Shown one piece after another: positions 1 through 64,000 of a stretch of 64,000 nt of DNA. Origin of the DNA: Acidisarcina polymorpha (lineage in GTDB: Bacteria; Acidobacteriota; Terriglobia; Terriglobales; Acidobacteriaceae); contig NZ_CP030840.1 of NCBI RefSeq assembly GCF_003330725.1, positions 1,054,001 through 1,118,000 of the forward strand. The letters run 5' to 3'. The translations under genes were made by a program, and so were the position numbers. Below the pieces are notes generated by a model. That model saw nothing but the letters and a program-made list of their open reading frames with translations, did no database searches and was not told the DNA's origin. How positions within the stretch are numbered: the first letter of the stretch is position 1; every line of letters starts with the position of its first letter.

Positions 1-470
1 CGACCGGTAAAGATCAGAAGATCACGATTACTTCCTCTTCAGGTTTAAGCAAGGATGAGATCGACCGGATGGCCAAGGAAGCAGATGCCCACGCAAGCGA
101 GGACAAGGAGAAGCGCGAGGAAATTGAAGCGCGGAACGGCCTCGATAATATGGTCTACAACATTGAGAAGATGTTGAAGGAGAGCGGCGATAAGGTATCT
201 GGAAGCGATAAGAGCGATGTGGAGACGGCGCTAGCCGCAGCCAAGAAGACGCTCGAAGGCACCCCGACTTCGGCGGAGTTGAATGCCGCCAGAGAAAAGC
301 TGACCGAGACCTCGCACAAACTGGCAGAGGCCATGTACAAGGCGAATGCATCGGGTGGATCTGCTCCGACCGATGGAGCTTCGAGCAGTGCCGGAACCAC
401 GGAGACAGCGGAGAAGAAAGATGAAGGAGTCATCGACGCTGAATACGTGGACGTTGAGGACAAGAAGTAA
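1..470 (+). CDS. dnaK: Chaperone DnaK (Hsp70), 3' end only
   Basis: The reading frame is open from the window's left edge (codons start at base 3) and ends at a TAA at 468-470, so only the last 155 residues are present. The start TGKDQKITITSSSGLS is the end of the beta-sandwich substrate-binding domain. The helical lid follows (SKDEIDRMAKEADAHASED, then NGLDNMVYNIEKML). A low-complexity Ser/Thr/Ala linker leads to the acidic tail GVIDAEYVDVEDKK, which is typical of bacterial DnaK. Known family role: ATP-driven cytosolic folding chaperone working with DnaJ and GrpE. DnaJ and an HspR-type regulator follow on the same strand, the classical HspR-controlled arrangement. The promoter and any HspR operator would lie outside the window. 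Confidence 0.97.
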   Translation, partial: TGKDQKITITSSSGLSKDEIDRMAKEADAHASEDKEKREEIEARNGLDNMVYNIEKMLKESGDKVSGSDKSDVETALAAAKKTLEGTPTSAELNAAREKLTETSHKLAEAMYKANASGGSAPTDGASSSAGTTETAEKKDEGVIDAEYVDVEDKK

Positions 471-518
471 CTAACCAATAGTTTCTGGTTACGTCAAAAC
501 GGGACTAGCTGTAAGTCT

Positions 519-554
519 GCGGGGCGCGCGATAAACAACTTCTGTGCGCCCCGC
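519..554 (+). other. GC-rich inverted repeat between dnaK and the small gene
   Basis: GCGGGGCGC at 519-527 pairs perfectly with GCGCCCCGC at 546-554 around an 18-nt loop. There is no following T-run, so it is a poor intrinsic terminator. It could be a processing or stability hairpin that sets the dnaK to dnaJ transcript ratio. Confidence 0.45.
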
Positions 555-579
555 GCCGTTTCTATGACAAAGGAGATTT

Positions 580-753
580 ATGATGACCGACACCATGTGG
601 AAGTGCGAGCAGTTGAGGGCGGGTACGGTTTACAACCGGATCCTCTTCAACACACGGCAAGAGGCGGAGCAGTTTGCTCAGCAGATGGGCAAAGTCGAGC
701 CTGACCTATTTTGGAATATTGAGGCGGTTCCTGCCAAAGCAGTCTGGAACTGA
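580..753 (+). CDS. Small conserved-looking protein between dnaK and dnaJ
   Basis: A 57-codon frame starts with MMTDTMWKCEQLRAG and ends in EAVPAKAVWN before TGA. A strong Shine-Dalgarno AAAGGAG (569-575) lies 4 nt before the first ATG and 7 nt before the second (583), so either could be used. The protein is soluble and fairly aromatic. Its middle (NTRQEAEQFAQQMGKVEPDLFW) reads like a helix followed by a short strand. It sits 109 bp after dnaK and 147 bp before dnaJ, on the same strand, and so is probably co-transcribed with them. I recognise no domain. A link to the heat-shock chaperones is inferred only from position. The good ribosome site and protein-like composition make it a likely real gene. 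Confidence 0.7.
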   Translation: MMTDTMWKCEQLRAGTVYNRILFNTRQEAEQFAQQMGKVEPDLFWNIEAVPAKAVWN

Positions 754-900
754 CTTCTCTGATCGAAAATATTGGCCTGATTGACGTTCTCTGCCAGCGC
801 GAACGCAGTGCGGGATGAACGATCATAGAGCGGCGCGGAAAAGAAATACTGTTATCCCGCGCATAAGTAACACCAATCATTCATAGATACTGAAGACACG

Positions 901-2124
901 ATGCCCACAACACCACAACAGAAGGACTACTACGCGACCCTTGGAGTAAAGCGAACTGCGACTTCTGACGAGATTCGCAAGGCGTTTCGCAAGTTGGCCC
1001 GAAAGTATCATCCCGATGTCAATCCGAACAATAAAAAGGCTGAAGAGAAGTTCAAGGAGATCTCCGAGGCGAACGATGTTTTGAGCGATGAGAAGAAGCG
1101 GAAGATCTTCGACCAGTTCGGCTTCTACTCGGATAACATCGACCCTGCAGCGGCTGAGGCGGCCGCGCGGGGTGGCTATACCTCTGGCGGGACTCCTCGA
1201 CCACGGGCCGGCACACAAGAAGTCCCCTTTGACTTCGGAGGGTTTGATTTCTCCGATTTCCAGACTCAGGCCGCCGGCCGAGGCAGTAGCGGAGCCGCGA
1301 CCGAGGAGAGTTCGTCCTGGGGAGGCTTCCGCGACATCTTCTCCGGGATTTTCTCCCAAGGACAGAAGCAGCGTGGCCCTCAGGCGGGAACGGACCTGGA
1401 ATACAAGGTGACGGTGGATTTCTGGACGGCCGTCCGCGGCGGCACGACCCGTTTGCAGATTCAGCGCCAGGAGGTCTGTCCAACCTGCAAAGGCAAGGCC
1501 TCCATGGGTTCAGCGCAAGTTTGCCCGGAATGCGGAGGGAGTGGTCAGGTCACGCAGATGGGCGGCCAGATGAAGTTCAATATTCAATGCCCTCGTTGCG
1601 GGGGGACCGGAAAATTGCAGTCGACCTGTTCCACGTGTCAGGGACAAGGAACGGTGGCTCGCTCCGAGACAATCGACTTTCGTATTAAGCCAGGGACTAG
1701 GGACGGCCAACGTATTCGTCTGGCTGGTAAAGGGAACGCAGGTACGAATGGCGGCGCTCCGGGCGACCTCTACCTGATCATTGAGGCGGGAAGCCATCCC
1801 GTCTTCGAACGTTCCGGAGACAACATTCTTGTCTCCATTCCAGTTGCCATCAATGAAGCGGCGCTGGGGGCCAAGATCGAGGTGCCGACCATTGATGGCC
1901 GGGCGCAATTGAAAATACCACCGGGAACGCAGAGCGGACAGAAGTTGCGCATGCGCGAACGCGGAGTTCCGTCGGCTGCGAATGAAGGTGTCCGCGGCGA
2001 CCAGATTGTCACCGTCGAGATCGTGGTCCCGCAATTGAAGGATGAGCGATCAAAAGAGATCCTGCGCGAATTAGCAAAGCTGAATCCGGAGGATCCCCGG
2101 GCGTCGATATGGGAAAAAGTCTAG
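901..2124 (+). CDS. dnaJ: Chaperone DnaJ (Hsp40, zinc-finger type)
   Basis: 407 residues. The N-terminal J domain (about 8-73) carries the HPD motif at 37-39 that stimulates DnaK ATP hydrolysis. A Ser/Gly/Phe-containing linker (about 80-165) follows. The zinc-binding cysteine-rich domain has four CxxC pairs at C193/C196, C208/C211, C230/C233 and C243/C246, with the first repeat reading CPTCKGKA rather than the canonical CxxCxGxG. The C-terminal peptide-binding beta domains end at about 390. Known role: delivers unfolded clients to DnaK. The ATG at 901 has only a weak upstream GAAG, but it is the first start before the J domain. It follows dnaK and the small gene and precedes hspR, consistent with one heat-shock transcription unit. 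Confidence 0.96.
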
Positions 2125-2210
2125 ATGTCCTGGCACGGAGATGGTTTATGGTTTCCAAGGGACGGCTTCCGAAAGGAACTGAGCGGACCAGGTAGTGGTC
2201 AGGCGAAATC

Positions 2211-2684
2211 ATGGCAACGAAACGCAAATCAAAGAGCGCGTACATGATCTCGGTCGTGGCCGAGATGTACGATATCCATCCGCAGACGCTACGCCTGTAC
2301 GAGCGCGAAGGGTTGCTGAAGCCCTCTCGCACGGAAGGTAATACGCGGCTCTACACCGAGGAAGACTTGGAGCGGCTGGAGTTCATCCTGAACCTGTCGC
2401 GCGATCTGGGAGTGAACATCGCCGGCATCGCGATCATCCTGCAGATGCGTGAGCGGATGGAAGAGATGAACTGGCAGATGCAGAGTTTCGTCGATTATGT
2501 GCGAACCGAGATGCTCGAACGCATGCAGCAAGGTTTCGCTCAGGAATCGGCAATAGTGCCGCTGCGGCGAACGGTCGTCGTAGCGAAGGAGATTGTGCCA
2601 AGAGACAGTCCCCGCAATCCGGCTCACGCCCGCAATCCGAGGACGCTTGGCATTCCCGTGGTACCAGGTGAACGCAAACGTTAG
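2211..2684 (+). CDS. hspR: MerR-family heat-shock repressor HspR-like
   Basis: 157 residues. A MerR-type winged helix-turn-helix occupies about 11-80: ISVVAEMYDIHPQTLRLYE is the recognition unit, then EREGLLKPSRTEGNTRLY and the second helix pair. A coiled-coil-like dimerisation helix follows (LQMRERMEEMNWQMQSF), and then a basic, probably disordered tail. HspR proteins bind HAIR inverted repeats and repress dnaK operons with DnaK as co-repressor. That role is inferred from its place 86 bp after dnaJ. No HAIR repeat was seen inside the window, which is expected because the dnaK promoter is missing. Start ATG at 2211 follows GGTCAGGCGAAATC, a weak ribosome site. Confidence 0.85.
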   Translation: MATKRKSKSAYMISVVAEMYDIHPQTLRLYEREGLLKPSRTEGNTRLYTEEDLERLEFILNLSRDLGVNIAGIAIILQMRERMEEMNWQMQSFVDYVRTEMLERMQQGFAQESAIVPLRRTVVVAKEIVPRDSPRNPAHARNPRTLGIPVVPGERKR

Positions 2685-2807
2685 CTTATCGCGTCGTAGC
2701 TGCGCCTGCGCAATGTCGATGTGACTTGTCGCAGCAATCCAGAAGATCTTTTGATTTCGAGGGCTCTCTAGATTTAGGCTAAAAGCCGACTCCGTTTCCA
2801 TGCTGCC

Positions 2808-4064
2808 GTGCTTTCTTTGCATCCTTTGCTAATCCTCACCGCCATCTCGAAGGGGCTCTTCATCATCGCTCTGATTGGGCTGGTGAGTTCCAGTGTCTAT
2901 GCCGCATTGGTGACGTTAGCGGCTTTCGGCTTCGCGCATCGGCGGCAAAGGCGGCTGCGCCAAAATATATCGTTCTCTCCCGCGCTTAGCCTGCTCAAGC
3001 CGCTCCACGGGCGAGAGCCCGACCTCGAGCAGCGATTAGAGGGCTTTTTCCGGCAAGATTATCCCAGCTACGAGATCTTGTTCTGTGCGCGAGAGGGCGA
3101 CGATTTGGGCCTGCAGGTCGCGCGTCGAGTAGCGCAGAAATATCCGCACATTCCCGTTCAGTTTCTTACTACTGGAGAGCCCGCTTACACCAACGCCAAG
3201 GTCTCTTCTCTGGAGTTGATGGCCGACGCCGCTCACGCCGACATCTTGGTGATCAGCGATAGCGATGTGCGGGTGACGCCGGAGTACCTGCGCGAAGTGG
3301 CTGCGCCGTTTGCGGACAACAGAATCGGATTAGCTACATGCCTCTATCGAGGTATCGCCGACGGTAAGAGCTTCTGGTCACGCCTGGAAGCGACAGCCAT
3401 GAGTATTGAAATGGCGGCTGGCGTTCTGGTGGCGGATCGGATCGAAGGTATGCAGTTCGCACTCGGGCCCACGATGGCCGTTCGCCGCGAATGTGTCCAG
3501 GAAATTGGCGGATTTGGCACCCTGGGTCGCTACTGTGCCGACGATTTCGTACTTGGAAATCGGATCGCCGCTCGCGGTCACTCAGTTGTGCTCTCCGACC
3601 ACGTGATCGACCACATTGTGCTGAACGAGGGTTTTTGGCAATCGATGAAGCACCAGGTGCGCTGGATGAAGAGCACCCGCTTTTCGCGTCCAAAAGGACA
3701 CTTTGGCACCGCCTTGACTTTCAGTGTTCCCTTCGGTTTCTTGATGTGCGTCGCTTGTACTGCCTTGGGCTCGCCGGTCCTTGGCCTCAGCGCCTTGATC
3801 TGGAGTATCTCTACTCGTATGTTGCTTGCTGCTGTTGTCGGCAAAACCGTAGTCAAAGAGCGGAGCCTTCTGCGAACCATGCTGCTCTATCCGATCCGCG
3901 ATTTGATGGGCTTTGGCTTCTGGGCTGTCAGCTATGCGAGCAATCGGATTCTCTGGAGGGGGGAAATCTTCGAATTGCTTCGAGACGGCGTCATGCGCCG
4001 GTATCTTCCCGAGGCGAGTGCCGCACGGATCGGGGAAGAGACGCTGCTTCCGCCGCGCGCCTAG
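2808..4064 (+). CDS. hpnI: GT21-type glycosyltransferase, HpnI-like
   Basis: 418 residues with an N-terminal membrane helix (about 15-42), a family-2-like catalytic domain and C-terminal membrane helices (about 303-380). The processive-type signature is complete: DSD at 151-153, DD at 245-246, and the (Q/R)xxRW motif as HQVRW at 282-286. This fits ceramide glucosyltransferase relatives (GT21). The closest bacterial family I recognise is HpnI, which transfers N-acetylglucosamine onto bacteriohopanetetrol. HpnI as the exact function is inference, because no other hopanoid genes lie nearby. The ATG at 2808 has no clear ribosome site. The next gene is convergent, with only 15 bp between the stops. 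Confidence 0.75.
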   Translation: MLSLHPLLILTAISKGLFIIALIGLVSSSVYAALVTLAAFGFAHRRQRRLRQNISFSPALSLLKPLHGREPDLEQRLEGFFRQDYPSYEILFCAREGDDLGLQVARRVAQKYPHIPVQFLTTGEPAYTNAKVSSLELMADAAHADILVISDSDVRVTPEYLREVAAPFADNRIGLATCLYRGIADGKSFWSRLEATAMSIEMAAGVLVADRIEGMQFALGPTMAVRRECVQEIGGFGTLGRYCADDFVLGNRIAARGHSVVLSDHVIDHIVLNEGFWQSMKHQVRWMKSTRFSRPKGHFGTALTFSVPFGFLMCVACTALGSPVLGLSALIWSISTRMLLAAVVGKTVVKERSLLRTMLLYPIRDLMGFGFWAVSYASNRILWRGEIFELLRDGVMRRYLPEASAARIGEETLLPPRA

Positions 4065-4079
4065 CTCTGCGGCCCGGCC

Positions 4080-6071
4080 CTATTGCACCAAAGGGCGGTC
4101 AGTGTAGAGTGTCTTGCCTGCTAATCTCTGTACTTCAATGGCGCGGCTCCCTAGTAGGGATTGCACGTGAAGGTTCCACTCTTCTGGCACAAAGAGGAAG
4201 TTTTGCGAACCCCGCCCCCACATTGCGATGAGATCCTCGTCGGTAAGGAAGATGTGCGGTGCGTCGGGATAGTAGGAGCCCCAAATCATAGTGCTGCGGC
4301 GTCCGTTTACCAGCAAAGCTGGACGATTCGTGTAGAAGATCACCGAGGAGCCATCCGATTGGTCGCCATAAAGTAGAAGCCGATCCTCGGGCTTCGAGAA
4401 ATGATTGATGGTTTCGGCAATGGCTTTCGAAGAAAGCAGCGGCTCAAAGCGTACCAGCGCGATGTGGGCGGCGACGAGAAAGACGGCAGCCGTGAACGCG
4501 ACCGAGGTCGTCGCCTCCAGATGATGACCTCGCTTGCGAAGCAGCCAGGCAATCAGCGGACCTACCAGGAAAGCAAGCATGGCGATGATCGCGGGCTCGC
4601 GCAGCGCGGCGAAGGATGCGCCGGTCAGATCGAAGAAGTGCGACATCGACAGGGAGTAGCCAGCAACATCCCGGCGGGCAAGCAATGTGCCGATATCGGG
4701 GACGTTCGCAACACTCCTGGAGAGCCATAAGCCATAGGCCAACGCCCCTGCCGCGATCGTTCCGATCAAGGCGAAGATCGCATGGCAGCGGGTGAGCCAT
4801 GCCTGGGGAGTGCCCGGGTACTCCTCGGCTCGTGCCAACGCGCTCCCCGAGAGCACAAGCAGGGGAAAGTACGCCGGAAAGGTGTAGTACTCCTGGTTAG
4901 TCGATAGCGAAAAGAAAATCAGGATGAAGGCTGCATAAAATGCCAGCAGCCAGTTGGTCCGCGCCCGGAACTTGACCTGGGCAACGTGCTGAGCAGGGTC
5001 GACGAGGTGGGCCTTCTCAATATAAAAATCAACGGTCTGAGCAGTGTTCGGCTTCAGATCATGCAGCCACTGACTGCGGGTCTGCCAGGCGCGCCGCAGC
5101 AAGACCGGAAGAAAAATGCTCCATGGAGCCAGCCATACGAGATGCAAAGACCAGTAAAGATAGCCGGGCAGCTTGTTATAGTCATGCGGATAACGGGAGC
5201 CAAGAAACCGCAACCAGTGTTCATTAATGAAGTAGAAGTAGAAAAAGCCATGCACGTTCCCTTGCGTGGGAATGTTGCCGATCGGATGTCCCTGATCCGG
5301 ATTGCGCAACCCCGCAAGGATGTGCCAAGGTGCAGCGATCAACAGGAAGAGCAGCACACCGGTCAGCGGCCGCAGCTCCCGCCAGCGACGCCAGGCACCG
5401 GTGAGAATCAAATAAGGGATGGCAGCTGCGGCAAAGAAAACGGGGGTGACCAACCCCTTGGTTAGCACTCCGAGCGCGAGCGCTGCCCACATCCAATAAA
5501 TTCGGATGGAACTTCGATCTTCCGTTCCAGTGATCAGACAGTAAAGTGCCAGCGCGGTAAAAAAACTGAGCAGTGCTTCCGGAATATACACCCGGGTGAA
5601 GAGGAACGCTCCGATACAAGTGAGAAGGCCGAGGGCCGAGTAGAACGCAGCACGATCGCCAAAGGCTCGCCGCGCCCAGAACCAAGCAAGAACCGCGCAT
5701 CCAAGCATGCCCAACGCCATCGGCAGGTGAGTGGCAAAGACGTTGTAGCCGAAGAGATGGTAGAAGATTGCGACCGTCCAGTAGGGGAGTGGCGCCTTTT
5801 CAAGGTAGCGAATGCCATCGATCTGGAAGGTTACCCAATCGCCTGACAGGGCGATGTGCCGGGCAACCTGGGCATGCGCGGCATCCGCATCGTCAAGCAG
5901 CGGAGGAGTAAATAGGGCGGCTACATAGACAGCCAGGAAGACGGCCACGAGCAGAATCCAAGCCTTCTGGGCCGATAGCTGGGGCTCTCTTTCGCCGGCA
6001 GGAGAGGCAGTTGCCGTGCGGTACACAGCTAGCCGTCCGTTGGTGAGGTGCTTGGGAGTCCGGATGTTCAT
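4080..6071 (-). CDS. ArnT/PMT-like GT-C glycosyltransferase
   Basis: About 663 residues with an N-terminal membrane helix at the segment WILLVAVFLAVYVAALF, followed by the DDADAAH motif in the first periplasmic loop, where GT-C enzymes carry catalytic acidic residues. At least ten more hydrophobic helices follow, then a C-terminal periplasmic domain (about 520-663). This is the layout of the dolichyl-phosphate-mannose:protein mannosyltransferase / ArnT superfamily (PF02366, PF13231), which uses polyprenyl-phosphate sugars to decorate lipids or proteins. The substrate cannot be read from sequence. The frame extends upstream to 6176, but the first 35 codons look unlike a protein, so the ATG at 6071 is preferred. 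The neighbour is another envelope glycosyltransferase (convergent). Confidence 0.8.
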   Translation of the reverse strand: MNIRTPKHLTNGRLAVYRTATASPAGEREPQLSAQKAWILLVAVFLAVYVAALFTPPLLDDADAAHAQVARHIALSGDWVTFQIDGIRYLEKAPLPYWTVAIFYHLFGYNVFATHLPMALGMLGCAVLAWFWARRAFGDRAAFYSALGLLTCIGAFLFTRVYIPEALLSFFTALALYCLITGTEDRSSIRIYWMWAALALGVLTKGLVTPVFFAAAAIPYLILTGAWRRWRELRPLTGVLLFLLIAAPWHILAGLRNPDQGHPIGNIPTQGNVHGFFYFYFINEHWLRFLGSRYPHDYNKLPGYLYWSLHLVWLAPWSIFLPVLLRRAWQTRSQWLHDLKPNTAQTVDFYIEKAHLVDPAQHVAQVKFRARTNWLLAFYAAFILIFFSLSTNQEYYTFPAYFPLLVLSGSALARAEEYPGTPQAWLTRCHAIFALIGTIAAGALAYGLWLSRSVANVPDIGTLLARRDVAGYSLSMSHFFDLTGASFAALREPAIIAMLAFLVGPLIAWLLRKRGHHLEATTSVAFTAAVFLVAAHIALVRFEPLLSSKAIAETINHFSKPEDRLLLYGDQSDGSSVIFYTNRPALLVNGRRSTMIWGSYYPDAPHIFLTDEDLIAMWGRGSQNFLFVPEEWNLHVQSLLGSRAIEVQRLAGKTLYTDRPLVQ

Positions 6072-6368
6072 CGCGAATAGGGTCAAGAGCAGAATAGCAG
6101 CCCGGGAATCATGGATTCTCTTGGATTGCGATTGACCTAAACAAGGCAAGGGCCTACGGCGACGCGAAACTGCCAAAGCCTATTAGAATCGGCGGAACCG
6201 CCTTCGCACCTTCTCATGTCCCTGTCCGCTAGCGAACAACAGGCTGCGGAATTGGACATCCCAGGTTCCGAACACCGGGTGACTCACCTTTAGAATCAAC
6301 GGCTCGCCGTACTTTCATGCTGGAGATTCACATGCACTTTGTTGGGGTGGATCTCGGGGGTATGCACG

Positions 6369-8813
6369 GTGCAAACCTTGTTTCAGGATCTTCGCTATTC
6401 GCTTCGCCAGCTGATAAAGTCCCCTGGATTCACCCTGACCTCCGTCCTCTCACTCATGCTGGGGATTGGCGCGACTACCGCCGTCTTCTCGATTGTGTAT
6501 GCGGTGCTGGTGGATCCTTACCCGTATGCGGCCCCGGAACGCATGGCGCACATGCGCCTTAAGGACAAAGCCGGCCAGGAGCGTGGTTTCGGATTAACCG
6601 GAGCGCAGTGGCAGGTGTTTCGCAAATCCCCGGTTGTCGAAGATTCATTCATCAGCGATGACTGGAGTCTTACCATCACCGGACATGATCTTCCGGAAGA
6701 CGTTCAAGGCATTTATTTCAGTTCGAACGCATTTAACTACTTCGGTGTACCGGCGGCATTGGGGCGGGGATTGCAACCATCGGACGCGATCGATGGACAG
6801 GATCCGCAGCCGGTTGTGGTCTTGAGCCATCAGTTCTGGCAGCGTCATTTCAATGGCGACGCGGCGGTGCTGGGAAAGACGCTGCAGTTGGTCCGCAAGA
6901 ACTACACCATCGTAGGTGTAGCGGGCCCGCGCTTCACCTGGGACGATGGCGATGTCTACCTGCCCCTCAAAGTGACCCAGGATCCGACCGTCTCTTATTA
7001 CACTGGTCTGCGTCTCAAGCCGGGAGTCTCCCGTGAGCAGGCAGGCGCGGCTTTGCGCCCGCTGATCGATCAGTTCGCGAAGGAGTCGCCAAAGCATTTT
7101 CCCCGAGACAAGTTTGATTTTTATCTAGTGGGATTGAATGATGACTTCGTCAAGCAACTGGGCGGCACCCTGTATCTGCTCTTCTGCGCGGTGGCGCTCC
7201 TGCTCGCGATCGGCTGTGGCAACGTGTCGATTCTGTTGCTGGCGCGGGGCACGTCGCGGCAGCATGAATTCGCATTGCGGGCTGCGGTCGGCGCCAGCCG
7301 CAGCAGGATCATCCGGCAACTGCTGACTGAATCGCTGCTGCTTTCCCTCACCGGCGCCGGCTTGGGTGTTCTGCTGGCTTATCGCGGACTGGCAATGATC
7401 GTAAAGTTGCTGCCGGAATACTCTTTTCCGCATGAGGCGGCAATTGAGATCAATCTACCGGTTTTGCTCTTTAGCGTTGGGATTGCGTTAGTGACAGGAA
7501 TCTTGTTCGGCCTTTCGCCTGCTCTTCAACTTTCGAAGCCGGAAGTTAGCCAGGTCATGCAGTCCAGCACCAGAAGGATCGCCGGCGGCGTTCGCGGCAG
7601 AACTACCAACAACATGTTGATCGCCGGCCAGATCGCGCTTACCCTGCTGATGCTTGCCGGCGCCGGGGCAGCCATGGAGGGCTTTCTCAAGATGCTGCAC
7701 ACGCCCCTGGGTTACGATCCGCACAATGTCATGTCGGTCGGCATTCCGGTTCACGATGGCACCTATAAGACCTGGGCACAGCGAGGCGCATATTTTGAGC
7801 TGTTGCGAAGTAAAGCCGCCTCGGTCAATGGCGTGGAGATGGCCGCGATTTCGAGCAACGCCACCCCACCTTCGAATGGATGGGCGACGAGCGTAGAAAT
7901 TCTCGGACAGGCTCCGCGGGACGACCAGAAGGTAAGGGTCAACTTCGTCAGCCCCGGCTACTTCCCCGTCTTGCGCATTCCGGTCGTCCAGGGGCAGATC
8001 TGGGATGAGACACAAAACCATAACGCGGCCCACGTAGCAGCGGTCAATGAAACCTTTGCGCGTCTTTATTTCACTCATGGAGATGCTATCGGCCACTCTC
8101 TCAAGGTCCCGGAGATACGGGACGAGCCGCCCTACAATCCCGCGGGGCCGGACCCCCTAGGCTGGCTGCAGATCACGGCCGTGGTCGCAGACAAGCGAGA
8201 CGATGGGCTGGAAAAGCCGATCCTGCCGGAAGTCTTTGTGCCGTTCACAATCTCGATGCGGATGTGGACCCAGATTCTAGTGCGCTCAAAGGCAGGGATC
8301 GCGCCTCTCTCGCTGTTGCACGCGGTCGGAGCGCAGGTAAACTCAGTTGATCCTGACCAGCAGATAAGCGGTCAGGTGCGCGATCTGGAGCATTGGATCA
8401 CTACCCAGCAGGAATATCAGCAGGAACATCTGGTCACCTGGGTCTTTGGAGCTTTCGCGGTGCTGGCATTGGCGCTGGCCGCGGTCGGGCTGTATAGCGT
8501 CGTCGCCTACTCCGTCGCGCAGCGGACCAGCGAATTCGGCATCCGCATGGCACTCGGAGCACAACGCGGACACGTGTTGCTGATTGTCTTCACGTCGACC
8601 GTAACCAGCGTCGCCAGCGGCATCGCCGCCGGTCTCTTGCTGTCAATTGTCCTCAACAAGGTGCTCGGACGGTGGGCGGAGGGCAGCTCTCGAGATCCAC
8701 ACATCCTGCTCGGAGTCACTGCGCTTTTGACAATCGTTGCAAGCCTGGCCTGCGCCATTCCAGCGCGCCGGGCTTCGGCAGTCGATCCTGTGATTGCGTT
8801 GCGCTACGAATGA
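6369..8813 (+). CDS. ADOP-type ABC transporter permease (MacB/FtsX family)
   Basis: About 814 residues. It has the acidobacterial duplicated orphan permease layout: a short N-terminal tag (VQTLFQDLRYSLRQLIKSPG), TM1, a MacB-type periplasmic core domain, an FtsX domain with three helices (about 260-400), a second MacB core, and a final FtsX domain (about 690-805) ending RRASAVDPVIALRYE. No ATPase gene is adjacent, which is normal for this family. Proposed roles are export or mechanotransmission; the substrate is unknown. The start is taken as GTG at 6369, because family members begin at M/V-x-T-L-x-QDLRY and a GGGGG tract lies 8 nt before it. An in-frame TTG at 6339 is an alternative. Confidence 0.88.
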   Translation: MQTLFQDLRYSLRQLIKSPGFTLTSVLSLMLGIGATTAVFSIVYAVLVDPYPYAAPERMAHMRLKDKAGQERGFGLTGAQWQVFRKSPVVEDSFISDDWSLTITGHDLPEDVQGIYFSSNAFNYFGVPAALGRGLQPSDAIDGQDPQPVVVLSHQFWQRHFNGDAAVLGKTLQLVRKNYTIVGVAGPRFTWDDGDVYLPLKVTQDPTVSYYTGLRLKPGVSREQAGAALRPLIDQFAKESPKHFPRDKFDFYLVGLNDDFVKQLGGTLYLLFCAVALLLAIGCGNVSILLLARGTSRQHEFALRAAVGASRSRIIRQLLTESLLLSLTGAGLGVLLAYRGLAMIVKLLPEYSFPHEAAIEINLPVLLFSVGIALVTGILFGLSPALQLSKPEVSQVMQSSTRRIAGGVRGRTTNNMLIAGQIALTLLMLAGAGAAMEGFLKMLHTPLGYDPHNVMSVGIPVHDGTYKTWAQRGAYFELLRSKAASVNGVEMAAISSNATPPSNGWATSVEILGQAPRDDQKVRVNFVSPGYFPVLRIPVVQGQIWDETQNHNAAHVAAVNETFARLYFTHGDAIGHSLKVPEIRDEPPYNPAGPDPLGWLQITAVVADKRDDGLEKPILPEVFVPFTISMRMWTQILVRSKAGIAPLSLLHAVGAQVNSVDPDQQISGQVRDLEHWITTQQEYQQEHLVTWVFGAFAVLALALAAVGLYSVVAYSVAQRTSEFGIRMALGAQRGHVLLIVFTSTVTSVASGIAAGLLLSIVLNKVLGRWAEGSSRDPHILLGVTALLTIVASLACAIPARRASAVDPVIALRYE

Positions 8814-8870
8814 AACGGCCCCTACTCCTTCATCCATAGGAGCGGAGTCGGCATCCCTTACAATAGAGCT

Positions 8871-9284
8871 ATGGCAACGCGCTACACAGATGACCACGCC
8901 AAGTCTGGCTTGGACTTTACTTTTCCTGAGATCGAAACGTGGCCCAATCAGTTCCCCGGCTATGAAATCCTCGTCGACGACCCGGAGTTTACGTCGGTTT
9001 GTCCAAAGACGGGACTTCCCGATTTTGGCATTGTCACCCTGCGATACACGCCGCGGGAGCGCTGCCTCGAGCTCAAGTCGTATAAGGAATATCTCTTTTG
9101 CTACCGCAACCTTGGTATCTTCCAGGAAAATGTTGTCAACCAGGTCCTTGAAGATGTGGTGAAGGCTTGTGATCCGGTCTGGGCGGTGGTCAAGGGCGAT
9201 TTTCGTCCGCGAGGCGGAATCTCTACGACAATCGAAGCGCGTTGGCCTCGACCGAAGCTCGAAGCAGCGGAGCCAAGCAAGTAG
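8871..9284 (+). CDS. queF: preQ0 reductase QueF (type I)
   Basis: 137 residues, the single-domain QueF size. The catalytic segment is TSVCPKTGLPDFG, with nucleophile Cys44 and proton donor Asp51. The family signature follows as LELKSYKEYLF (Glu67, Lys69). It reduces 7-cyano-7-deazaguanine to preQ1 using NADPH in queuosine tRNA synthesis. The conserved RNxGxFHE segment reads RNLGIFQEN here, so the usual His before the preQ0-binding Glu is Gln86, while Glu87 is kept. No other queuosine gene lies in the window. The ATG at 8871 has only a weak ribosome site (AGAG). It ends 58 bp before the convergent secreted protein gene. Confidence 0.95.
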   Translation: MATRYTDDHAKSGLDFTFPEIETWPNQFPGYEILVDDPEFTSVCPKTGLPDFGIVTLRYTPRERCLELKSYKEYLFCYRNLGIFQENVVNQVLEDVVKACDPVWAVVKGDFRPRGGISTTIEARWPRPKLEAAEPSK

Positions 9285-9297
9285 CAGATTCTGCAGG

Positions 9298-9320
9298 AGG
9301 GACGCACTTACTGCGTCCCT
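9298..9320. terminator. Hairpin between convergent genes
   Basis: A perfect 9-bp stem, AGGGACGCA (9298-9306) with TGCGTCCCT (9312-9320), closes a 5-nt loop. It lies midway between the stops of queF (+) and the next gene (-). There is no strong T-run on either side, so a bidirectional terminator is probable but not certain. Confidence 0.5.
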
Positions 9321-9341
9321 GATTGGTGCTGAACTCGCTTA

Positions 9342-10298
9342 CTAGTGCACCACTGCCTGGAAGAGCGGAGACTGGAGCAGGCTGACAAACTGGCTATCCG
9401 AAGCGGAGAAATTCACTTCCAGATTGTCGGCATCGGACTTCACGGTCGTATTGCCGATGGCTTGCTTTTCGGCGTCGGTGCCGCTCATCTTTTTGTAGAG
9501 CGCCGCTGCGTTCAGCAAAGACGCCATCGTTCCAGCCGTAAAAGCGTCCGGTGTCTGCACGTTCAAGTTGAACTTCACTCCATTGCTGAAATCCATCATG
9601 TACCGCGACCCAAGAAAGCGCTTCTTGACAGTATCGTAGTCGGTCACCTGCGACGCTTGCCCGAGGACGGAGTGCATCATGAACTGAGTGCCCTCCTGAT
9701 CGAGCACGCTCCATACGGCCGCGGTGTCAACCGCCTGCATCGACTCCATCATGGAGTTGTTGTTTAACAGGCTTGAAGTGACGCCATCGCGGGCATCGAG
9801 TGCCGATTTAACGGCCTCTTCCGAGCCGAAAATCATGGTTGTCGGGTTGACGAAGGTCACCGACATTCCGCTCGTGCCCATCGGGTAAACACGGTTGGTG
9901 CGCACCTTGGTGTACTTAACCTTCTTCTTGAGCCAATTTGCCTTAATGGTTGGCACATCGAACTCGCCTTGTGCAATACCGACCATACGTGTGCCATCCA
10001 CGCCGCTGACCCGGAAGGAGGCGAAAGCGAGTTCATCGACGTCATGATTGGCATTCAAGCCGGAGGTCTTCAGTGCTTCTTCCATCTGCTTGAGTTCGGG
10101 CGGCAGGATCCTGTTTTTTAGGTCCATCGCTGCGCTGGAATTCTGCATTGCCCGATAATCTACGGCAATCAACTGCTGAATGTCCTTCGGTATAGCGGAG
10201 CGGGCGTCGGTGCTCAGCTGTGCTGCCACCGCCGGCATAGCCAGGGCGAAAGACATCGCAAGACCGCTCAACGCCGAGATTGTTCGATTCTTTTTCAA
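9342..10298 (-). CDS. Secreted protein of unknown function
   Basis: 318 residues from a TTG start at 10298 that has AGGAG 5 nt before it. This choice gives a clean signal peptide, MKKNRTISALSGLAMSFALA, ending near PAVAAQ; an ATG start would miss the lysines. The mature part is about 292 residues, hydrophilic, with no cysteines and no membrane helix, and alternates helix- and strand-like segments. A C-terminal stretch (KADADNLEVNFSASDSQF-like) suggests a beta-rich end. I recognise no named domain. Acidobacterial genomes often carry such TTG-started periplasmic proteins. It is monocistronic and faces queF tail to tail. Confidence 0.75.
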   Translation of the reverse strand: MKKNRTISALSGLAMSFALAMPAVAAQLSTDARSAIPKDIQQLIAVDYRAMQNSSAAMDLKNRILPPELKQMEEALKTSGLNANHDVDELAFASFRVSGVDGTRMVGIAQGEFDVPTIKANWLKKKVKYTKVRTNRVYPMGTSGMSVTFVNPTTMIFGSEEAVKSALDARDGVTSSLLNNNSMMESMQAVDTAAVWSVLDQEGTQFMMHSVLGQASQVTDYDTVKKRFLGSRYMMDFSNGVKFNLNVQTPDAFTAGTMASLLNAAALYKKMSGTDAEKQAIGNTTVKSDADNLEVNFSASDSQFVSLLQSPLFQAVVH

Positions 10299-10428
10299 AA
10301 TTTCTCCTCTATGGCACACCTGGCACTGAGCTGCCGGGCTTGAACGAACGATCAGACAGCGCCACGTTCCTGATACGGCTACAGCTATGGTAAACCTGCT
10401 ACATTCAACCCGCATTAGGGAGAAAGTC

Positions 10429-11394
10429 TTAGAGCGCTTTCGGCCACTCCAGCGGATGCTGCAGCTTCCGCTCCAGGATCTTCTCTTCCGGGTCGAACTC
10501 AACTAGCTGACGCACCCACTCGCTGTCCTGCTCATATGCCGCTTCTGGAACAAGCCCGATAAGTTCTCCGCGAACGACTTTGACCCGGTGCCGGCTGGCC
10601 TTCTGTTTAACTGCTGCGTAGACCTGGGCCACCGGCGTCGCGCGAAAGTCGGTAACGTTCATCGAGATCTGCGCCTGACCTTGAGCGACGACTCCCATTG
10701 CTTTGACGCCGCTGAGACCGCCTCCGGAAGCACGAATCTCGCGCGCGATGGCGCGGGCAGTCGCCACATCGCCGGTATTGAGATAAACGTTATAGGCGAT
10801 CAGAAAGCGGCGAGCCCCCACTGCCGAGGCCCCTGCGGTGGGGTGTAGTTGTGGTCCACCAACATCCGGTCGCCGCGCCGCGTCGCGCTCGACGGCGTCG
10901 CGCAACCCCTCGAATTGACCGCGACGAACCTCTTCGAGAAGAGCACGGTCAGGACGAGCCGCGGCAGCCTCATAGAAGTAAACCGGCACACCATAGCGTC
11001 TCCAAATCTCAGTCCCAGCCTGCCTTGCCAAAAGCGCACACTGCTCCAGGGAAATCCCGGAAATCGGCACGAAGGGGACAACATCCGCGGCGCCGATGCG
11101 AGGATGTACCCCTTGCTGCGCAGAAAGATCGATCAATTCCGCTGCCTTGCCGACACCGCGCAGCGCGGCCTCGACGACGGCAGCGGGAGATCCGGCAATG
11201 GTCACGACAGAGCGGTTGTGGTCGGCGTCCCGCGACCAGTCCAACAGCGAGACCCCTTCCGTTCGCATTGCGGCGATGATGGCGCAAACCTTACGCTCGT
11301 CCAAGCCTTCGGAGAAATTCGGAACGCACTCGATCACCACCTGGGGTGAAGTGATGGAGCGAGTGTCTGCCGATTCAACCCCGGTTTGCCCCAT
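10429..11394 (-). CDS. ftcD: Glutamate formimidoyltransferase
   Basis: 321 residues covering only the formiminotransferase N and C subdomains; the cyclodeaminase domain of the animal enzyme is absent, as in many bacteria. Signature stretches are IECVPNFSEG at the start, DADHNRSVVT (containing the likely catalytic His), GVHPRIGAADVVPF, and VKAMGVVAQGQAQISMN. Known reaction: moves the formimino group between formiminoglutamate and tetrahydrofolate in histidine degradation. The ATG at 11394 lies 2 nt after the stop of the upstream outer-membrane gene (TAA at 11397-11399), so the two are probably translationally coupled. No hut genes lie nearby. Confidence 0.92.
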   Translation of the reverse strand: MGQTGVESADTRSITSPQVVIECVPNFSEGLDERKVCAIIAAMRTEGVSLLDWSRDADHNRSVVTIAGSPAAVVEAALRGVGKAAELIDLSAQQGVHPRIGAADVVPFVPISGISLEQCALLARQAGTEIWRRYGVPVYFYEAAAARPDRALLEEVRRGQFEGLRDAVERDAARRPDVGGPQLHPTAGASAVGARRFLIAYNVYLNTGDVATARAIAREIRASGGGLSGVKAMGVVAQGQAQISMNVTDFRATPVAQVYAAVKQKASRHRVKVVRGELIGLVPEAAYEQDSEWVRQLVEFDPEEKILERKLQHPLEWPKAL

Positions 11395-11396
11395 GC

Positions 11397-12119
11397 TTAT
11401 TTCCACCAGTTGTAGCCTAGCTCGAACTGAACGCTGGCATTCACGCCTGGGTTCCGGTCTCCAAGGCTGGCGCTCGAAATATGCACCGCATTCGCAGCGA
11501 AGGAGATTGAACGCTTTGGCTTCACGAAGTAGTTGAATCCTACGCCGAACTGGGGTGTGAAGTTGAACACGCTGGTCCCCCCCGACTCCCCGTGAGGAAC
11601 GAGGTAGTCGGGCGGATATTTGTGATTGGTCCAGATAAGTCCACCCGCGCCTTGCACCCAAGGCGTGACCCGTCTGTGGTTGATCAAGTTCCAGCGGAGG
11701 ATGATCGGCGTAATGCTCACCCCGGTAAAGGTGCCTCCACCAAAGGGGACCACGGCAGTATTACTCTGCCCATCGACGACATAGCCCACCGGCACCAGTG
11801 CCGGAGCCGGAGTGTACGACTGCCAGAGGGGAAAGAGTTCTCCAGCAAGTTCAAATTGCCCATGCAGAATGCCGGGAAGCGCTGGATTCGTGAGTACCTT
11901 GCCGAGATGAACCCCGGCGCTGAAGAACTTGAACGACGCCCGGTTACCCGTGCCAAATCCCCCTTGCACGACTGGTCCAACCTCCCAGGGAAGCCTGGAT
12001 AGAACCGCTTCCGGAGCTTGATCCGGCGCAGCAGGGCCGCTTTGAGCCCGCGACTTGTATACGCTGCTGAACAACAATAGGAGCGCGCTCGCGCACGCCA
12101 AGGTTCGAAATCGTGTCAT
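11397..12119 (-). CDS. PagL-like acyloxyacyl hydrolase / outer-membrane barrel protein
   Basis: 240 residues with a signal peptide (MTRFRTLACASALLLLF, cleavage near YKSRAQ) and alternating-residue beta strands ending in an aromatic C-terminal strand (FELGYNWWK), as in outer-membrane barrels. Near the end, AVHISSASLGDRNPG matches the lipid A 3-O-deacylase PagL pattern, with His213 and Ser215 in the H-x-S spacing. The acidic third residue expected 14 positions after the His is Asn227 here; Glu233 is the nearest acidic candidate. The enzyme function is therefore likely but not proven. It is directly upstream of ftcD with 2 nt between the genes, an unusual partner for a folate enzyme. Confidence 0.65.
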   Translation of the reverse strand: MTRFRTLACASALLLLFSSVYKSRAQSGPAAPDQAPEAVLSRLPWEVGPVVQGGFGTGNRASFKFFSAGVHLGKVLTNPALPGILHGQFELAGELFPLWQSYTPAPALVPVGYVVDGQSNTAVVPFGGGTFTGVSITPIILRWNLINHRRVTPWVQGAGGLIWTNHKYPPDYLVPHGESGGTSVFNFTPQFGVGFNYFVKPKRSISFAANAVHISSASLGDRNPGVNASVQFELGYNWWK

Positions 12120-12475
12120 CGGGTCGTCTATTTCCTCTTAAAGAACTGCTATGAATTCGGATAATCAGGGTTGTTCTTCGCTCTTGCGAGCTTACAACGG
12201 TGTACCGGCTGGGCTTATAGGCAGGCATTCGAAAGAGAGGCCGGAATCGAAACATTGCTGTCTGAAACTCTTCAAAGCGTCGCCCATCTGCGAAGAAAGA
12301 CTTCGAGCCACTGCGGGGCAGGTTCGTACTTTCCTTTCCTATATTACTTAAATCGCGCCCCGCCTTCCTGTCTGCTGGCTCTTGCAGATCTCGACCGCAG
12401 ACACCGAATCGGCGTCAACGCTCCAACTCTCGCTTGTAGAAGGAATGCGCTTCGGGTAGGACTCGCAGCAGAATT
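12120..12475. other. Intergenic region, no gene seen
   Basis: 356 bp between the 5' end of the PagL-like gene and the yebC terminator. Frames through it run antisense into yebC and lack ribosome sites. It presumably holds the promoter of the PagL-like/ftcD pair. I could not identify a convincing -35/-10 pair. Confidence 0.4.
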
Positions 12476-12504
12476 GCGAAGGCCGCCACTGGGGCGGCCT
12501 TCGC
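12476..12504 (-). terminator. Hairpin downstream of yebC
   Basis: A perfect 12-bp stem, GCGAAGGCCGCC (12476-12487) with GGCGGCCTTCGC (12493-12504), with a 5-nt loop, 21 bp past the yebC stop. The trailing bases on the minus strand (AATTCTG) contain only a weak T stretch. Confidence 0.7.
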
Positions 12505-12525
12505 GGATTGAGAGCAGAACCGAGC

Positions 12526-13272
12526 CTAACGAGCGACCGCTTCCATGTCGTTCGCGTCCATGTCGAAGTTTGAATAAACATGCTGGACGTCGTCCAGGTC
12601 TTCCAGTGTCTCCAGCAGGCGAATCATCTGGTTCGCCTGGGAGCCTTCGAGCTTCGTGTAGGTCGAAGCAAGCATGGTTATCTCCGCGATCTCGGTTTCG
12701 ATGCCGGCCTTCTTGATCGCATCTCGGACCGCCTCAAACGCCCCCGGTTCGGTGATAATCTCCCAGCTTTCGCCTTCGTCGCTTAGGTCATCCCCTCCGG
12801 CTTCGAGCACAATGCCCATCAGCTTGTCTTCGTCGGCAGCAGACTTCGGAACCGAGATCAGCCCCTTCTTCGAGAACATGAAGCGCACCGAATTCGACTC
12901 GCCCAGGTTGCCGCCATTCTTTGAGAAGGCATGGCGAATTTCGCTCACCGCGCGATTGCGGTTGTCAGTGAGGACTTCGGCGATCAGCGCGACGCCGCCG
13001 GGGCCATAGCCCTCAAAGGTGATCTCCTCGTAGGAGAGGCCAGGGAGCTCGCCGGTGCCACGCTGAATCGCACGCTTGATATTGTCGCCGGGCATATTCT
13101 CGGCCTTGGCGGCGAGGATCGCCGTGCGCAGGCGAGGATTGCCGTCAGGGTCGCCTCCCGCCTTGGCGGCGATGGTGATTTCTTTAATCAGTTGGGTGAA
13201 TATCTTGCCGCGCTTGGCGTCTGCCGCGCCCTTTTTATGCTTGATTGTTGCCCATTTTGAATGGCCGGACAT
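12526..13272 (-). CDS. yebC: YebC/TACO1-family protein
   Basis: 248 residues starting [20 protein letters not shown], the invariant family N-terminus. The central segments [32 protein letters not shown] and LTDNRNRA are also typical. Members act as translation factors that relieve ribosome stalling on proline-rich stretches, and some regulate transcription. The open frame extends upstream to 13440, but the added residues do not belong to the family, so the ATG at 13272 is used. A 12-bp hairpin follows the stop. It is a single gene, not next to ruvC as in many genomes. Confidence 0.95.
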
Positions 13273-13470
13273 GGAGACCTCTGAAGCCTTTCCCGGAACT
13301 GCCGGGAGCGATGTAGGCGGGATTCTGGCGGGCGGGAATTGCAGTCCACCACCCTCCGCAGCCTCTAAGTGTAACACGGTGAACGCAAGGGCCCACCCCG
13401 GCAAGAGGAGCACGCCTGCCGCACTAACAAGAGCAGCCAAGCAGTTCTGATTGCGGGCAGGCTAAAGGTC

Positions 13471-13501
13471 GACAAGCCAAGGCGGATTGCCTTGGCTTGT
13501 C
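13471..13501 (-). terminator. Terminator of the SBBP-protein gene
   Basis: A perfect 13-bp stem, GACAAGCCAAGGC (13471-13483) with GCCTTGGCTTGTC (13489-13501), with a 5-nt loop. It is 58 bp past the stop of the minus-strand SBBP gene and before yebC. It is followed on the minus strand by GACCTTTAGCC. Confidence 0.75.
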
Positions 13502-13559
13502 TGGTTTGGAGTTCGGCACTTGTTAGGGAAATTGCTGCCGGCTCTATGGGATTTTGCGG

Positions 13560-16500
13560 CTACTGCACTTCTTGGGTAAGCGTCGCCGCGCTGGCTGCAT
13601 CGGTGGCGCTGCCGGTGTAGATTGCCGCAATGGCATTGCGGCCAGGTATCAGCTCTGAGGTGGAGAAGGCTGCCACTCCATTGACCAACGGTGCGCTACC
13701 AAGAACGACGCTGCCTTTCTTAAAAGTGACCGTTCCTGTAGGAGCGGACCCGGAAGCGGCAGTGACGGTCGCGGTGAACTTCACCGGGTTTCCGGCCGTC
13801 GAGGGGTTTATCGAGGATTTGAGCGAAGTTTTAGTCTTGATCGCGCCAGGCTTGATCGTATAGGTGGCTGTGGCTACTGCGCTGTTCGTATCTCCACTGG
13901 CAGCGGCGATGGCTTTGACCGTGGTGGTGGCGGAAATGTGGATCGGTTCGGTGTACTTCGTAGAAGCAATGCTCGGCGTTATGCCGTTGGTCGTGTAATA
14001 AATTGTCGCACCTGGAGTCAACGTCACAATCTCGATCGTCTCTCCGGTTGGATATGTCCCTCCTAATTTTGGAAAGATCGGTGTCGCTACCCGGCCCCCG
14101 GTAATCGTCTCCGTGAATGTACCGATACTGGAAGAGTACGCGGCCGGGTCTCCTAGATAGCCGGCGACGACATTGTGGGCACCCGATGAGAGAGCGCTGG
14201 TTGAAAAAACAGCCTCTCCATTGCCGTCTAAGTCGGAATGTCCGACGACAGCTCCATCAATCTTCCAGCTGATTTCGCCGGTCGGGATTCCACTCCCGCT
14301 CACAGGCACCACATGAGCAGTGAACGTGACCTCATTGCCTAAAGCTTCCTGGTTCGCGCTCGAGCTTATCTTGGTTTCGGTCAGGCCATTGAACGCCAAC
14401 TTCGTAACAACGGCTACTGCGTGACCGGGGGAGGGATCAGCCTGCTGGAAAGCTCCTCCCGTCGTGGGGTAGTCACTCGCCCAGGTACTTCCCCCCAAAT
14501 AGGCGTTCCCGAGGGTGTCTGCAGCGACGCTTCCAAAGTAGCCTGGTCGAATGCCATTTGCTCCGTTAAAGTACGTCGAAAAGAGGAGAGCAGAGCCATC
14601 GCTGTTCAGCTTGGTGAAAAAAGGGAATCCGTCTCCCTCGGGGTTGGCGCCCACCTCTGTTTTCTGGAATGCGTCGCTCGTCACCGGGAAGTTGGCCGAG
14701 CATGCGTTACCGACAATGTAGGCATTTCCTGCGGTGTCAACGGCGATTTGCAGGACTCCGTCTCCCGGACAAGAATAGCGCTTGTCCGCGTCGGGTTGTC
14801 CAGAACCGCCCAAGTATGTTGAGTACACCAAAGATGAGCCTGAAGGATTGAGCTTGGTGATGAACGCATTGCCCCCGAGATTTGCAAGCGCGTTGTTGAC
14901 TTTCTGATAGGCGTTGCTCGTAACGGGGAAGTTAGCGCTATTAGTCAGACCAGCGACGTAGGCGTTTCCCTCGGCGTCGACCGCAAGACCGCCAAGTAAT
15001 TCAAAAGCGGAGTCGCCCCCTAGATACGTGGAATAGGCCAGAGTTGCTCCGCCAGGATTCAACTTGGTTATGAACACGCCTCCATCTGGCAACGACTTCT
15101 GAAAAGCGTTCGCAGTCACCGGATAGTTTGGACCGGCAAATCCGGCCACGTAAGCCGATCCCGCATTGTCGACGGCAAATTCTTGAGGGTTGGTCCGGTC
15201 GGGGCCCAGGTAGGTCGAAAAAGCAAGGCCAGTGCCAGCAGCATTCAGCTCGGTGACGAACCCATCAGAGCAAAAGTCGTCCCCTGCAGTGCACTGCAGG
15301 GTTTTCTGATATGCATTGTGCGTGACCGGAAAGTCGCTCGAAAAGGCCTCGCCAGTCACATAGGCGTGGCCCAAGGGGTCAACCGCGAGACCCAGAATGT
15401 CATCCGGGGTCGCGTACCCAACTTCCCCAAGACCGCTCCCCCCAAGATAGGTCGAGTAGATCAACCCGGAGCCGGCTGCGTTCAGTTTGGTGACAAACCC
15501 ACTTTGGCAGGGGGTACTGGCGGTTTTACAAGTCGGCTGGAAAGCACCAGGAGTAACTGGAAAAGGAATTCCTCCCGAATCGGCAATCCCTGAGAGGTAG
15601 ATATTGTCCGCGCCATCGACAACCGCGTAAAAAATATCCGCACCCCCCAGAAAGGTTGAAAATAGCAACGCTGTGCCAGCCGGATTCAGCTTGCTCACAA
15701 ATGCGATGCTGTGTGAGTAAACAGTTTGAAACGCTCCGCCGGTGAGCGGGAAGTCTGCCGAATATGCAAATCCTACGAAATAAGCAGAATTGTTCGAACC
15801 GATAGCTACTTGGTATCCATCAGAGCCGCCGCTTCCGCCGAGGTAAGTCGAATACGCCAAAACCGGATCGACCACCAACTCCCGGCTATGGTCGTAGCCG
15901 CCTAGCCGGAAGCCAACAGTATTGTTCGCCAGCAACTGGAAGCTGCCTTCAACCGGCTGACGCTGTCCATCTTTCACCTGATAAACGACCGGTTTGTGGA
16001 AGGCGATCTCGCCGTCCTTGGCGATGATCTCCAGGTCGCCGCCGTCATTCAGCTTCAGCTTGCTGGCTCCGGCGAAGTGCAGCCGTGCCTGCTTTGGATC
16101 GGCATTCGGTGAGACGACGAAGTCATACTCCAACTGCCGCTGGTTGCCGTAGTAGACCAGGTCGATGCCCGGATAGACGTTGCGGTATTTTACCTTCGCG
16201 TAAGTGGGTACATCCGTATCCCACTTCGCTGAATCGCTTCCAATAAAGTAGTTGGCCTTGCCGGGCAGCGGGTCAGCCCCGCTCACCTGGATGTCCCGTG
16301 CGGCGCCGGCAAGTTCCATGCGCACCACATCAGTTTTGACTTTGGCATCCGTCTTCATCGAAGGCTTGGCGCCCATCGCGGCGGCTTTCGGCTGCGACGG
16401 ACGGCCCTTGGTCAATGCCAGTACCGCGGCGTCGCCGGTGAGAAAGAGGGAATAGCCCTGACCGCGGGAAAGGAACTTTACTTGTGGATCGCTCTGACCC

Positions 16501-16697
16501 TGGTTGGCTTCAAAGCTAAGCGGCAACTTGCCGTAGCTGGCCTCGATTGCGGGCGATGCGGCTTTCACCTGAGAGACAAGGTTGGAGGTGGCGTGGCTCT
16601 GGCTTTCGGTTACCGATGAGGTGTGGGCGTCTTGACCGTAGATGCTGATTGGACTTACGGCCAGCAGAGAGAACATGATGGGCAAAAATGTCTTCAT
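13560..16697 (-). CDS. Large secreted SBBP-repeat / Ig-like protein
   Basis: 1045 residues. The ATG at 16697 has GAGGAG 6 nt upstream and gives a signal peptide (MKTFLPIMFSLLAVSPISIY). An N-terminal domain beginning FEANQGQSDPQVKFL is the DUF7948-type module that precedes SBBP repeats. About seven beta-propeller-like SBBP repeats follow (residues about 290-760), each with an (A/L)(Y/F)ST(Y/F)LGG motif and a paired GNAY(V/I)xG strand. Next come an Ig-like domain, a chitobiase/CHB_HEX C-terminal-like domain (TPGATIYYTTNGITP) and a final Ig-like domain (TVTFKKGSVVLGSAPL). No catalytic motif is visible. It is probably a surface or secreted adhesive or carbohydrate-associated protein. It is monocistronic, with a strong terminator after it. 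Confidence 0.88.
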   Translation of the reverse strand: MKTFLPIMFSLLAVSPISIYGQDAHTSSVTESQSHATSNLVSQVKAASPAIEASYGKLPLSFEANQGQSDPQVKFLSRGQGYSLFLTGDAAVLALTKGRPSQPKAAAMGAKPSMKTDAKVKTDVVRMELAGAARDIQVSGADPLPGKANYFIGSDSAKWDTDVPTYAKVKYRNVYPGIDLVYYGNQRQLEYDFVVSPNADPKQARLHFAGASKLKLNDGGDLEIIAKDGEIAFHKPVVYQVKDGQRQPVEGSFQLLANNTVGFRLGGYDHSRELVVDPVLAYSTYLGGSGGSDGYQVAIGSNNSAYFVGFAYSADFPLTGGAFQTVYSHSIAFVSKLNPAGTALLFSTFLGGADIFYAVVDGADNIYLSGIADSGGIPFPVTPGAFQPTCKTASTPCQSGFVTKLNAAGSGLIYSTYLGGSGLGEVGYATPDDILGLAVDPLGHAYVTGEAFSSDFPVTHNAYQKTLQCTAGDDFCSDGFVTELNAAGTGLAFSTYLGPDRTNPQEFAVDNAGSAYVAGFAGPNYPVTANAFQKSLPDGGVFITKLNPGGATLAYSTYLGGDSAFELLGGLAVDAEGNAYVAGLTNSANFPVTSNAYQKVNNALANLGGNAFITKLNPSGSSLVYSTYLGGSGQPDADKRYSCPGDGVLQIAVDTAGNAYIVGNACSANFPVTSDAFQKTEVGANPEGDGFPFFTKLNSDGSALLFSTYFNGANGIRPGYFGSVAADTLGNAYLGGSTWASDYPTTGGAFQQADPSPGHAVAVVTKLAFNGLTETKISSSANQEALGNEVTFTAHVVPVSGSGIPTGEISWKIDGAVVGHSDLDGNGEAVFSTSALSSGAHNVVAGYLGDPAAYSSSIGTFTETITGGRVATPIFPKLGGTYPTGETIEIVTLTPGATIYYTTNGITPSIASTKYTEPIHISATTTVKAIAAASGDTNSAVATATYTIKPGAIKTKTSLKSSINPSTAGNPVKFTATVTAASGSAPTGTVTFKKGSVVLGSAPLVNGVAAFSTSELIPGRNAIAAIYTGSATDAASAATLTQEVQ

Positions 16698-16908
16698 TGT
16701 TGCTCCTCGGGGGATCAGGCTGCAGGGCAATGTGCTTTGAGATTGCTGCTGACGGTTACTTTCGTGGGAGGTTGGGCAAGGAGTCGCTCGCGAGCGCGGC
16801 GCATTGCCTCGGAAAAGCGATACAATCCTGGGCGAATTTCACAGCAAAGTCAACGGAATATCTAAAGAGGCGGGGGTTTTGCCGGGGTTGAAGGAAAGAT
16901 TAATCGCT

Positions 16909-17442
16909 TTAAGGTTGCTGGACTTTGTTCACGGGCGCATCCTCAGTCGCGGCAGTCGTTATGATCGATCCGGCTTTCGGCTGTTCGTGGGGTTTGCGAA
17001 AGGCATACACGATCGCCAACAGCGGCGGAGCCAACAAGACGCCCCAGAAAGGAATCACCACCCCAAGGACCAACGGCACTAATAGCGATGCCCAGATGGG
17101 CACCCTCGTCACCCGCTTCATCAGCATCGGCTGCAGCAAAAGCTGATCGATGACCACGATCACGGCGTAAAGTCCGAGAAGGTAGAGCAGCCGTTCCATG
17201 TCGCGCCCGCTGAGCAGGATGGCGAAGACCGGGCCGAGAAGCCCGATGACTGCGCCAAAGTTGGGAATAAACGTCATCAATCCGGCGATCAGCGCCCACA
17301 TGGGGGCAAGCGGCACATGGATAAGCATTAATCCGATCAGCCACAGGATCGCGCAGCAGAAGGCCTCGATCGAGACCGCGCGCCACCAGTTCACGAGCGC
17401 AGTTCCGGCGGTAGCGCTGTGCGTTTTTAAATCGGACAGCAT
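16909..17442 (-). pseudogene. 3' half of an AI-2E/PerM-family transporter
   Basis: 177 residues matching only the C-terminal half of AI-2E family (PF01594) permeases, which usually have about 350 residues and eight helices. The recognisable part is the helix before and after FIPNFGAVIGLLGPV and the final helices (VPIWASLLVPLVLGVVIPFWG). In-frame stops close the frame directly upstream (TAG five codons before the ATG). The preceding DNA encodes an unrelated DUF1990 protein on the other strand whose first start (17441) overlaps it by 2 bp. The N-terminal helices were not found in any frame nearby. It is most likely a remnant of an old rearrangement. A functional four-helix protein is a less likely alternative. 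Confidence 0.65.
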
Positions 17443-17482
17443 GACAGTTAGAGTCTATCTGCAGGACCGAGGATGGATTTTC

Positions 17483-18070
17483 ATGTTTTCAATTCGACGC
17501 CCTGATCAGAATACGATCCAGCACTTCCTTGACGGCCGAGTCAACGATCGTTATTCGTATTCCGAAGTCGGCGCTTCTCGAAGCGGCGCTCCGGCGGGAT
17601 ACAACGTCGACCATAACCGCGTGATGTTGGGTCGCGGTGAAGGGGTTTTCGAGCAAACCAAAGTCGCGATAGGCGGGTGGAAGATGTTCCAGATCGGATG
17701 GGTGGAATTGATCCATCCTGGCCGGCCGGTCGAGGTTGGTATGAATGTAGGCATCCTTGCGCGTACCATGGGGTTGTACTCGCTAAGTTCCTCCCGAGTC
17801 GCTTATTTGCTGGATGAGCAGCAACCGGTCCGGCGATGGGGTTTCGGCTATGGCACGCTGACCGCTCATGTCGAGCGGGGCGAAGAGCGGTTCTCGGTCG
17901 AGTGGCTGGCGGACAATACGGTCTGGTATGACCTTTTTGCCTTCTCCCAGCCAAGGCACCCGCTCGCCCGGCTTGGATACCCGGCATCTCGCTTCTATCA
18001 GCAACGGTTTGCGACTGATTCCATGCGAGTCATGAAGATGGCATTGTCCAGAACGAACAACTTGCCATGA
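17483..18070 (+). CDS. DUF1990 family protein
   Basis: 195 residues from an ATG at 17483 with GAGG 9 nt before it; in-frame upstream codons have no ribosome site and run antisense to the transporter remnant. Family features are the YSEVGASRSGAPAGYNVDHN start, LGRGEGVFEQTKVAIGGWKMF, then RRWGFGYGTLTAHVERGEERF and FSQPRHPLARLGYPASRFYQQ. DUF1990 proteins are small cytosolic proteins of unknown function that look like a START/SRPBCC-type fold. It is separated by 22 bp from the SulP transporter and so probably shares its transcript. Confidence 0.85.
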   Translation: MFSIRRPDQNTIQHFLDGRVNDRYSYSEVGASRSGAPAGYNVDHNRVMLGRGEGVFEQTKVAIGGWKMFQIGWVELIHPGRPVEVGMNVGILARTMGLYSLSSSRVAYLLDEQQPVRRWGFGYGTLTAHVERGEERFSVEWLADNTVWYDLFAFSQPRHPLARLGYPASRFYQQRFATDSMRVMKMALSRTNNLP

Positions 18071-18092
18071 AGATGCCACTTCGGGGGAAACG

Positions 18093-19802
18093 ATGAATCT
18101 GCAGGCGCAGTGGCTGCCCCGCTCCGTGCAGTCTCTCCGGGAATATACCCCGGACAAATTAGTACAGGACCTGATCGCGGGAATTACGGTTGGGCTCGTT
18201 GCCTTGCCTCTCGCGATGGCATTCGCTATTGCTTCCGGGGTGCCTCCGCAGGCAGGCATCTATACCGCCGTCGTCGCCGGGTTTCTGATTTCCGCCCTCG
18301 GCGGTTCACGAACGCAGATTGGAGGCCCGACTGGGGCCTTCGTCGTCATCGTTGCCGGGATCGTGGCGAAGTTCGGCACCTCGGGGCTCGCTCTGGTCGG
18401 AATGATGGCGGGCGTGCTGCTGGTCATTATGGGACTAACCGGCCTGGGAACAGCGGTCAAGTTCATCCCTCGACCCGTGATCATCGGCTTCACCAATGGC
18501 ATTGCGCTGCTGATTGCCTCGACCCAGATCAAAGATTTTCTCGGGTTGAAGACGCCGCCGGTGCCGAGCGAATTCCTGGAGCGCATGACGATGCTGGCAA
18601 AGCACATCCAGACGATACGGTGGCAAACCTTTCTGCTTGGCGCATTGTCGCTGGCTATCATTCTGCTTTGGCCGCGGGTCACAAGACGATTTCCGGGGAC
18701 GATCGTGGCGCTGCTGCTTGCGACCCTGGCAACGTCGCTCTTCCATCTTCAAGTTGAAACAATCGGCAGCAAATTTGGTGGTATTCCGCAAGGTTTCCCG
18801 CATTTTGAATTGCCGCAGTTCCACGCGGCCCATGTTCTGCCGCTGCTACCGTCGGTGTTCACGGTGGCGCTGCTGGCTGCGGTCGAGAGTTTGCTTTCCG
18901 CGGTCGTCGCCGATGGCATGAGTGGTGATCGGCACAACAGCAATGTTGAACTCACCGCGCAAGGGATCGCCAACATCGTTTCGCCACTCTTCGGTGGCAT
19001 TCCTGCAACCGGTGCGATTGCCAGGACGGCAACCAACATACGCTCCGGCGCGCGAACTCCGGTTGCGGGGATGGTGCATGCTCTGACCTTGCTCATGGTG
19101 TTGCTGGTGGCTGCGCCGCTGGCGAAGTTCGTACCGCTCGCAACGCTGGCGTCGGTACTCTTTGTCGTCGCGTACAGTATGGGCGAATGGCGGGAGATCG
19201 GCGGTATCCTGCGTCTCTCCAAGACCGATATCGTGGTCTGGTTTTCCACTTTCGCATTGACCGTCTTCACCGATCTCACGGTCGCTGTGGGCGTTGGGAT
19301 GGCGCTGGCGGCGTTGCTCTATATTCAAAGGGTCGCGGCAACCACTTCCGTCGAGGCGGTCACAGCGGACTACGTTCGCGATGGCATGCCGCACGTGCTG
19401 CAGGACAAGGAAATTCCCGACAACGTTACGATTCTGCGTATTCACGGGCCATTTTTGTTCGGCACGACCGACAAGCTCGCCGATATTGCACGGGACCTGA
19501 CAATCTTTGCTCCGGTGGTGATCGTTCGTCTACGCAACATGACAGCTATCGATGCCACCGGGGTTCATGCGTTGGAGCAGTTTGCGGAGCGGCTGCGGAT
19601 GGCGGACAAGACCCTGGTCTTCTGCGGCGCCCGCGATCAGCCGCGCAAACTGTTGTTGCGCACTGAGTTCTTGAAGAGCATCGGGCCCGAGAACTTCCTG
19701 CCGCATGTGCAGGCCGCGCTGGTGCGCGCCCGGGAGATCAATGAAGGCTTTGGGAGCGTGGGCCGGGAGATGGCAGTTGAGCTGGAGGCCGGCCCACTGT
19801 GA
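18093..19802 (+). CDS. SulP-family anion transporter with STAS domain
   Basis: 569 residues. The N-terminal permease domain (about 25-420) begins with the SLC26 signature region LIAGITVGLVALPLAMAFAI and ASGVPPQAGIYTAVVAGF, and has 12-14 hydrophobic segments. The cytoplasmic STAS domain (about 440-550) includes HGPFLFGTTDKL and NMTAIDATGVHAL. The family carries sulfate, bicarbonate or dicarboxylates, and the substrate cannot be fixed from sequence alone. No carbonic anhydrase gene is adjacent. It begins 22 bp after the DUF1990 gene. The ATG at 18093 has a GGGGAAACG ribosome site. Confidence 0.93.
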   Translation: MNLQAQWLPRSVQSLREYTPDKLVQDLIAGITVGLVALPLAMAFAIASGVPPQAGIYTAVVAGFLISALGGSRTQIGGPTGAFVVIVAGIVAKFGTSGLALVGMMAGVLLVIMGLTGLGTAVKFIPRPVIIGFTNGIALLIASTQIKDFLGLKTPPVPSEFLERMTMLAKHIQTIRWQTFLLGALSLAIILLWPRVTRRFPGTIVALLLATLATSLFHLQVETIGSKFGGIPQGFPHFELPQFHAAHVLPLLPSVFTVALLAAVESLLSAVVADGMSGDRHNSNVELTAQGIANIVSPLFGGIPATGAIARTATNIRSGARTPVAGMVHALTLLMVLLVAAPLAKFVPLATLASVLFVVAYSMGEWREIGGILRLSKTDIVVWFSTFALTVFTDLTVAVGVGMALAALLYIQRVAATTSVEAVTADYVRDGMPHVLQDKEIPDNVTILRIHGPFLFGTTDKLADIARDLTIFAPVVIVRLRNMTAIDATGVHALEQFAERLRMADKTLVFCGARDQPRKLLLRTEFLKSIGPENFLPHVQAALVRAREINEGFGSVGREMAVELEAGPL

Positions 19803-19954
19803 TGCCGGACCACTGTGATATAGCATCCAATCTGCTCGACGCGCCTGCGCCGGAGCGACCGATCGGCATGCAGAGAAGGCCAGTTCCCTTCCCAGCCATT
19901 GCTGAAGATGGCACCGCATGGTCGGCGAAGGGGTCTTCCTGCTAGCCTATAAGT

Positions 19955-20653
19955 ATGAAATTCGGCGTGCTTGTCTTTCCCGGTTCGAACTGCGACCACG
20001 ATGCCTTTAACGTGATCGCGGAGATAGCCCGTCAGCCGGTGACTCTGCTCTGGCACGACTCCCCTGAACTAGAAAGCTGCGATGCCATTGTGGTTCCTGG
20101 CGGCTTTGCTTATGGGGATTATCTCCGTACCGGAGCCATTGCTCGATTTTCACCGGTGATGCAGTCAGTCAAGAAGTTCGCCGCCGATGGCGGCCTCGTC
20201 CTGGGCATTTGCAATGGCTTCCAAATCCTATGTGAAGCCGGGCTCCTGCCCGGCGCCCTGATGCGCAATGCCGGGCTGAAGTACATCTGCAAGCAGGTCC
20301 ATCTGCGAACCGAGACGGTCGCCAGCCCATTTACCCAGAACCTGAAGAAAGGCCGGGTATTGCAGATTCCCATTGGTCACATGGAGGGGAACTACTTCTG
20401 CGATCGCGAGACGCTGGCCACGCTTAAGGATGAGGATCGCATCGCCTTTCGTTACTCCGAACCGGATGGCAAAATCACCGCGTCAGCTAACCCGAATGGT
20501 TCCCTTGAAAATATTGCCGGCATTCTCAACGAGGGACGCAATGTGCTTGGAATGATGCCGCATCCGGACCGCTCCAGCGAAAAGCTGCTTGGCTCAGCCG
20601 ACGGCTATCTTCTCTTCGAATCGATGGTCAACGCTTTAGGAGTTTCCGCGTAA
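19955..20653 (+). CDS. purQ: FGAM synthase glutaminase subunit PurQ
   Basis: 232 residues, a class I glutamine amidotransferase. The nucleophile elbow is GICNGFQ with Cys86, and the triad His is His203 in MMPHPDR. The N-terminus [18 protein letters not shown] and [16 protein letters not shown] are PurQ signatures. With PurL and PurS it converts FGAR to FGAM in purine synthesis. Neither purL nor purS is in this window. It is followed 15 bp later by a CpsB-like phosphatase gene on the same strand, probably a short operon of unrelated functions. The start ATG at 19955 has a weak upstream site. Confidence 0.95.
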
Positions 20654-20668
20654 TCGCCTACGCCAATC

Positions 20669-21457
20669 ATGATCGACATTCATCATCACCTCCTATACGG
20701 ACTCGACGATGGTCCTAGAGATCTCGAGACATCGTGCGCCATGGTCGACGCCGCCGTTGCCAACGGTTTCACTCACGTTGTAGCGACACCCCATGCCAAT
20801 GACCGCTGGGCCTTTACGCCCGAGATCAACCGGGAACGTCTGGCGGAGATTGAAGCCTATGCGGCCGGCCGGCTTACCCTTGGCCTCGGCTGCGATTTCC
20901 ATCTCTCCTACGATAATATCCAGGATCAGTTCAAGAACCCGGCGAAGTACACCATTAACGGCCTGCAATATCTACTGGTGGAGTTTCCCGACTATGGCAT
21001 ACAGCCGGGCATTGCCGAAACACTTTACGAATTTGTCGCCAGCGGTGTCATTCCGATCATTACGCATCCCGAGCGCAATGCAACTTTGCAGGCAAAGCCC
21101 GAGATGATGGCCGAATGGATTCGCACCGGCTGCATTGTCCAGGTGACGGCCGGCTCCTTGCTCGGCCGGTTTGGTCCTCGCGCCCAGGCCCTTAGTCACT
21201 CGTTGCTGAGACACAATTGGGTCACTCTTCTCGCCAGCGACGCGCACAACCTCAGTTCGCGTCCGCCGAACCTTGGCGACGGGCATGCCTCGCTGGCCAA
21301 GGATTATGGCCAGGAGATCGCCGACCGCCTTTGCATTCATAACCCTCACGCTGTCTTCTATGGGAAGACGCTGCCGCCCCAACCGGATCCGCTCGAGTTC
21401 GGTGATGAGTCGGAAGGAAGAAACAAGAGCTTGCTATCGCGAATCTTCTCGCGCTAG
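20669..21457 (+). CDS. CpsB/YwqE-type tyrosine-protein phosphatase (PHP fold)
   Basis: 262 residues of the PHP superfamily. The metal ligands are visible in MIDIHHHLLYGLDDGPRD (His5, His7 and the DDGP element), then VATPHAN, IPIITHPERN, and LLASDAHN. This is the manganese-dependent phosphotyrosine phosphatase family that opposes BY-kinases in capsule or exopolysaccharide export. No BY-kinase or polysaccharide gene is adjacent, so the target is unknown. The ATG at 20669 lies 15 bp after the purQ stop. It is somewhat shorter at the C-terminus than some family members but contains the whole barrel. Confidence 0.88.
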   Translation: MIDIHHHLLYGLDDGPRDLETSCAMVDAAVANGFTHVVATPHANDRWAFTPEINRERLAEIEAYAAGRLTLGLGCDFHLSYDNIQDQFKNPAKYTINGLQYLLVEFPDYGIQPGIAETLYEFVASGVIPIITHPERNATLQAKPEMMAEWIRTGCIVQVTAGSLLGRFGPRAQALSHSLLRHNWVTLLASDAHNLSSRPPNLGDGHASLAKDYGQEIADRLCIHNPHAVFYGKTLPPQPDPLEFGDESEGRNKSLLSRIFSR

Positions 21458-21680
21458 GGCATTCCACTTAGGCTGAACCGGCAAATACCGCTAGGGGTTT
21501 TGTGCTAGATGGAGCCCGGAGATCTCAGACTAGCCACGATCCAGGGAGAGACAATGGCTTCTCGCCATGCAACAAACCACCTCGGGCGGGGTGATCTTGC
21601 ATGTTTGTACATTGTCCAGGCGTCCAAACACTGTCAAACCTGAGAGTATTTGCCAGAGAGTGTTTGGAAGATCTTCTGCT

Positions 21681-22409
21681 CTAGAGCCCCAGCCCTCCAT
21701 CCACTCCAAGGATTTGCCCGGTGATGAAGTGGGGCCCGGTGGCGAAGAAAAGCACGGCTTCGGCCACATCCTGAGGAGTTCCGTTCCGGCGCATCGGCGT
21801 TTTATGCGCAAAGTGCTCGTATTCTGCCGAGGCTTCGCCGTTGGTGACGATCATTCCCGGAGCGACACAGTTCACGCTGATCTCGGGCGCGAAGGCCTTT
21901 GACATCGTCTCTGTCAGCATGTGCAACGCCGCCTTCGAGGTGCAATAGTGACCGTGCGTCGGCCAGGGATGCACTCCGCCGAGCGAGCCAATATTGATGA
22001 TCCTGCCGTGAGTCGCCTTGAGATGAGGATAGGCTGACTGCGAAGTCAAGAATGGAGCACGGGTGTTGGTTTCGAACATGGCATCCCATTGCTCGACGCT
22101 GATCGACTCCATGGCCGCGGTTTCGAAGATGCCGGCGTTGTTTACTAGAAGATCGAGCCTACCAAAATCGTTAGCGACGGCTTGGACCGTCTCTCGGATG
22201 CTTTCCGGGGACCGCAGGTCGCACCAGTAACTCTTCGCCGCCACTCCGAAGGCGCGCAGATCGGCGACGGTGCGCTCCGCGTCGTTTTCTGACTCGCGGT
22301 AAGTTATCGCTACACTGGCCTTGGCCTCGGCCAATGAAAGGGCGAGAACTCTGCCAATTCGCTTGGCCGCGCCGGTCACCAGCGCAACGTGATCTATCAA
22401 GGATTCCAT
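21681..22409 (-). CDS. SDR oxidoreductase, pteridine/dihydromonapterin reductase-like
   Basis: 242 residues of the classical short-chain dehydrogenase family. The cofactor motif is TGAAKRIGR (12-20), a form typical of pteridine reductases (PTR1/FolM), where R and I replace the usual G-I-G spacing. NNAG is at 90-93, and the catalytic Ser142, Tyr155 and Lys159 lie in THGHYCTSKAAL. The Arg after the first Gly-rich turn favours NADPH. The likely product reduces a pterin such as dihydrofolate or dihydromonapterin. Other SDR substrates remain possible. Stand-alone gene. The ATG at 22409 has only a weak purine-rich upstream stretch (CTAGAATCGATAG). Confidence 0.85.
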   Translation of the reverse strand: MESLIDHVALVTGAAKRIGRVLALSLAEAKASVAITYRESENDAERTVADLRAFGVAAKSYWCDLRSPESIRETVQAVANDFGRLDLLVNNAGIFETAAMESISVEQWDAMFETNTRAPFLTSQSAYPHLKATHGRIINIGSLGGVHPWPTHGHYCTSKAALHMLTETMSKAFAPEISVNCVAPGMIVTNGEASAEYEHFAHKTPMRRNGTPQDVAEAVLFFATGPHFITGQILGVDGGLGL

Positions 22410-22569
22410 CTATCGATTCTAGAGGGTTTTCGCTTCCAGTCTGTAGAGCCAGGACCTGCGAGGTGTGGCTTTTCTCGGGGGAAGCCACGAAATGACCATG
22501 CCCTGGTTGCACCGGGATTGAAAATGCTCCAGTCGGTAAGGCTGTTTCTCTCAGAATGCTACGCCACCA

Positions 22570-23226
22570 CTAGAGATGTATGAATCCGCGGCGAATGCCG
22601 ATAGCCACTGCTTCGGTGCGATCGCTCGCTCCAAGCTTTTCCATGATGTGCTTGACATGGCCCTTGACGGTCTCTTCAGAGATGAAGAGAAGAGCCGCGA
22701 TGTCTCCGTTCCGGTTTCCTCCAGCGATCTTTTGGAGAACTTCCACTTCGCGTTTGCTTAAAGTATCCTCGCCGAGATGGTCCGCGAGATGGGCTGCGAT
22801 CTCCGGTGGAATGTACTTCTTGCCAGCATGAACTCTGCGGATCGTCTCCACCAGTTGTTTCCGCGGCATGGTCTTCAGCATATAGCCTTGAGCGCCGGCC
22901 TGGAGCGCACGCTGAATCTCGACATCTCCTTCAAACGTGGTCAGCATGATGATGCGCGCCTCGGAAAACTCGGTGCGAATCGCGATCATCGCATCGATGC
23001 CTCCAATGTCGGGCAGCCGGAGATCCATAAGCGTAATATCCGGCCGATGGTCCCGGTACCCCTGGATCGCCTCGCGGCCGCAGGATGCCTCTGCCACCAG
23101 CTCCATATCCGGCTCATTTCGAATGATTGCCGCAATCCCCTCTCTCATGAGAGGGTGATCATCGACACTCAAGATTCGGATATGGGCCGGATCTCTCATC
23201 CATCCTCTTGTTGACTGAGTGTTCAT
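22570..23226 (-). CDS. NarL/FixJ-type response regulator
   Basis: 218 residues. The receiver domain (about 16-135) has the acidic pocket Asp22/Asp23, the phosphoacceptor Asp68 in TLMDLRLP and Lys118 in GYMLKTM. A C-terminal LuxR-type helix-turn-helix follows (about 150-210; LSKREVEVLQKIAGGNRNGDIAALL). Such proteins bind DNA as dimers after phosphorylation. No sensor kinase gene is adjacent, so the partner must be encoded elsewhere. Two starts are plausible: ATG 23226 (GGAAG upstream) and ATG 23199 (GAGGATGG upstream). Both leave the receiver intact. Confidence 0.93.
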   Translation of the reverse strand: MNTQSTRGWMRDPAHIRILSVDDHPLMREGIAAIIRNEPDMELVAEASCGREAIQGYRDHRPDITLMDLRLPDIGGIDAMIAIRTEFSEARIIMLTTFEGDVEIQRALQAGAQGYMLKTMPRKQLVETIRRVHAGKKYIPPEIAAHLADHLGEDTLSKREVEVLQKIAGGNRNGDIAALLFISEETVKGHVKHIMEKLGASDRTEAVAIGIRRGFIHL

Positions 23227-23364
23227 TCTACTTCCACGTCAGTCATGTCTGGCAAGCACGATAATGAGTCAACAGGCCATTGGCGTTTTTCCGCATCACG
23301 CGGCAGCAGTTACGCAGATCGAAGGCAGCACCGGCTCAGCAGCACCGGCTCATAGGAGAAGTGC

Positions 23365-24531
23365 TCAGGCCGTAACGCTCTCACCGACGCTGGTCCAAAC
23401 GCCTCCGGCAGCGTTGCTTCGAAGCATGGCTTCGATAATGCAGCAAACTCGATGCCCATTCGCGAAGTCGCATACCGTTGGCGCTTTGGCTGCCGGATCG
23501 GCGCCGGCGCGGACCCAGTCGTAGGCGTCGGCAATCACGTTGCGGAAGGCGTCTGCCCAGCTTTCCTGATGGCCTCCAGGCAGGTGTGCATAGGATTTTG
23601 CCTCGCCGCTCATCAGGGCAGGATCTTTCATCAGAACGCAATTCGGGCCGTCGAAGGAGCCGATCCAGAGCTCGTTCTGGAGCTCCTGCTCCCAGCGGAG
23701 CGATTTTCTACGGCCGTTCAACTCCAATTGTAGGTCGTTTTTGTGCCCGGGAAGCACCTGACCCACCTTCAAGGTACCGCGCGCGCCATCACTGAAGCGG
23801 AGGAGCACGCTGCCGGTGTCCTCGCTGCCGATCTCGATGGCTTTCGCCTCCCCGCTGCTGGCTTTGCTGAAAGCTTCGGACGACCCGCCTGCATAGCGCG
23901 TCTTCACGACGGTGGTCAGATCGGCGAGTACAGACTCGATGCGCAGACCACTGATGTGCTCGGTCAGGTCGCACCAATGGGATCCTATATCGGCAAGCGC
24001 TGAACTTACGCCACCTTTGGCCGGATCAAGCCGCCAGGAGTAAGCGTGGTCGTCGGTGAGCCAATCCTGCAGGTATTGCCCGTGCAGATACACGATCGGG
24101 CCGAGTTCGCCGGCGGCCACCATCTGGCGAGCCTGCTGCACCAGAGGATTACCGCGATAGTTGAAGGTCACCGCATTGACGATCCCGGCGGCCTCAGCGG
24201 CATCTCGCAACGCGGCGCATTCCTGACTGGTTAACGCTAAGGGCTTATCGGAGATCACATGCTTGCCCGCCTGGATGGCTGCCATACTGACGGGAAAATG
24301 GAGGTAGCTGGGCGTTGTATTGTGAACGACTTCAATCCTTGAATCGGCGATCAACTCTTCGAAGCTGCCGTAGGCCGTATCGACCTTCAGTTCAGCCGCT
24401 TTGCGTTGGGTGGAAGCAGCGCTCGAACCGGCGATAGCGATGACCTCCACATCGCCGAGCCGGCGCACCGCATCGATGTGATGGGCCGCAATGAACCCCG
24501 GGCCGACTAGGCCCATTCCGATCTTCTTCAA
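23365..24531 (-). CDS. Gfo/Idh/MocA-family oxidoreductase
   Basis: 388 residues from a TTG start with GAGGAG 7 nt upstream. The N-terminal Rossmann fold begins GMGLVGPGFIAAHHIDAV. The conserved catalytic-lysine motif appears as DKPLALT (E/D-K-P), followed by a C-terminal alpha/beta domain with SALADIGSHWCDL. The family oxidises or reduces sugars and inositols with NAD(P). It follows a sugar-isomerase-like gene on the same strand, with 148 bp between them, so they probably share a sugar or polyol pathway. That gap holds two copies of a TTCTTCT-CA-AGAAGAA palindrome, a possible operator. Confidence 0.92.
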   Translation of the reverse strand: MKKIGMGLVGPGFIAAHHIDAVRRLGDVEVIAIAGSSAASTQRKAAELKVDTAYGSFEELIADSRIEVVHNTTPSYLHFPVSMAAIQAGKHVISDKPLALTSQECAALRDAAEAAGIVNAVTFNYRGNPLVQQARQMVAAGELGPIVYLHGQYLQDWLTDDHAYSWRLDPAKGGVSSALADIGSHWCDLTEHISGLRIESVLADLTTVVKTRYAGGSSEAFSKASSGEAKAIEIGSEDTGSVLLRFSDGARGTLKVGQVLPGHKNDLQLELNGRRKSLRWEQELQNELWIGSFDGPNCVLMKDPALMSGEAKSYAHLPGGHQESWADAFRNVIADAYDWVRAGADPAAKAPTVCDFANGHRVCCIIEAMLRSNAAGGVWTSVGESVTA

Positions 24532-24596
24532 CGGTTATCTCCTCAACTGTGCTGTAAAGCCAGCGTTACGGCAATTTGTCTCGCGATTGCTGGAAC

Positions 24597-24640
24597 GCTT
24601 CTTCTCAAGAAGGACGGTTGCTTCTTCTCAAGAAGAACGG
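24597..24640 (-). promoter_or_regulatory. Paired palindrome before the Gfo/Idh gene
   Basis: Two 21-bp near-identical copies (24597-24617 and 24620-24640, one mismatch) lie 23 bp apart centre to centre. Each contains CTTCT-CA-AGAAG. The second extends to a perfect 16-bp palindrome, TTCTTCT-CA-AGAAGAA (622-637 of that kilobase). The spacing of about two helical turns suggests a cooperative operator. No nearby regulator gene was seen to match it. Confidence 0.5.
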
Positions 24641-24679
24641 CTCATGATTGGTCCTGCCAGGAAACACTCCGCCCCTTGC

Positions 24680-25528
24680 TTAGGAGCGAACGGCCTTCAT
24701 GTAACGAGCGTCAATGGCCAACGCCTCCATCATGGGCTGCTGAAATTCCTCTTGTTCGACGAAGCAGTGGCGAATATGGCCGGTTTTTGCGGCGGCAAAG
24801 ATCGGCTTGTAGTCGATGGAACCATTGCCAAGCGCGACCGATGGCGGCTTATTATCTTTGAAATCCTTGATGTGGAGCATCACGATTCGGGTGGGAAATT
24901 GCTTGAGATACTGGACGGGATCGTGTCCGGCGACGATGACCCAGCCACAGTCCATCTCGAAATTGACCTTGGCAGGATTGGTATTCTTGAGCAGAACCTC
25001 GTAGGGCAGCGCACCGCCGGTCTCGGCAAATTCGGCAACGTGATTGTGATAGGCAAAATGCATCCCAGCGGCGTTGACCTTGCCGGCGATGTCGTTGAAC
25101 TGATCGGCATTCCAACGCCAGTCGTCCAGCGTCAGCTCAGCCTTCCCGGCACTTTCGTTCTGATGCATCGGGGATGAACAGACAACATACTCAACACCGA
25201 CAGATTTGCAGAAGGGCAGGATCTGATCGATCTGCGGCTTGAGCGTGCCGAGAGGATAATGCGCGCTGACGCAGCGCAAACCTGCCGCCGCTAGTGCCGC
25301 TTTCACATCATCGACGGAGTGATTATAGAAACCCGCTGCCTCTACTTCTCTATACCCTAGAGATCCGACCTGCTTGAGTGTTCCGGCGAAGTCTTTCTGT
25401 AACGGTTCACGCACCGAGTAAAGCTGCAAGCCAAGGGGAAGCCCGAGGGGGGTCGCGCGACTGATGCTTGTCATCGCAACAACAGAAGCAGCAGCACCGC
25501 TTTTCACAAAGTCACGCCGGTTCATCAT
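24680..25528 (-). CDS. Tat-exported sugar isomerase/epimerase (TIM barrel)
   Basis: 282 residues. The N-terminus MMNRRDFVKSGAAASVVAM carries the RRDF twin-arginine motif and a short hydrophobic core, so the protein is probably exported to the periplasm. The remainder is an AP-endonuclease-2/xylose-isomerase-like barrel (PF01261): LQLYSVREPL, GVEYVVCSSP, LAYHNHVAEF-like metal-site segment (FAYHNHVAEF), and MDCGWVIVAGHDP. Family members isomerise or epimerise sugars and polyols using divalent metals. With the downstream Gfo/Idh gene it forms a pair common in sugar or inositol use. The exact substrate is not determined. Confidence 0.85.
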   Translation of the reverse strand: MMNRRDFVKSGAAASVVAMTSISRATPLGLPLGLQLYSVREPLQKDFAGTLKQVGSLGYREVEAAGFYNHSVDDVKAALAAAGLRCVSAHYPLGTLKPQIDQILPFCKSVGVEYVVCSSPMHQNESAGKAELTLDDWRWNADQFNDIAGKVNAAGMHFAYHNHVAEFAETGGALPYEVLLKNTNPAKVNFEMDCGWVIVAGHDPVQYLKQFPTRIVMLHIKDFKDNKPPSVALGNGSIDYKPIFAAAKTGHIRHCFVEQEEFQQPMMEALAIDARYMKAVRS

Positions 25529-25722
25529 GGAAATTCCTCCTCAAGCAGGGTATCGTTAGTGGCTTGCCTCGATGTGTACTATCGAGGTTCAACAGTAATC
25601 ATTACGATCGAAGGTGTCGCCGCCACCTTGGTGGCATGTTGAGGAACTCTTCGAGAGAACGTTGATTCGGCCGCAATTGTCTAAGCAAAGAACCTTGAAT
25701 GTGCCCCGGCGAGAATACAGGC

Positions 25723-27045
25723 TTAAGGGTGATTCAGCGTTTGGTACCATTCCTCGATGCCGCCGGTTGCGCGAAGCAATCCTAGCTGTGCTTTGGTCAT
25801 CTCGAACGTTGCGTCGAGTACCTCTTCATAACGGCGGCGTTCTTCGATACGCGCCTGTTGTTCCTCACGTGGGGTAAGCGGCGCAGCCCCCGGCGTCACG
25901 CTGGCTCCATTTAATTGCGTGAGGACCGCATCAAGTTGACTTTGTGCAAGTTCATTCTGCAGCTGCGCGACCTCCTTCTGAGCAGAAAGTTCCTCAAGAC
26001 TCTTTTCAAGAAGGACGATGTTCTCACTGCTCTGATCACGGAGCTGATCGGCCTGGGCGGTTGCCCGGAAGGCCTCAGCACGTGATTGACTTTCCTTGGC
26101 GCGCTTGGTGGCATCAAATAGGGGCACCGTGATCTGCAGGCCAGCCTCGAAGTTGTTGTGCTGGAAGTGCTGGTAATATTCCTGGTAATTATTGATCTCA
26201 GAGAAGCGGCTATACTGCCCTCCGAAGCCAATCTGCGGGCGATAGTTCTGCCGGGCATCGCCAAATGCCTGATATTGATGCGACTGGGCTGTGGCATAGG
26301 CAGCTCGCACTCCGTCGGTGTTCAAGGCCTGCATTGAAGCGACCAGCGTTGAACGGCGATCACGGTCAAAGTCAGGAGATGGAGGAATGCTCGACGGGAT
26401 TGTCACCAGGCTATCGGCCGGCAGTCCAGTCAAGTGCGCCAACCGCTGCCGCAGCAATTCCATGTCGTCCTGTATATGGAGCCGCTTGAGTCGAAGCTGT
26501 GCCGAGACTAATCTCGCGCCCAACACACTTTCTTTGGTGCCAACCCCAGCGTCGAGACGCTGTTGTTCGATAAATGTCAGCTTGGTGGCTGACTCGTTCT
26601 GCTGATCGAGCGCCTCTATCCTCTGTCGGTCGACGTCGAGTTGTATGTAGTCAAGCGCGGTATCAAGAACCACCTGTTGACGGACGTCGGAAAGCGCCAG
26701 TTGCGCAGATCGCCAGGCCGCCCGAGCCGACCGGATGTAATCCATCTGCGAGAACGTGAAGATCAGCGATTGCGATTGTACATTCACGATCGAAGGTTGG
26801 CCGATCGGGAAGCCGTAAGAGTAGCCAACGCTCGATCCCAGGAGGAAGCTCGGGATATACACATCCTTAGCCTCCGTCAACCCCGCCGCCGCGCGCTGCA
26901 CATCTGCGGTTGCCATGCGCACTGAGGCACTGGTTCGCAGCGCCTGATCGACGGTGGTATAAAGTGACACCTGCGCGTAGGCGCCCGCGGCGGTGAAAGC
27001 GGCACCAATGGCGATGCTCATGCAACCTAGAAACTTCCATTTCAC
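25723..27045 (-). CDS. TolC-family outer-membrane efflux protein
   Basis: 440 residues with a signal peptide (MKWKFLGCMSIAIGAAFTAAGA) and two internally repeated OEP domains rich in coiled-coil helices. One covers about 28-215 (VDQALRTSASVRMATADVQRA) and the other about 220-435 (VRAAYATAQSHQYQAFGDARQNYRPQIGFGGQYS). This is the TolC fold: an outer-membrane barrel with a periplasmic helical tunnel. The HlyD-type adaptor gene lies upstream on the same strand (stop 27162, 116 bp away), so the two should form part of a tripartite pump. No inner-membrane pump gene is adjacent. The ATG at 27045 is followed directly by the Lys-containing signal. Confidence 0.92.
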   Translation of the reverse strand: MKWKFLGCMSIAIGAAFTAAGAYAQVSLYTTVDQALRTSASVRMATADVQRAAAGLTEAKDVYIPSFLLGSSVGYSYGFPIGQPSIVNVQSQSLIFTFSQMDYIRSARAAWRSAQLALSDVRQQVVLDTALDYIQLDVDRQRIEALDQQNESATKLTFIEQQRLDAGVGTKESVLGARLVSAQLRLKRLHIQDDMELLRQRLAHLTGLPADSLVTIPSSIPPSPDFDRDRRSTLVASMQALNTDGVRAAYATAQSHQYQAFGDARQNYRPQIGFGGQYSRFSEINNYQEYYQHFQHNNFEAGLQITVPLFDATKRAKESQSRAEAFRATAQADQLRDQSSENIVLLEKSLEELSAQKEVAQLQNELAQSQLDAVLTQLNGASVTPGAAPLTPREEQQARIEERRRYEEVLDATFEMTKAQLGLLRATGGIEEWYQTLNHP

Positions 27046-27161
27046 CTACAACTCACCTCGCTGCAACCTCCATCCCGAATTTTATGTTGAATCACCATCG
27101 AAGAAGAGAGGGTCGTGAGAGAGGATTGTGGTTTCCGCCGCGGAAGTCTGCCCCGGTCTGA

Positions 27162-28568
27162 TCAACGAACAACCTTGACAGGCACTCCGTCAACAATGGG
27201 CTGTCCATTGGTCGTCCCCACCGCGACGGTCTGCCCCTCCTGAAGTCCCGAGACGATCTGGATGGCCGTCAGGTTGTTCACGCCGACCTTGACCGGGACG
27301 CGGCGAAGCTTCTCCCCGTCCAGTACATAAACAAAGTCACGACCCTCGCCAGAATGCAAGGCCTCCCGAGGAATCTCAAGGACACCCGAAATACTGCCGG
27401 TAGTCACGGTGACGGTTACGTTTGTGTCCGGCAACAGCCTGCCATCAGCATTATCGACGGTCACGATGGCTGCCCCGACGTGCCGGGTCGTATAGGTAAT
27501 CACCGTCGACGGAACGCGGGAGATATGGCCCTGCCAGGAGCGACCTGGTAGAGCATCCCAAACAATCTTGATCGGCAACCCGACGGCCAACTGGCCTATT
27601 TCGGGTTCATCGAAGTAGGCGCGCACCTGAACTTTCGTCAGATCGGCTACCTCGAGGAGCCGGTCGCCCTGCTGGACAAACTCAGTCGCGCTCACCGGCA
27701 GTGAATACACGGTGCCAGCGAAAGGAGCGCGCACAGTCGTCTGCGCTAGCGTCTGCTGAGCGGCATCATAGGCAGACTGGGCGTCGGCCAGAGCCGCTTT
27801 AGCGCGCTCCAGATCCAGCGGCGAGTAGGGTGCCTGACTGCGCTGGCTCAATATGTGGAGCGAGGCATTGGCCTGATCGAGACGCTGCTGAGCGGCGGCC
27901 ACTTCGTTGGGGGAGGCCGAACCTTGCGCAACCAGCTTTTTGAGCGTGGCCAACTGTTTTTCCGCCTGGTCCCGGTCGGCTTGCGTTCGATTCAGGTCGC
28001 CAGCGAAGGTATACCGCTCCTGTTGAGTGCCACCCTTGCTCACGGCATCGTAACTTGCCTGGGCCGCGCGTAACCCGCTAAGTGCCGCCGCCACCCGCGT
28101 CCGTGCCTCGGAGTCGTTCATGGCAACCAGGAGCTCGCCTGCCTTAATCTTGTCACCCTCATGGACATACACGGCCTTCACCAAGCCTGGATAGGGAGCA
28201 TGCGCCTCAAAGTTCACCTGCGGCTCAACGATGCCGTTGGTCGAACTGTTGCTCACAATGTCGCCCTTCTGCACCAGGGCGACGCGGATGGGCAGCCTGG
28301 AGCGGGTCAGCATCCGAATGGAATAAAACACGCCCGCCGCAAGAAGCACAGTAGCGACCCATATCCATCGGTTGTTCGTTCGTGCCGCGATAGTCGTCCT
28401 CAGGAGAGTGGTCGAATCAAGAGCCAGACGCCAGTATATAAGAGTCCCAATGAAAGGATTCGAGTCAGAAAGATCCACCCCCCACGGCCCGGAGCGATCC
28501 AGGCAGGAGCGATTCAGGAAGGAGCGATTCAGGAAGGATCTCTGCCCCGTCGCCATGCTCCTCCCCAT
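27162..28568 (-). CDS. HlyD/MacA-type periplasmic adaptor
   Basis: Up to 468 residues. After an N-terminal membrane anchor (WIWVATVLLAAGVFYSI) comes the classical membrane-fusion-protein order: a lipoyl half (GLVKAVYVHEGDKIKAGELL), a long alpha-helical hairpin with LDLERAKAALADAQSAYDAA, a second lipoyl half (TTVRAPFAGTVYSLPV), and beta-barrel and membrane-proximal domains. It joins an inner-membrane pump to TolC. The start is unclear. The 65 or so residues before the anchor are low in complexity and include an in-frame 15-bp tandem repeat (FLNRS), so a GTG at 28478 or a later start is possible. The gene lies 116 bp upstream of the tolC gene. Confidence 0.85.
   Translation of the reverse strand: MGRSMATGQRSFLNRSFLNRSCLDRSGPWGVDLSDSNPFIGTLIYWRLALDSTTLLRTTIAARTNNRWIWVATVLLAAGVFYSIRMLTRSRLPIRVALVQKGDIVSNSSTNGIVEPQVNFEAHAPYPGLVKAVYVHEGDKIKAGELLVAMNDSEARTRVAAALSGLRAAQASYDAVSKGGTQQERYTFAGDLNRTQADRDQAEKQLATLKKLVAQGSASPNEVAAAQQRLDQANASLHILSQRSQAPYSPLDLERAKAALADAQSAYDAAQQTLAQTTVRAPFAGTVYSLPVSATEFVQQGDRLLEVADLTKVQVRAYFDEPEIGQLAVGLPIKIVWDALPGRSWQGHISRVPSTVITYTTRHVGAAIVTVDNADGRLLPDTNVTVTVTTGSISGVLEIPREALHSGEGRDFVYVLDGEKLRRVPVKVGVNNLTAIQIVSGLQEGQTVAVGTTNGQPIVDGVPVKVVR
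28491..28535. repeat. Three-copy 15-bp tandem repeat
   Basis: Three adjacent units of GGAGCGATTCAGGAA (first unit with two differences: GGAGCGATCCAGGCA), ending in GGATC. It overlaps the uncertain 5' end of the adaptor gene and the upstream region of the divergent HAD gene. Confidence 0.7.
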
Positions 28569-28613
28569 CTGGGGTGGCCGGTATGTGCATCTATCCGAGT
28601 AGAGGAGGAAAAC

Positions 28614-29291
28614 ATGCTGGAAGCAGTCTTATGCGACATGGATGGCACGCTGGTCGACAGCAACGCGCTCCATGCGGAAGCCTGGAGCAGGACCTTTGCG
28701 CACTTCGGGATTGTGGTGGGCTTCGACGAAGCCTTGCATCAAATCGGCAAAGGCGGGGATCAAATTATTCCAACTTTTGTCTCTCGCGAAAGTCTGCCTA
28801 GACTTGAGAAGCCGATCAAGGAGTATCGCAGTAGCTTGTTTCACCGCGAGTACTTCAACAGAATTAAGGCATTTCCTGGTTCACGCGAGTTATTGTTGAA
28901 GATGCGCGCCGTTGGCTTGCGCATAGCCGTTGCAAGCTCATCGGAAAAGGATGACCTCGAAAAACTGAAGGAGATAGCTGGGATCGCTGATCTAGTCGAG
29001 AAGGAAACTTCGAGCGATGACGCGAATCAATCAAAGCCTGAGCCCGACATCTTTCAAGCGGCTCTCGATCGACTTGGCGTGCAACCTGCGGAGGCCATCG
29101 CCTTAGGGGATACACCATGGGATATCGAAGCGGCAAGCAAGGCCGGTGTCCCTACGATTGCAGTCACCAGCGGAGGGTGGACCGAGGAGGAACTTCTGCA
29201 AGCCGGAGCCATCGAAGTCTACAAAGATGTCCACGAGATCTCTGAGATGTTCACAAAATCCAGGCTGAACCGGCGAGAGGTTGCAGCCTAA
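28614..29291 (+). CDS. HAD-superfamily hydrolase (beta-phosphoglucomutase/phosphatase-like)
   Basis: 225 residues. HAD motif I is CDMDGTLVDS with nucleophile Asp8 and Asp10; motif II is AVASSSE; motif III is SKPEPDIF; motif IV is LGDTPWDIEAA. The cap insertion between motifs I and II is of the alpha-helical (subclass IA) type. Members are phosphatases or phosphomutases on sugar phosphates; the substrate is not clear here. The ATG at 28614 has GAGGAGG 6 nt upstream. Upstream in-frame codons are antisense to the adaptor gene and are rejected. It is divergent from the adaptor gene. Confidence 0.9.
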   Translation: MLEAVLCDMDGTLVDSNALHAEAWSRTFAHFGIVVGFDEALHQIGKGGDQIIPTFVSRESLPRLEKPIKEYRSSLFHREYFNRIKAFPGSRELLLKMRAVGLRIAVASSSEKDDLEKLKEIAGIADLVEKETSSDDANQSKPEPDIFQAALDRLGVQPAEAIALGDTPWDIEAASKAGVPTIAVTSGGWTEEELLQAGAIEVYKDVHEISEMFTKSRLNRREVAA

Positions 29292-29466
29292 AGCCCCCAA
29301 CAGGTGCCGTGGTTCGAAGTCAAACCTTCATCGCTTCGCAGGGCAAAACGAGCGGCAATCTGATCACACTTTTCAGAGCAGCACACTCAGCGGATGCCTT
29401 TCTAGTTAACCGTATTTACTTAGAACGGACGGCTGTGATGGGTGGCTGCTAGAACCGTCGTCCCTC

Positions 29467-30375
29467 TTAATGCCCGATATAGTCAAAGAGACTTCCCTTC
29501 TCGAGCGTCGATATCACATCATAGAGGGCAGTCTGTTGAGTCTCCGCCGCACTCAGTTGGGTCGTCACCTTACCGAAATCCGCCTGCAGAAGGGTGGTTT
29601 GCTCTGCAAGCAAACCTGCCGACTCTGCCTGTGTATAGGTCGCCGCATTTTGAAGCGCGGTTATGTTGCCGTCGAGAATCACCCGCTGATCGCTTACGTG
29701 GTTGAGGGCTGTGCTCAGCGCCTCGGTGTCCGCCACGGCGGTCGCTGAGGGAGTTCCAGTCGCAAAGTCGGCCACTAAAGCATTTAGCGTTTGAAAGACA
29801 TCGGTCCCGGCAACTCCAGTAGTGAAGACCTGACTGCCGGTCAGGTTGAGCTGGATGGCCTGCCCGGTTGGCGTCTGTATGGAGGTTGTATTATTGTCCC
29901 CGTTGTAGACCACCACCGCCGGTACTCCTGAATTGTTCAGGGTAAAGGGCGTGGTGCTGCCCTGACTTCCGGCAAACAGGAAACCACCCAGATAGCTGGT
30001 ATTCGCGAGTGATAAAACTTCGTCTCGAATGCCCGCGAGCTGATTCGAATAGCCGATCACATTCGTACTATTAAGCGTGCTGTTGTTCGCCGCGGTCGCG
30101 GCTGAAATTGCCGCAGTCAGTTGGCTCACGACCGAACCCAAGGCCGAGTCGCTGAGCTGCAGCCTCCCCTCGGTCGTCGAGGCCGTTTGCGTGAAAGTGT
30201 CGTTTTGTGCAACTTGCGCCGTCAACACAACGTTGTCAGCTGCAGCGCCTGGATCATCGGAGAGGCTGGTGACTCGCGAACCGCTCGACAGCTCCTGAGA
30301 AAGCGTCTGCTCGGTGGCCGAGACAGTGTCGAGCGAGTTGACCAGACTTGGTACGTAGAGTGGATCGACGCGCAT
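29467..30375 (-). CDS. flgL: Flagellar hook-associated protein 3 (FlgL)
   Basis: 302 residues with flagellin-type N- and C-terminal helices: MRVDPLYVPSLVNSLDTVSATEQTLSQELSSGSRV at the start and the C-terminal helix pair near AQTEQTTLLQADFGKVTTQL-like sequence. The middle is Ser/Thr/Asn rich (TGQAIQLNLTGSQVFTTG). FlgL forms the hook-filament junction. It follows flgK with 66 bp between the genes (FlgK stop 30442) and ends the flagellar cluster. It is probably driven by the sigma-28-like promoter before flgM. A short C-terminal sequence (KGSLFDYIGH) is unusual compared with the family end, but the length is within the normal range. Confidence 0.93.
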   Translation of the reverse strand: MRVDPLYVPSLVNSLDTVSATEQTLSQELSSGSRVTSLSDDPGAAADNVVLTAQVAQNDTFTQTASTTEGRLQLSDSALGSVVSQLTAAISAATAANNSTLNSTNVIGYSNQLAGIRDEVLSLANTSYLGGFLFAGSQGSTTPFTLNNSGVPAVVVYNGDNNTTSIQTPTGQAIQLNLTGSQVFTTGVAGTDVFQTLNALVADFATGTPSATAVADTEALSTALNHVSDQRVILDGNITALQNAATYTQAESAGLLAEQTTLLQADFGKVTTQLSAAETQQTALYDVISTLEKGSLFDYIGH

Positions 30376-30441
30376 CTCTTTTCTCCTTTTGTTTTAGGTC
30401 CATCGCCGGTCCGTCGCTTACCGGTGGGCAGGTCACTCGAA

Positions 30442-31905
30442 CTAAGCGACTGTTGTCTGTTCGCCCAGATTGAGCGCCGAAGCAAAGACCGTGTCCAAGA
30501 TTGTGAATACCTTCGAGGAGGCCTCGTAAGAACGCTCAAGCAGCGAGAGTGTCGATGCCTCATCGTTTGTATTGACTGCGGAAAGTGAGTCTCGCTGGGT
30601 TTGAGTTTGGGCCAGGGAAGCCTGTTGCGCAGTGCTCAGAGAGGATGTCTGCGAAACCAGACTTCCCAGAGTCGCGATAAAGTCCGCGAAGTAGTTGGTG
30701 GGAGAGACGGGGGCCGTCACTTGATAAGGGCTTCCCGGCTGAGCAGCGAAGGTCTGCGGCGAGGTTTGTACATTCGCCAGTAGCACCGCGTTTGAACCGT
30801 CGGAAGGGCCTTTCCCTGCAGTGCCTGCCGCCACCAGAGTAGGGTCGGAAATTGCCACCGTGATGCCTCCAGCGATCGACCCAGGCGATCCGCCACTCGC
30901 AGGGACAGTAAAGAGCGGGTATCCGGCAGCAGAAGCGCCGCTCGCCGTCGATCCCGATTGCTGGATCGCATTCAGCCGGTTAGCCAACCCCCCGGCTAAG
31001 GCATCGAGCGCACCTTCCACGTGGGGAATGTCCTGGTCGCGGGTGGTTAGATACCCACCCAGCTGACCGCCTCCTGAAGCGAGGGGAGTGGTAATGTCAT
31101 TGCCTTGAGCGTCGAAATAGTGCGTCACTCCAGCCGAAGGACCGGAGGTCAGCGCAAAGGCGGTCCCTTCCGAGACCAGCAAGGCGCCGCTCGTAGTAGT
31201 TACGGTCAGACCATTGTTTTCGGTTTTGATTTGGCTGATTCCTACCAACTGCGACAGCTGATTGAGGTCGTACTGCCGTTGGTCCTCAAGCCCGCCAGCG
31301 TCGCTTGTCGGGTCGAGCGTCTGGATCTGTTGATTCAGCCCGGCGATCGACTTCGACAATGCATTGACCTGGGTAACGACGCTCTGGCTCTCTGCATCGA
31401 GCGAAGCCTGTTGTTGCTGGAGCTCGGTGATAGAGCCGGAAAAGCTTTCTACGAGGCTAACCGCCGCGCTTAAAACCGTCTCTCGGAGCGAAGTGTCGCT
31501 AGGGTTACCCTCGAGCGGAGTGAGTGCGGCGAAGAATTGGCTCAGCGAGGAGTTTATCCCGCCATTCGCCGCTCCCGCAGTGGTTGAGGTTGCCGCCGCA
31601 AACACTGCTTGGACATTCTGCAGCGCAGCCAGCCGGGTGGCGGTGGCCTGCTGGGTCTGGGTCTGCTGATCGACACTCTGCTCAAGCACCCGGTCGCGCT
31701 GCGACTGAATATCGATGACGCTTGCACCCGTCCCATAAGTCAATCCCGCTATCGTGACTGGAATGTTTTCGTCAAAGATCGCTTCTTTACGGGTGTAGCC
31801 AGGGGTGTTGACATTCGCAGTGTTGTTCGCACTGGCGTTCAGCGCCGCTTGATCGGCATTGAGCGAGGAGACTGCGATGTTCCATGCGGAGTTGAGTGTA
31901 GCCAT
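30442..31905 (-). CDS. flgK: Flagellar hook-associated protein 1 (FlgK)
   Basis: 487 residues. The N-terminus LNSAWNIAVSSLNADQAALNASANNTANVNTPGYTRK is the axial-protein signature (rod/hook family, PF00460). The C-terminal flg_bbr helix is DEASTLSLLERSYEASSKVFTILDTVF. The middle domain is Gly/Ser/Thr rich. FlgK caps the hook and joins FlgL. It lies between the flgN-like gene and flgL, as in the common flgN-flgK-flgL order. The 66-bp gap to flgL and the same strand imply one transcript. Confidence 0.95.
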   Translation of the reverse strand: MATLNSAWNIAVSSLNADQAALNASANNTANVNTPGYTRKEAIFDENIPVTIAGLTYGTGASVIDIQSQRDRVLEQSVDQQTQTQQATATRLAALQNVQAVFAAATSTTAGAANGGINSSLSQFFAALTPLEGNPSDTSLRETVLSAAVSLVESFSGSITELQQQQASLDAESQSVVTQVNALSKSIAGLNQQIQTLDPTSDAGGLEDQRQYDLNQLSQLVGISQIKTENNGLTVTTTSGALLVSEGTAFALTSGPSAGVTHYFDAQGNDITTPLASGGGQLGGYLTTRDQDIPHVEGALDALAGGLANRLNAIQQSGSTASGASAAGYPLFTVPASGGSPGSIAGGITVAISDPTLVAAGTAGKGPSDGSNAVLLANVQTSPQTFAAQPGSPYQVTAPVSPTNYFADFIATLGSLVSQTSSLSTAQQASLAQTQTQRDSLSAVNTNDEASTLSLLERSYEASSKVFTILDTVFASALNLGEQTTVA

Positions 31906-32002
31906 AGCTTTCCTGTCTTTCTAGATCGGATCTGCCTCGCCTTGGCGCAGCTGAGAATGAATCAGCGCAGCTGATAAGTGAGGCGATCGTGTTTGCGCTC
32001 AA

Positions 32003-32305
32003 CTAACGCCGCTCTCGGCCAACAAATGCGCCAAACTCAATCGAGGCAGTCGAGATACCACGTAGGATCGTCAATCGTTGCGCCGTCAACCCTAGTAGAT
32101 GGCCTAGCGTTGAATAACTATGAGCCGCTTGTTCCCACTCGGATGCGGACGCCGGTAGCACGACACAACGGCACGCGTCGACAAGCGTTTCGATTGAATC
32201 GGCGTCCAGAGCCGTAAATGCATCCAGGGTCCGTTCGAGCAAGACAGCTAAGGGCATCGCATCAAACGTTCGATCTTCCTCACGCATTGGAGCACTCTCC
32301 ATCAA
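32003..32305 (-). CDS. Small FlgN-like protein
   Basis: 100 residues with a helical, leucine-rich pattern (PLAVLLERTLDAFTALDADSIETLV). It sits directly between flgM and flgK, where the FlgN chaperone for FlgK/FlgL is usually encoded (50 bp after flgM, 97 bp before flgK). Sequence identity to FlgN cannot be judged by eye, and FlgN is poorly conserved. The call rests on position, size and helical character. The frame begins with ATG 32305, and a second ATG five codons on is an alternative. The lower confidence reflects the lack of a diagnostic motif. Confidence 0.5.
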   Translation of the reverse strand: MMESAPMREEDRTFDAMPLAVLLERTLDAFTALDADSIETLVDACRCVVLPASASEWEQAAHSYSTLGHLLGLTAQRLTILRGISTASIEFGAFVGRERR

Positions 32306-32355
32306 CGATCAACCCCTACCTCTTTGATCCCTGTTTATCAAGGCTGCGCAGCGGC

Positions 32356-32658
32356 TTAGCTATGTAGCAGATGATCAATCAACTTGTCCGCCACATCGGT
32401 GGAGCTCACGGAGTAGCTCCCGTTAGCAAGTGCCTCTTGAATGGACGCCACCTTTTCAGAGCGCACATCGGGGAGGGACGAAGAGGCCGACGCCAGTAGG
32501 GCGGCCGGGCTCAAATGGGCTGCGTCTCCATCTAAGCTCGGATGCGAGTTACTCGGCTCAATCGTTTCAGTCGGTTTAAAGGAAGCGCCCGCTGTCCTGA
32601 TGACTGTGGTATCTTTCGGAATCGATTGCGGTGAACTTGAATTCCATTGAATACTCAT
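32356..32658 (-). CDS. flgM: Anti-sigma-28 factor FlgM
   Basis: 100 residues. The N-terminal half is Pro/Ser rich and predicted to be disordered, as in FlgM. The C-terminal sigma-binding region is DAAHLSPAALLASASSS, LPDVRSEKVASIQEAL, then NGSYSVSSTDVADKLIDHLL, matching the family pattern (VR-x-EKV-x-x-I, then G-x-Y-x(3)-D-V-A-D-K-L-I). FlgM holds FliA until the hook is finished, when it is exported. A sigma-28-type promoter lies just upstream, so FlgM would be made by its own target. ATG 32658 has AAGGAG upstream with a spacing of about 10 nt. Confidence 0.92.
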   Translation of the reverse strand: MSIQWNSSSPQSIPKDTTVIRTAGASFKPTETIEPSNSHPSLDGDAAHLSPAALLASASSSLPDVRSEKVASIQEALANGSYSVSSTDVADKLIDHLLHS

Positions 32659-32682
32659 AACGCCATTTCTCCTTCCACTAGC

Positions 32683-32709
32683 TTATCGGCAGGAAGTCAC
32701 GTCACTTTA
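32683..32709 (-). promoter_or_regulatory. Sigma-28 (FliA) promoter before flgM
   Basis: On the minus strand, TAAA (32706-32709) is followed by exactly 15 nt and then GCCGATAA (32683-32690). This is a perfect match to the enterobacterial FliA consensus TAAA-N15-GCCGATAA. Transcription would begin near 32676, leaving an untranslated leader of about 18 nt before the flgM ATG. The downstream genes flgM, flgN-like, flgK and flgL are typical late genes. Confidence 0.85.
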
Positions 32710-32750
32710 GTAATAATTGCTTGTTCCATTTCGGAGTTTTGCACGTTCCT

Positions 32751-33104
32751 CTAAGGTTTGCGCTCTTCGAAATGGTCGAGGATCTTGCGCGCAATTCCTA
32801 GTCCGCCCTTTTCCGAGAGACCCTTCGCCAACGCCTCTGAGCCGAAACTCATTAATGCACTCCCGCTTCCCTCGGCTGAAGAAGTCAAGCCCCCCACCTC
32901 CGCATCGCCGTCCTGGTTCTCGCCGAAGGGTTGGGTCAAATCGAGAGGTTTCAGCAGCTCCTGCATCAAACTGGCCTCGAACTGGTGGGCGGCGGCAATC
33001 AGCTTCGGATCGAGCTGCGCATCGCGAACCGACTTCGGAGTGGATACCGACCGAAATGGAGCCGATGTCGCCCTCTCGGGCAGCAACTGAGCACCGTTCA
33101 TCAC
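32751..33104 (-). CDS. flgJ: Rod-binding protein (FlgJ N-terminal domain type)
   Basis: 117 residues with the rod-binding domain only: KLIAAAHQFEASLMQELLKPL, then GSALMSFGSEALAKGLSEKGGLGIARKI. The muramidase domain of enterobacterial FlgJ is missing, so another enzyme must open the peptidoglycan. The start ATG overlaps the flgI stop in an ATGA arrangement (33101-33104), indicating coupled translation after flgI. The stop lies 92 bp before the flgM ATG, and the sigma-28 promoter falls in that gap, so the transcript likely continues through or is boosted there. Confidence 0.9.
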   Translation of the reverse strand: MMNGAQLLPERATSAPFRSVSTPKSVRDAQLDPKLIAAAHQFEASLMQELLKPLDLTQPFGENQDGDAEVGGLTSSAEGSGSALMSFGSEALAKGLSEKGGLGIARKILDHFEERKP

Positions 33105-34321
33105 AATACCTCCAATTCGGCTTCAAGAGCGCCCGCTTCCTTCATCGCCTGCAGAATCGAGATGATGTCCCGCGCTGTTGCCCCGATCTGTTGCAGGTTT
33201 TGGACGAGATCGTCCACCGTGGCTCCCTTTTTCAACTCGATATGACTCACTGGGCGGTCTTGCGTCTGAAGCTGCGTTTGCTGAACAACCTGGGTCGCTC
33301 CCTGACCAAAGGAATTTGGCTGCGATACCTGAAATTCGCTGACAACGTTGACAGTCAGGCCGCCGTGAAGGATCGACACCGGCTGGAGGCGGACGTCGCC
33401 CCCAATCACTACGGTTCCGGTCCGTTCATTGACCACCACCTTGGCCCGAGGATAGACCTCGACTTCAACCGCTTCGACCTCGGCCAGCAGCGCGGGCATA
33501 TCTTCCGTCGCTGCTGGCTCGAGGTCGACCCGGCGGCTGTCTACGGCGATCGCCAGTGGCCGCTTCAACTCCTGGTTGATCGCTCCGGCCATACGCTCGG
33601 CAGTGCGAAAGTCGGCCTCATTGAGGAGCAGCGAAAAGCTGTGCATTTGCTTCAGCTCAAGCGGCACCTGCCGTTCGACGATCGCTCCATCCGGAATCCG
33701 GCCGGTGGTCGGATGGTTAAACTGCTTGCTGTTCCCATTGCTCGTGATTTCATAGCCCCCCAATACGAGAGGACCTTGACCCTGCGCATAGATCAGCCCG
33801 TCCGGCCCGTAGAGCGGAGTCATCAGCAGTACGCCGCCTTCAAGACTTCGGGCGTCACCCGCCGACGAGATCGTCAGATCGAGTCGATTTCCCGGACGCA
33901 AGAAAGGTCCCATCGTTGCGGTGACAAATACTGCTGCCATATTTTGGACGCGCAGCGTCGACGCTCCTCCGGTTTGGGGCAGTGTCACCCCCATCCGTTC
34001 GAGAGTAGAAATTAGAGTTTGAACAGGAAACACTGCTTGAGTGCTGTCTCCAGTACCATGCAATCCGACCACTAAGCCGTAACCCACCAATTGATTGTCG
34101 CGGATGCCTTCAACAGTGGCTACATCTTTCACCCTGGCGAGCTTTGCAGTTTTCGCAGCCGTCGGAGGCGCCGAGTTCCGGAGAAACGGGATTTCACTCC
34201 CCGATCCTCCCGGGGGCAAGGCCGCCTGGGCAGCCCCTCGACTTGATATACATGGCAGAGAGAAGAGCAGAAGCATGGAAAGAACTAGTCCCGAACTTGA
34301 AGATATTGATTGCCGTGACAA
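33101..34321 (-). CDS. flgI: Flagellar P-ring protein FlgI
   Basis: 406 residues with a signal peptide (SSSGLVLSMLLLFSLPC). Family landmarks are RVKDVATVEGIRDNQLVGYGLVVGLHGTGD, VTLPQTGGASTLRVQNMAAVFVTA, GPLVLGGYEI and RAKVVVNERTGTVVIGGDVRL, with AGALEAELEVL at the end. FlgI makes the periplasmic P-ring around the rod. The stop overlaps the flgJ start by 4 bp. It starts 10 bp after the flgH stop, so flgH-flgI-flgJ are one tight operon. Confidence 0.95.
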   Translation of the reverse strand: MSRQSISSSSGLVLSMLLLFSLPCISSRGAAQAALPPGGSGSEIPFLRNSAPPTAAKTAKLARVKDVATVEGIRDNQLVGYGLVVGLHGTGDSTQAVFPVQTLISTLERMGVTLPQTGGASTLRVQNMAAVFVTATMGPFLRPGNRLDLTISSAGDARSLEGGVLLMTPLYGPDGLIYAQGQGPLVLGGYEITSNGNSKQFNHPTTGRIPDGAIVERQVPLELKQMHSFSLLLNEADFRTAERMAGAINQELKRPLAIAVDSRRVDLEPAATEDMPALLAEVEAVEVEVYPRAKVVVNERTGTVVIGGDVRLQPVSILHGGLTVNVVSEFQVSQPNSFGQGATQVVQQTQLQTQDRPVSHIELKKGATVDDLVQNLQQIGATARDIISILQAMKEAGALEAELEVL

Positions 34322-34331
34322 GGGAAACCTC

Positions 34332-35177
34332 CTAGAACACCAGCAACCGCTGGAAGAGCCGCACGATAAAATTTGGACGATACGTGTAATCGTTGATAAT
34401 GCCCTTGCCGGCTACCTCGAGCTCGAGATTAGTGATCGCAGTCGACGGTACCTGATTGAGCGCACTCACATCCTCAGGCCGCACCACGCCCCGCAAGCGA
34501 ATGGTCTGAGTCTGCTGGCTGAAGGTCACCTGACGCACCGCCTGAATAACCAGCATTCCGTTCGGCAACACTTCAACCACTTCGCCGCCTAGGGTGGTTG
34601 CCAGGTTGGAGTTTGAAACGCTTTGCCCTTGCGCATTGAGGCCGGAGCTGGAGGTCTGATTGAAGAGGTTCTGAAGGCGATTATTGACTGCCAGAGAACC
34701 GAAGAGTGAGGAGATTGCGGAACTCATATTCGAGGCTCGCGAGTTCTTCACCGTACCGTCGGTGGAGGCCGAGAGGCTCTCCGACACGACGACCGAGATG
34801 ACATCATGGAGATTCCTGGCCTTGAGATCGGTCGACAAGTGGGTCAGTCGGCCATTGACGATCCATAGCGATCCGGTCGTGGGGGGGTCGATGCGATAGT
34901 CTCCGCGCACCCGTTCGATATACGCAGAGAGCGCGATATCAGCCGGCGCCGGCTTGGATGGTGCGATCCTCTTCATCCATCGCCCTTGTTCTTGTGCGTA
35001 GCCAGGCGCGACGCCGGCTGGGTTAGAAACAGCCTGACCGCCGCTCGTCTGGGTTGAGGACTGCGAAAACAATCCGGCCCTCCCCCAGAGCACCAAGGCA
35101 ACAATGATGACGCCTCTGCGTGTCCGAGTAGAACGCTCGAAGAGACATTGAGAGAAGTGCCGGGGCCGGATCTTCAC
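34332..35177 (-). CDS. flgH: Flagellar L-ring protein FlgH, apparently without lipobox
   Basis: 281 residues. Family landmarks are GSLWIVNGRLTHLSTDLKARNLHDVISVVVSESLSA, the repeat NNRLQNLFNQTSS, GEVVEVLPNGMLVIQAVRQV, QTIRLRGVVRPEDV, and the final YTYRPNFIVRLFQRLLVF. FlgH forms the outer-membrane L-ring and normally is a lipoprotein. The N-terminus here (RRGVIIVALVLWGRAGLFSQSS) has a hydrophobic segment but no Cys after it; the only Cys in this region is at residue 11, before the hydrophobic core. It thus seems to use an ordinary signal peptide. The start overlaps the flgA stop by 4 bp (35174-35177). Confidence 0.9.
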   Translation of the reverse strand: MKIRPRHFSQCLFERSTRTRRGVIIVALVLWGRAGLFSQSSTQTSGGQAVSNPAGVAPGYAQEQGRWMKRIAPSKPAPADIALSAYIERVRGDYRIDPPTTGSLWIVNGRLTHLSTDLKARNLHDVISVVVSESLSASTDGTVKNSRASNMSSAISSLFGSLAVNNRLQNLFNQTSSSGLNAQGQSVSNSNLATTLGGEVVEVLPNGMLVIQAVRQVTFSQQTQTIRLRGVVRPEDVSALNQVPSTAITNLELEVAGKGIINDYTYRPNFIVRLFQRLLVF

Positions 35178-35839
35178 TGGTCCTCGCGTGTAAAACCAGG
35201 CCCAGCGATTGAATTCAACTCAACTGAACCCGTGGAGCGTACGATTCCCTGCAGCACATTGCCCCCAGAAGTGAGGCGAACTTTGACAAGCGAGCCATAC
35301 AGCCCGCTCTCGAGCGCGACTCCGGAGAGATCGATGCGCGCGATGGGATCCTGCCGCCATAAGCGAACGCGGCTGCCGGCCAGGACCAAGGGTAGCGCGC
35401 TGCCGGTCTTTCTTTCGTGATTGTTGTCGGCTTGCACCGACTGTGCATTCAATCCTCCTGCGCTGGAGTAAGGAGCAACAGAGCCCTGGCCGGAGTGGTC
35501 AAACGCGAGTGACTCTATGGCGACGTTCGGCATCTCGGGATGAGCGCATCGTTCCAAAACAAACCAAGACCGCCGAAGAACGAAATCTCGCATAACAGAC
35601 AAGCGGCGATAGCCGCTGTGACAACCATCGGTTTGGGTTGACGAGTCCGCTCGCAGGCCAGCAGCGTCCTGGTCCCCCGGAAATGGGCGAAGGCCGATAG
35701 TGTTGCTAGCAAAACCGGTTCCGCTCGACGGTAAAGCCGCCAAGAGCAAGCCACTGATCACGATGGCTCGCATGGCTGTACCTGGACGCCACTTCCCCCC
35801 ACTTATAGAACTCATTGAACTCCCCCGTTCGACACTCAC
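35174..35839 (-). CDS. flgA: Flagellar P-ring chaperone FlgA
   Basis: 221 residues. A hydrophobic stretch (MRAIVISGLLLAALPSSG, about 23-40) after a short basic head is a signal peptide. The C-terminal SAF-type domain is present: LPLVLAGSRVRLWRQDPIARIDLSGVALESGLYGSLVKVRL, then the typical VLQGIVRSTGSVEL end. FlgA assists FlgI ring assembly in the periplasm. The GTG start at 35839 shares one base with the flgG stop (TAGTG); a later ATG (about residue 23) would give a shorter signal peptide. Its position between flgG and flgH is the common non-enterobacterial order. Confidence 0.85.
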   Translation of the reverse strand: MSVERGSSMSSISGGKWRPGTAMRAIVISGLLLAALPSSGTGFASNTIGLRPFPGDQDAAGLRADSSTQTDGCHSGYRRLSVMRDFVLRRSWFVLERCAHPEMPNVAIESLAFDHSGQGSVAPYSSAGGLNAQSVQADNNHERKTGSALPLVLAGSRVRLWRQDPIARIDLSGVALESGLYGSLVKVRLTSGGNVLQGIVRSTGSVELNSIAGPGFTREDQ

Positions 35840-36627
35840 TACCGTGCCATGTTATTGACCTGGCTATACATGTCGTCTGCCGCGCGAATGACCTTGGAGT
35901 TTGATTCGTAGGCGCGCTGTGCCAGCACCATCTGAACGAACTCGGTAACGACGTCCACATTCGAGTTTTCGAGATAACCTTGCTGCAACGTACCCAAACC
36001 TTCTGTCCCCCCAGGATTCGCCAGCACTGGATCGCCGGAAGACAATGTGGAGGTAAATAGATTGGAGCCCTGACTCGCCAGGCCGCCCGGATTGACAAAC
36101 GTGGCCAACTGAATCTGGCCCAGCTGGCTCGGATTTTGTTGTCCGGCAAGCGTCGCATTCACAACCCCATATTGGGTGATGGTCACCGCCGTCGCGTTCG
36201 AAGGAATGGTGATGTTAGGCAGCACCGGATTGCCATCCGTCGTTACGATCGTTCCTTGATTATTGAGGTGAAAGCTGCCGGCGCGGGTGTAGGCGATGGT
36301 GCCGTCGGGCATCGATACCTGAAAAAAACCGACATTCTGAATCGCAAGGTCAAGCGGGTTATTCGTCTGATTGAGATCTCCTTGCGTCATGATGACCTCA
36401 GTGGCAGCGGACTTAGTACCGAGTCCGATCTGCAAGCCTGCCGAAACCGTTTGTTGACTCTGTGCAGCTCCGGGAGTTACTAGGTTCTGGTAAATCATGT
36501 CTTGAAACTGAAGGCGGCGCTGGCGAAAGCCGGCCGTCGAGGAATTGGCCAAGTTATTGGCGATCGTATCTAAATTCAATTGCTGGGCGCTCATACCACT
36601 CGCCGCTGTGTAGAGTGCTCGAATCAT
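35839..36627 (-). CDS. flgG: Distal rod protein FlgG
   Basis: 262 residues. The N-terminal axial signature is MIRALYTAASGMSAQQLNLDTIANNLANSSTAGFRQRR, and the C-terminal helix is NSNVDVVTEFVQMVLAQRAYESNSKVIRAADDMYSQVNNM. The middle includes NPLDLAIQNVGFFQVSMPDGTIAYTRAGSFHLNNQG. FlgG builds the distal rod. It lies 86 bp after flgF and overlaps flgA by one base, so flgG-flgA are probably coupled. Confidence 0.96.
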   Translation of the reverse strand: MIRALYTAASGMSAQQLNLDTIANNLANSSTAGFRQRRLQFQDMIYQNLVTPGAAQSQQTVSAGLQIGLGTKSAATEVIMTQGDLNQTNNPLDLAIQNVGFFQVSMPDGTIAYTRAGSFHLNNQGTIVTTDGNPVLPNITIPSNATAVTITQYGVVNATLAGQQNPSQLGQIQLATFVNPGGLASQGSNLFTSTLSSGDPVLANPGGTEGLGTLQQGYLENSNVDVVTEFVQMVLAQRAYESNSKVIRAADDMYSQVNNMAR

Positions 36628-36713
36628 GGTGTGTCCCCTTGATTAGTAGTAACGGTCATCGAAAACTATCAAAGCCTTCTACCTACATCCACAAGAGCGG
36701 CAGCGAAGAACAG

Positions 36714-37457
36714 CTAGACCTTCGGCAGCTCCTCGCTTGCGGTCTTGTCAAAATCATTGTGGAAAATAGAAAGCGTCTTCTGCATCATCTCCGCTTGGCG
36801 CTGCACTAGGATCAGTTGCAGCGAGCCCTGGATGACGTCCTGATTGGACCCTTCGAGCGACCCCTGGTGAACCCTCGCTTCGCGGGAAACAAGTGCCTTA
36901 GTGGGATCGGCGACATAACGATTGACGCCCTCCGGCACCATTGGTTCGGAGGTCGGAAAGGTAAAGACGCCAAGACTGCCTACAGATGCGCCGCCGCTCG
37001 AGATTACGCCATCGGAACCGACGCTGATCTCACCCGACGGTACCAGGATCGGTTTGCCCGCTGCGTTCAAGACGGTTTCGCCAAGGCTGGTAATCAGCTG
37101 TCCGCTGCGGGAACGCTGAAAGGCCCCATCGCGGGTGTATCGAATGCCCTCCAGTCCAGGTCGGCTTTGCACCGCGAAGAAGCCGGACCCTTCAATGGCT
37201 ATATCCAGCGGATTTCCGGTATGGGTGAGTGGCCCCTGACTCAAATTGATGCTGTTGCCGCCCAGAACCCCGAAGTTGTTGACCGTCTTATTCAATTGGG
37301 AGCCAAGCGCCTCCGGACCCATGATGGCGCCGCGAAAGTATTCCCTCTCGGCACGGAAGCCGGTCGTGTTGGCGTTGGCCAGATTGCTTGCCGCCGAATC
37401 CAAGGCCTCGGTCCGCGCAAGCAACCCGGAAAATGCCGCATAATAGCCGCTGTCCAC
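36714..37457 (-). CDS. flgF: Proximal rod protein FlgF
   Basis: 247 residues, a rod protein: MDSGYYAAFSGLLARTEALDSAASNLANANTTGFR at the start and a C-terminal helix (NQDVIQGSLQLILVQRQAEMMQKTLSIFHNDFDKT). The shorter length and form of the middle domain (GNPLDIAIEGSGFFAVQSRPGLEGIRYTRDG) favour FlgF over FlgG. It is the first gene of the flagellar cluster. The GTG start at 37457 has an ideal AAGGAGG with 6-nt spacing. flgB, flgC and fliE are not in the window. Confidence 0.9.
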   Translation of the reverse strand: MDSGYYAAFSGLLARTEALDSAASNLANANTTGFRAEREYFRGAIMGPEALGSQLNKTVNNFGVLGGNSINLSQGPLTHTGNPLDIAIEGSGFFAVQSRPGLEGIRYTRDGAFQRSRSGQLITSLGETVLNAAGKPILVPSGEISVGSDGVISSGGASVGSLGVFTFPTSEPMVPEGVNRYVADPTKALVSREARVHQGSLEGSNQDVIQGSLQLILVQRQAEMMQKTLSIFHNDFDKTASEELPKV

Positions 37458-37832
37458 TCTGACCTCCTTGTCGTCTCAGATACCCTTTTCTTTTGCAGCC
37501 CAAAACCGCGCCTTGAGGGGAGCGCTGGCTGGAAAAGCATTAAGAACGATTGACTGTGCCGCACGGGTAGAGAGCAAGTAAAGGCCCACCAAGAAGTGGG
37601 CTGGGATTAAAGTGAGTTCAGAATGGTCTGGCGGGCAGGACACCCAAGACTGAGGTAGGTAGATTTAGTGCTCGGCAAAACGGCATGAGTAGCTAGGAGG
37701 GGTAAACGCGAACTCCGACCCGTGCTCCCGCGGCCGCCGTTGCCAGTGCCGGTGCGGCCTTAAACGATGCTTCTGGAGGATCTACCGACGTCAGGGGCTT
37801 GTCCCCAGATATCGGGCGATCAGCAATCGGGA
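37458..37832. other. Intergenic region before flgF, with a hairpin
   Basis: 375 bp without a supported gene. It lies 3' of the aspartate aminotransferase gene and 5' of flgF on the minus strand. It should contain the flgF promoter. I found no clear sigma-28 match here and no GG-N10-GC sigma-54 match. The terminator-like hairpin is listed separately. Confidence 0.5.
37584..37601 (-). terminator. Hairpin before the flagellar cluster
   Basis: GCCCAC (37584-37589) and GTGGGC (37596-37601) form a 6-bp stem with a 6-nt loop. On the minus strand it is followed by CTTTACTTGC. It could terminate transcripts from the aminotransferase gene ahead of flgF. Confidence 0.4.
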
Positions 37833-39029
37833 CTAGCCCAGATTCGCGAAAAACTCCTTCATCCTGGCAATGCCTTCATCCACATCTCCGTGGGTGACGG
37901 CGTAAGAAAGCCGGATGTGCTCCCGAGTTCCAAAGGCCTCACCGGGGACCGTCACCACGTGCGCCTCATGCAGCAACCGGCTGGCGAGTTCGAGAGCAGT
38001 CTGCGAACCCGGCCTACCCAGGTACGCCGACACATTCGGGTATACGTAAAAGGCGCCTTCGGGGATGGTGCAAGTCAGCCCCGGAATGGTCGCCAGGCCG
38101 GCCAGCACCTGGTCACGCAGCTTCAAGTAATCGGCCCGCATCTCGGCTACGCATTCCTGGGGCCCCGTCAAAGCGGCGATTGCCGCCTTCTGCACAAACG
38201 CGGCAGTCGAGCTCGTCGACTGACTTTGAAGCTTGCTCATTGCGGCGATGATCGGCTTAGGGCCAAGCGCAAAGCCAGCGCGCCAGCCGGTCATTGCATA
38301 GCTTTTCGAGAGCGAACCGGCAACGATCACGTGCTCCTTTGTTTCAGTGAAGGACGCACCACTCACCAGCGCTCCGTTATATTGCAGGTAGATATAGCAT
38401 TCATCGAGGATGAGATATACCGAACGCTGATGCGCCAGCCGCACAATCCGCTCGAGATCCGCTGGAGCAATGACCGAACCTGCAGGATTGGACGGCGAGT
38501 TCAGAATAATTGCCTTCGTCCGCGGAGTAATCAACCGCTCCACCGCCTCTGCAGAAATGCGGAAGTTCTCCGCCTCCTCAGTCCCCAGATAGACCGGCTT
38601 GCCTCCGCCATATTGAATGATGTCCTTATAGGAAACCCAGTAAGGCACCGGCAGGATTACCTCATCGCCGTGCTCGACCAGCACCTGCAATGCGTTGAAA
38701 AGCGCCAGCTTGCCGCCAGTCGTGAAGACCGCTTCATCAATGGCGAAACTCGACCCAAAATCCTGCTCGTGCCGGTCAACGATAGCTTTCCGTACTTCCG
38801 GTATTCCCGAGACCACTGTGTAGCGAGTGAAGTTGCCGTCAATTGCGGCAATAGCAGCGTCTTTGATGTGACGGGGGGTGGCGAAGTGAGGCTCTCCAGC
38901 GCCAAAGTCAACCAGTTTCGCGCCTTGAGCGCGCAGTTTGGCCGCCTCAGCGGTCACCGCCATCGTGGCCGAAACTTCAATCCGGCCGATCCGGTCGGTT
39001 AAGATCTTCTGAGCAGTCGGGGTGGTCAT
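37833..39029 (-). CDS. aspC: Class I aminotransferase, aspartate-type
   Basis: 398 residues of the fold-type I PLP enzymes. The pyridoxal lysine is Lys242 in AGSLSKSYAMTGWRAG. Other active-site residues are Asn181 (SPSNPAGS), Asp209 (LILDECYIY) and a substrate-carboxylate Arg; GWRAGF gives Arg250. The N-terminus (RIEVSATMAVTAEAA) and length fit the Igamma/Ib aspartate/prephenate aminotransferase group of many bacteria. Substrate assignment as aspartate is inferred. The ATG at 39029 has no strong ribosome site. It ends 375 bp before the flagellar operon. Confidence 0.9.
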   Translation of the reverse strand: MTTPTAQKILTDRIGRIEVSATMAVTAEAAKLRAQGAKLVDFGAGEPHFATPRHIKDAAIAAIDGNFTRYTVVSGIPEVRKAIVDRHEQDFGSSFAIDEAVFTTGGKLALFNALQVLVEHGDEVILPVPYWVSYKDIIQYGGGKPVYLGTEEAENFRISAEAVERLITPRTKAIILNSPSNPAGSVIAPADLERIVRLAHQRSVYLILDECYIYLQYNGALVSGASFTETKEHVIVAGSLSKSYAMTGWRAGFALGPKPIIAAMSKLQSQSTSSTAAFVQKAAIAALTGPQECVAEMRADYLKLRDQVLAGLATIPGLTCTIPEGAFYVYPNVSAYLGRPGSQTALELASRLLHEAHVVTVPGEAFGTREHIRLSYAVTHGDVDEGIARMKEFFANLG

Positions 39030-39264
39030 TGTGACTTTTATTTTTTCAGATTTCCTGTTCGAATGCGGAGTGGCGACCAGGAAATCTCAAGTTGCCGCCG
39101 GCCAGCACCAATTTGCTCTACGGAATCTGTTGATTGTCTCAGGAACTCGGTAGAATTGGCTGGTAAGTCTTGGCCGTCGATCGTTCATAATCGCGAGCCT
39201 CCCTGCAACCCTTCCTGCACGGCTCGGTTCCAAAAAAGAATTCTTCTCAGGAAAGGATCTTCCC

Positions 39265-40512
39265 ATGACCCTCTTGCTTGTTCAGATGTCCATCGTGCTC
39301 TTGGTGGCAGTAGTCTGTGGCCGGTTAGCGCGAAAGCTTGGTCAGGCTCGCGTCGTTGGGGAGATCATCGGTGGCATCCTGATTGGGCCCTCGGTCTTTG
39401 GTCGCTTCGCGCCGCATCTCTCTGCCAACCTTTTTCCCCCGTCTTCCTTCCCCCAATTAGAGATGCTTTCTACAGTGGGTTTGGTCCTGTTCCTGTTCCT
39501 TATTGGCATGGAACTCGATTACGCGCAGCTCTATCGACAGCGCGCCACTGCAATTGCCGCCAGCGGTATGAGCATCCTGCTGCCATTTGCCATGGGCGCA
39601 ATCCTGGCGCACTCTTTGAGAACTCGCTTTGCTCCGCACGGGATCGGCAACATTCCATTTGTGCTGTTCCTCGGTATCGCCATGAGCATCACCGCTTTTC
39701 CGGTGCTTGCCCGCATCCTCGAAGAACGCAATCTGCAATCATCGCCACTCGGGACGACCGCCATCCTCTGCGCGGCCGTCGATGATGTTGTGGCTTGGAG
39801 TCTGCTCGCCATTGCCCTTGCGCTGATCGGAGAGGCTGGAGGACCCGCATCGCTTCCCTCGCGTCTGATTGGCCTCGCGGCCTATCTGTTCGTTATGCTC
39901 GGGGTCATTCGACCTTTGGCCGCCAAGCTGGTGAATCGCAGGAACAATCCAGAACTCTCGCTCGAACTCCTCGGCCTGATCGTCGCCGGCGTCCTGCTCT
40001 CCGCCGCTGCTACCGATAAAATCGGCGTTCATCCCCTCTTCGGAGCCTTCCTCGCCGGCGTCTGCTTTCCACGCATTGAGCATTGGCAGATCGCCATCCG
40101 CGAACGGCTGGACATGCTCGTTTCCGTACTCTTGCTGCCGTTGTTCTTCGCCCTTACCGGAATGCGGACACGCCTTGACCTGCTGAATGGCTCCGCCATG
40201 TGGATCTGGTCGGGGATCGTGTTGGCCGCCGCCATCTTCGGCAAGATGGGAGGCGCCGTCATCGCCGCCCGGTGGACGGGCCAGTCGTGGCGCAATGCCA
40301 TCGCTCTCGGCGCACTCCTCAACACCCGGGGCCTCGTCGAATTGATCGTCCTCAACATTGCCTATAACGTTGGGGCGTTCTCGCCCACGCTCTTCACCAT
40401 GATGGTGGTCATGGCCCTGGTGACGACGATGTGCACTGCTCCGGTGTTGAATTTGCTGGGCATCCGGGACGGGAAAAGCAAGGCTGCTCCACTCGACCAT
40501 GCCCACGCATAA
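39265..40512 (+). CDS. CPA2-family cation:proton antiporter
   Basis: 415 residues with about 12 hydrophobic segments (PF00999). Typical motifs are ARVVGEIIGGILIGPSVFG in the first helices, MELDYAQLYRQR after TM3, AFPVLARILEERN, and the ion-binding AVDDVVAW with a double Asp. There is no RCK or TrkA-N domain, so it is the simple form, as in Na+/H+ or K+/H+ exchange. Start ATG at 39265 has AGGAAAG 6 nt upstream. It is a single gene, convergent with coaD. Confidence 0.9.
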   Translation: MTLLLVQMSIVLLVAVVCGRLARKLGQARVVGEIIGGILIGPSVFGRFAPHLSANLFPPSSFPQLEMLSTVGLVLFLFLIGMELDYAQLYRQRATAIAASGMSILLPFAMGAILAHSLRTRFAPHGIGNIPFVLFLGIAMSITAFPVLARILEERNLQSSPLGTTAILCAAVDDVVAWSLLAIALALIGEAGGPASLPSRLIGLAAYLFVMLGVIRPLAAKLVNRRNNPELSLELLGLIVAGVLLSAAATDKIGVHPLFGAFLAGVCFPRIEHWQIAIRERLDMLVSVLLLPLFFALTGMRTRLDLLNGSAMWIWSGIVLAAAIFGKMGGAVIAARWTGQSWRNAIALGALLNTRGLVELIVLNIAYNVGAFSPTLFTMMVVMALVTTMCTAPVLNLLGIRDGKSKAAPLDHAHA

Positions 40513-40598
40513 TGGAGTGCATGATAGCTCTTCGATGTGGAAGAGTGGAGGCTCCCGAACGATGGGCGGCTTAAGGTGGGCAGCTCGCCCACTTATTA

Positions 40599-41093
40599 CT
40601 ACGATTCTCGGCTATTCACCCGGCGCTGCAGCCGCGCGATCACGAGTTCCGGAACCAGCCCATCAACCGAACCGCCTAACTGAAAGACTTCCTTCACCAA
40701 TCGCGAGCTCACAAACGAATACTTCGCCGCCGGCATGAGAAAGACGGTTTCCAATTCAGGAGCCAATCGCTGGTTCATCAATGCCATTTGCAGCTCGTAC
40801 TCATAGTCACTGATGGCGCGAATGCCGCGCATGACCGCTTGCGCTTGCTGTTCACGGGCGAAGTCGACAAGCAGCCCGTCGAATGCCGCCACGGAAACGT
40901 TACCAAATCCGGCAACGCTCTCAGTCAACATCTCCACCCGTTCAGGCACACTGAAGAGCGCGTGTTTTGCGGAATTCTTCAGCACGGCAACGACCAGATG
41001 GTCGAAGATGCGAGACCCGCGCGCAATCAGGTCAAGGTGACCATGCGTCATCGGGTCGAAGCTACCGGGATAAATTGCTTTTACTTTGTCCAA
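40599..41093 (-). CDS. coaD: Pantetheine-phosphate adenylyltransferase CoaD
   Basis: 164 residues, the usual length. The nucleotidyltransferase motif GSFDPMTHGHLD holds His17 and His19, and the second motif is SSRLVKEVF-like (SSRLVKEV). GIRAISDYEYELQMALMNQ is the family stretch around the pantetheine pocket. It joins ATP and 4'-phosphopantetheine in the penultimate step of coenzyme A synthesis. The downstream end is convergent with the antiporter gene. It lies 51 bp from recA (same strand, downstream of it) and might be read from the recA transcript. Confidence 0.95.
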   Translation of the reverse strand: MDKVKAIYPGSFDPMTHGHLDLIARGSRIFDHLVVAVLKNSAKHALFSVPERVEMLTESVAGFGNVSVAAFDGLLVDFAREQQAQAVMRGIRAISDYEYELQMALMNQRLAPELETVFLMPAAKYSFVSSRLVKEVFQLGGSVDGLVPELVIARLQRRVNSRES

Positions 41094-41144
41094 AGAGAGG
41101 TTCGCTCAATCGCGATTGTACGAATGCTCTCCCCGGGACGCAAT

Positions 41145-42227
41145 TCAGCTGCTACGACGCGCTGCCGGCCTGACGACTTCCGCAGCCGCGGCGGCTCCAT
41201 TCACCGGAATTGCGGGAACCTCGCTTGCTGGCAAGTTCACCAGTCCAAGCTTCTTACGCAACTCTGTATCGATGTTGGTGAAGGTGTCGCGGTGCTCCTT
41301 CAGATATTGCCGGACGTTCTCCCGTCCCTGCCCGATGCGCTCGCCGGCGTAGCTATACCAGGCGCCGGACTTTTCGACGATATTTTGCGCCACCGCCAGG
41401 TCGAGAACATCGCCTTCGCGCGAGATTCCCTCGCCATAGAGAATGTCGAATTCCGCCTCGCGGAAGGGCGCGGCCACCTTGTTCTTCACAATCTTGACCT
41501 TGGTACGCGATCCAACCACGGCATCGCCTTCCTTCACCGCAGCGATCCGCCGGATATCGATGCGCACTGAGGAGTAAAACTTGAGCGCGCGACCGCCGGT
41601 AGTTGTCTCGGGATTCCCGAACATCACTCCGATTTTTTCGCGGATCTGATTGATGAAGATAAGACTGGTGCGCGACTTTGAGACTGTCCCGGTCAGCTTC
41701 CGCAGTGCCTGCGACATCAGTCGCGCCTGCAGGCCCATGTGCGAATCGCCCATCTCGCCATCGAGTTCCGCCTTGGGAACAAGAGCAGCGACAGAGTCCA
41801 CCACCAGCACGTCGATTGCACCCGAACGGACGAGCGCTTCGGTAATCTCAAGCGCCTGTTCGCCATAGTCGGGCTGCGAAATGAGCAGGTTGTCGATATC
41901 GACGCCCAACTTACGCGCGTAAAGTGGATCGAGCGCATGTTCGGCATCCACAAACGCCGCGAGGCCTCCATGCTTCTGTGCCTCCGCGATGATTTGCAGC
42001 GTAATCGTGGTCTTGCCTGAGGACTCTGGCCCAAAGATTTCGATCACTCGGCCACGCGGAACTCCGCCAACGCCCAATGCCGCGTCGAACGAGATCGATC
42101 CGGTAGAGATCACGGAGATCGGCACGATCGCTTCTTTGCTGCCCAGGCGCATAATTGAGCCTTTGCCGAATTGCTTTTCGATTTGCGATAGCGCCAGTTC
42201 TACTGCGCGAGCCCGATCATCCGCCAC
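41145..42227 (-). CDS. recA: Recombinase RecA
   Basis: 360 residues. Walker A is GPESSGKT (66-73), and the core segments include [36 protein letters not shown] and the L2-region [27 protein letters not shown]. It starts with GTG at 42227 (GGAG 9 nt upstream). RecA catalyses strand exchange and triggers LexA self-cleavage. A possible sigma-70 promoter lies at 42332-42360, giving a leader of about 98 nt. I saw no E. coli-type CTGT-N8-ACAG LexA box in that leader. Confidence 0.97.
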
Positions 42228-42331
42228 GTCAAATTCTCCGATCTTCGTTTTTTCTTCGTATTCTCAATGTAGCGCATTTTGGAACGCACAGAGCAGAGAG
42301 TACCTCCGCGAGCACGTGTATTTGCGCTGTT

Positions 42332-42360
42332 TATAAAAATAGTTGTGGAAACTTGGACAA
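42332..42360 (-). promoter_or_regulatory. Candidate sigma-70 promoter for recA
   Basis: On the minus strand, TTGTCC (42355-42360) is separated by 17 nt from TTTATA (42332-42337). The start site would be near 42325. The match is good in spacing and imperfect in sequence. Confidence 0.5.
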
Positions 42361-42447
42361 AGTCTAGCATTCAGTCGGGCGGGAGATGCAGAGTATCCTA
42401 CGGCTGCAAGCGACTGTTGACCCGAAATGGGAGGCTCACCAATTTGC

Positions 42448-44025
42448 TCACCGCTTCAGCAAATCAATTGGCTCGGTTACATCTCGGATCCGAAAATATT
42501 TTGCCAGGGAGGGATGCTGTCGCGCCACCGCCTTGTACATCTCCCACGCAACCCGTCGGTAAGAGAAGTGCCCCTGCGGAGTACTCCGCAGCTCTGAGAT
42601 ATAAAGCGCTTCAGCAAAATCCATTTTAAACAAGGCGCGAACTCGAGTGCCTAGAGGCAAAACATATTGGGCCGAGGCATCCGCGACCTTGTTTTTCAAA
42701 TTTCGATAGGTTTCATGGGCGGCTCCGATCGTAAGGCGATAGCCGGCGCCGAAGCCTGCCTCCTCCAGAAACTCGGGGAAGTCATACCCGTGCAGGTGCG
42801 TAAACGGCTGCAGGATTTGCGTACACTTGCGATGACGATGCATATCGCGAAAGCCGCCAATATCCATCAGGATGTCGAATCGCAGCGTCTGTCCGGCGGA
42901 GAATTCGCGCAGCAAATCATCGTGACGGCCGCGGTGCCGCAAGCCAAGATCGACGATCTCGTTGCGGCGCGCCTCCGGCAACTGAGTAACGCAATCCCTG
43001 ATCTGCCGGTAGGAATAATGGGAAGCGCCGTAGAGCAAGGTCGCGGCGAGTTCGACTTCCAGAGGCTCGTCGCGTTCAACCAGGTCGACAACCGGAGCGG
43101 GGTCAATCGGAGCCTCTGCCATTAGTTCCTGAGCGGCTTGCTCCAACTCCCGGCGAGTCGCGAGGGCATAGTCGCTTGGAACTGCATACTTTACCAGCGT
43201 CGGCGCAACCTTCACATCGCGCGTCAGCAACTCGGCCGCTCGCGCGCCAAGTGATGGATCAGCGGCAGCGATCTCGGCTTGCAAGGCTGCAAGCTCCGCG
43301 CCGTGCACATTCCAGGCCGCTCCTGAAGCAGCATCTCGCAGCTTCTCTCCCAGCTGTCGTACTTCCTCGTGCGGATCCGAGAGCAGTCGCGAAATCTGCG
43401 TTTCGAGGGTCCGCGCATTCACTATTTGTCCCAGCGAAGTATTCGTCGCCAGCGGCAGCAGGTAGCGGGCAACATCAAATGAGCGCGCCTTCAGGGTTCG
43501 CTCATAAGCGTCGGCCTTCATCTCCTCCGGCTTCGGCGTGGTGCTCTTGAAGTACTCCAGCATCGCCTGCGAGGTTCCGTGATAGCGGCTGAACAGCAAC
43601 TCGATCGCCGACGAATATTGCTCGCGGGCTTCAGTATCGAGGCCAAAGTCGGGCAGATACCAACCGCCCTTCAGGAAGTTCTGATAGCGGGTCGAGCGCT
43701 CTTGTCCATCCCAACGCTGCTCATCCACCAGGGCGATGGCCGCGAGCAGCGATAAGCGTTCAATCGCAAAGGCTACATGAGCTAAATCGGCAATTGAGCG
43801 ATGCCCATACTGGAAATAGAAGGTGTTGAGAAATTGCTCGGCGCGCTGACTGCTGATCTCGCGAAGGGATTGCTTCATCGATAGCGAGGAACGCGAGTAT
43901 TTCGCCATTGCGTAGGCGAGCACTTCCGGGTCGGCCCCGTGGATCGCAAAGACTTCGGTGCGATTTTCGGCGTGCTCCCCGGCGGGAGCGGCTGACGGTC
44001 CAGACGGCGTAATATGGGTGGGCAT
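42448..44025 (-). CDS. Two-module ThyX-like FAD-dependent thymidylate synthase homologue
   Basis: 525 residues, twice the usual ThyX length, from ATG 44025 (the frame extends to 44196 but the added part is not protein-like). The N-terminal module has the ThyX signature region YGHRSIADLAHVAFAIERLS (73-92), but the RHR-x7-S-x-RY flavin/dUMP motif is degenerate (DEQRWDGQERSTRY, 101-114). The C-terminal module has MHRHRKCTQ (RHR at 397-399) and a matching tail. It may be an active enzyme with one working module or a specialised relative. It is divergent from the DUF2071 gene. No canonical thyA was seen nearby. Confidence 0.7.
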   Translation of the reverse strand: MPTHITPSGPSAAPAGEHAENRTEVFAIHGADPEVLAYAMAKYSRSSLSMKQSLREISSQRAEQFLNTFYFQYGHRSIADLAHVAFAIERLSLLAAIALVDEQRWDGQERSTRYQNFLKGGWYLPDFGLDTEAREQYSSAIELLFSRYHGTSQAMLEYFKSTTPKPEEMKADAYERTLKARSFDVARYLLPLATNTSLGQIVNARTLETQISRLLSDPHEEVRQLGEKLRDAASGAAWNVHGAELAALQAEIAAADPSLGARAAELLTRDVKVAPTLVKYAVPSDYALATRRELEQAAQELMAEAPIDPAPVVDLVERDEPLEVELAATLLYGASHYSYRQIRDCVTQLPEARRNEIVDLGLRHRGRHDDLLREFSAGQTLRFDILMDIGGFRDMHRHRKCTQILQPFTHLHGYDFPEFLEEAGFGAGYRLTIGAAHETYRNLKNKVADASAQYVLPLGTRVRALFKMDFAEALYISELRSTPQGHFSYRRVAWEMYKAVARQHPSLAKYFRIRDVTEPIDLLKR

Positions 44026-44132
44026 GGGCGACCTCAGAATACGGCATTCTGCTCTGTGAAAACCCGGCGGCCCTTTCCGCTTTCTTAGGAGGCAGGGTTT
44101 ATCCTGCTCTTTCGGCCCAGAATAGAGAGCGG

Positions 44133-44954
44133 ATGACTTCATCAGACGAGAACGAAATTCTCTCCAGCGTCGGACACCGTCCCTGGCCTTTGCCACAGAC
44201 GCGTTGGGTGATGACCCAGCGCTGGAACGATCTGCTTTTCGCTCATTGGCCGCTGCCGGCTACCCAGATCTCCCGGCTGCTTCCGGAAGGGCTGGCGGTC
44301 GATACCTTCGACGGCTCTGCCTGGGTAGGGGTGGTGCCGTTCTGGATGGATCGGGTCCAAATTCGCGGGATGCCCCTGGTTCCGGGGGCTAATCGCTTCC
44401 CTGAACTCAACCTTCGCACCTATGTTCGCGAAGCCGACACTAACGTCGCCGGCGTCTACTTCTTCTCGCTGGATGCCGCCAACCCCGCGGCTGTCGCGGC
44501 GGCGCGCCTGTTCTTCCACCTGCCGTATTACTGGGCCAAGATGAGTATTCAGCATCAAGGCAAGGACGAATTTCACTACTCGAGTGAACGCCGGCTGAGT
44601 CGACGACCGGTGCGATTTCAGGCGCAGTATCGAGGTCTTGGACGGATGAGCAACCTCGATCAAAGCCGTCCTGGAACCATCGAGCATTTCCTCACCGAAC
44701 GTTATGCTCTCTATACCACTGGTGCTCGCGGGCAGTTGCTTCGAGGCAACATCCATCACCTGCCGTGGCCGCTCGAGCTGGCCGAGGCCGAGTTTCATAC
44801 CAACGAATTGCCGGCTGCCCATGGCATCGAACTGCCGGATACGGCTCCGCTTCTGCACTATGCCCGCGAACTCGTCGTGTACGTGTGGTCGCTCGACCTG
44901 GCGCCAAGCCTGTTGAAACACCCCTCCGTCGCTGCGGTTCCGGAGCCGCTTTAG
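44133..44954 (+). CDS. DUF2071 family protein (YqjF-like)
   Basis: 273 residues. The family begins at MTQRWNDLLFAHWPLP and includes RLLPEGLAVDTFDGSAWVGVVPFWMDRV, FPELNLRTYVRE and GVYFFSLDAANPAAVAAARLFFHLPYYWA. DUF2071 proteins are soluble, of unknown function, and belong to the acetoacetate-decarboxylase-like fold group. The ATG at 44133 is not preceded by a clear ribosome site. It is divergent from the ThyX-like gene, with 107 bp between their starts. A strong hairpin with A/T-rich arms follows the stop. Confidence 0.85.
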   Translation: MTSSDENEILSSVGHRPWPLPQTRWVMTQRWNDLLFAHWPLPATQISRLLPEGLAVDTFDGSAWVGVVPFWMDRVQIRGMPLVPGANRFPELNLRTYVREADTNVAGVYFFSLDAANPAAVAAARLFFHLPYYWAKMSIQHQGKDEFHYSSERRLSRRPVRFQAQYRGLGRMSNLDQSRPGTIEHFLTERYALYTTGARGQLLRGNIHHLPWPLELAEAEFHTNELPAAHGIELPDTAPLLHYARELVVYVWSLDLAPSLLKHPSVAAVPEPL

Positions 44955-44964
44955 GCCTATTTTG

Positions 44965-44990
44965 GTGCAAAAAAAAGGCCGTTTTTGCAC
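44965..44990 (+). terminator. Terminator of DUF2071 gene
   Basis: A 9-bp stem, GTGCAAAAA (44965-44973) with TTTTTGCAC (44982-44990), starts 10 nt past the stop. Its arms are A/T rich and it includes a T run, which suits an intrinsic terminator on either strand. Confidence 0.65.
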
Positions 44991-45152
44991 TGCTGCAGAG
45001 AGTTCTTTGGGATTTCTGGCGCGGTTTCGATCCACTCTTCAATTGTCGACTGCAAGATCCTGAAACTGCACCGCACCTGGTGCAATTCTCTTCGTGCTTT
45101 CCGCGAGGATAAAGTGGGGGAATTCAACTGTAGGCATGGAAAGTTGATTCTC

Positions 45153-45188
45153 CCACTCAAGCCACAAAGATGGCTTGAATGGGGCACC
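45153..45188. repeat. Palindromic intergenic repeat, copy 1
   Basis: CCACTCAAGCCA-CAAAGA-TGGCTTGAATGG, then GGCACC. The TCAAGCCA/TGGCTTGA arms (45157-45164 and 45171-45178) are perfectly complementary. A near-identical copy lies at 47288-47323, on the other side of the GMC oxidoreductase gene. Confidence 0.75.
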
Positions 45189-45521
45189 CTCATCGCTGCG
45201 TGTGACCCCCTTCCTTGAGCGGGACCGCTCCTCACTGAGTTGCCACCTGCTTCGCTGAGTTGAGCCACCTGCCTCACCCCTTGGTTTCATCGAACAGGAA
45301 TGATCGAGATCGATCGCCCAGATCTAGCGACGATATCGCGAATGACGATGTTTGGAGGGTTGGGATTTGATCCCTTCGCCCGTCGCTGCAGTGTGAAGAG
45401 TTTGCCGGGTAGATGCGCTACAGCGGAATAAAACTTAGCAGCGCCTTGTTTCTGCACACAGTCGCTCACACGGATTCTGTGCAGCTTGTGAACGCACCCT
45501 ATTTTTCTAGCAGGAGAAGGC

Positions 45522-47078
45522 ATGTCTACAGGAGTAAGCCGTCGTCGTTTTATTCAGACTTCGGTAGCGACGGCAGCGGTTCTTAGTGTCCCAGCAGCAC
45601 GGGCTATGGAATCAGAAGAGTATGTGGAGGCTCTCGTAGTCGGCAGCGGCTTCGGAGGAGCGGTGGCATCGTTGCGTTTGGGGCAGGCTGGCGTTGAGAC
45701 GGTGGTGCTGGAACGGGGCAAGCGGTGGCGCATCACGCCTGCCGGGGATACGTTCTGTGGCATTGCGACTCCGGATGGGCGCGCGGCGTGGCTGAGCGAC
45801 ACGACGATCCTGCCTGCGCCTCTTCCCTCATCCCCGATCGAGGTCTTCACAGGAGTTCTCGACCGTAAGGTGGGAACCGGTACGACGGCTTACCGGGGCG
45901 CTGGGGTTGGCGGTGGCTCGCTGATTTACGGTGGAATCACCTACCAGCCGACCAAAGCGCTGTTCGAGACCGTATTCCCGAGCTGCGTGAACTACGACAA
46001 GCTGGACGAGGTGTACTTTCCGCGGGTGCGCGCAATGCTGCAGGCGACTCCGATCCCGGACGATATTTTTCAGTCGGACGCGTACCTGTCCAGCCGCATC
46101 CTGGTGGAGCAGGCGGCGAAGGCGGGACTGACCTCAATCAAGCCCGATATCGCAATCGACTGGAACATTGTGCGGGAAGAGATCGCGGGCAAAAAGGTCG
46201 CTTCGATCATTGCGGGCGAGGTGTATTACGGCACGAACAGCGGAGCTAAGAACAGCCTGGACCACAATTACCTGAAGCAGGCCGAGGAGACGGGGTATGT
46301 CGAGATCAAACCACTGCATCTCGTCAATTCGATTGAGGAAGCTGACGGCGGTCGTTATCGTGTGCAGGTCAACGAGATCAACGAGCAGGGAGCGGTGTTG
46401 AGGCAGAAGAAGTTCATCTGCCGATATCTGTTTCTTGCTGCGGGTTCGCTTGGGACCCCTGAGCTTCTGCTAAGGGCGCAGTCAAACGGCACACTGCGCC
46501 ACTTGAACAACACGGTGGGAAAATTCTGGGGAACGAACGGAGAGTCGACGACGGTGCTGGTTGAAGGAGTGCAAACCAACATCAGCCTCGGCTCTCCCGG
46601 CGTGATCGCGGTGCAGGACCTGAACAATCCGGTTGCACCCTTGATTCTTGAGACGTTCCAGGCGGAGCCTCTGCCCCAAGGTGTGATCTCCGTTCTTGGC
46701 CAGGGCATCAGCAAGCCGGAAGGCTTTTTCACGTACAACGAGAAGACGCAGATGGCGGACCTCTTCTGGCCGATCAACTCAATCACCAGCAAGAACAACC
46801 TGCAGGCGTTGACCAACACGTACAACCTGCTGAACCAGGCAAACGACACGGTGCTGGCGGCCCCGATCGATCAGGTAAATACAGGTCATCCGGTGGGTGG
46901 GGCGGTGATCGGGCAGACGTGCAGCCATCTCGGCGAGGTATACGGCCACCGGAACCTCTTCGTGCTGGATGGATCGCTGATTCCCGGTTCAGCGGCGTGT
47001 GCGAATCCTTCGCTGACGATCGCTGCGTTGGCAGAACAGGCGATGGACCATTTCCTCAACCAGTCGCGTAGATGGTAG
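45522..47078 (+). CDS. Tat-exported GMC oxidoreductase, cholesterol-oxidase-like
   Basis: 518 residues. The N-terminus SRRRFIQTSVATAAVLS is a twin-arginine signal. The FAD-binding motif is VVGSGFGGAVASLRLGQAG (GSGFGG at 41-46). The sequence follows the Streptomyces cholesterol oxidase closely: GVLDRKVGTG, GAGVGGGSLIYGG, YLFLAAGSLGTPELLLRA. The catalytic His and Asn are present as His456 (TGHPVGG) and Asn495 (ANPSLTI), and a Glu matching the active-site Glu361 is likely in LILETF. The enzyme oxidises 3-hydroxysteroids and related alcohols, but the substrate here is uncertain; hopanoids or polyols are possible. It is flanked by two copies of the palindromic repeat. Confidence 0.88.
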   Translation: MSTGVSRRRFIQTSVATAAVLSVPAARAMESEEYVEALVVGSGFGGAVASLRLGQAGVETVVLERGKRWRITPAGDTFCGIATPDGRAAWLSDTTILPAPLPSSPIEVFTGVLDRKVGTGTTAYRGAGVGGGSLIYGGITYQPTKALFETVFPSCVNYDKLDEVYFPRVRAMLQATPIPDDIFQSDAYLSSRILVEQAAKAGLTSIKPDIAIDWNIVREEIAGKKVASIIAGEVYYGTNSGAKNSLDHNYLKQAEETGYVEIKPLHLVNSIEEADGGRYRVQVNEINEQGAVLRQKKFICRYLFLAAGSLGTPELLLRAQSNGTLRHLNNTVGKFWGTNGESTTVLVEGVQTNISLGSPGVIAVQDLNNPVAPLILETFQAEPLPQGVISVLGQGISKPEGFFTYNEKTQMADLFWPINSITSKNNLQALTNTYNLLNQANDTVLAAPIDQVNTGHPVGGAVIGQTCSHLGEVYGHRNLFVLDGSLIPGSAACANPSLTIAALAEQAMDHFLNQSRRW

Positions 47079-47414
47079 ATAGAAACAGCGATCGGGAAAC
47101 TAGAGGGGCAGAGGCTTGCCCCACGGTTTCTCCGGTTCTGGAATGAGGTCGCTTGCCGCGGTGTGTCACCGCGTTGGTCGGGCCGGTAGTTCCGCATCCT
47201 TGTAAAAGGGCACCCCGGAGTTCTGCCGATGCGATGATGCGGACTTCAATCTCAACATGGGAAGTTCATCTACGGAGAGTGATCTACCCATTCAAGCCAC
47301 AAAGATGGCTCGAATGGGGCACCTGCGCATCCCCTCTGAGGGTTTAGTCCGATTTCTTTATACTCATCAAGAAGCGTATGGGTTTGGGCGCTTGGGGAAG
47401 AGACTTTTTTGCTT
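47079..47414. other. Intergenic region with repeat, no gene
   Basis: 336 bp between the GMC gene and fabG, containing the second palindromic repeat copy (47288-47323) and no supported frame. The fabG promoter should lie in its last 100 bp. Confidence 0.5.
47288..47323. repeat. Palindromic intergenic repeat, copy 2
   Basis: CCATTCAAGCCA-CAAAGA-TGGCTCGAATGG, then GGCACC. Compared with copy 1 it differs at two positions in 36, in the same orientation. The inverted arms are TTCAAGCCA (47291-47299) and TGGCTCGAA (47306-47314). Confidence 0.75.
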
Positions 47415-48176
47415 ATGGCTATTTCGGAAGATTTGTCGTTGACGGGGAAGATTGCTCTGGTGACGGGGGCTTCGCAGGGTATTGGACGCGCTGTCGCTTT
47501 GCGGCTGGCGGCGGAGGGTGCGACCGTGGCTCTGGCGGCCCGCAATGAGTCCAAACTGAAGGAAGTTGCGGCGGAGATTGCCGCGGGTGGTGGAGCGGCG
47601 GAGACGTTCGTGCTCGATGTGGCTAATGAGGAATCGATCAAGGCTGGCGCCAAGGCGGTGTTGGCGCGCTTTGGGCGAATCGACGTCCTGGTCAACAATG
47701 CCGGCATCACCCGGGACAACCTGCTGCTGCGGATGAAGCGTTCCGATTGGGATGACGTGCTCGAGACCAATCTTACCGGGACGTTCCTGCTGACGCAGGC
47801 GGTGATCGGCGCCATGATGAAGGCCCGCTTTGGACGGATTATCAATGTCTCGAGCGTAGTCGGGCGCATGGGCCAGGCGGGCCAAGCCAACTATGCGGCG
47901 AGCAAAGCCGGGTTGATCGGGTTCACGAAATCGCTGGCGCGGGAACTCGCCTCGCGCGGGGTGACCGCCAATGTGGTCGCTCCCGGGTATATCGAGAGCC
48001 CGATGACGGCGGTGCTGGATGAGAAGCAGAATCAGACGATCTTGAGCCACATCCCGCTGGGAAGAATCGGCAGCGACACGGATGTCGCTCATGCGGTCGC
48101 CTTTCTGGCCAGCCCGGGGGCGGGTTACATCACGGGGCATGTTCTCGACGTGAATGGCGGGATGTACATGGGGTGA
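47415..48176 (+). CDS. fabG: 3-oxoacyl-ACP reductase FabG (SDR)
   Basis: 253 residues from ATG 47415; an in-frame TTG at 47409 is an alternative. Cofactor motif TGASQGIGRAV (17-27), NNAG at 94-97, catalytic Ser147, Tyr160 and Lys164 (NYAASKAG). The end GGMYMG and the loop after Tyr (IESPM) are typical FabG features. It reduces beta-ketoacyl-ACP with NADPH in fatty acid synthesis. It is not accompanied by other fab genes, so it might instead be a stand-alone reductase. The region after the stop has a repeat element. Confidence 0.85.
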   Translation: MAISEDLSLTGKIALVTGASQGIGRAVALRLAAEGATVALAARNESKLKEVAAEIAAGGGAAETFVLDVANEESIKAGAKAVLARFGRIDVLVNNAGITRDNLLLRMKRSDWDDVLETNLTGTFLLTQAVIGAMMKARFGRIINVSSVVGRMGQAGQANYAASKAGLIGFTKSLARELASRGVTANVVAPGYIESPMTAVLDEKQNQTILSHIPLGRIGSDTDVAHAVAFLASPGAGYITGHVLDVNGGMYMG

Positions 48177-48204
48177 ACTTAGGTATGGCTTCTGCGTCCC
48201 CATC

Positions 48205-48280
48205 TGAAGTTCATTCAAGAATTGATGAAGGGTGAACGTAAGCATATCGCTCGAACACAGATTCTTCGCTTTGTTCGAGG
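48205..48280. repeat. Dispersed intergenic repeat, copy 1
   Basis: TGAAGTTCATTCAAGAATTGATGAAGGGTGAACG... shares a colinear pattern with the elements at 61168 and 61937 and ends in the GATTCTTCGCTTTG..CTCGAGG type terminal motif. It lies in the gap between the convergent fabG and BrkB genes. Confidence 0.6.
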
Positions 48281-48327
48281 CAGATTCTTCGCTTTGCTCG
48301 AAGACCGATTCTTCGCTTTGCTCGAGG
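48258..48327. repeat. Three-copy tandem repeat of a 23-24 bp unit
   Basis: Three consecutive copies (48258-48280, 48281-48303, 48305-48327) of CAGATTCTTCGCTTTGCTCGAGG. It is a local expansion of the dispersed GATCCTTCGC repeat motif. It lies before the BrkB gene's 3' end. Confidence 0.75.
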
Positions 48328-48393
48328 TTGACTGGAGTTTGTTTCCAAACTTCAGACTCGGGAAGCCAGGCGCCTCGACCGGCAGGCCGGCGA

Positions 48394-49305
48394 TCAGGTT
48401 GCGGCCACGCCTGAGACATGCCCGGCCTGCTCCGTTACTGCTTGCTGGATCTGCTTGCGCCGGGCCAACTGCGCATTCACCTCGGCGCCGAGCAACATGG
48501 CGACAGCGATGATGTAGAACCAGAGCATTAAGACGATCACCGCCCCGAGCGAGCCGTAGGTTACGTCATAATCGGCGAAGTGCTTGAGGTAGAAGGTGAA
48601 TCCGAAAGAGCCGAGGAACCAGCCGAACACGGCCAGCACGGCCCCGGGAAGCGCCGAACGAAAGGTGATCCTGGCGTTCGGCCCGAAGACATACATCACC
48701 AGCACTGCGGCCAGGAACGTCGTGAACGTAAGCGCCAGCCGAATGGCCGGCCACATCCTGCCAAAGCTATCCGGCGTGGGGAAGACGGCTTCCACCATAT
48801 GGCCGAAGTCCGACCCGAGGATTAGCAGGATGAGCGAGGTCGTAAACAAGGCGCCGGTGGTAAACGTCAGCAGGAGCGCCTGCAGCCGGTCCCGCCACCA
48901 CGGCCGCGAGTCCCTCACTCCGTAGGCGATGTCGAGGGCTTCGATGACTGCCGAATAGCCGCCGGTCGACGACCATAGATATCCGAGGACGCCGAAGGAG
49001 AGTAATCCTCGGGCATGGGGCGAAAGCACACTGATGACGATCTTCTGAACCAAAGCCATCGCATCGGGCGGCACCACGGTCGCCATGAGATCCAAGAGTT
49101 GATCGAAGATGTTGGGGATGGGCAAGTAACTCAGGAGCGAAGAAAACACAATCAGCAGCGGAACGAGCGAGAGCAGGAAGTAAAACGAGAGCGCGGCGGC
49201 GACCACGAATGATCGGGTGCGAAACATCTCCTGCCACACTCCGAGAGCGAAGGAGCGGAGCTCAAATTTGCGAGTGGCGCTCCGTACACTCGAGCGTCGC
49301 AGCAT
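48394..49305 (-). CDS. YihY/BrkB-family membrane protein
   Basis: 303 residues with six predicted membrane helices (PF03631). Landmarks are VVAAALSFYFLLSLVPLLIVF in TM1, SFGVLGYLWSSTGGYSAVIEALDIAYGVRDSRPWWRDR, and VTYGSLGAVIVLMLWFYIIAVAMLLGAEVN at the end. The ATG at 49305 has GGAGGG 9 nt upstream; the frame extends to 49419 but the added part is not typical. Function is unknown, with a proposed role as a transporter or flippase. It is convergent with fabG and divergent from the VKOR gene. Confidence 0.88.
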   Translation of the reverse strand: MLRRSSVRSATRKFELRSFALGVWQEMFRTRSFVVAAALSFYFLLSLVPLLIVFSSLLSYLPIPNIFDQLLDLMATVVPPDAMALVQKIVISVLSPHARGLLSFGVLGYLWSSTGGYSAVIEALDIAYGVRDSRPWWRDRLQALLLTFTTGALFTTSLILLILGSDFGHMVEAVFPTPDSFGRMWPAIRLALTFTTFLAAVLVMYVFGPNARITFRSALPGAVLAVFGWFLGSFGFTFYLKHFADYDVTYGSLGAVIVLMLWFYIIAVAMLLGAEVNAQLARRKQIQQAVTEQAGHVSGVAAT

Positions 49306-49531
49306 GCAATCGTTCCCTCCGCAGCAATCGTATACAACACTGGTTGCGATGTGGATTCGCGAAATTGAGATGCGCAGGCAGGCGGGAGCTTGCCGGGAGC
49401 AGCACGGTCTCATCAACAATCACTTGAGAGACGGGCGCCTGGTTCAGGGCGCTTTGGTGAAGGGCGTGATTTCCGGTAACGGAGATTGAAGCACCACCGT
49501 ATACACTGAGATCATTCTTGGGGAGATCGTC

Positions 49532-49948
49532 TTGCGCTTTGTACTTTTGTTCCTTGCCGTCTGCGGCATCGTCGTCTCGAGCCTCGCTCTGCACGTGCAT
49601 TATTCGACTGACTTGCAGCCCTGCAGCATCAACGAGAAGTGGGATTGCGGGATCGTGAACCACAGCCGTTTTGCGGTCATGGGCCATGTTCCGGTGGCGG
49701 TTATTGGCATCGGCGGCTACTTGATACTTGGCTTACTGGCGTTGCTGGGACGCTATCGCCTGCTGGTTGCGGCCAGTCTTGCCGGGTTGGCATTTTCTCT
49801 CTACTTGACCAACATTGAGGCCAATCAGCTGCGGGTCTGGTGTCTCTACTGCGTTATCTCTCAGGGCATCATTGCCCTACTCACCTTGTTCGCTGTAGGG
49901 GCGGCGATCTGGGGAAGGAAATCCGCGGCTATTCCGAGTCGAGTGTGA
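49532..49948 (+). CDS. Vitamin K epoxide reductase (VKOR)-family protein
   Basis: 138 residues, a single four-helix VKOR domain without a fused thioredoxin domain. Conserved cysteines are Cys31 and Cys39 (CSINEKWDC) and the active-site pair Cys104-x-x-Cys107 (WCLYC). It starts with TTG at 49532 with GGGGAG 6 nt upstream. VKOR reduces quinone to drive disulfide-bond formation, working with a DsbA-like oxidase, which is not encoded here. An 835-bp non-coding region follows. Confidence 0.9.
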   Translation: MRFVLLFLAVCGIVVSSLALHVHYSTDLQPCSINEKWDCGIVNHSRFAVMGHVPVAVIGIGGYLILGLLALLGRYRLLVAASLAGLAFSLYLTNIEANQLRVWCLYCVISQGIIALLTLFAVGAAIWGRKSAAIPSRV

Positions 49949-49981
49949 AGTTCGTTTAGGAATGGAACAGAATGCGGGACC

Positions 49982-50004
49982 CAGATCCTTCGCTTTGCTC
50001 AGGA
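49982..50004. repeat. GATCCTTCGC-type short repeat
   Basis: CAGATCCTTCGCTTTGCTCAGGA, one copy of the dispersed repeat motif. Other copies are at 52010 and at the ends of the elements at 48205, 61168 and 61937. Confidence 0.65.
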
Positions 50005-50341
50005 GACGGGAGATGCTTTACGCATCTGAGGCTCGCAACACCCGAGAGTCATTGAGTGGTGAGTTTCGAATTTCCTTCAAGGTTTCCCCTTCAGGGTTGG
50101 AGCGGGAAGTTGGAAGAGAAGGGGCCTCAAAGGTCCGATCGCCGCATCGGCTTGCGGGCTCAAAGCCCACGTTCGACATTGGGTCCCGACTTCGGTAAGG
50201 GGCTAAATCCCGCTTATACGCCATCCGGACTCTAGCTGGATTCCTTCTGGCTTTCTCCCTTGCTATTTCCCGGTCTCTCAATCAGGATTCATCCAGGCGG
50301 AGTTGGCTGCATAGTACTTTGGCTCTGGATTTGAATCGAGG

Positions 50342-50383
50342 CAGGTAGGGTATGACCCGGCGCAAGCGGGTCAATCTTACCTG
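50342..50383. other. Candidate structured element upstream of XRE gene
   Basis: Two nested perfect stems: CAGGTA (50342-50347) with TACCTG (50378-50383), and TGACCCG (50353-50359) with CGGGTCA (50367-50373), with an internal loop between them and a GCGCAAG apex. It could be an RNA or DNA-binding element. No known family is recognised. Confidence 0.4.
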
Positions 50384-50783
50384 GCGGGACTTCTCAACTT
50401 CGAGCCTAAGAGGGATTCGGCCAGATGCTTTTTGAAATTCAAGTTAGCTCATATCTTCAAACCTCACAGAACTAACCCGTCCGAAAACAAGAATCGAGCA
50501 AGTTCGACAGTATTTACCGGGTGCGCATGGACTTTTTACATGGACCCGAGAATGTTACGGGAGTATATCACTGGGATAGGGCGATTTTATGTCAATTAGT
50601 TACATCCTGGATTTCCTCAGATGATTCCGAAGTATTTTGACTCCTACGAAAAATGTGCTTGCTTTGTGTACTTTGCGCGTGTTAACCATACTGCCAACAC
50701 TTCATCGCTTTATGCGACCACTGATGTACTGCCTGGGAAGTTTCACAAGCAAGACCGTGTGGACGGAAGGCCACAATAAAACC

Positions 50784-51131
50784 ATGAAAATCGGAACGAC
50801 CATTCGCGGTTACCGCCTGCAAAAAGGACTGTCACAGGGAGATGTAGAGAAGCGCACCGGGTTGTTGCGCTGTTACCTGTCTCGCGTAGAGAACGGCCAT
50901 ACGGTTCCCTCGCTGGACACATTAGCCAAGATCGCGCAGGCCCTCGATCTTCCGCTCGCACAATTTTTTGTCGAGGATAGTTTAGGACGCGAGATCAACA
51001 CCCAGAAACTCACCGACGAAGAGCTTCGTTTCTTGACGCAGATACGACGCTACTCCACCAACCTCAATGACAGCGACAGAAAGCTGTTACTGGCTATGGT
51101 CAAGAAGTTTGCAGCTACCGCGGTCCGCTGA
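50784..51131 (+). CDS. XRE-family transcriptional regulator
   Basis: 115 residues. An N-terminal helix-turn-helix of the Cro/CI type (about 1-62) reads MKIGTTIRGYRLQKGLSQGDVEKRTGLLRCYLSRVENGHTVPSLDTL. A helical C-terminal part (about 63-115, LTDEELRFLTQIRRYS) may mediate dimerisation. The frame extends upstream to 50637 with no ribosome site, so ATG 50784 is used. Targets are unknown, and it may regulate itself. It lies after an unusually long non-coding region. Confidence 0.88.
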   Translation: MKIGTTIRGYRLQKGLSQGDVEKRTGLLRCYLSRVENGHTVPSLDTLAKIAQALDLPLAQFFVEDSLGREINTQKLTDEELRFLTQIRRYSTNLNDSDRKLLLAMVKKFAATAVR

Positions 51132-51319
51132 AGTCGCCAATGGAAAACCTGGGGTGTTCCGCAATATGCTCCCGGAGCGCCCTTTTCTGAATCTGGCTCG
51201 ATTGGTGAGGCCACAACACTCGTGCCTTTGCGGTTGAAGCCCGACGGATGGCGGCGTAGTCCCACAAGCATTTTGAGCCTGTTTCCCCCCAGAACAGCAG
51301 CTGAGGGACGGCACTCCGG

Positions 51320-51877
51320 CTAACGAATGTCGCGGACCAGAGCCAGATAGTCGGGACGATCGGCGATGGTCCGATAGCGGAAGAAATTGGCGATTTTCCC
51401 CCCGCGCAGAAAAAAGACGCCGGGCATCTGATGAGCGTCCTCGCGCAGCAATCCGAAGCCATAGCTGCGAATGGCTCCCATGGCCCAGGCCTTCAAAACA
51501 GTTGGCCGCAGGAAATGACTGAAGGGACTTGTGCGGCCGAGCGCAAAGGCGGGGTGACGGTACAAGCTGGCGTCGGGGTTGCTGACACGCTCGACATCGG
51601 AGAGCTTGTAATACTCGAAATAGGGTCGGGCGCGGTCTGGTGTTCCCAGATGCACAAAGACGGGGCGGACGCCCTTCGCCTCCAATTGGGTCCGGACCTG
51701 GGAGAGGCGATCGAGCGCCTCGCGACAGAAGGAACAGCCGAAGTGGCGCAGAAAGATCAGCAGCACCGGGGATTCCTGGGTGAGTTCAAGCAGGCTTCGG
51801 CCGGATTCGGCGTGGAACTGATCCAGGGCTTCGGGGAGCGCAGCTTGATCTAACGGAATAGCAACGGTCGATGACAC
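51320..51877 (-). CDS. SelL/AhpC-TSA-like redoxin
   Basis: 185 residues with a thioredoxin-like fold. The redox motif is HFGCSFCREAL (Cys48-x-x-Cys51), and the later part FLRPTVLKAWAMGA and GVFFLRGGKIANFFRYRTI is typical of the AhpC/TSA antioxidant group related to SelL (PRXL2-like). It would reduce peroxides or disulfides in the cytosol; no signal peptide is present. It stands alone, 188 bp from the XRE gene on the opposite strand. Confidence 0.8.
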   Translation of the reverse strand: MSSTVAIPLDQAALPEALDQFHAESGRSLLELTQESPVLLIFLRHFGCSFCREALDRLSQVRTQLEAKGVRPVFVHLGTPDRARPYFEYYKLSDVERVSNPDASLYRHPAFALGRTSPFSHFLRPTVLKAWAMGAIRSYGFGLLREDAHQMPGVFFLRGGKIANFFRYRTIADRPDYLALVRDIR

Positions 51878-52009
51878 GGAGACTTCCTTACAAGGATCCT
51901 ACATCACTGATGGCCCGCTGCCCATTCTTCCCGCAGCCGTGTGCGGATTTCTGGGGTGAGTCACAAATGTCCTGACGAAAGGTGACTATAGGGCGTATTG
52001 CTGAAGACT

Positions 52010-52036
52010 CAGATCCTTCGCTGCGCTCAGGATGAC
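52010..52036. repeat. GATCCTTCGC-type short repeat
   Basis: CAGATCCTTCGCTGCGCTCAGGATGAC, one full copy of the dispersed motif, with the GCGCTCAGGATGAC end. Confidence 0.7.
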
Positions 52037-52189
52037 GAGAATTGTCAGTGAATTGAAGACTCACCCCCGCTGGGGAATCTCCTGATTCAATAGGTTAGGT
52101 TTCCCTCTGCAGCTAAAGCTACCTTTGTTTGGTTGCATTCATGGCGCGGCTGAAGCCATGCCCCCTTCGAGCTCTGAATTTCACCAAAG

Positions 52190-52260
52190 CTGTTTGACTT
52201 TAGCCGCACTGATTTGACTTAAACCAGAGCTGATCTAACTTCAGCCAGACCTGTTCTGGA
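52190..52260. repeat. Imperfect tandem repeat before msrB 3' end
   Basis: Units start at 52190 (CTGTTTGACTTTAGCCGCA), 52209 (CTGATTTGACTTAAACCAGAG), 52230 (CTGATCTAACTTCAGCCAGAC) and 52251 (partial, CTGTTCTGGA). Length 19-21 bp with diverged positions. Confidence 0.6.
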
Positions 52261-52262
52261 GG

Positions 52263-52868
52263 CTAAGCCTTCACGAATCGCATGGAAGCTGAATTCATGC
52301 AGTAGCGCAGCCCGGTTGGGGGCGGTCCATCGTCGAAGACGTGACCGAGGTGGGCCTCGCAACGCCTGCACTTTACTTCCGTGCGGGTCATCCCGAAAGA
52401 GCCATCGACTTGCTCAAGGATATTCTCCTTGGCGATCGGGGCCCAGAAGCTCGGCCAACCCGTTCCTGAATCGAACTTGGTCTTGGAATCGAACAAGGCC
52501 GTATCGCAGCAGATGCAGCGGAAGATCCCCTTGCCGTGTTCGTTCCAGGTACTGCCGGTGTAGGCGATCTCGGTATCGGCGCGCCGGGTGATGTTGAAGG
52601 CGTTCCCGGAGAGCTGCTGCTTCCATTCCGCGTCGGTCTTGACTACCTTTGGCACCGACTCCTTTCCTAAGTTCTTGCCATCGTCACTGAAGTTGACGAT
52701 CGTCACCATGCCGGGCGTTCCCTTGCCCGCGCCACTCGCTTCGACGGCCGGCACTCTCCGCATGGAGAGGAATGTAAAGCCTGCAAGGGCCGCACCGCCC
52801 GCGCCAAGAAATACCCGGCGCGTCATTCTTCTGGACTGCTTTTCCTGGTTCAACCCCGAATCGAACAT
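52263..52868 (-). CDS. msrB: Tat-exported methionine sulfoxide reductase MsrB
   Basis: 201 residues from ATG 52868 (AGAGGTG 4-5 nt upstream). Twin-arginine motif [13 protein letters not shown] (16-28). The MsrB domain has two zinc CxxC pairs (Cys118/Cys121 and Cys167/Cys170), GTGWPSFW, and the catalytic Cys190 in [11 protein letters not shown]. It reduces methionine-R-sulfoxide. The export signal places it in the periplasm. Frames to 53018 are longer but lack a family match. It lies 30 bp after the M61 peptidase gene stop on the same strand. Confidence 0.95.
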
Positions 52869-53048
52869 ATTGCACCTCTTGCTTTGCAGTGACTTTGAAG
52901 CTTCGAGCGCCGGCGACCGCGCTCTCGGTCGAAAAGCTCGCTGGCCTTTCAGTCTGCACCTATCGGACTCCTGAAGACCACTAAAAGTTACGCATTGGCA
53001 GGGGAGAGCCTTCAGCACCTGAAAGCCTGCCGGCTCAGTTCGCCCGCT

Positions 53049-55001
53049 TCAGTTCAGATCGTCTGACTGCTCGTCCTCTCGACGCGAGTCTGGCGGCAGA
53101 GGTGGGGACTTGGCGAGCGGCCTGGTGATTTCGTCCAAGTAGTTGGGGACGCCTTCTACTCGCTCCAGCACGGGGTAGCGCTCGCCGTCATGGTAATTGA
53201 TGTCCGCTGTAGAGAGGTACGAGTCGGCCTGGACGATCAAATGAATGGGCTGAGTCGTGCCCTTTGCCTCGCGGATGGCCGCCTTCAGCAGCCTGGGGGT
53301 GAAAGCCTGGCCGTTGACGGCAAGGATCTTCTGGCCAGGTGCGAGCCGGGCCTGGTCGGATGGCCCATTCCAGCGCACATCGGTGATGTTGCCCTCACCC
53401 TTCACGCGAATGCCGAGCGAGAACCATGTATCAATCGAGGCGTCTGCGCGATGTCGAGACTTGGATAGGAGGGTCTTCTCGCTGGGACTGAGCCGGTCTC
53501 GATAGACAAGCTTATAGCCTCCCTGTTCGATGCCTGCCAGATCCGCCCTAGGATTGATGTTATCGATGCGGTCATGGAGGAAGGTGGCCCAGTCGTACGG
53601 CATCACCTGGTTGAGATCGGCGACCAATTCATCGAAGGTATAGGGGAGGATCAGCGGACCGGTGTTACCGCCCTGGCCGAGAAAGATGCGCTCGAAGTCG
53701 TTCAGGGATTTCCGATCTCCGGTTGTCTTTCGAATCAGAGTATCGGCATCGAGCCAGAGGAGTTCGCCCTCCTGGTAGTAATCCTGGCCACGTCTCCAGT
53801 TCGACCATGAGGGATTGCCGCCGCGCAGGACGCTCGCAGCGACGGCTGTATCTTCGGTAGGCCGCCATTGCCGTCCGGGACGATTATCGAGGCTAGCAGC
53901 GGAGTAAGCGAGCATGTCGCGGTATTGCGCCGGTGATGTCAAGCTGGAGCGGGCCGCGAGCACGTTCCCCAGAAACTGGGTCATTCCTTCGTAAACCCAC
54001 AGCATGGCTCCCTGCTGCGGGCTGGCGAAATCCGGCTGGTAGAGTCCGACCGGGCGGCGGTACTTTCCATTCCAGGAGTGGGTGAACTCATGCGCGAGCA
54101 AATCCGCCTCAGCCAATTGGCGCTCTGCATCGGCAAAGGTCTTCTCGTCCACTCCGTTGTCGGAGGACTGATCGTGCTCCAGACCTTCCCCACCGGCGGC
54201 GTCGGAGAGGGTCAGCAGGAAGTGGTAGACATGGTAGTGATGAGAGGCATACATCTTGTCGGCCTCCCTAACCAGATTGGCCACCTCAGCGAGGAATACC
54301 GGACGCAGATTGGAATCATCCGGCTGATCGGAGACGACGTCGAGGTAGTGTTTGGGCGAGATCTCCGGAGCCAGCGGGAATTCATGAAAGTACTGGCCGG
54401 CAATCACGGGTGAGTCTTCCAATTGCTCGACATTTGTAGCCGCGTAATGGGTGACCACCCCGGGCGCGGGTATCGGGTAGGCGCCGTTTCCCTCCGGCGT
54501 GAGCGCTGTTCCGATCCCCCAACCGGCGGGAACGATCAACGATGGCTGGATGGGAATCTCTTTCACCGGGATGTTCGCCGGGTAGAGCAACAACTTCTCC
54601 CACTCCAGCACGGCGATCTTCTGAGTGACCCGTTCGGTCACGATGCAGTCGAGATGCGCGTGCAGAGTGGTGACTCCGGGCGGAATGGTCAGGTGGAACT
54701 GATAGAGATCGACATCGTCGCGACGCCAGATGATGGGCTTGCCGCCTGCAGTAAAAACCACGCCGGTAATTTCATCGACCGGACCGGTTGGACGATGGTT
54801 GCCGGGGATCCACTTGGGGGTAGTCAGGGTCAGCGGACCTGGCGCGACCGGCAGGTCGACTTCGGCATGATAGAGCTTGCGGGGCGCGTCGGAGAGATCG
54901 GCGGTGATCTGGATCGGCGTTTGCGCGAACATGCTGCCCGCTCCGACCAGGGTGAAAGTGAAAATCGCTACGCGACAGACCACTGGGCGGAACAAGGACA
55001 T
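53049..55001 (-). CDS. M61-family metallopeptidase with PDZ domain
   Basis: 650 residues with a signal peptide (VAIFTFTLVGAGSMFAQ). An N-terminal beta domain is followed by the gluzincin core, HEFTH at 304-308 with Glu338 in YEGMTQFLG as the third zinc ligand. A PDZ-like domain follows (about 520-610; GEGNITDVRWNGPSDQARLAPGQKILAVNGQAF). The glycyl aminopeptidase family acts extracytoplasmically on short peptides. It probably shares a transcript with the msrB gene downstream. It is divergent from trpG, whose ATG lies 59 bp away. Confidence 0.9.
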   Translation of the reverse strand: MSLFRPVVCRVAIFTFTLVGAGSMFAQTPIQITADLSDAPRKLYHAEVDLPVAPGPLTLTTPKWIPGNHRPTGPVDEITGVVFTAGGKPIIWRRDDVDLYQFHLTIPPGVTTLHAHLDCIVTERVTQKIAVLEWEKLLLYPANIPVKEIPIQPSLIVPAGWGIGTALTPEGNGAYPIPAPGVVTHYAATNVEQLEDSPVIAGQYFHEFPLAPEISPKHYLDVVSDQPDDSNLRPVFLAEVANLVREADKMYASHHYHVYHFLLTLSDAAGGEGLEHDQSSDNGVDEKTFADAERQLAEADLLAHEFTHSWNGKYRRPVGLYQPDFASPQQGAMLWVYEGMTQFLGNVLAARSSLTSPAQYRDMLAYSAASLDNRPGRQWRPTEDTAVAASVLRGGNPSWSNWRRGQDYYQEGELLWLDADTLIRKTTGDRKSLNDFERIFLGQGGNTGPLILPYTFDELVADLNQVMPYDWATFLHDRIDNINPRADLAGIEQGGYKLVYRDRLSPSEKTLLSKSRHRADASIDTWFSLGIRVKGEGNITDVRWNGPSDQARLAPGQKILAVNGQAFTPRLLKAAIREAKGTTQPIHLIVQADSYLSTADINYHDGERYPVLERVEGVPNYLDEITRPLAKSPPLPPDSRREDEQSDDLN

Positions 55002-55060
55002 GTGGATGAACCCTTAAGGGCGGTTATCGAATTCGGTTTAACGCTACACTATCAAAGACC

Positions 55061-55636
55061 ATGATTTTCGTTCTGGACAACTACGATTCGTTTACATACA
55101 ACCTGGTGCAATACATGGGAGAGCTCGGGGCGGAGATGGTCATTCGCCGCAACGACGAGCTTACGGTGGATGAGGTGGAGAAGCTTGCGCCGGAACGGCT
55201 CGTGCTTTCTCCCGGGCCATGCACGCCGCAGGATGCCGGCATTCTCATCCCGCTGATCCAGAGGTTTGCCGGGAAGGTCCCGATCCTGGGAGTTTGTCTC
55301 GGCCATCAGGCGATCGGCGCCGCGTTCGGAGGGGATGTGGTCCGCGCCCCGCAGTTGATGCACGGCAAGACCAGTGAAGTCGAACACGACGGCAAGACGG
55401 TCTTCTCGGAGATCTCCAGTCCGATGACCTGCACTCGATATCATTCGCTCATCGTTTCCGAAGAGACGCTGCCGGCCGAACTTGAAGTCTCCGCACGCAC
55501 TCACAATGCCGATGGAACGACCACGATTATGGGGCTTCGGCACCGTGAGTTCCCGATCGAGGGCGTCCAGTTTCACCCTGAAAGCGTCCTTACCAGCGAC
55601 GGCAAAAAGCTGGTCAAGAACTTTCTGGAGTTGTGA
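55061..55636 (+). CDS. trpG: Anthranilate/aminodeoxychorismate synthase glutaminase (TrpG/PabA)
   Basis: 191 residues of the class I glutamine amidotransferases. The N-terminus [21 protein letters not shown] and SPGPCTP are typical. The catalytic triad is Cys79 ([10 protein letters not shown]), His172 and Glu174 (QFHPESVL). It supplies ammonia to TrpE or PabB. Neither gene is in this window, so the exact pathway is open. Its stop is 3 bp before the next gene's GTG, suggesting coupled translation. Confidence 0.93.
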
Positions 55637-55639
55637 GCA

Positions 55640-56620
55640 GTGCCTGGAGATCTGAAACAGACCTTAGTCTTTCGCCCGAAACATAGCGGATTAGAGAGAT
55701 CGGCAGTTTTTCTAGGAGTCATTCTCTTTACGTCGGGTGCACGAGGGCAGCAAGCGCCACCGCCGCCGACCCCAATCGCCTACGTCGCCACCGAAGGGGT
55801 GACCGTCTCCGGGTCTCTCGAAGTCGCTAACGGCAAGGCGGTCATTGGCAATAACGGCGCGATCACCGCGGGGGACAAGACGGCTACGGTCAACCTCGCG
55901 CGCGGCGGGACTTTGCGGCTTTGTGCAACCACGACGGTGCATCTGTCGAGCGATCGCTCCATTACGGATGTGCAGTCGAGCGCACTGATGATGGCCCTGG
56001 ACCGCGGGGCACTCGAGGCGAGCTACACGACCGGCAAATACTCCGATGTTGTGATGACACCTGATTTGCGCATCCTCATCTCCGGCCCGGGCGCAGCTGA
56101 TATGAAGATCCGGGTGAGTTCGAAGGGCGACACCTGCCTCGACAATCACGGGGCGAACGCCCCTTATGTCACGGTGACCAGCCTGCTTGAGGGCGGCCTG
56201 TATCGCGTTCAACCAAACCAGCGCGTGCTATTTGAACATGGCGACCTAAAGGAAGTGGTCGACAACGAGAGCGAACCGTGCGGCTGCCCGGCCGCTCCAG
56301 CGGCGGTAGCGGAAGCTGGAAAGCCGGTCGGGGGACCATCCTCGACGCAGGCCGATACTGCCTTCCCTCTTGCCCAGAGTGAAGGGCTGGCCCCCGCGCC
56401 ACCGCCAGCGACGACCCCGGCGGTGCCTCCGGGACAAACGCATGCTCAAGTCACGGTCCCGCTGGTCTATGACAGTGGCGCACCCCCGCCTCCGCCGCCA
56501 GCCGAAACACCCTCGGCGCCGGTGACGCAAGCGGCGCCTCCGGTCCAACCGCCCAAGCAGAAGCCGGTGGGCTTCTTCCATAAGGTTGGCCACTTCTTCT
56601 CCAAGATCTTCGGCGGGTGA
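55640..56620 (+). CDS. Secreted FecR-like protein with proline-rich tail
   Basis: 326 residues from a GTG at 55640, 3 nt after the trpG stop. A signal peptide is likely (SAVFLGVILFTSGARG). Residues about 45-200 look like a FecR-type beta domain (VTVSGSLEVANGKAV, LRLCATTTVHLSSDRSI, GALEASYTTGKYSDVVM). The rest is a Pro/Ala/Gln-rich region with PPPPP tracts and a hydrophobic, amphipathic end (VGFFHKVGHFFSKIFGG). No catalytic motif is seen. The combination may anchor the protein at a membrane. Coupling with trpG seems functionally unrelated. Confidence 0.7.
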   Translation: MPGDLKQTLVFRPKHSGLERSAVFLGVILFTSGARGQQAPPPPTPIAYVATEGVTVSGSLEVANGKAVIGNNGAITAGDKTATVNLARGGTLRLCATTTVHLSSDRSITDVQSSALMMALDRGALEASYTTGKYSDVVMTPDLRILISGPGAADMKIRVSSKGDTCLDNHGANAPYVTVTSLLEGGLYRVQPNQRVLFEHGDLKEVVDNESEPCGCPAAPAAVAEAGKPVGGPSSTQADTAFPLAQSEGLAPAPPPATTPAVPPGQTHAQVTVPLVYDSGAPPPPPPAETPSAPVTQAAPPVQPPKQKPVGFFHKVGHFFSKIFGG

Positions 56621-56669
56621 TCGACCCTGCTTTCTTCCTTCGACTCCTACAAGCAGTACTCTGAACAGC

Positions 56670-57614
56670 ATGGAGAACTTCCGTCTTCGGGTCTTCCGAG
56701 CGGTGGCCGGGCACCTCAATTTCCGCCAAGCCGCTGAAGAACTGCTGCTGACTCAACCGGCCGTCACTCAACAGATCAAGGCGCTCGAAACGGAGTTGGC
56801 GACGGCGCTCTTCGATCGCAGCGGTGGCCGGATCTCGCTGACAGCGGCGGGCGAAGCCCTGCTTCCATTCGCCGACAAGCTGGCGGCACTCTCAGAAGAG
56901 GCCCGTGAAGCAGTAGCTGCGACGACTGGACAAACTGCCGGACACCTGGGTATCGCTGCTTCGCAAACCATAGGCCAATACCTGCTTCCCAGGCTGATTG
57001 CCGGGTTCTTGAAAGACCATCCACGGGTCGAGATCACGGTGACTGGCGGCAATACGCAGGCGGTGCTCGAAGCGCTCATTGAACACCGCGTTCAAGTCGG
57101 ACTGATTGAGGGCCCGGCCATGCGACGCGACGTGAAGGTCGAACCGTTCATGGAAGACCACATGGTCTGCGTCGTTCCTCCGAGCCATGAGTGGGCCGAT
57201 GACGAGATCGGTTTGCAGGAGTTGCGTAGCGCGGTGCTGGTGACGCGCGAGTTCGGTTCCGGGTCGCGACGGATTGTCGAGCAGGCGCTCGAGGCGGCAG
57301 GGCTGCCGCTCAAGGAGCTGCAGCTGGGCATGACCTTCGACTCGACGGAGGGTCTGCTCAGTGCGGTCGAGGCGGGCCTGGGAATTGCCTTCGTCTCGCG
57401 CTGGGCGGTCCGCAATCAGCTTGCTCTTGGAACGCTGCGACTCGCGAGGATCAGGAAGCTGAAACTGGCGCGGATGTTCTCGATCGCCACTGCGGCCGGC
57501 CCCGACGCGACGGGTGTGGCTGGCAGCTTTCAGCGCTTCGTGATGGAACGAGCCGAGAGCCTGGCGCCACGGGCGACAGGTGGAAGGAGCAACCAGACGC
57601 GTATTGACGCTTGA
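56670..57614 (+). CDS. LysR-family regulator (YeiE/CysL-like)
   Basis: 314 residues. The N-terminal winged helix-turn-helix (about 1-60) reads FRLRVFRAVAGHLNFRQAAEELLLTQPAVTQQIKALE. The substrate-binding domain (about 85-300) includes GIAASQTIGQYLLPRLIAGF and VTREFGSGSRRIVEQAL. The start ATG at 56670 is followed by the canonical helix; in-frame upstream codons from 56586 are not part of it. The nearby YeiH-like exporter gene suggests a YeiE/CysL type regulator of sulfur-oxyanion genes, although it is on the opposite strand and a methyltransferase gene lies between. Confidence 0.85.
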   Translation: MENFRLRVFRAVAGHLNFRQAAEELLLTQPAVTQQIKALETELATALFDRSGGRISLTAAGEALLPFADKLAALSEEAREAVAATTGQTAGHLGIAASQTIGQYLLPRLIAGFLKDHPRVEITVTGGNTQAVLEALIEHRVQVGLIEGPAMRRDVKVEPFMEDHMVCVVPPSHEWADDEIGLQELRSAVLVTREFGSGSRRIVEQALEAAGLPLKELQLGMTFDSTEGLLSAVEAGLGIAFVSRWAVRNQLALGTLRLARIRKLKLARMFSIATAAGPDATGVAGSFQRFVMERAESLAPRATGGRSNQTRIDA

Positions 57615-57649
57615 TCAGTGGCTGGTTGAAGGAGAGGCATTGGCGACCT

Positions 57650-58705
57650 TCAAATTGCTTGCGCTTCAATCAAAACGAAAGGAGTTGCAGTAGCCGTGCT
57701 GGTGGTGAATTGAAAGCCGGCTGCATTGAGTAATGTTTTGTATTCTTGCAGGCTGCGTTCTCTGCCGCCATGCAAGACGAGCATGGTTAGATCCACCAAC
57801 GTAGTGATGCCAGGGGCGCCAATCTCCTCGATTACCATCTCTATCAAAACGATTCGCCCACCTGGATTGATGGAACGTCTGCAGTTTTTCAGGATGGAGA
57901 TACAAGCATCATCGTCCCAGTCGTGCAGGATCCACTTCAACAGGTAGAGGTCAGCTGGCGGGACGGATGAGAAAAAATCTCCTGCTGCTACGGAAAAGCG
58001 GTCATCAAGTCCGAGCTTCCCGGCGGCTTTCATTGCTGCGGGTACGATGTGCGGCAGATCAAAGACAACTCCCTGCAGCGCCGCGTTCGCTTTCATGAGC
58101 GCATGGACCAAGGTGCCGCTGGCTCCTCCGACATCCACGGCGACGCTGATCGATCGGGTGTCCAGTAATCCGGCAGCCTCTCTGGAGATCCCGAGCGATG
58201 AGGCTTCCATGAATTGTGTGAAGGCCTCTGCGTCCGCGGGGGTCTTGGCGAAATGCTCCCAGGTTTTACATCCCAATGCCGCCACATCCTGGGGTTGTCC
58301 GGATCTGATGGCATCAGACAAGCGGCCCCACGGGAGCCAATGGCCGGAGGCGGGCTGTGCTAAAGCAGTGCCTCTCAAGGAGTTTGGATCGTCCTTGTGC
58401 AGAGTCCTGAGGAGAGGAGTTGCAGTAAACCCTGAATCTTCCTGGTAAGTCATCAAGCCAAGCGAGGCGCAAGCACGCATGAGTCGAAAGGTAGCGTCAA
58501 GATTCAGCGACTCTGCTTGTGCAATTTCGGCTGCAGTTTTCGGGCCCAGAGCCAGATGTTCGGCGAAAGAAAAAACCGCGGCGTTGCGAACGATCTGGGA
58601 GATAGCATAACCAACAATCATTTGGAACATCTGGGCATAGTCGTTCTTAGATCCATAGATATCGCGGGTGTCGGAGAGAGACCCATTCCTGCTATCAGAA
58701 GCCAT
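57650..58705 (-). CDS. O-methyltransferase (acetylserotonin/plant OMT-like family)
   Basis: 351 residues from ATG 58705 (AAAGGAT 6-8 nt upstream). An N-terminal dimerisation winged helix (about 35-110) comes before a SAM-binding fold: VDVGGASGTLVHALM (motif I), KWILHDWDDDACISILKNC (with the typical catalytic His and motif II), and IVLIEMVIEE. This is the small-molecule OMT family (PF00891). Its substrate is unknown. It stands 118 bp after the YeiH-like exporter gene on the same strand (tandem). Confidence 0.88.
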   Translation of the reverse strand: MASDSRNGSLSDTRDIYGSKNDYAQMFQMIVGYAISQIVRNAAVFSFAEHLALGPKTAAEIAQAESLNLDATFRLMRACASLGLMTYQEDSGFTATPLLRTLHKDDPNSLRGTALAQPASGHWLPWGRLSDAIRSGQPQDVAALGCKTWEHFAKTPADAEAFTQFMEASSLGISREAAGLLDTRSISVAVDVGGASGTLVHALMKANAALQGVVFDLPHIVPAAMKAAGKLGLDDRFSVAAGDFFSSVPPADLYLLKWILHDWDDDACISILKNCRRSINPGGRIVLIEMVIEEIGAPGITTLVDLTMLVLHGGRERSLQEYKTLLNAAGFQFTTSTATATPFVLIEAQAI

Positions 58706-58823
58706 GGCGCATCCTTTCCTGGGCGTTTGCCTGAGCGATGACAATTCCCGCGGAAATTCCAATTGAGTTCAGGTTGGTATAAGTAAACCTTGACCAAGGA
58801 ATTTATTCCGCGAGCGTCTGCCG

Positions 58824-59804
58824 TTAAATCGAGATATACCCGCGATCGATGACAAACAGGGAGATGCCGGCTACCAGAATCCACAGCGCGACTCCCTGGA
58901 GAAATGGCCTGATGCCGACTTGCTGCAGGGTGCGTTTGGAGAGGCTGGTACCAATCAGGAACAGGGTGGCGGTAAGTCCGGTCCTACCTAAGTGACTGAG
59001 TATGCCGTAGGCAGAGACGAATTGCGGAAGATAGGTATTCACGGCAGCCGCCAGACAGAAGAAGAGGATGAACCAGGGTATCTTGATCTTGACGCTGCCC
59101 TGGGTAGTTTCGGAGGTGCTGCGATGGCGCGCCATGAAGGCGGCGGTCAGCAGCGAGACGGGCACGATCCACAAGGCCCGCGCCAGTTTGACGGTGGTGC
59201 CGATAGCCAATGCCTGGTTGCCGTACTTGGCTGCGGCGCCAACGACTGAGCTGGTGTCATGAATTGCCAACGCTGCCCACAATCCGAACTGGTTCTGGCT
59301 GAGATGCAAGCCGTGACCGATTGCCGGAAAGATCAGCAAGGCTACGGAATTCAGCAGGAATACCGTGCCCATGGAGACACTGATCTCTTCTTCGCTGGCA
59401 TTGTTGATGGGGGCAATTGCCGCGATGGCGCTACCCCCGCAGATCGCGGTGCCGGCGGTGATCAGGAACGACGACTTGCCGGCGACCCGGAAGACTTTGC
59501 CAAAGAGCAACCCGACCGCCATGGCCGCGGTGATGCTAATGGCCGTATAGAGAAAGCCGGAGCGACCGGCATGGATCACCTGCTTCAGGTTCATTCCGAA
59601 TCCGAGAGCGATGACTGAGAGCTGCAGCAAGAGCTTCGCGAGCGAGCTACTTTCGGCCGGAAACGGATGCTCGACGGTAAACCCGAACAGGATGCCAACG
59701 GCGAGCGCGACCGGCGGAGAGACGATGCCGCTGGCCGCCAGCAGGAGGCCGATAAAGAAGATATTCTTGCCGTGAAGCGTGGTCATTCTGGATGTATCGG
59801 ACAT
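58824..59804 (-). CDS. YeiH-family (UPF0324) putative sulfate exporter
   Basis: 326 residues with about ten hydrophobic segments (PF03601). Landmarks are ALAVGILFGFT, LLLQLSVIALGFGMNLKQVIHAG, TAGTAICGGSAIAAIAPINNASEEE, and FGLWAALAIHDTSSVVGAAAKYG. Members are thought to export sulfur oxyanions such as sulfite. ATG 59804 is preferred over the longer frame to 59855. It is next to a TauE/SafE transporter and a LysR gene, a recurring set around sulfur metabolism. Confidence 0.9.
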   Translation of the reverse strand: MSDTSRMTTLHGKNIFFIGLLLAASGIVSPPVALAVGILFGFTVEHPFPAESSSLAKLLLQLSVIALGFGMNLKQVIHAGRSGFLYTAISITAAMAVGLLFGKVFRVAGKSSFLITAGTAICGGSAIAAIAPINNASEEEISVSMGTVFLLNSVALLIFPAIGHGLHLSQNQFGLWAALAIHDTSSVVGAAAKYGNQALAIGTTVKLARALWIVPVSLLTAAFMARHRSTSETTQGSVKIKIPWFILFFCLAAAVNTYLPQFVSAYGILSHLGRTGLTATLFLIGTSLSKRTLQQVGIRPFLQGVALWILVAGISLFVIDRGYISI

Positions 59805-59929
59805 GGGTTTCAACCCTCGATATCCAGCATCGGCGCGGCAGAAGGCAAAGTCCAAGCAGAAGTTCTAATCACTCATAAGGCCGGGTGGCAGTGCACCTAT
59901 CTCAGCCTACTTAGAGCAAGCCAAACGTA

Positions 59930-60289
59930 TTAGAGCAGACTATAAGTGAGGATCAGCAGAACCAGCGCACTTACTCCCACATAGAGCCGGTCGCGCTGCC
60001 TCGCAAACCCGATGACGCAGAGCATGACCCGGACCACCGGGGTTGCGACCAGCAGCAAGACTCCCAGCTGGATGATGCTGGCCGGATCCAGTCGCTGCAC
60101 TCCATGCAACACGCCCGATACCGTGCGCAGATGGTCGGCGGTTGCGTGAAAATGCACGAAGTCGGGCGCGGCGGTCTCGCTGCGGAGATACAAGACACCG
60201 CCAGCACCGACCACGACAGCGGCTAGAGTGACACCAATGCGAAGCATGTGGCCAATCTGGACTTCCATCTCTTTGTCGGTGAACGGCAT
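59930..60289 (-). CDS. DUF1634 membrane protein
   Basis: 119 residues with three predicted membrane helices (IGVTLAAVVVGAGGVLYL, IIQLGVLLLVATPVVRVML, LYVGVSALVLLILTYSLL) and a cytosolic start MPFTDKEMEVQIGHML, the family signature. DUF1634 proteins are often encoded beside TauE/SafE transporters. The ATG overlaps the transporter stop by one base (60289), consistent with coupled translation and a shared complex. Confidence 0.88.
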   Translation of the reverse strand: MPFTDKEMEVQIGHMLRIGVTLAAVVVGAGGVLYLRSETAAPDFVHFHATADHLRTVSGVLHGVQRLDPASIIQLGVLLLVATPVVRVMLCVIGFARQRDRLYVGVSALVLLILTYSLL

Positions 60290-61143
60290 TAAATCCTCCC
60301 GGTCGCGCCGTTGAAGATCATCTCGATGCCGAGGGCGACGATTACGACCACGAAGATGATCTTGAGGGTTGCTACTTGTGCCTTCAGCAGGAGCCGTGAT
60401 CCGATCATCGACCCTAACAGAACTCCGAGCATGACCGGCATGGCCAGCGCCGGATCGATGTATCCACGGGCGAGATAGATCCCCGCGCTTGCCGCCGCGG
60501 TGACGCCAATCATGAAATTGCTGGTCGTGGTCGAGACCTTGAACGGCAGCTTCATGGCCTGGTCCATGGCCAGGACCTTGACGGCCCCGGAGCCGATGCC
60601 CAGCAAGCCAGACAGGGCGCCGGCGCCAAACATGATGCCGAAGCCGAGCGGCACATGTTGAGCGGTGTAGTGCTGCTCTCCAGAAGAGGCCGGATAATTT
60701 CCCTCCAACTTGAGCTTGACGGCGAGCGGGTCGGGCTTGCCGGCAGTGACGTGATCACCCTTTTGACGGAAGGAGGAATAGGCCGAATAGAGGAGCGCAA
60801 CGCCAAAGATCATCGCAATCCAGTGGCTTGACACCTTGGCAGTCAGGTAGGCGCCGAGTAATGCGCCGAGGGTCGTAGCGACCTCCAGGAACATCCCGAT
60901 CCTTATATTCGAGAGGCCCTCGCGCACATATGCGGCAGCGGCCCCCGAGGAGGTAGCGATCACCGACACCAGGGAGGCGCCGATCGCGTAACGGATATCC
61001 ACCTTGAAGAGAAGCACCAAGGCGGGAACAATGACGACACCACCGCCAAGCCCGGTGAGAGCACCGAGCAGGCCGGCCAGGATTGACGTGCCCAGGACAA
61101 GTCCGGAAAACGGGACCAGACCAGAAAACGACAGAGCATCCAT
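60289..61143 (-). CDS. TauE/SafE-family transporter (TSUP)
   Basis: 284 residues with about eight membrane segments (PF01925). Typical patterns include GALTGLGGGVVIVPALVLLF (the first half) and FGAGALSGLLGIGSGAVKVLAMD (the second half), repeated inverted halves of the TSUP fold. These proteins move sulfite, organosulfonates or other anions. It is coupled to DUF1634 and near the YeiH exporter, so a sulfite role is likely. One copy of the dispersed repeat (61168) lies just upstream of its start. Confidence 0.9.
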   Translation of the reverse strand: MDALSFSGLVPFSGLVLGTSILAGLLGALTGLGGGVVIVPALVLLFKVDIRYAIGASLVSVIATSSGAAAAYVREGLSNIRIGMFLEVATTLGALLGAYLTAKVSSHWIAMIFGVALLYSAYSSFRQKGDHVTAGKPDPLAVKLKLEGNYPASSGEQHYTAQHVPLGFGIMFGAGALSGLLGIGSGAVKVLAMDQAMKLPFKVSTTTSNFMIGVTAAASAGIYLARGYIDPALAMPVMLGVLLGSMIGSRLLLKAQVATLKIIFVVVIVALGIEMIFNGATGRI

Positions 61144-61167
61144 GTTTCTCTTCCTCGAGTCAGGGCT

Positions 61168-61256
61168 TGAGTCTTAAGTTCATCCAAGAATTAACGGAGT
61201 GTGACCGTTAGCACAAACTGCTGGAAACGCTGGTTCTTTGCTTCGCTCAAGTGACG
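61168..61256. repeat. Dispersed intergenic repeat, copy 2
   Basis: TGAGTCTTAAGTTCATCCAAGAATTA... to GCTGGTTCTTTGCTTCGCTCAAG. It is colinear with the element at 61937 (TGAGTCTTAAGTTC) and the one at 48205. It lies between the TauE/SafE start and the VOC gene. Confidence 0.7.
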
Positions 61257-61430
61257 TGTGAGATTGTTTCATGAATTTCGGACTGTTTCACGAATCTCTA
61301 ACTCAGGACACTCGTTGGATTCGATCCAGGCTTGAGCGCCATCGTGAATATTCGCGCTCACCCTCTTTTCCGCGCCAAAAGAAAGGTCTATGCTTTCCCC
61401 GAAAGCGATTCCATCACGGAGGATCCCTTT

Positions 61431-61904
61431 ATGACAAACAAAGGAAGCTACATCCCGTCCGGATATCACAACGTGACCCCGTATCTTTACATCGATGGGG
61501 CAGCGGAAGCGATCGAGTTTTATAAGAAGGCGCTGGGCGCGACAGAAGTCATGCGCCTGCCTGGGACTGGCGGCAAGATCGGTCACGCAGAAATTCAGAT
61601 TGGCGACTCGCGCATCATGCTTGCCGATCAGAGCGAACAGATGCAGGCCTACGGGCCAAAGCACTACGGCGGCGTGTCCGTCAGCCTGATGGTGTATGTC
61701 GAAGACGTCGACTCGGTGTTTCAACGAGCGGTCGAGGCGGGAGCGACGATCAACCGGCCGCTGGCCGACCAGTTTTATGGAGACCGAACCGGTGGGATCA
61801 TCGATCCCTTTGGCCATCATTGGTATTTAGGAACGCATATCAAAGACGTCTCTCCCGAGGAGATGAGCCAGGGCGCGGAAGCTATGGCGGGAGCCGGCGC
61901 GTAG
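61431..61904 (+). CDS. VOC-family (glyoxalase/PhnB-like) protein
   Basis: 157 residues. The fold begins NVTPYLYIDGAAEAIEFYKKALGATEVMRLP and includes GHAEIQIGDSRIMLADQ, YVEDVDSVFQRAVEAGATINRPL and DPFGHHWYLGTHI, all PhnB/VOC features. ATG 61431 has GGAGG 7-8 nt upstream. The longer frame from 61332 is rejected. Metal-ligand His and Glu of active glyoxalase are only partly obvious, so an enzymatic role is unproven. It sits between two copies of the dispersed repeat. Confidence 0.85.
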   Translation: MTNKGSYIPSGYHNVTPYLYIDGAAEAIEFYKKALGATEVMRLPGTGGKIGHAEIQIGDSRIMLADQSEQMQAYGPKHYGGVSVSLMVYVEDVDSVFQRAVEAGATINRPLADQFYGDRTGGIIDPFGHHWYLGTHIKDVSPEEMSQGAEAMAGAGA

Positions 61905-61936
61905 CGAGAACCGGGGATGAGTCTGGGGTCGTTCGT

Positions 61937-62010
61937 TGAGTCTTAAGTTCCTTCAAGGAGTTAGCATAGATCACTGGAAACGCAGATCCTTTTGCTTCGC
62001 TCAGGATGAC
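61937..62010. repeat. Dispersed intergenic repeat, copy 3
   Basis: TGAGTCTTAAGTTC... CTGGAAACGC then AGATCCTTTTGCTTCGCTCAGGATGAC. It matches copies at 61168 and 48205 over most of its length. Confidence 0.75.
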
Positions 62011-62040
62011 AGTGGTGTTTTTTGGGAGGGATTGTTTTTC

Positions 62041-62265
62041 TTGGAATGGTTTCCCTTTGGATGGTTTCTTTTGGGGAGATCCTCTGGGAGATGGTTTCCT
62101 CTGAGAGATAGTTTCTCGGGAAGATGGTTTCCTCTGCTAGGTAGTTTCCCCTGAGAGGTAGTTTCTTCGGGAGATGGTTTCCTTTGAGAGTAGTTTCTCG
62201 GGAAGATGGTTTCCTTTGTTAGATCGTTTCCCTGAGAGGTAGTTTCTCGGGAAGAGACTGCGTCT
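62041..62265. repeat. Minisatellite of 14-18 bp units
   Basis: About 13-14 units share the core GGTTTC or AGTTTC. Two alternating forms are seen, GGGAAGATGGTTTCCTTT and GAGAGGTAGTTTCTC, forming a higher-order unit of 32-33 bp. Units include GGAA..TTCC inverted ends. It is non-coding by appearance. Confidence 0.75.
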
Positions 62266-62397
62266 TTGTTTTCAAACCTAGGACGCTAGAGAGTCATTCT
62301 TGAGCGGATCTCATTCTGGCCTATCAGGGCAGCGGGCTTTTCCTGAGGGAAGGGCCTGCTGAGTTCGTGTTCGCGTTACAGTAACTGCACTTCTGCT

Positions 62398-64000
62398 CTA
62401 CGCCTCTCGAGGAACGCGTTCGAGCAGGCGCTTCCAATTCTTCTGATTTCTGCGGAAGTTCTTTTTCAGGTCTTCGAGGATCCGGTCAAAATCTCCGTGG
62501 GCCCGCAGCCGATTCCAGGCTGGATTTTTCGAGAACCAGGGGTAGTTCTCGTTGCCTAGATAGATCGCCCTTCGCAGCCAATGAAGCGCTTCGCTTTCGT
62601 CGCCCTCGACGGCGAAGTAGGTCGCGAGCCGGTAGGCCATCTCACTGTCCACTTGGGCGGCGGCTAGAGAACCCTCTTCGATGAGCGAGGCTGCGCGCTC
62701 GCGTTCGCCGATCTGCGTATAACACATGGCCAAGGTCGGGTAAGCAATGCGCATGCTGGCGTCGTCGCGGATGACCCCTTCGAGTATCTCGATGGCCTGT
62801 CGCATTTCGCCCTTACGCATGTGCTGGTAAGCGACTGAGGTCCGGAGCAGTGGATGTCGCGGCTCGAGCGAGAGTCCCTTGGCCAGCTCGTCGCCGGCGA
62901 GCTCCAGCTGGTTCTGATATTGATAGACGCGAGCGCGATGGTTATAGATGACCGGAGCATTCGATGGATTCAGCTGCAGCGAGCGGTTGAATTGTTCCAT
63001 CGCTTCGTCGTACATACCGTCGAGCCGCAGCGTCATTCCAGCGATCATGTGGACATCGGAGTTGTTCGCCGAGGTGAGCAGCAGATGCTCGATGCCATGC
63101 CGCGCGCTCTCTTTTTCTCCACGCGAGAGCAGCATGTAGACGCGATACAAGTTGGCCTCGATCGACCCAGGATCGATTTCGAGCGCCTGATCGAAGGCGC
63201 GGCGGGCCGCCATCACATGCATCTGGCCGCCGAATCCGTATCGGACATACTGCAGATGAGTGATGCCCAAGCCGCTCCAGGCGGGGGCGAAGTTGGGGTC
63301 ATTGGCCACGACCTTCTCGAATAGCTCGCGCGCGCGATCGAGATCGCTTCTTGAACTGGTTCGCTGCATGAATGCCGAGAGCATGGCGCGGCCTTGCAAA
63401 TAATCTTCCGAGGAGGTGTCGGCGAGAGTCTCACTGCGCCCCGTGGGGAAACCCTGAGACTTCTGCACAAACCCCTGCCCTAGTCCTTGGAGCGAGGAAA
63501 AGACTTCCGTACAGATTTCGTTCTGCACGGAGACGAGATCGAAAGAGGGTACGCTGATCGCGCCGCCCGCTTTGAGACTCTCGCCGGGCACGTCGAGCAG
63601 CTGCCAGTTCAGGTCGAATCCCTGTTCGGAGCGAAAGAAACTTCCGGCCAGCACGAATTGCACCAGCAACTTATGTCCGATCGCCAGCGGATCCAGCTGC
63701 TGCACCGGAACGCTCATGAGCGCGCTGGCTGGACGAACCACCAGCGAAGACATTCGCGCCAGGCGGGCGCCGATGGCGTCGGCCAGCGCATACCCGTATA
63801 GGGGCGCCACATTGGCTGCGCCGAGATTTTGAAAGGGCAGAACCAGAACGGTATTCTGTTTTGCCTGAGTCGCCGCCGATTCTCGAAAGCGCTCCGCCAG
63901 CATCGAAAGAAATCCGGTGGAGCGCTTCTCCACTTCGGCGGGAGAGACGGGTAGATTCGCTGCTGCATCGCCGGGAATGATCCCGGTTTCGATCTGGAGC
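62398..64000 (-). CDS. TolB-like/TPR protein, 5' end cut by window
   Basis: At least 534 residues; the frame is open to the window's right edge, so the start is outside and the internal GTG at 63933 is not taken as the start. The segment NTVLVLPFQNLGAANVAPLYGYALADAIGARLA (about 45-75 from the edge) is the TolB_N-like module found after CadC/adenylate-cyclase/kinase-type effector domains. TPR repeats follow (from about DYLQGRAML, then DLDRARELFEKV, AFDQALEIDPGS, AMEQFNRSLQLNPSN, and others). The missing N-terminus may be a DNA-binding or kinase domain. The role is therefore not fixed. Confidence 0.8.
   Translation of the reverse strand, partial: LQIETGIIPGDAAANLPVSPAEVEKRSTGFLSMLAERFRESAATQAKQNTVLVLPFQNLGAANVAPLYGYALADAIGARLARMSSLVVRPASALMSVPVQQLDPLAIGHKLLVQFVLAGSFFRSEQGFDLNWQLLDVPGESLKAGGAISVPSFDLVSVQNEICTEVFSSLQGLGQGFVQKSQGFPTGRSETLADTSSEDYLQGRAMLSAFMQRTSSRSDLDRARELFEKVVANDPNFAPAWSGLGITHLQYVRYGFGGQMHVMAARRAFDQALEIDPGSIEANLYRVYMLLSRGEKESARHGIEHLLLTSANNSDVHMIAGMTLRLDGMYDEAMEQFNRSLQLNPSNAPVIYNHRARVYQYQNQLELAGDELAKGLSLEPRHPLLRTSVAYQHMRKGEMRQAIEILEGVIRDDASMRIAYPTLAMCYTQIGERERAASLIEEGSLAAAQVDSEMAYRLATYFAVEGDESEALHWLRRAIYLGNENYPWFSKNPAWNRLRAHGDFDRILEDLKKNFRRNQKNWKRLLERVPREA

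Follow-up and report, generated by a model that had tools for sequence, protein, structure and literature searches.

A conserved tandem ThyX-like protein of Acidisarcina polymorpha with the active-site signature divided between its two halves

The flavin-dependent thymidylate synthase ThyX has attracted study as a target for antibacterials; in its canonical form the RHR and SxR parts of the motif are contiguous within one domain. According to the available part of PMC6514825, the ThyX active site is built by three subunits of a homotetramer: subunit A contributes RHR (95-97) and Arg199, subunit B contributes Ser71 and Arg190, and subunit C contributes Arg87, Ser105, Arg107, and the lid residue Tyr108. 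These residue numbers, which are those of M. tuberculosis, agree with the ThyX chain sequence and are the ones used below. Since the site lies between subunits, one mutation in the homotetramer affects every role.

Valas and Bourne (2009, PMC3224940) reported a domain-duplicated ThyX in Chloroflexi and described it as uncharacterised; the available part of that paper describes two ThyX domains per chain in Chloroflexi and other organisms, as in the protein studied here, and is silent on a divided site. Among the matches listed, the relatives of our protein's class include six Chloroflexota loci, whose identity with the proteins of PMC3224940 is not assumed. Phage genes of double length and with the same motif division are represented by gp020 of Microcystis phage Ma-LMM01 (491 aa), which is remote from our protein (30% over 61%), and by gp50 of Tunturiibacter phage Tunturi_5, which is nearer (46.5% over 97%); the PHROGs collection files the phage form as thymidylate synthase family phrog_36506. 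Alike in principle, with an unrelated fold and enzyme, is the herpesvirus dUTPase, a duplicated and fused chain whose halves contribute motifs to one site. The ThyX of C. trachomatis, reportedly studied enzymatically by Griffin in 2005, is one that we presume may be double-length, in which case the activity of a doubled ThyX would already have been published. The available part of PMC3498832 mentions the C. trachomatis ThyX of Griffin 2005 as used in an assay, and in a table of a 2018 review (PMC5954106), the row for Acidobacteria appears to give ThyX as 6/6. The open-access literature that we searched, which leaves most subscription journals and the C. trachomatis enzyme paper outside its scope, mentions a duplicated ThyX only in PMC3224940, as far as its available text goes, and yielded no description of a divided ThyX motif. 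The duplication is already on record, and the literature covered here yielded neither the complementary division nor an account of its meaning.

The protein is encoded in a 64,000-nucleotide stretch of the A. polymorpha genome, referred to as the window. The open reading frame lies on the minus strand, from an ATG at 44025 to a stop codon at 42450..42448, and encodes 525 aa; an alternative in-frame GTG start upstream, at 44196, would give 582 aa, and the plus-strand reading of 42448-44025 is interrupted by stops. The motifs that the first-pass annotation had pointed out, YGHRS (73-77), RSTRY (110-114), and RHRKCTQ (397-403), are all in place. The features are given below, where counts out of 37 refer to the class I alignment, counts out of 157 refer to all doubled proteins, and subunit roles follow the available part of PMC6514825.

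42448..44025, minus strand, stop codon included: tandem ThyX-like protein of 525 aa (open reading frame, Thy1 match, alignment, and predicted model)
43168..43974, minus strand: half 1, residues 18-286, with a predicted ThyX fold (Z of about 11 against M. tuberculosis ThyX)
43795..43809, minus strand: YGHRS, residues 73-77, with Ser77 aligned with Ser71 of M. tuberculosis ThyX (subunit B role) and invariant in 37/37
43684..43701, minus strand: ERSTRY, residues 109-114, with Ser111, Arg113, and Tyr114 aligned with Ser105, Arg107, and Tyr108 (subunit C role) and invariant in 37/37
43465..43467, minus strand: Arg187 of half 1, aligned with Arg172 of M. tuberculosis ThyX and present in 37/37; the matching place of half 2 is not conserved
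43411..43419, minus strand: NAR, residues 203-205, with Arg205 aligned with Arg190 (subunit B role); no clean division between the halves
42460..43101, minus strand: half 2, residues 309-522, with a predicted ThyX fold (Z of 10-11.6 against solved ThyX structures)
42829..42837, minus strand: RHR, residues 397-399 (subunit A role), invariant in 37/37 and in 157/157
42586..42588, minus strand: Arg480, aligned with Arg199 of M. tuberculosis ThyX (subunit A role) and invariant in 37/37

Within window positions 40599-44954, the gene is flanked by recA (42227..41145, minus strand) and a DUF2071 gene (44133-44954, plus strand), and the window has no Rfam match at gathering thresholds. These neighbours are partly conserved: in flanks of up to 3 kb around 80 named loci, the DUF2071 gene was found at 36, recA at 27, coaD at 16, and a GMC oxidoreductase at none. 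The gene itself was matched in 37 of 41 genomes, comprising the organism's own and related ones, with some matches partial or weak; the four related genomes in which it was not found include one that is 90% complete. A frame artefact was ruled out, as the gene occurs in these 37 genomes without internal stops.

The Thy1 profile (PF02511) matches two stretches of the protein, with 115.7 bits against a cut-off of 24.8, and the ThyA profile (PF00303) does not match it. NCBIfam TIGR02170, the equivalog model used for naming ThyX, scores it at 52.4 bits and so places it below the cut-off of 87.9. A phmmer search of the single protein against PDB sequences returned nothing at E 1, whereas a profile search did match. 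The AlphaFold2 model, built from a 37-row alignment, has a mean pLDDT of 88.2 and a pTM of 0.89. In this model, residues 18-286 align with M. tuberculosis ThyX with Z values of 10.9-11.1 and an rmsd of 2.3-3.0 A over 165-174 residues, and residues 309-522 align with the C. glutamicum, M. tuberculosis, and T. maritima enzymes with Z values of 10-11.6. The predicted structure shows the two halves to be homologous ThyX-fold domains in one chain, both sharing the fold of canonical ThyX (M. tuberculosis 3gwc, T. maritima 1o26), and the double-length, internally duplicated protein proposed in the first-pass annotation, including a second half with the ThyX fold, is borne out. When the full-length model is superposed on single ThyX chains by Foldseek, the rmsd is about 12-18 A, and the placement of some regions within each half may therefore depart from that in a lone subunit. 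A fusion of two unrelated domains was considered and rejected, as ThyX aligns with both halves.

The tandem form is twice as long as canonical ThyX and carries the signature on separate halves; it lacks the contiguous single motif of the canonical form, its RHR and SxR lying on different halves. To follow this division we assembled 157 doubled proteins, consisting of the window's own, 46 of class I (the class of the window's protein) and 27 of class II (a second class, distant from the first) from Thy1 and whole-protein searches, 80 named loci, which are a subset of at least 572 relatives among the matches listed, and three phage loci. RHR is present in half 2 of 157/157, and [RK]HR is present in half 1, within the 16 residues before SxR[Y/F], of none of the 157. 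Half 1 contains SxRY in 156/157 and SxRF in one class II protein, where SxRY is guaranteed for the 80 that come from a scan with one pattern containing it; the other 77 (the window's own, the 73 from Thy1 and whole-protein searches, and the three phage loci), which were not chosen by SxRY, show the same division. In a single half 2, STRY follows soon after RHR, which we take as chance. By comparison, all 30 single-domain loci from the phylum have [RK]HR and SxRY together in one domain. The loss of the RHR core from the first half, as previously annotated, holds throughout, with the refinement that most class I first halves keep an arginine aligned with the third residue of RHR.

The alignments allow the site residues to be followed one by one. 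In the class I alignment, which includes 37 of 47 proteins, half 1 shows no variation at the equivalents of S71, S105, R107, Y108, and R172, and the half 2 columns matching S105, R107, Y108, and R172 are not conserved (S71 is unscored there). Conversely, half 2 has the equivalents of RHR and R199 in every row (37/37). The R190 equivalent is undivided, being Arg in half 1 of 28/37 and in half 2 of 25/37, and the R87 equivalent is kept in 14/37 class I first halves; apart from these complications with Arg87 and Arg190, all site residues of canonical ThyX are found somewhere in the tandem chain. An arginine of half 1 that possibly faces the R199 equivalent is present in 29/37 class I proteins. 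In the class II alignment (24 of 27 proteins), RHR and R199 in half 2 and S105, R107, R87, and R172 in half 1 are each kept in 24/24, the Y108 equivalent in half 1 is Tyr in 23/24 and Phe in one, and the S71 place is occupied by Thr. A class II model likewise has the ThyX fold in both halves, in half 2 through a single structural match (2cfa, Z 11.0). Among 67 viral loci, also found by patterns of which one contains SxRY, 55 show the same division, two combine SxRF with RHR, and one is a fragment of 186 residues. In the other nine, half 1 carries SxRY and the RHR of half 2 is replaced by RHN.

The earlier suggestion of "split or lost function" is upheld for the split and not for the loss, as each half keeps the part missing from the other in both doubled classes. 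A complementary specialisation of the halves with a composite site fits better than lost function, because in ThyX crystal structures every active site draws the two motif sets from separate subunits. A decaying duplicate without function could be read from the low score with the thyX equivalog model and from the part of the motif that is missing from each half. We give this reading next to no credence, considering that 17 invariant columns are spread over both halves of 37 sequences with identities down to 21%, that the same division recurs in Chloroflexota, Bacillota, candidate phyla, Woesearchaeota, and phages, that the relatives' matches contain no internal stops, and that the genome would be left with no known dTMP source. 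The tandem ThyX is a genuine variant of a known enzyme and is conserved.

Half 2 carries what subunit A contributes in the ThyX homotetramer, with RHR for FAD and dUMP and an arginine near the uracil. Half 1 carries what subunits B and C contribute there, with the serine of GHxS and the SxRY segment that binds dUMP and forms the tyrosine lid. From the sequence and the published structures of relatives we infer its activity, assembly, and site geometry as follows. Each working site would combine a half 2 as A with first halves as B and C, and a pair of chains would assemble into a pseudo-tetramer in which two sites work and two are dead, instead of the four equal sites of canonical ThyX; the homotetramer would be replaced, as it were, by a dimer of fused, specialised halves. 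Following the established chemistry of ThyX, the methylene group would pass from CH2-H4folate to FAD and on to dUMP, with a hydride from NADPH and with dTMP and H4folate as products, so that DHFR would not be needed.

Alternatively, dTMP might be made by half 2 alone as a homo-oligomer, with half 1 as a scaffold or regulator; RHR and the Arg199 equivalent, which half 2 keeps, speak for this. We judge it improbable: the serine, arginine, and tyrosine of SxRY are absent from half 2, all three are found in half 1 in 37/37 class I rows, and changes of S88, R90, or Y91 in T. maritima ThyX lead to large losses, according to the available part of PMC8316439. If the composite site is correct, the roles carried by the separate halves could be changed singly, and the number of sites required out of the four could be learned in this way.

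The genome of A. polymorpha (7.6 Mb, 96.4% complete) was searched as a whole for other sources of dTMP. Apart from the two halves of the tandem protein, it contains no Thy1 match, and no match was found to ThyA (PF00303), thymidine kinase, or DHFR; a dTMP kinase is present. A second thyX or a thyA elsewhere in the genome, which the first-pass annotation had proposed looking for, was rejected on the basis of these whole-genome Thy1 and ThyA profile searches. As ThyA, a second ThyX, DHFR, and thymidine kinase were not found, the tandem ThyX is probably the only thymidylate synthase and dTMP source of this organism. The doubt raised previously as to whether dTMP is made at all seems to be largely answered by this genome context.

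The distribution of both synthases in the phylum was examined in 149 genomes. Thy1 matches were obtained in 114 and PF00303 matches in 39, including 29 to full-length ThyA (E 6.6e-92 or better); no genome has both Thy1 and a full-length ThyA. The remaining 10 PF00303 matches are partial, with 28-88 bits, above the Pfam cut-off; six of these weak matches stand in genomes with Thy1. Neither Thy1 nor a full-length ThyA was found in six of the 149 genomes. Four genomes of one genus, each at least 93% complete, have no Thy1 and only a weak partial PF00303 match, and perhaps possess a divergent thymidylate synthase. Two Thy1 matches are present in 77 of the 149 genomes, of which 75 are judged doubled after removal of one whose gene is cut by contig ends and one with an apparent intein; the doubled proteins of 57 of these 75 were examined (55, together with one genome represented by another of our loci and the window's own), with 18 left out. 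DHFR matches occur in 45 of the 149 genomes, including 29/29 of those with ThyA, and in only four of the 75 doubled genomes, strongly in one and weakly in three; this rarity fits, because ThyX chemistry makes no dihydrofolate. Thymidine kinase was matched in 10 of 15 sampled genomes of the window's family, so thymidine salvage is open to many relatives.

These data also bear on the view that the protein is a ThyX-fold enzyme with another job, either methylating another pyrimidine nucleotide, as with PolB of Streptomyces cacaoi, or acting as a non-essential ThyX, as in C. glutamicum. ThyX-fold proteins of this kind are in our structural match list by title (4p5a, 3fnn, 3ge9), and the thyX equivalog cut-off is missed. 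Against this, the genome yielded neither another known thymidylate synthase nor a thymidine kinase, the Thy1 and full-length ThyA genomes do not overlap (n=149), and the residues contacting dUMP are conserved, and we regard such a role as very improbable. Our favoured reading, which we hold to be likely, is that this tandem, asymmetric protein with a composite site serves as the flavin-dependent thymidylate synthase of the cell. Points against it are the imperfect division of the R190 and R87 equivalents and the extra arginines of half 1, the large rmsd of the full-length superpositions, the missed equivalog cut-off, RHN in nine viral loci, the six weak PF00303 matches beside Thy1, thymidine kinase in many relatives, and the four related genomes in which the gene was not found. 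It would be a clear case of complementary specialisation following duplication and fusion, in an enzyme that seems to be the sole supplier of dTMP in these bacteria.

Among the matches listed, the relatives with 58-73% identity are named Acidobacteriota of Terriglobia, and the window's class also includes members from Chloroflexota, Bacillota (Tumebacillus, Sulfobacillus), Uhrbacteria, Yanofskybacteria, and Woesearchaeota. Two metagenome-assembled genomes, of Rhodanobacteraceae and Rhodoferax, carry an acidobacterial-type gene with 63-64% identity, on contigs that are possibly misbinned. Phages of Tunturiibacter, Vibrio, and Microcystis provided 16 records, one of which covers at least 80% of the query. 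In Tunturi_5 (308,711 bases), a large phage of the acidobacterium Tunturiibacter, the doubled ThyX adjoins a dCMP deaminase, with a dUTPase near.

A tree of the halves was built from 35 doubled proteins and 12 of the 30 singles. The first halves of class I form one clade (100/98) and the second halves another (100/99), which traces class I to a single fusion. For class II, neither a grouping of all first halves together (p 0.498) nor a grouping of its own two halves together (p 0.467) is rejected, so classes I and II may derive from one shared fusion or from two independent ones. That an obligately asymmetric ThyX arose independently at least twice, in classes I and II and with the same order of halves, and that the two non-catalytic pseudo-sites of each assembly were reused, for instance for regulation, is a speculative proposal that we consider doubtful.

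Two loci contain long insertions. In the single-domain ThyX of another acidobacterium (L066:1011-3086, minus strand), Thy1 is matched in two pieces, separated by an apparent intein near RHR; this insert matches an HNH endonuclease and, weakly, Intein_splicing (33.2 bits, cut-off 35.8). In a doubled ThyX of a further genome (L086:2-2287, plus strand), in which Pfam found only Thy1, a long insert immediately precedes the serine of GHxS in half 1 and, judging by its letters, reads like an intein with homing-endonuclease motifs.
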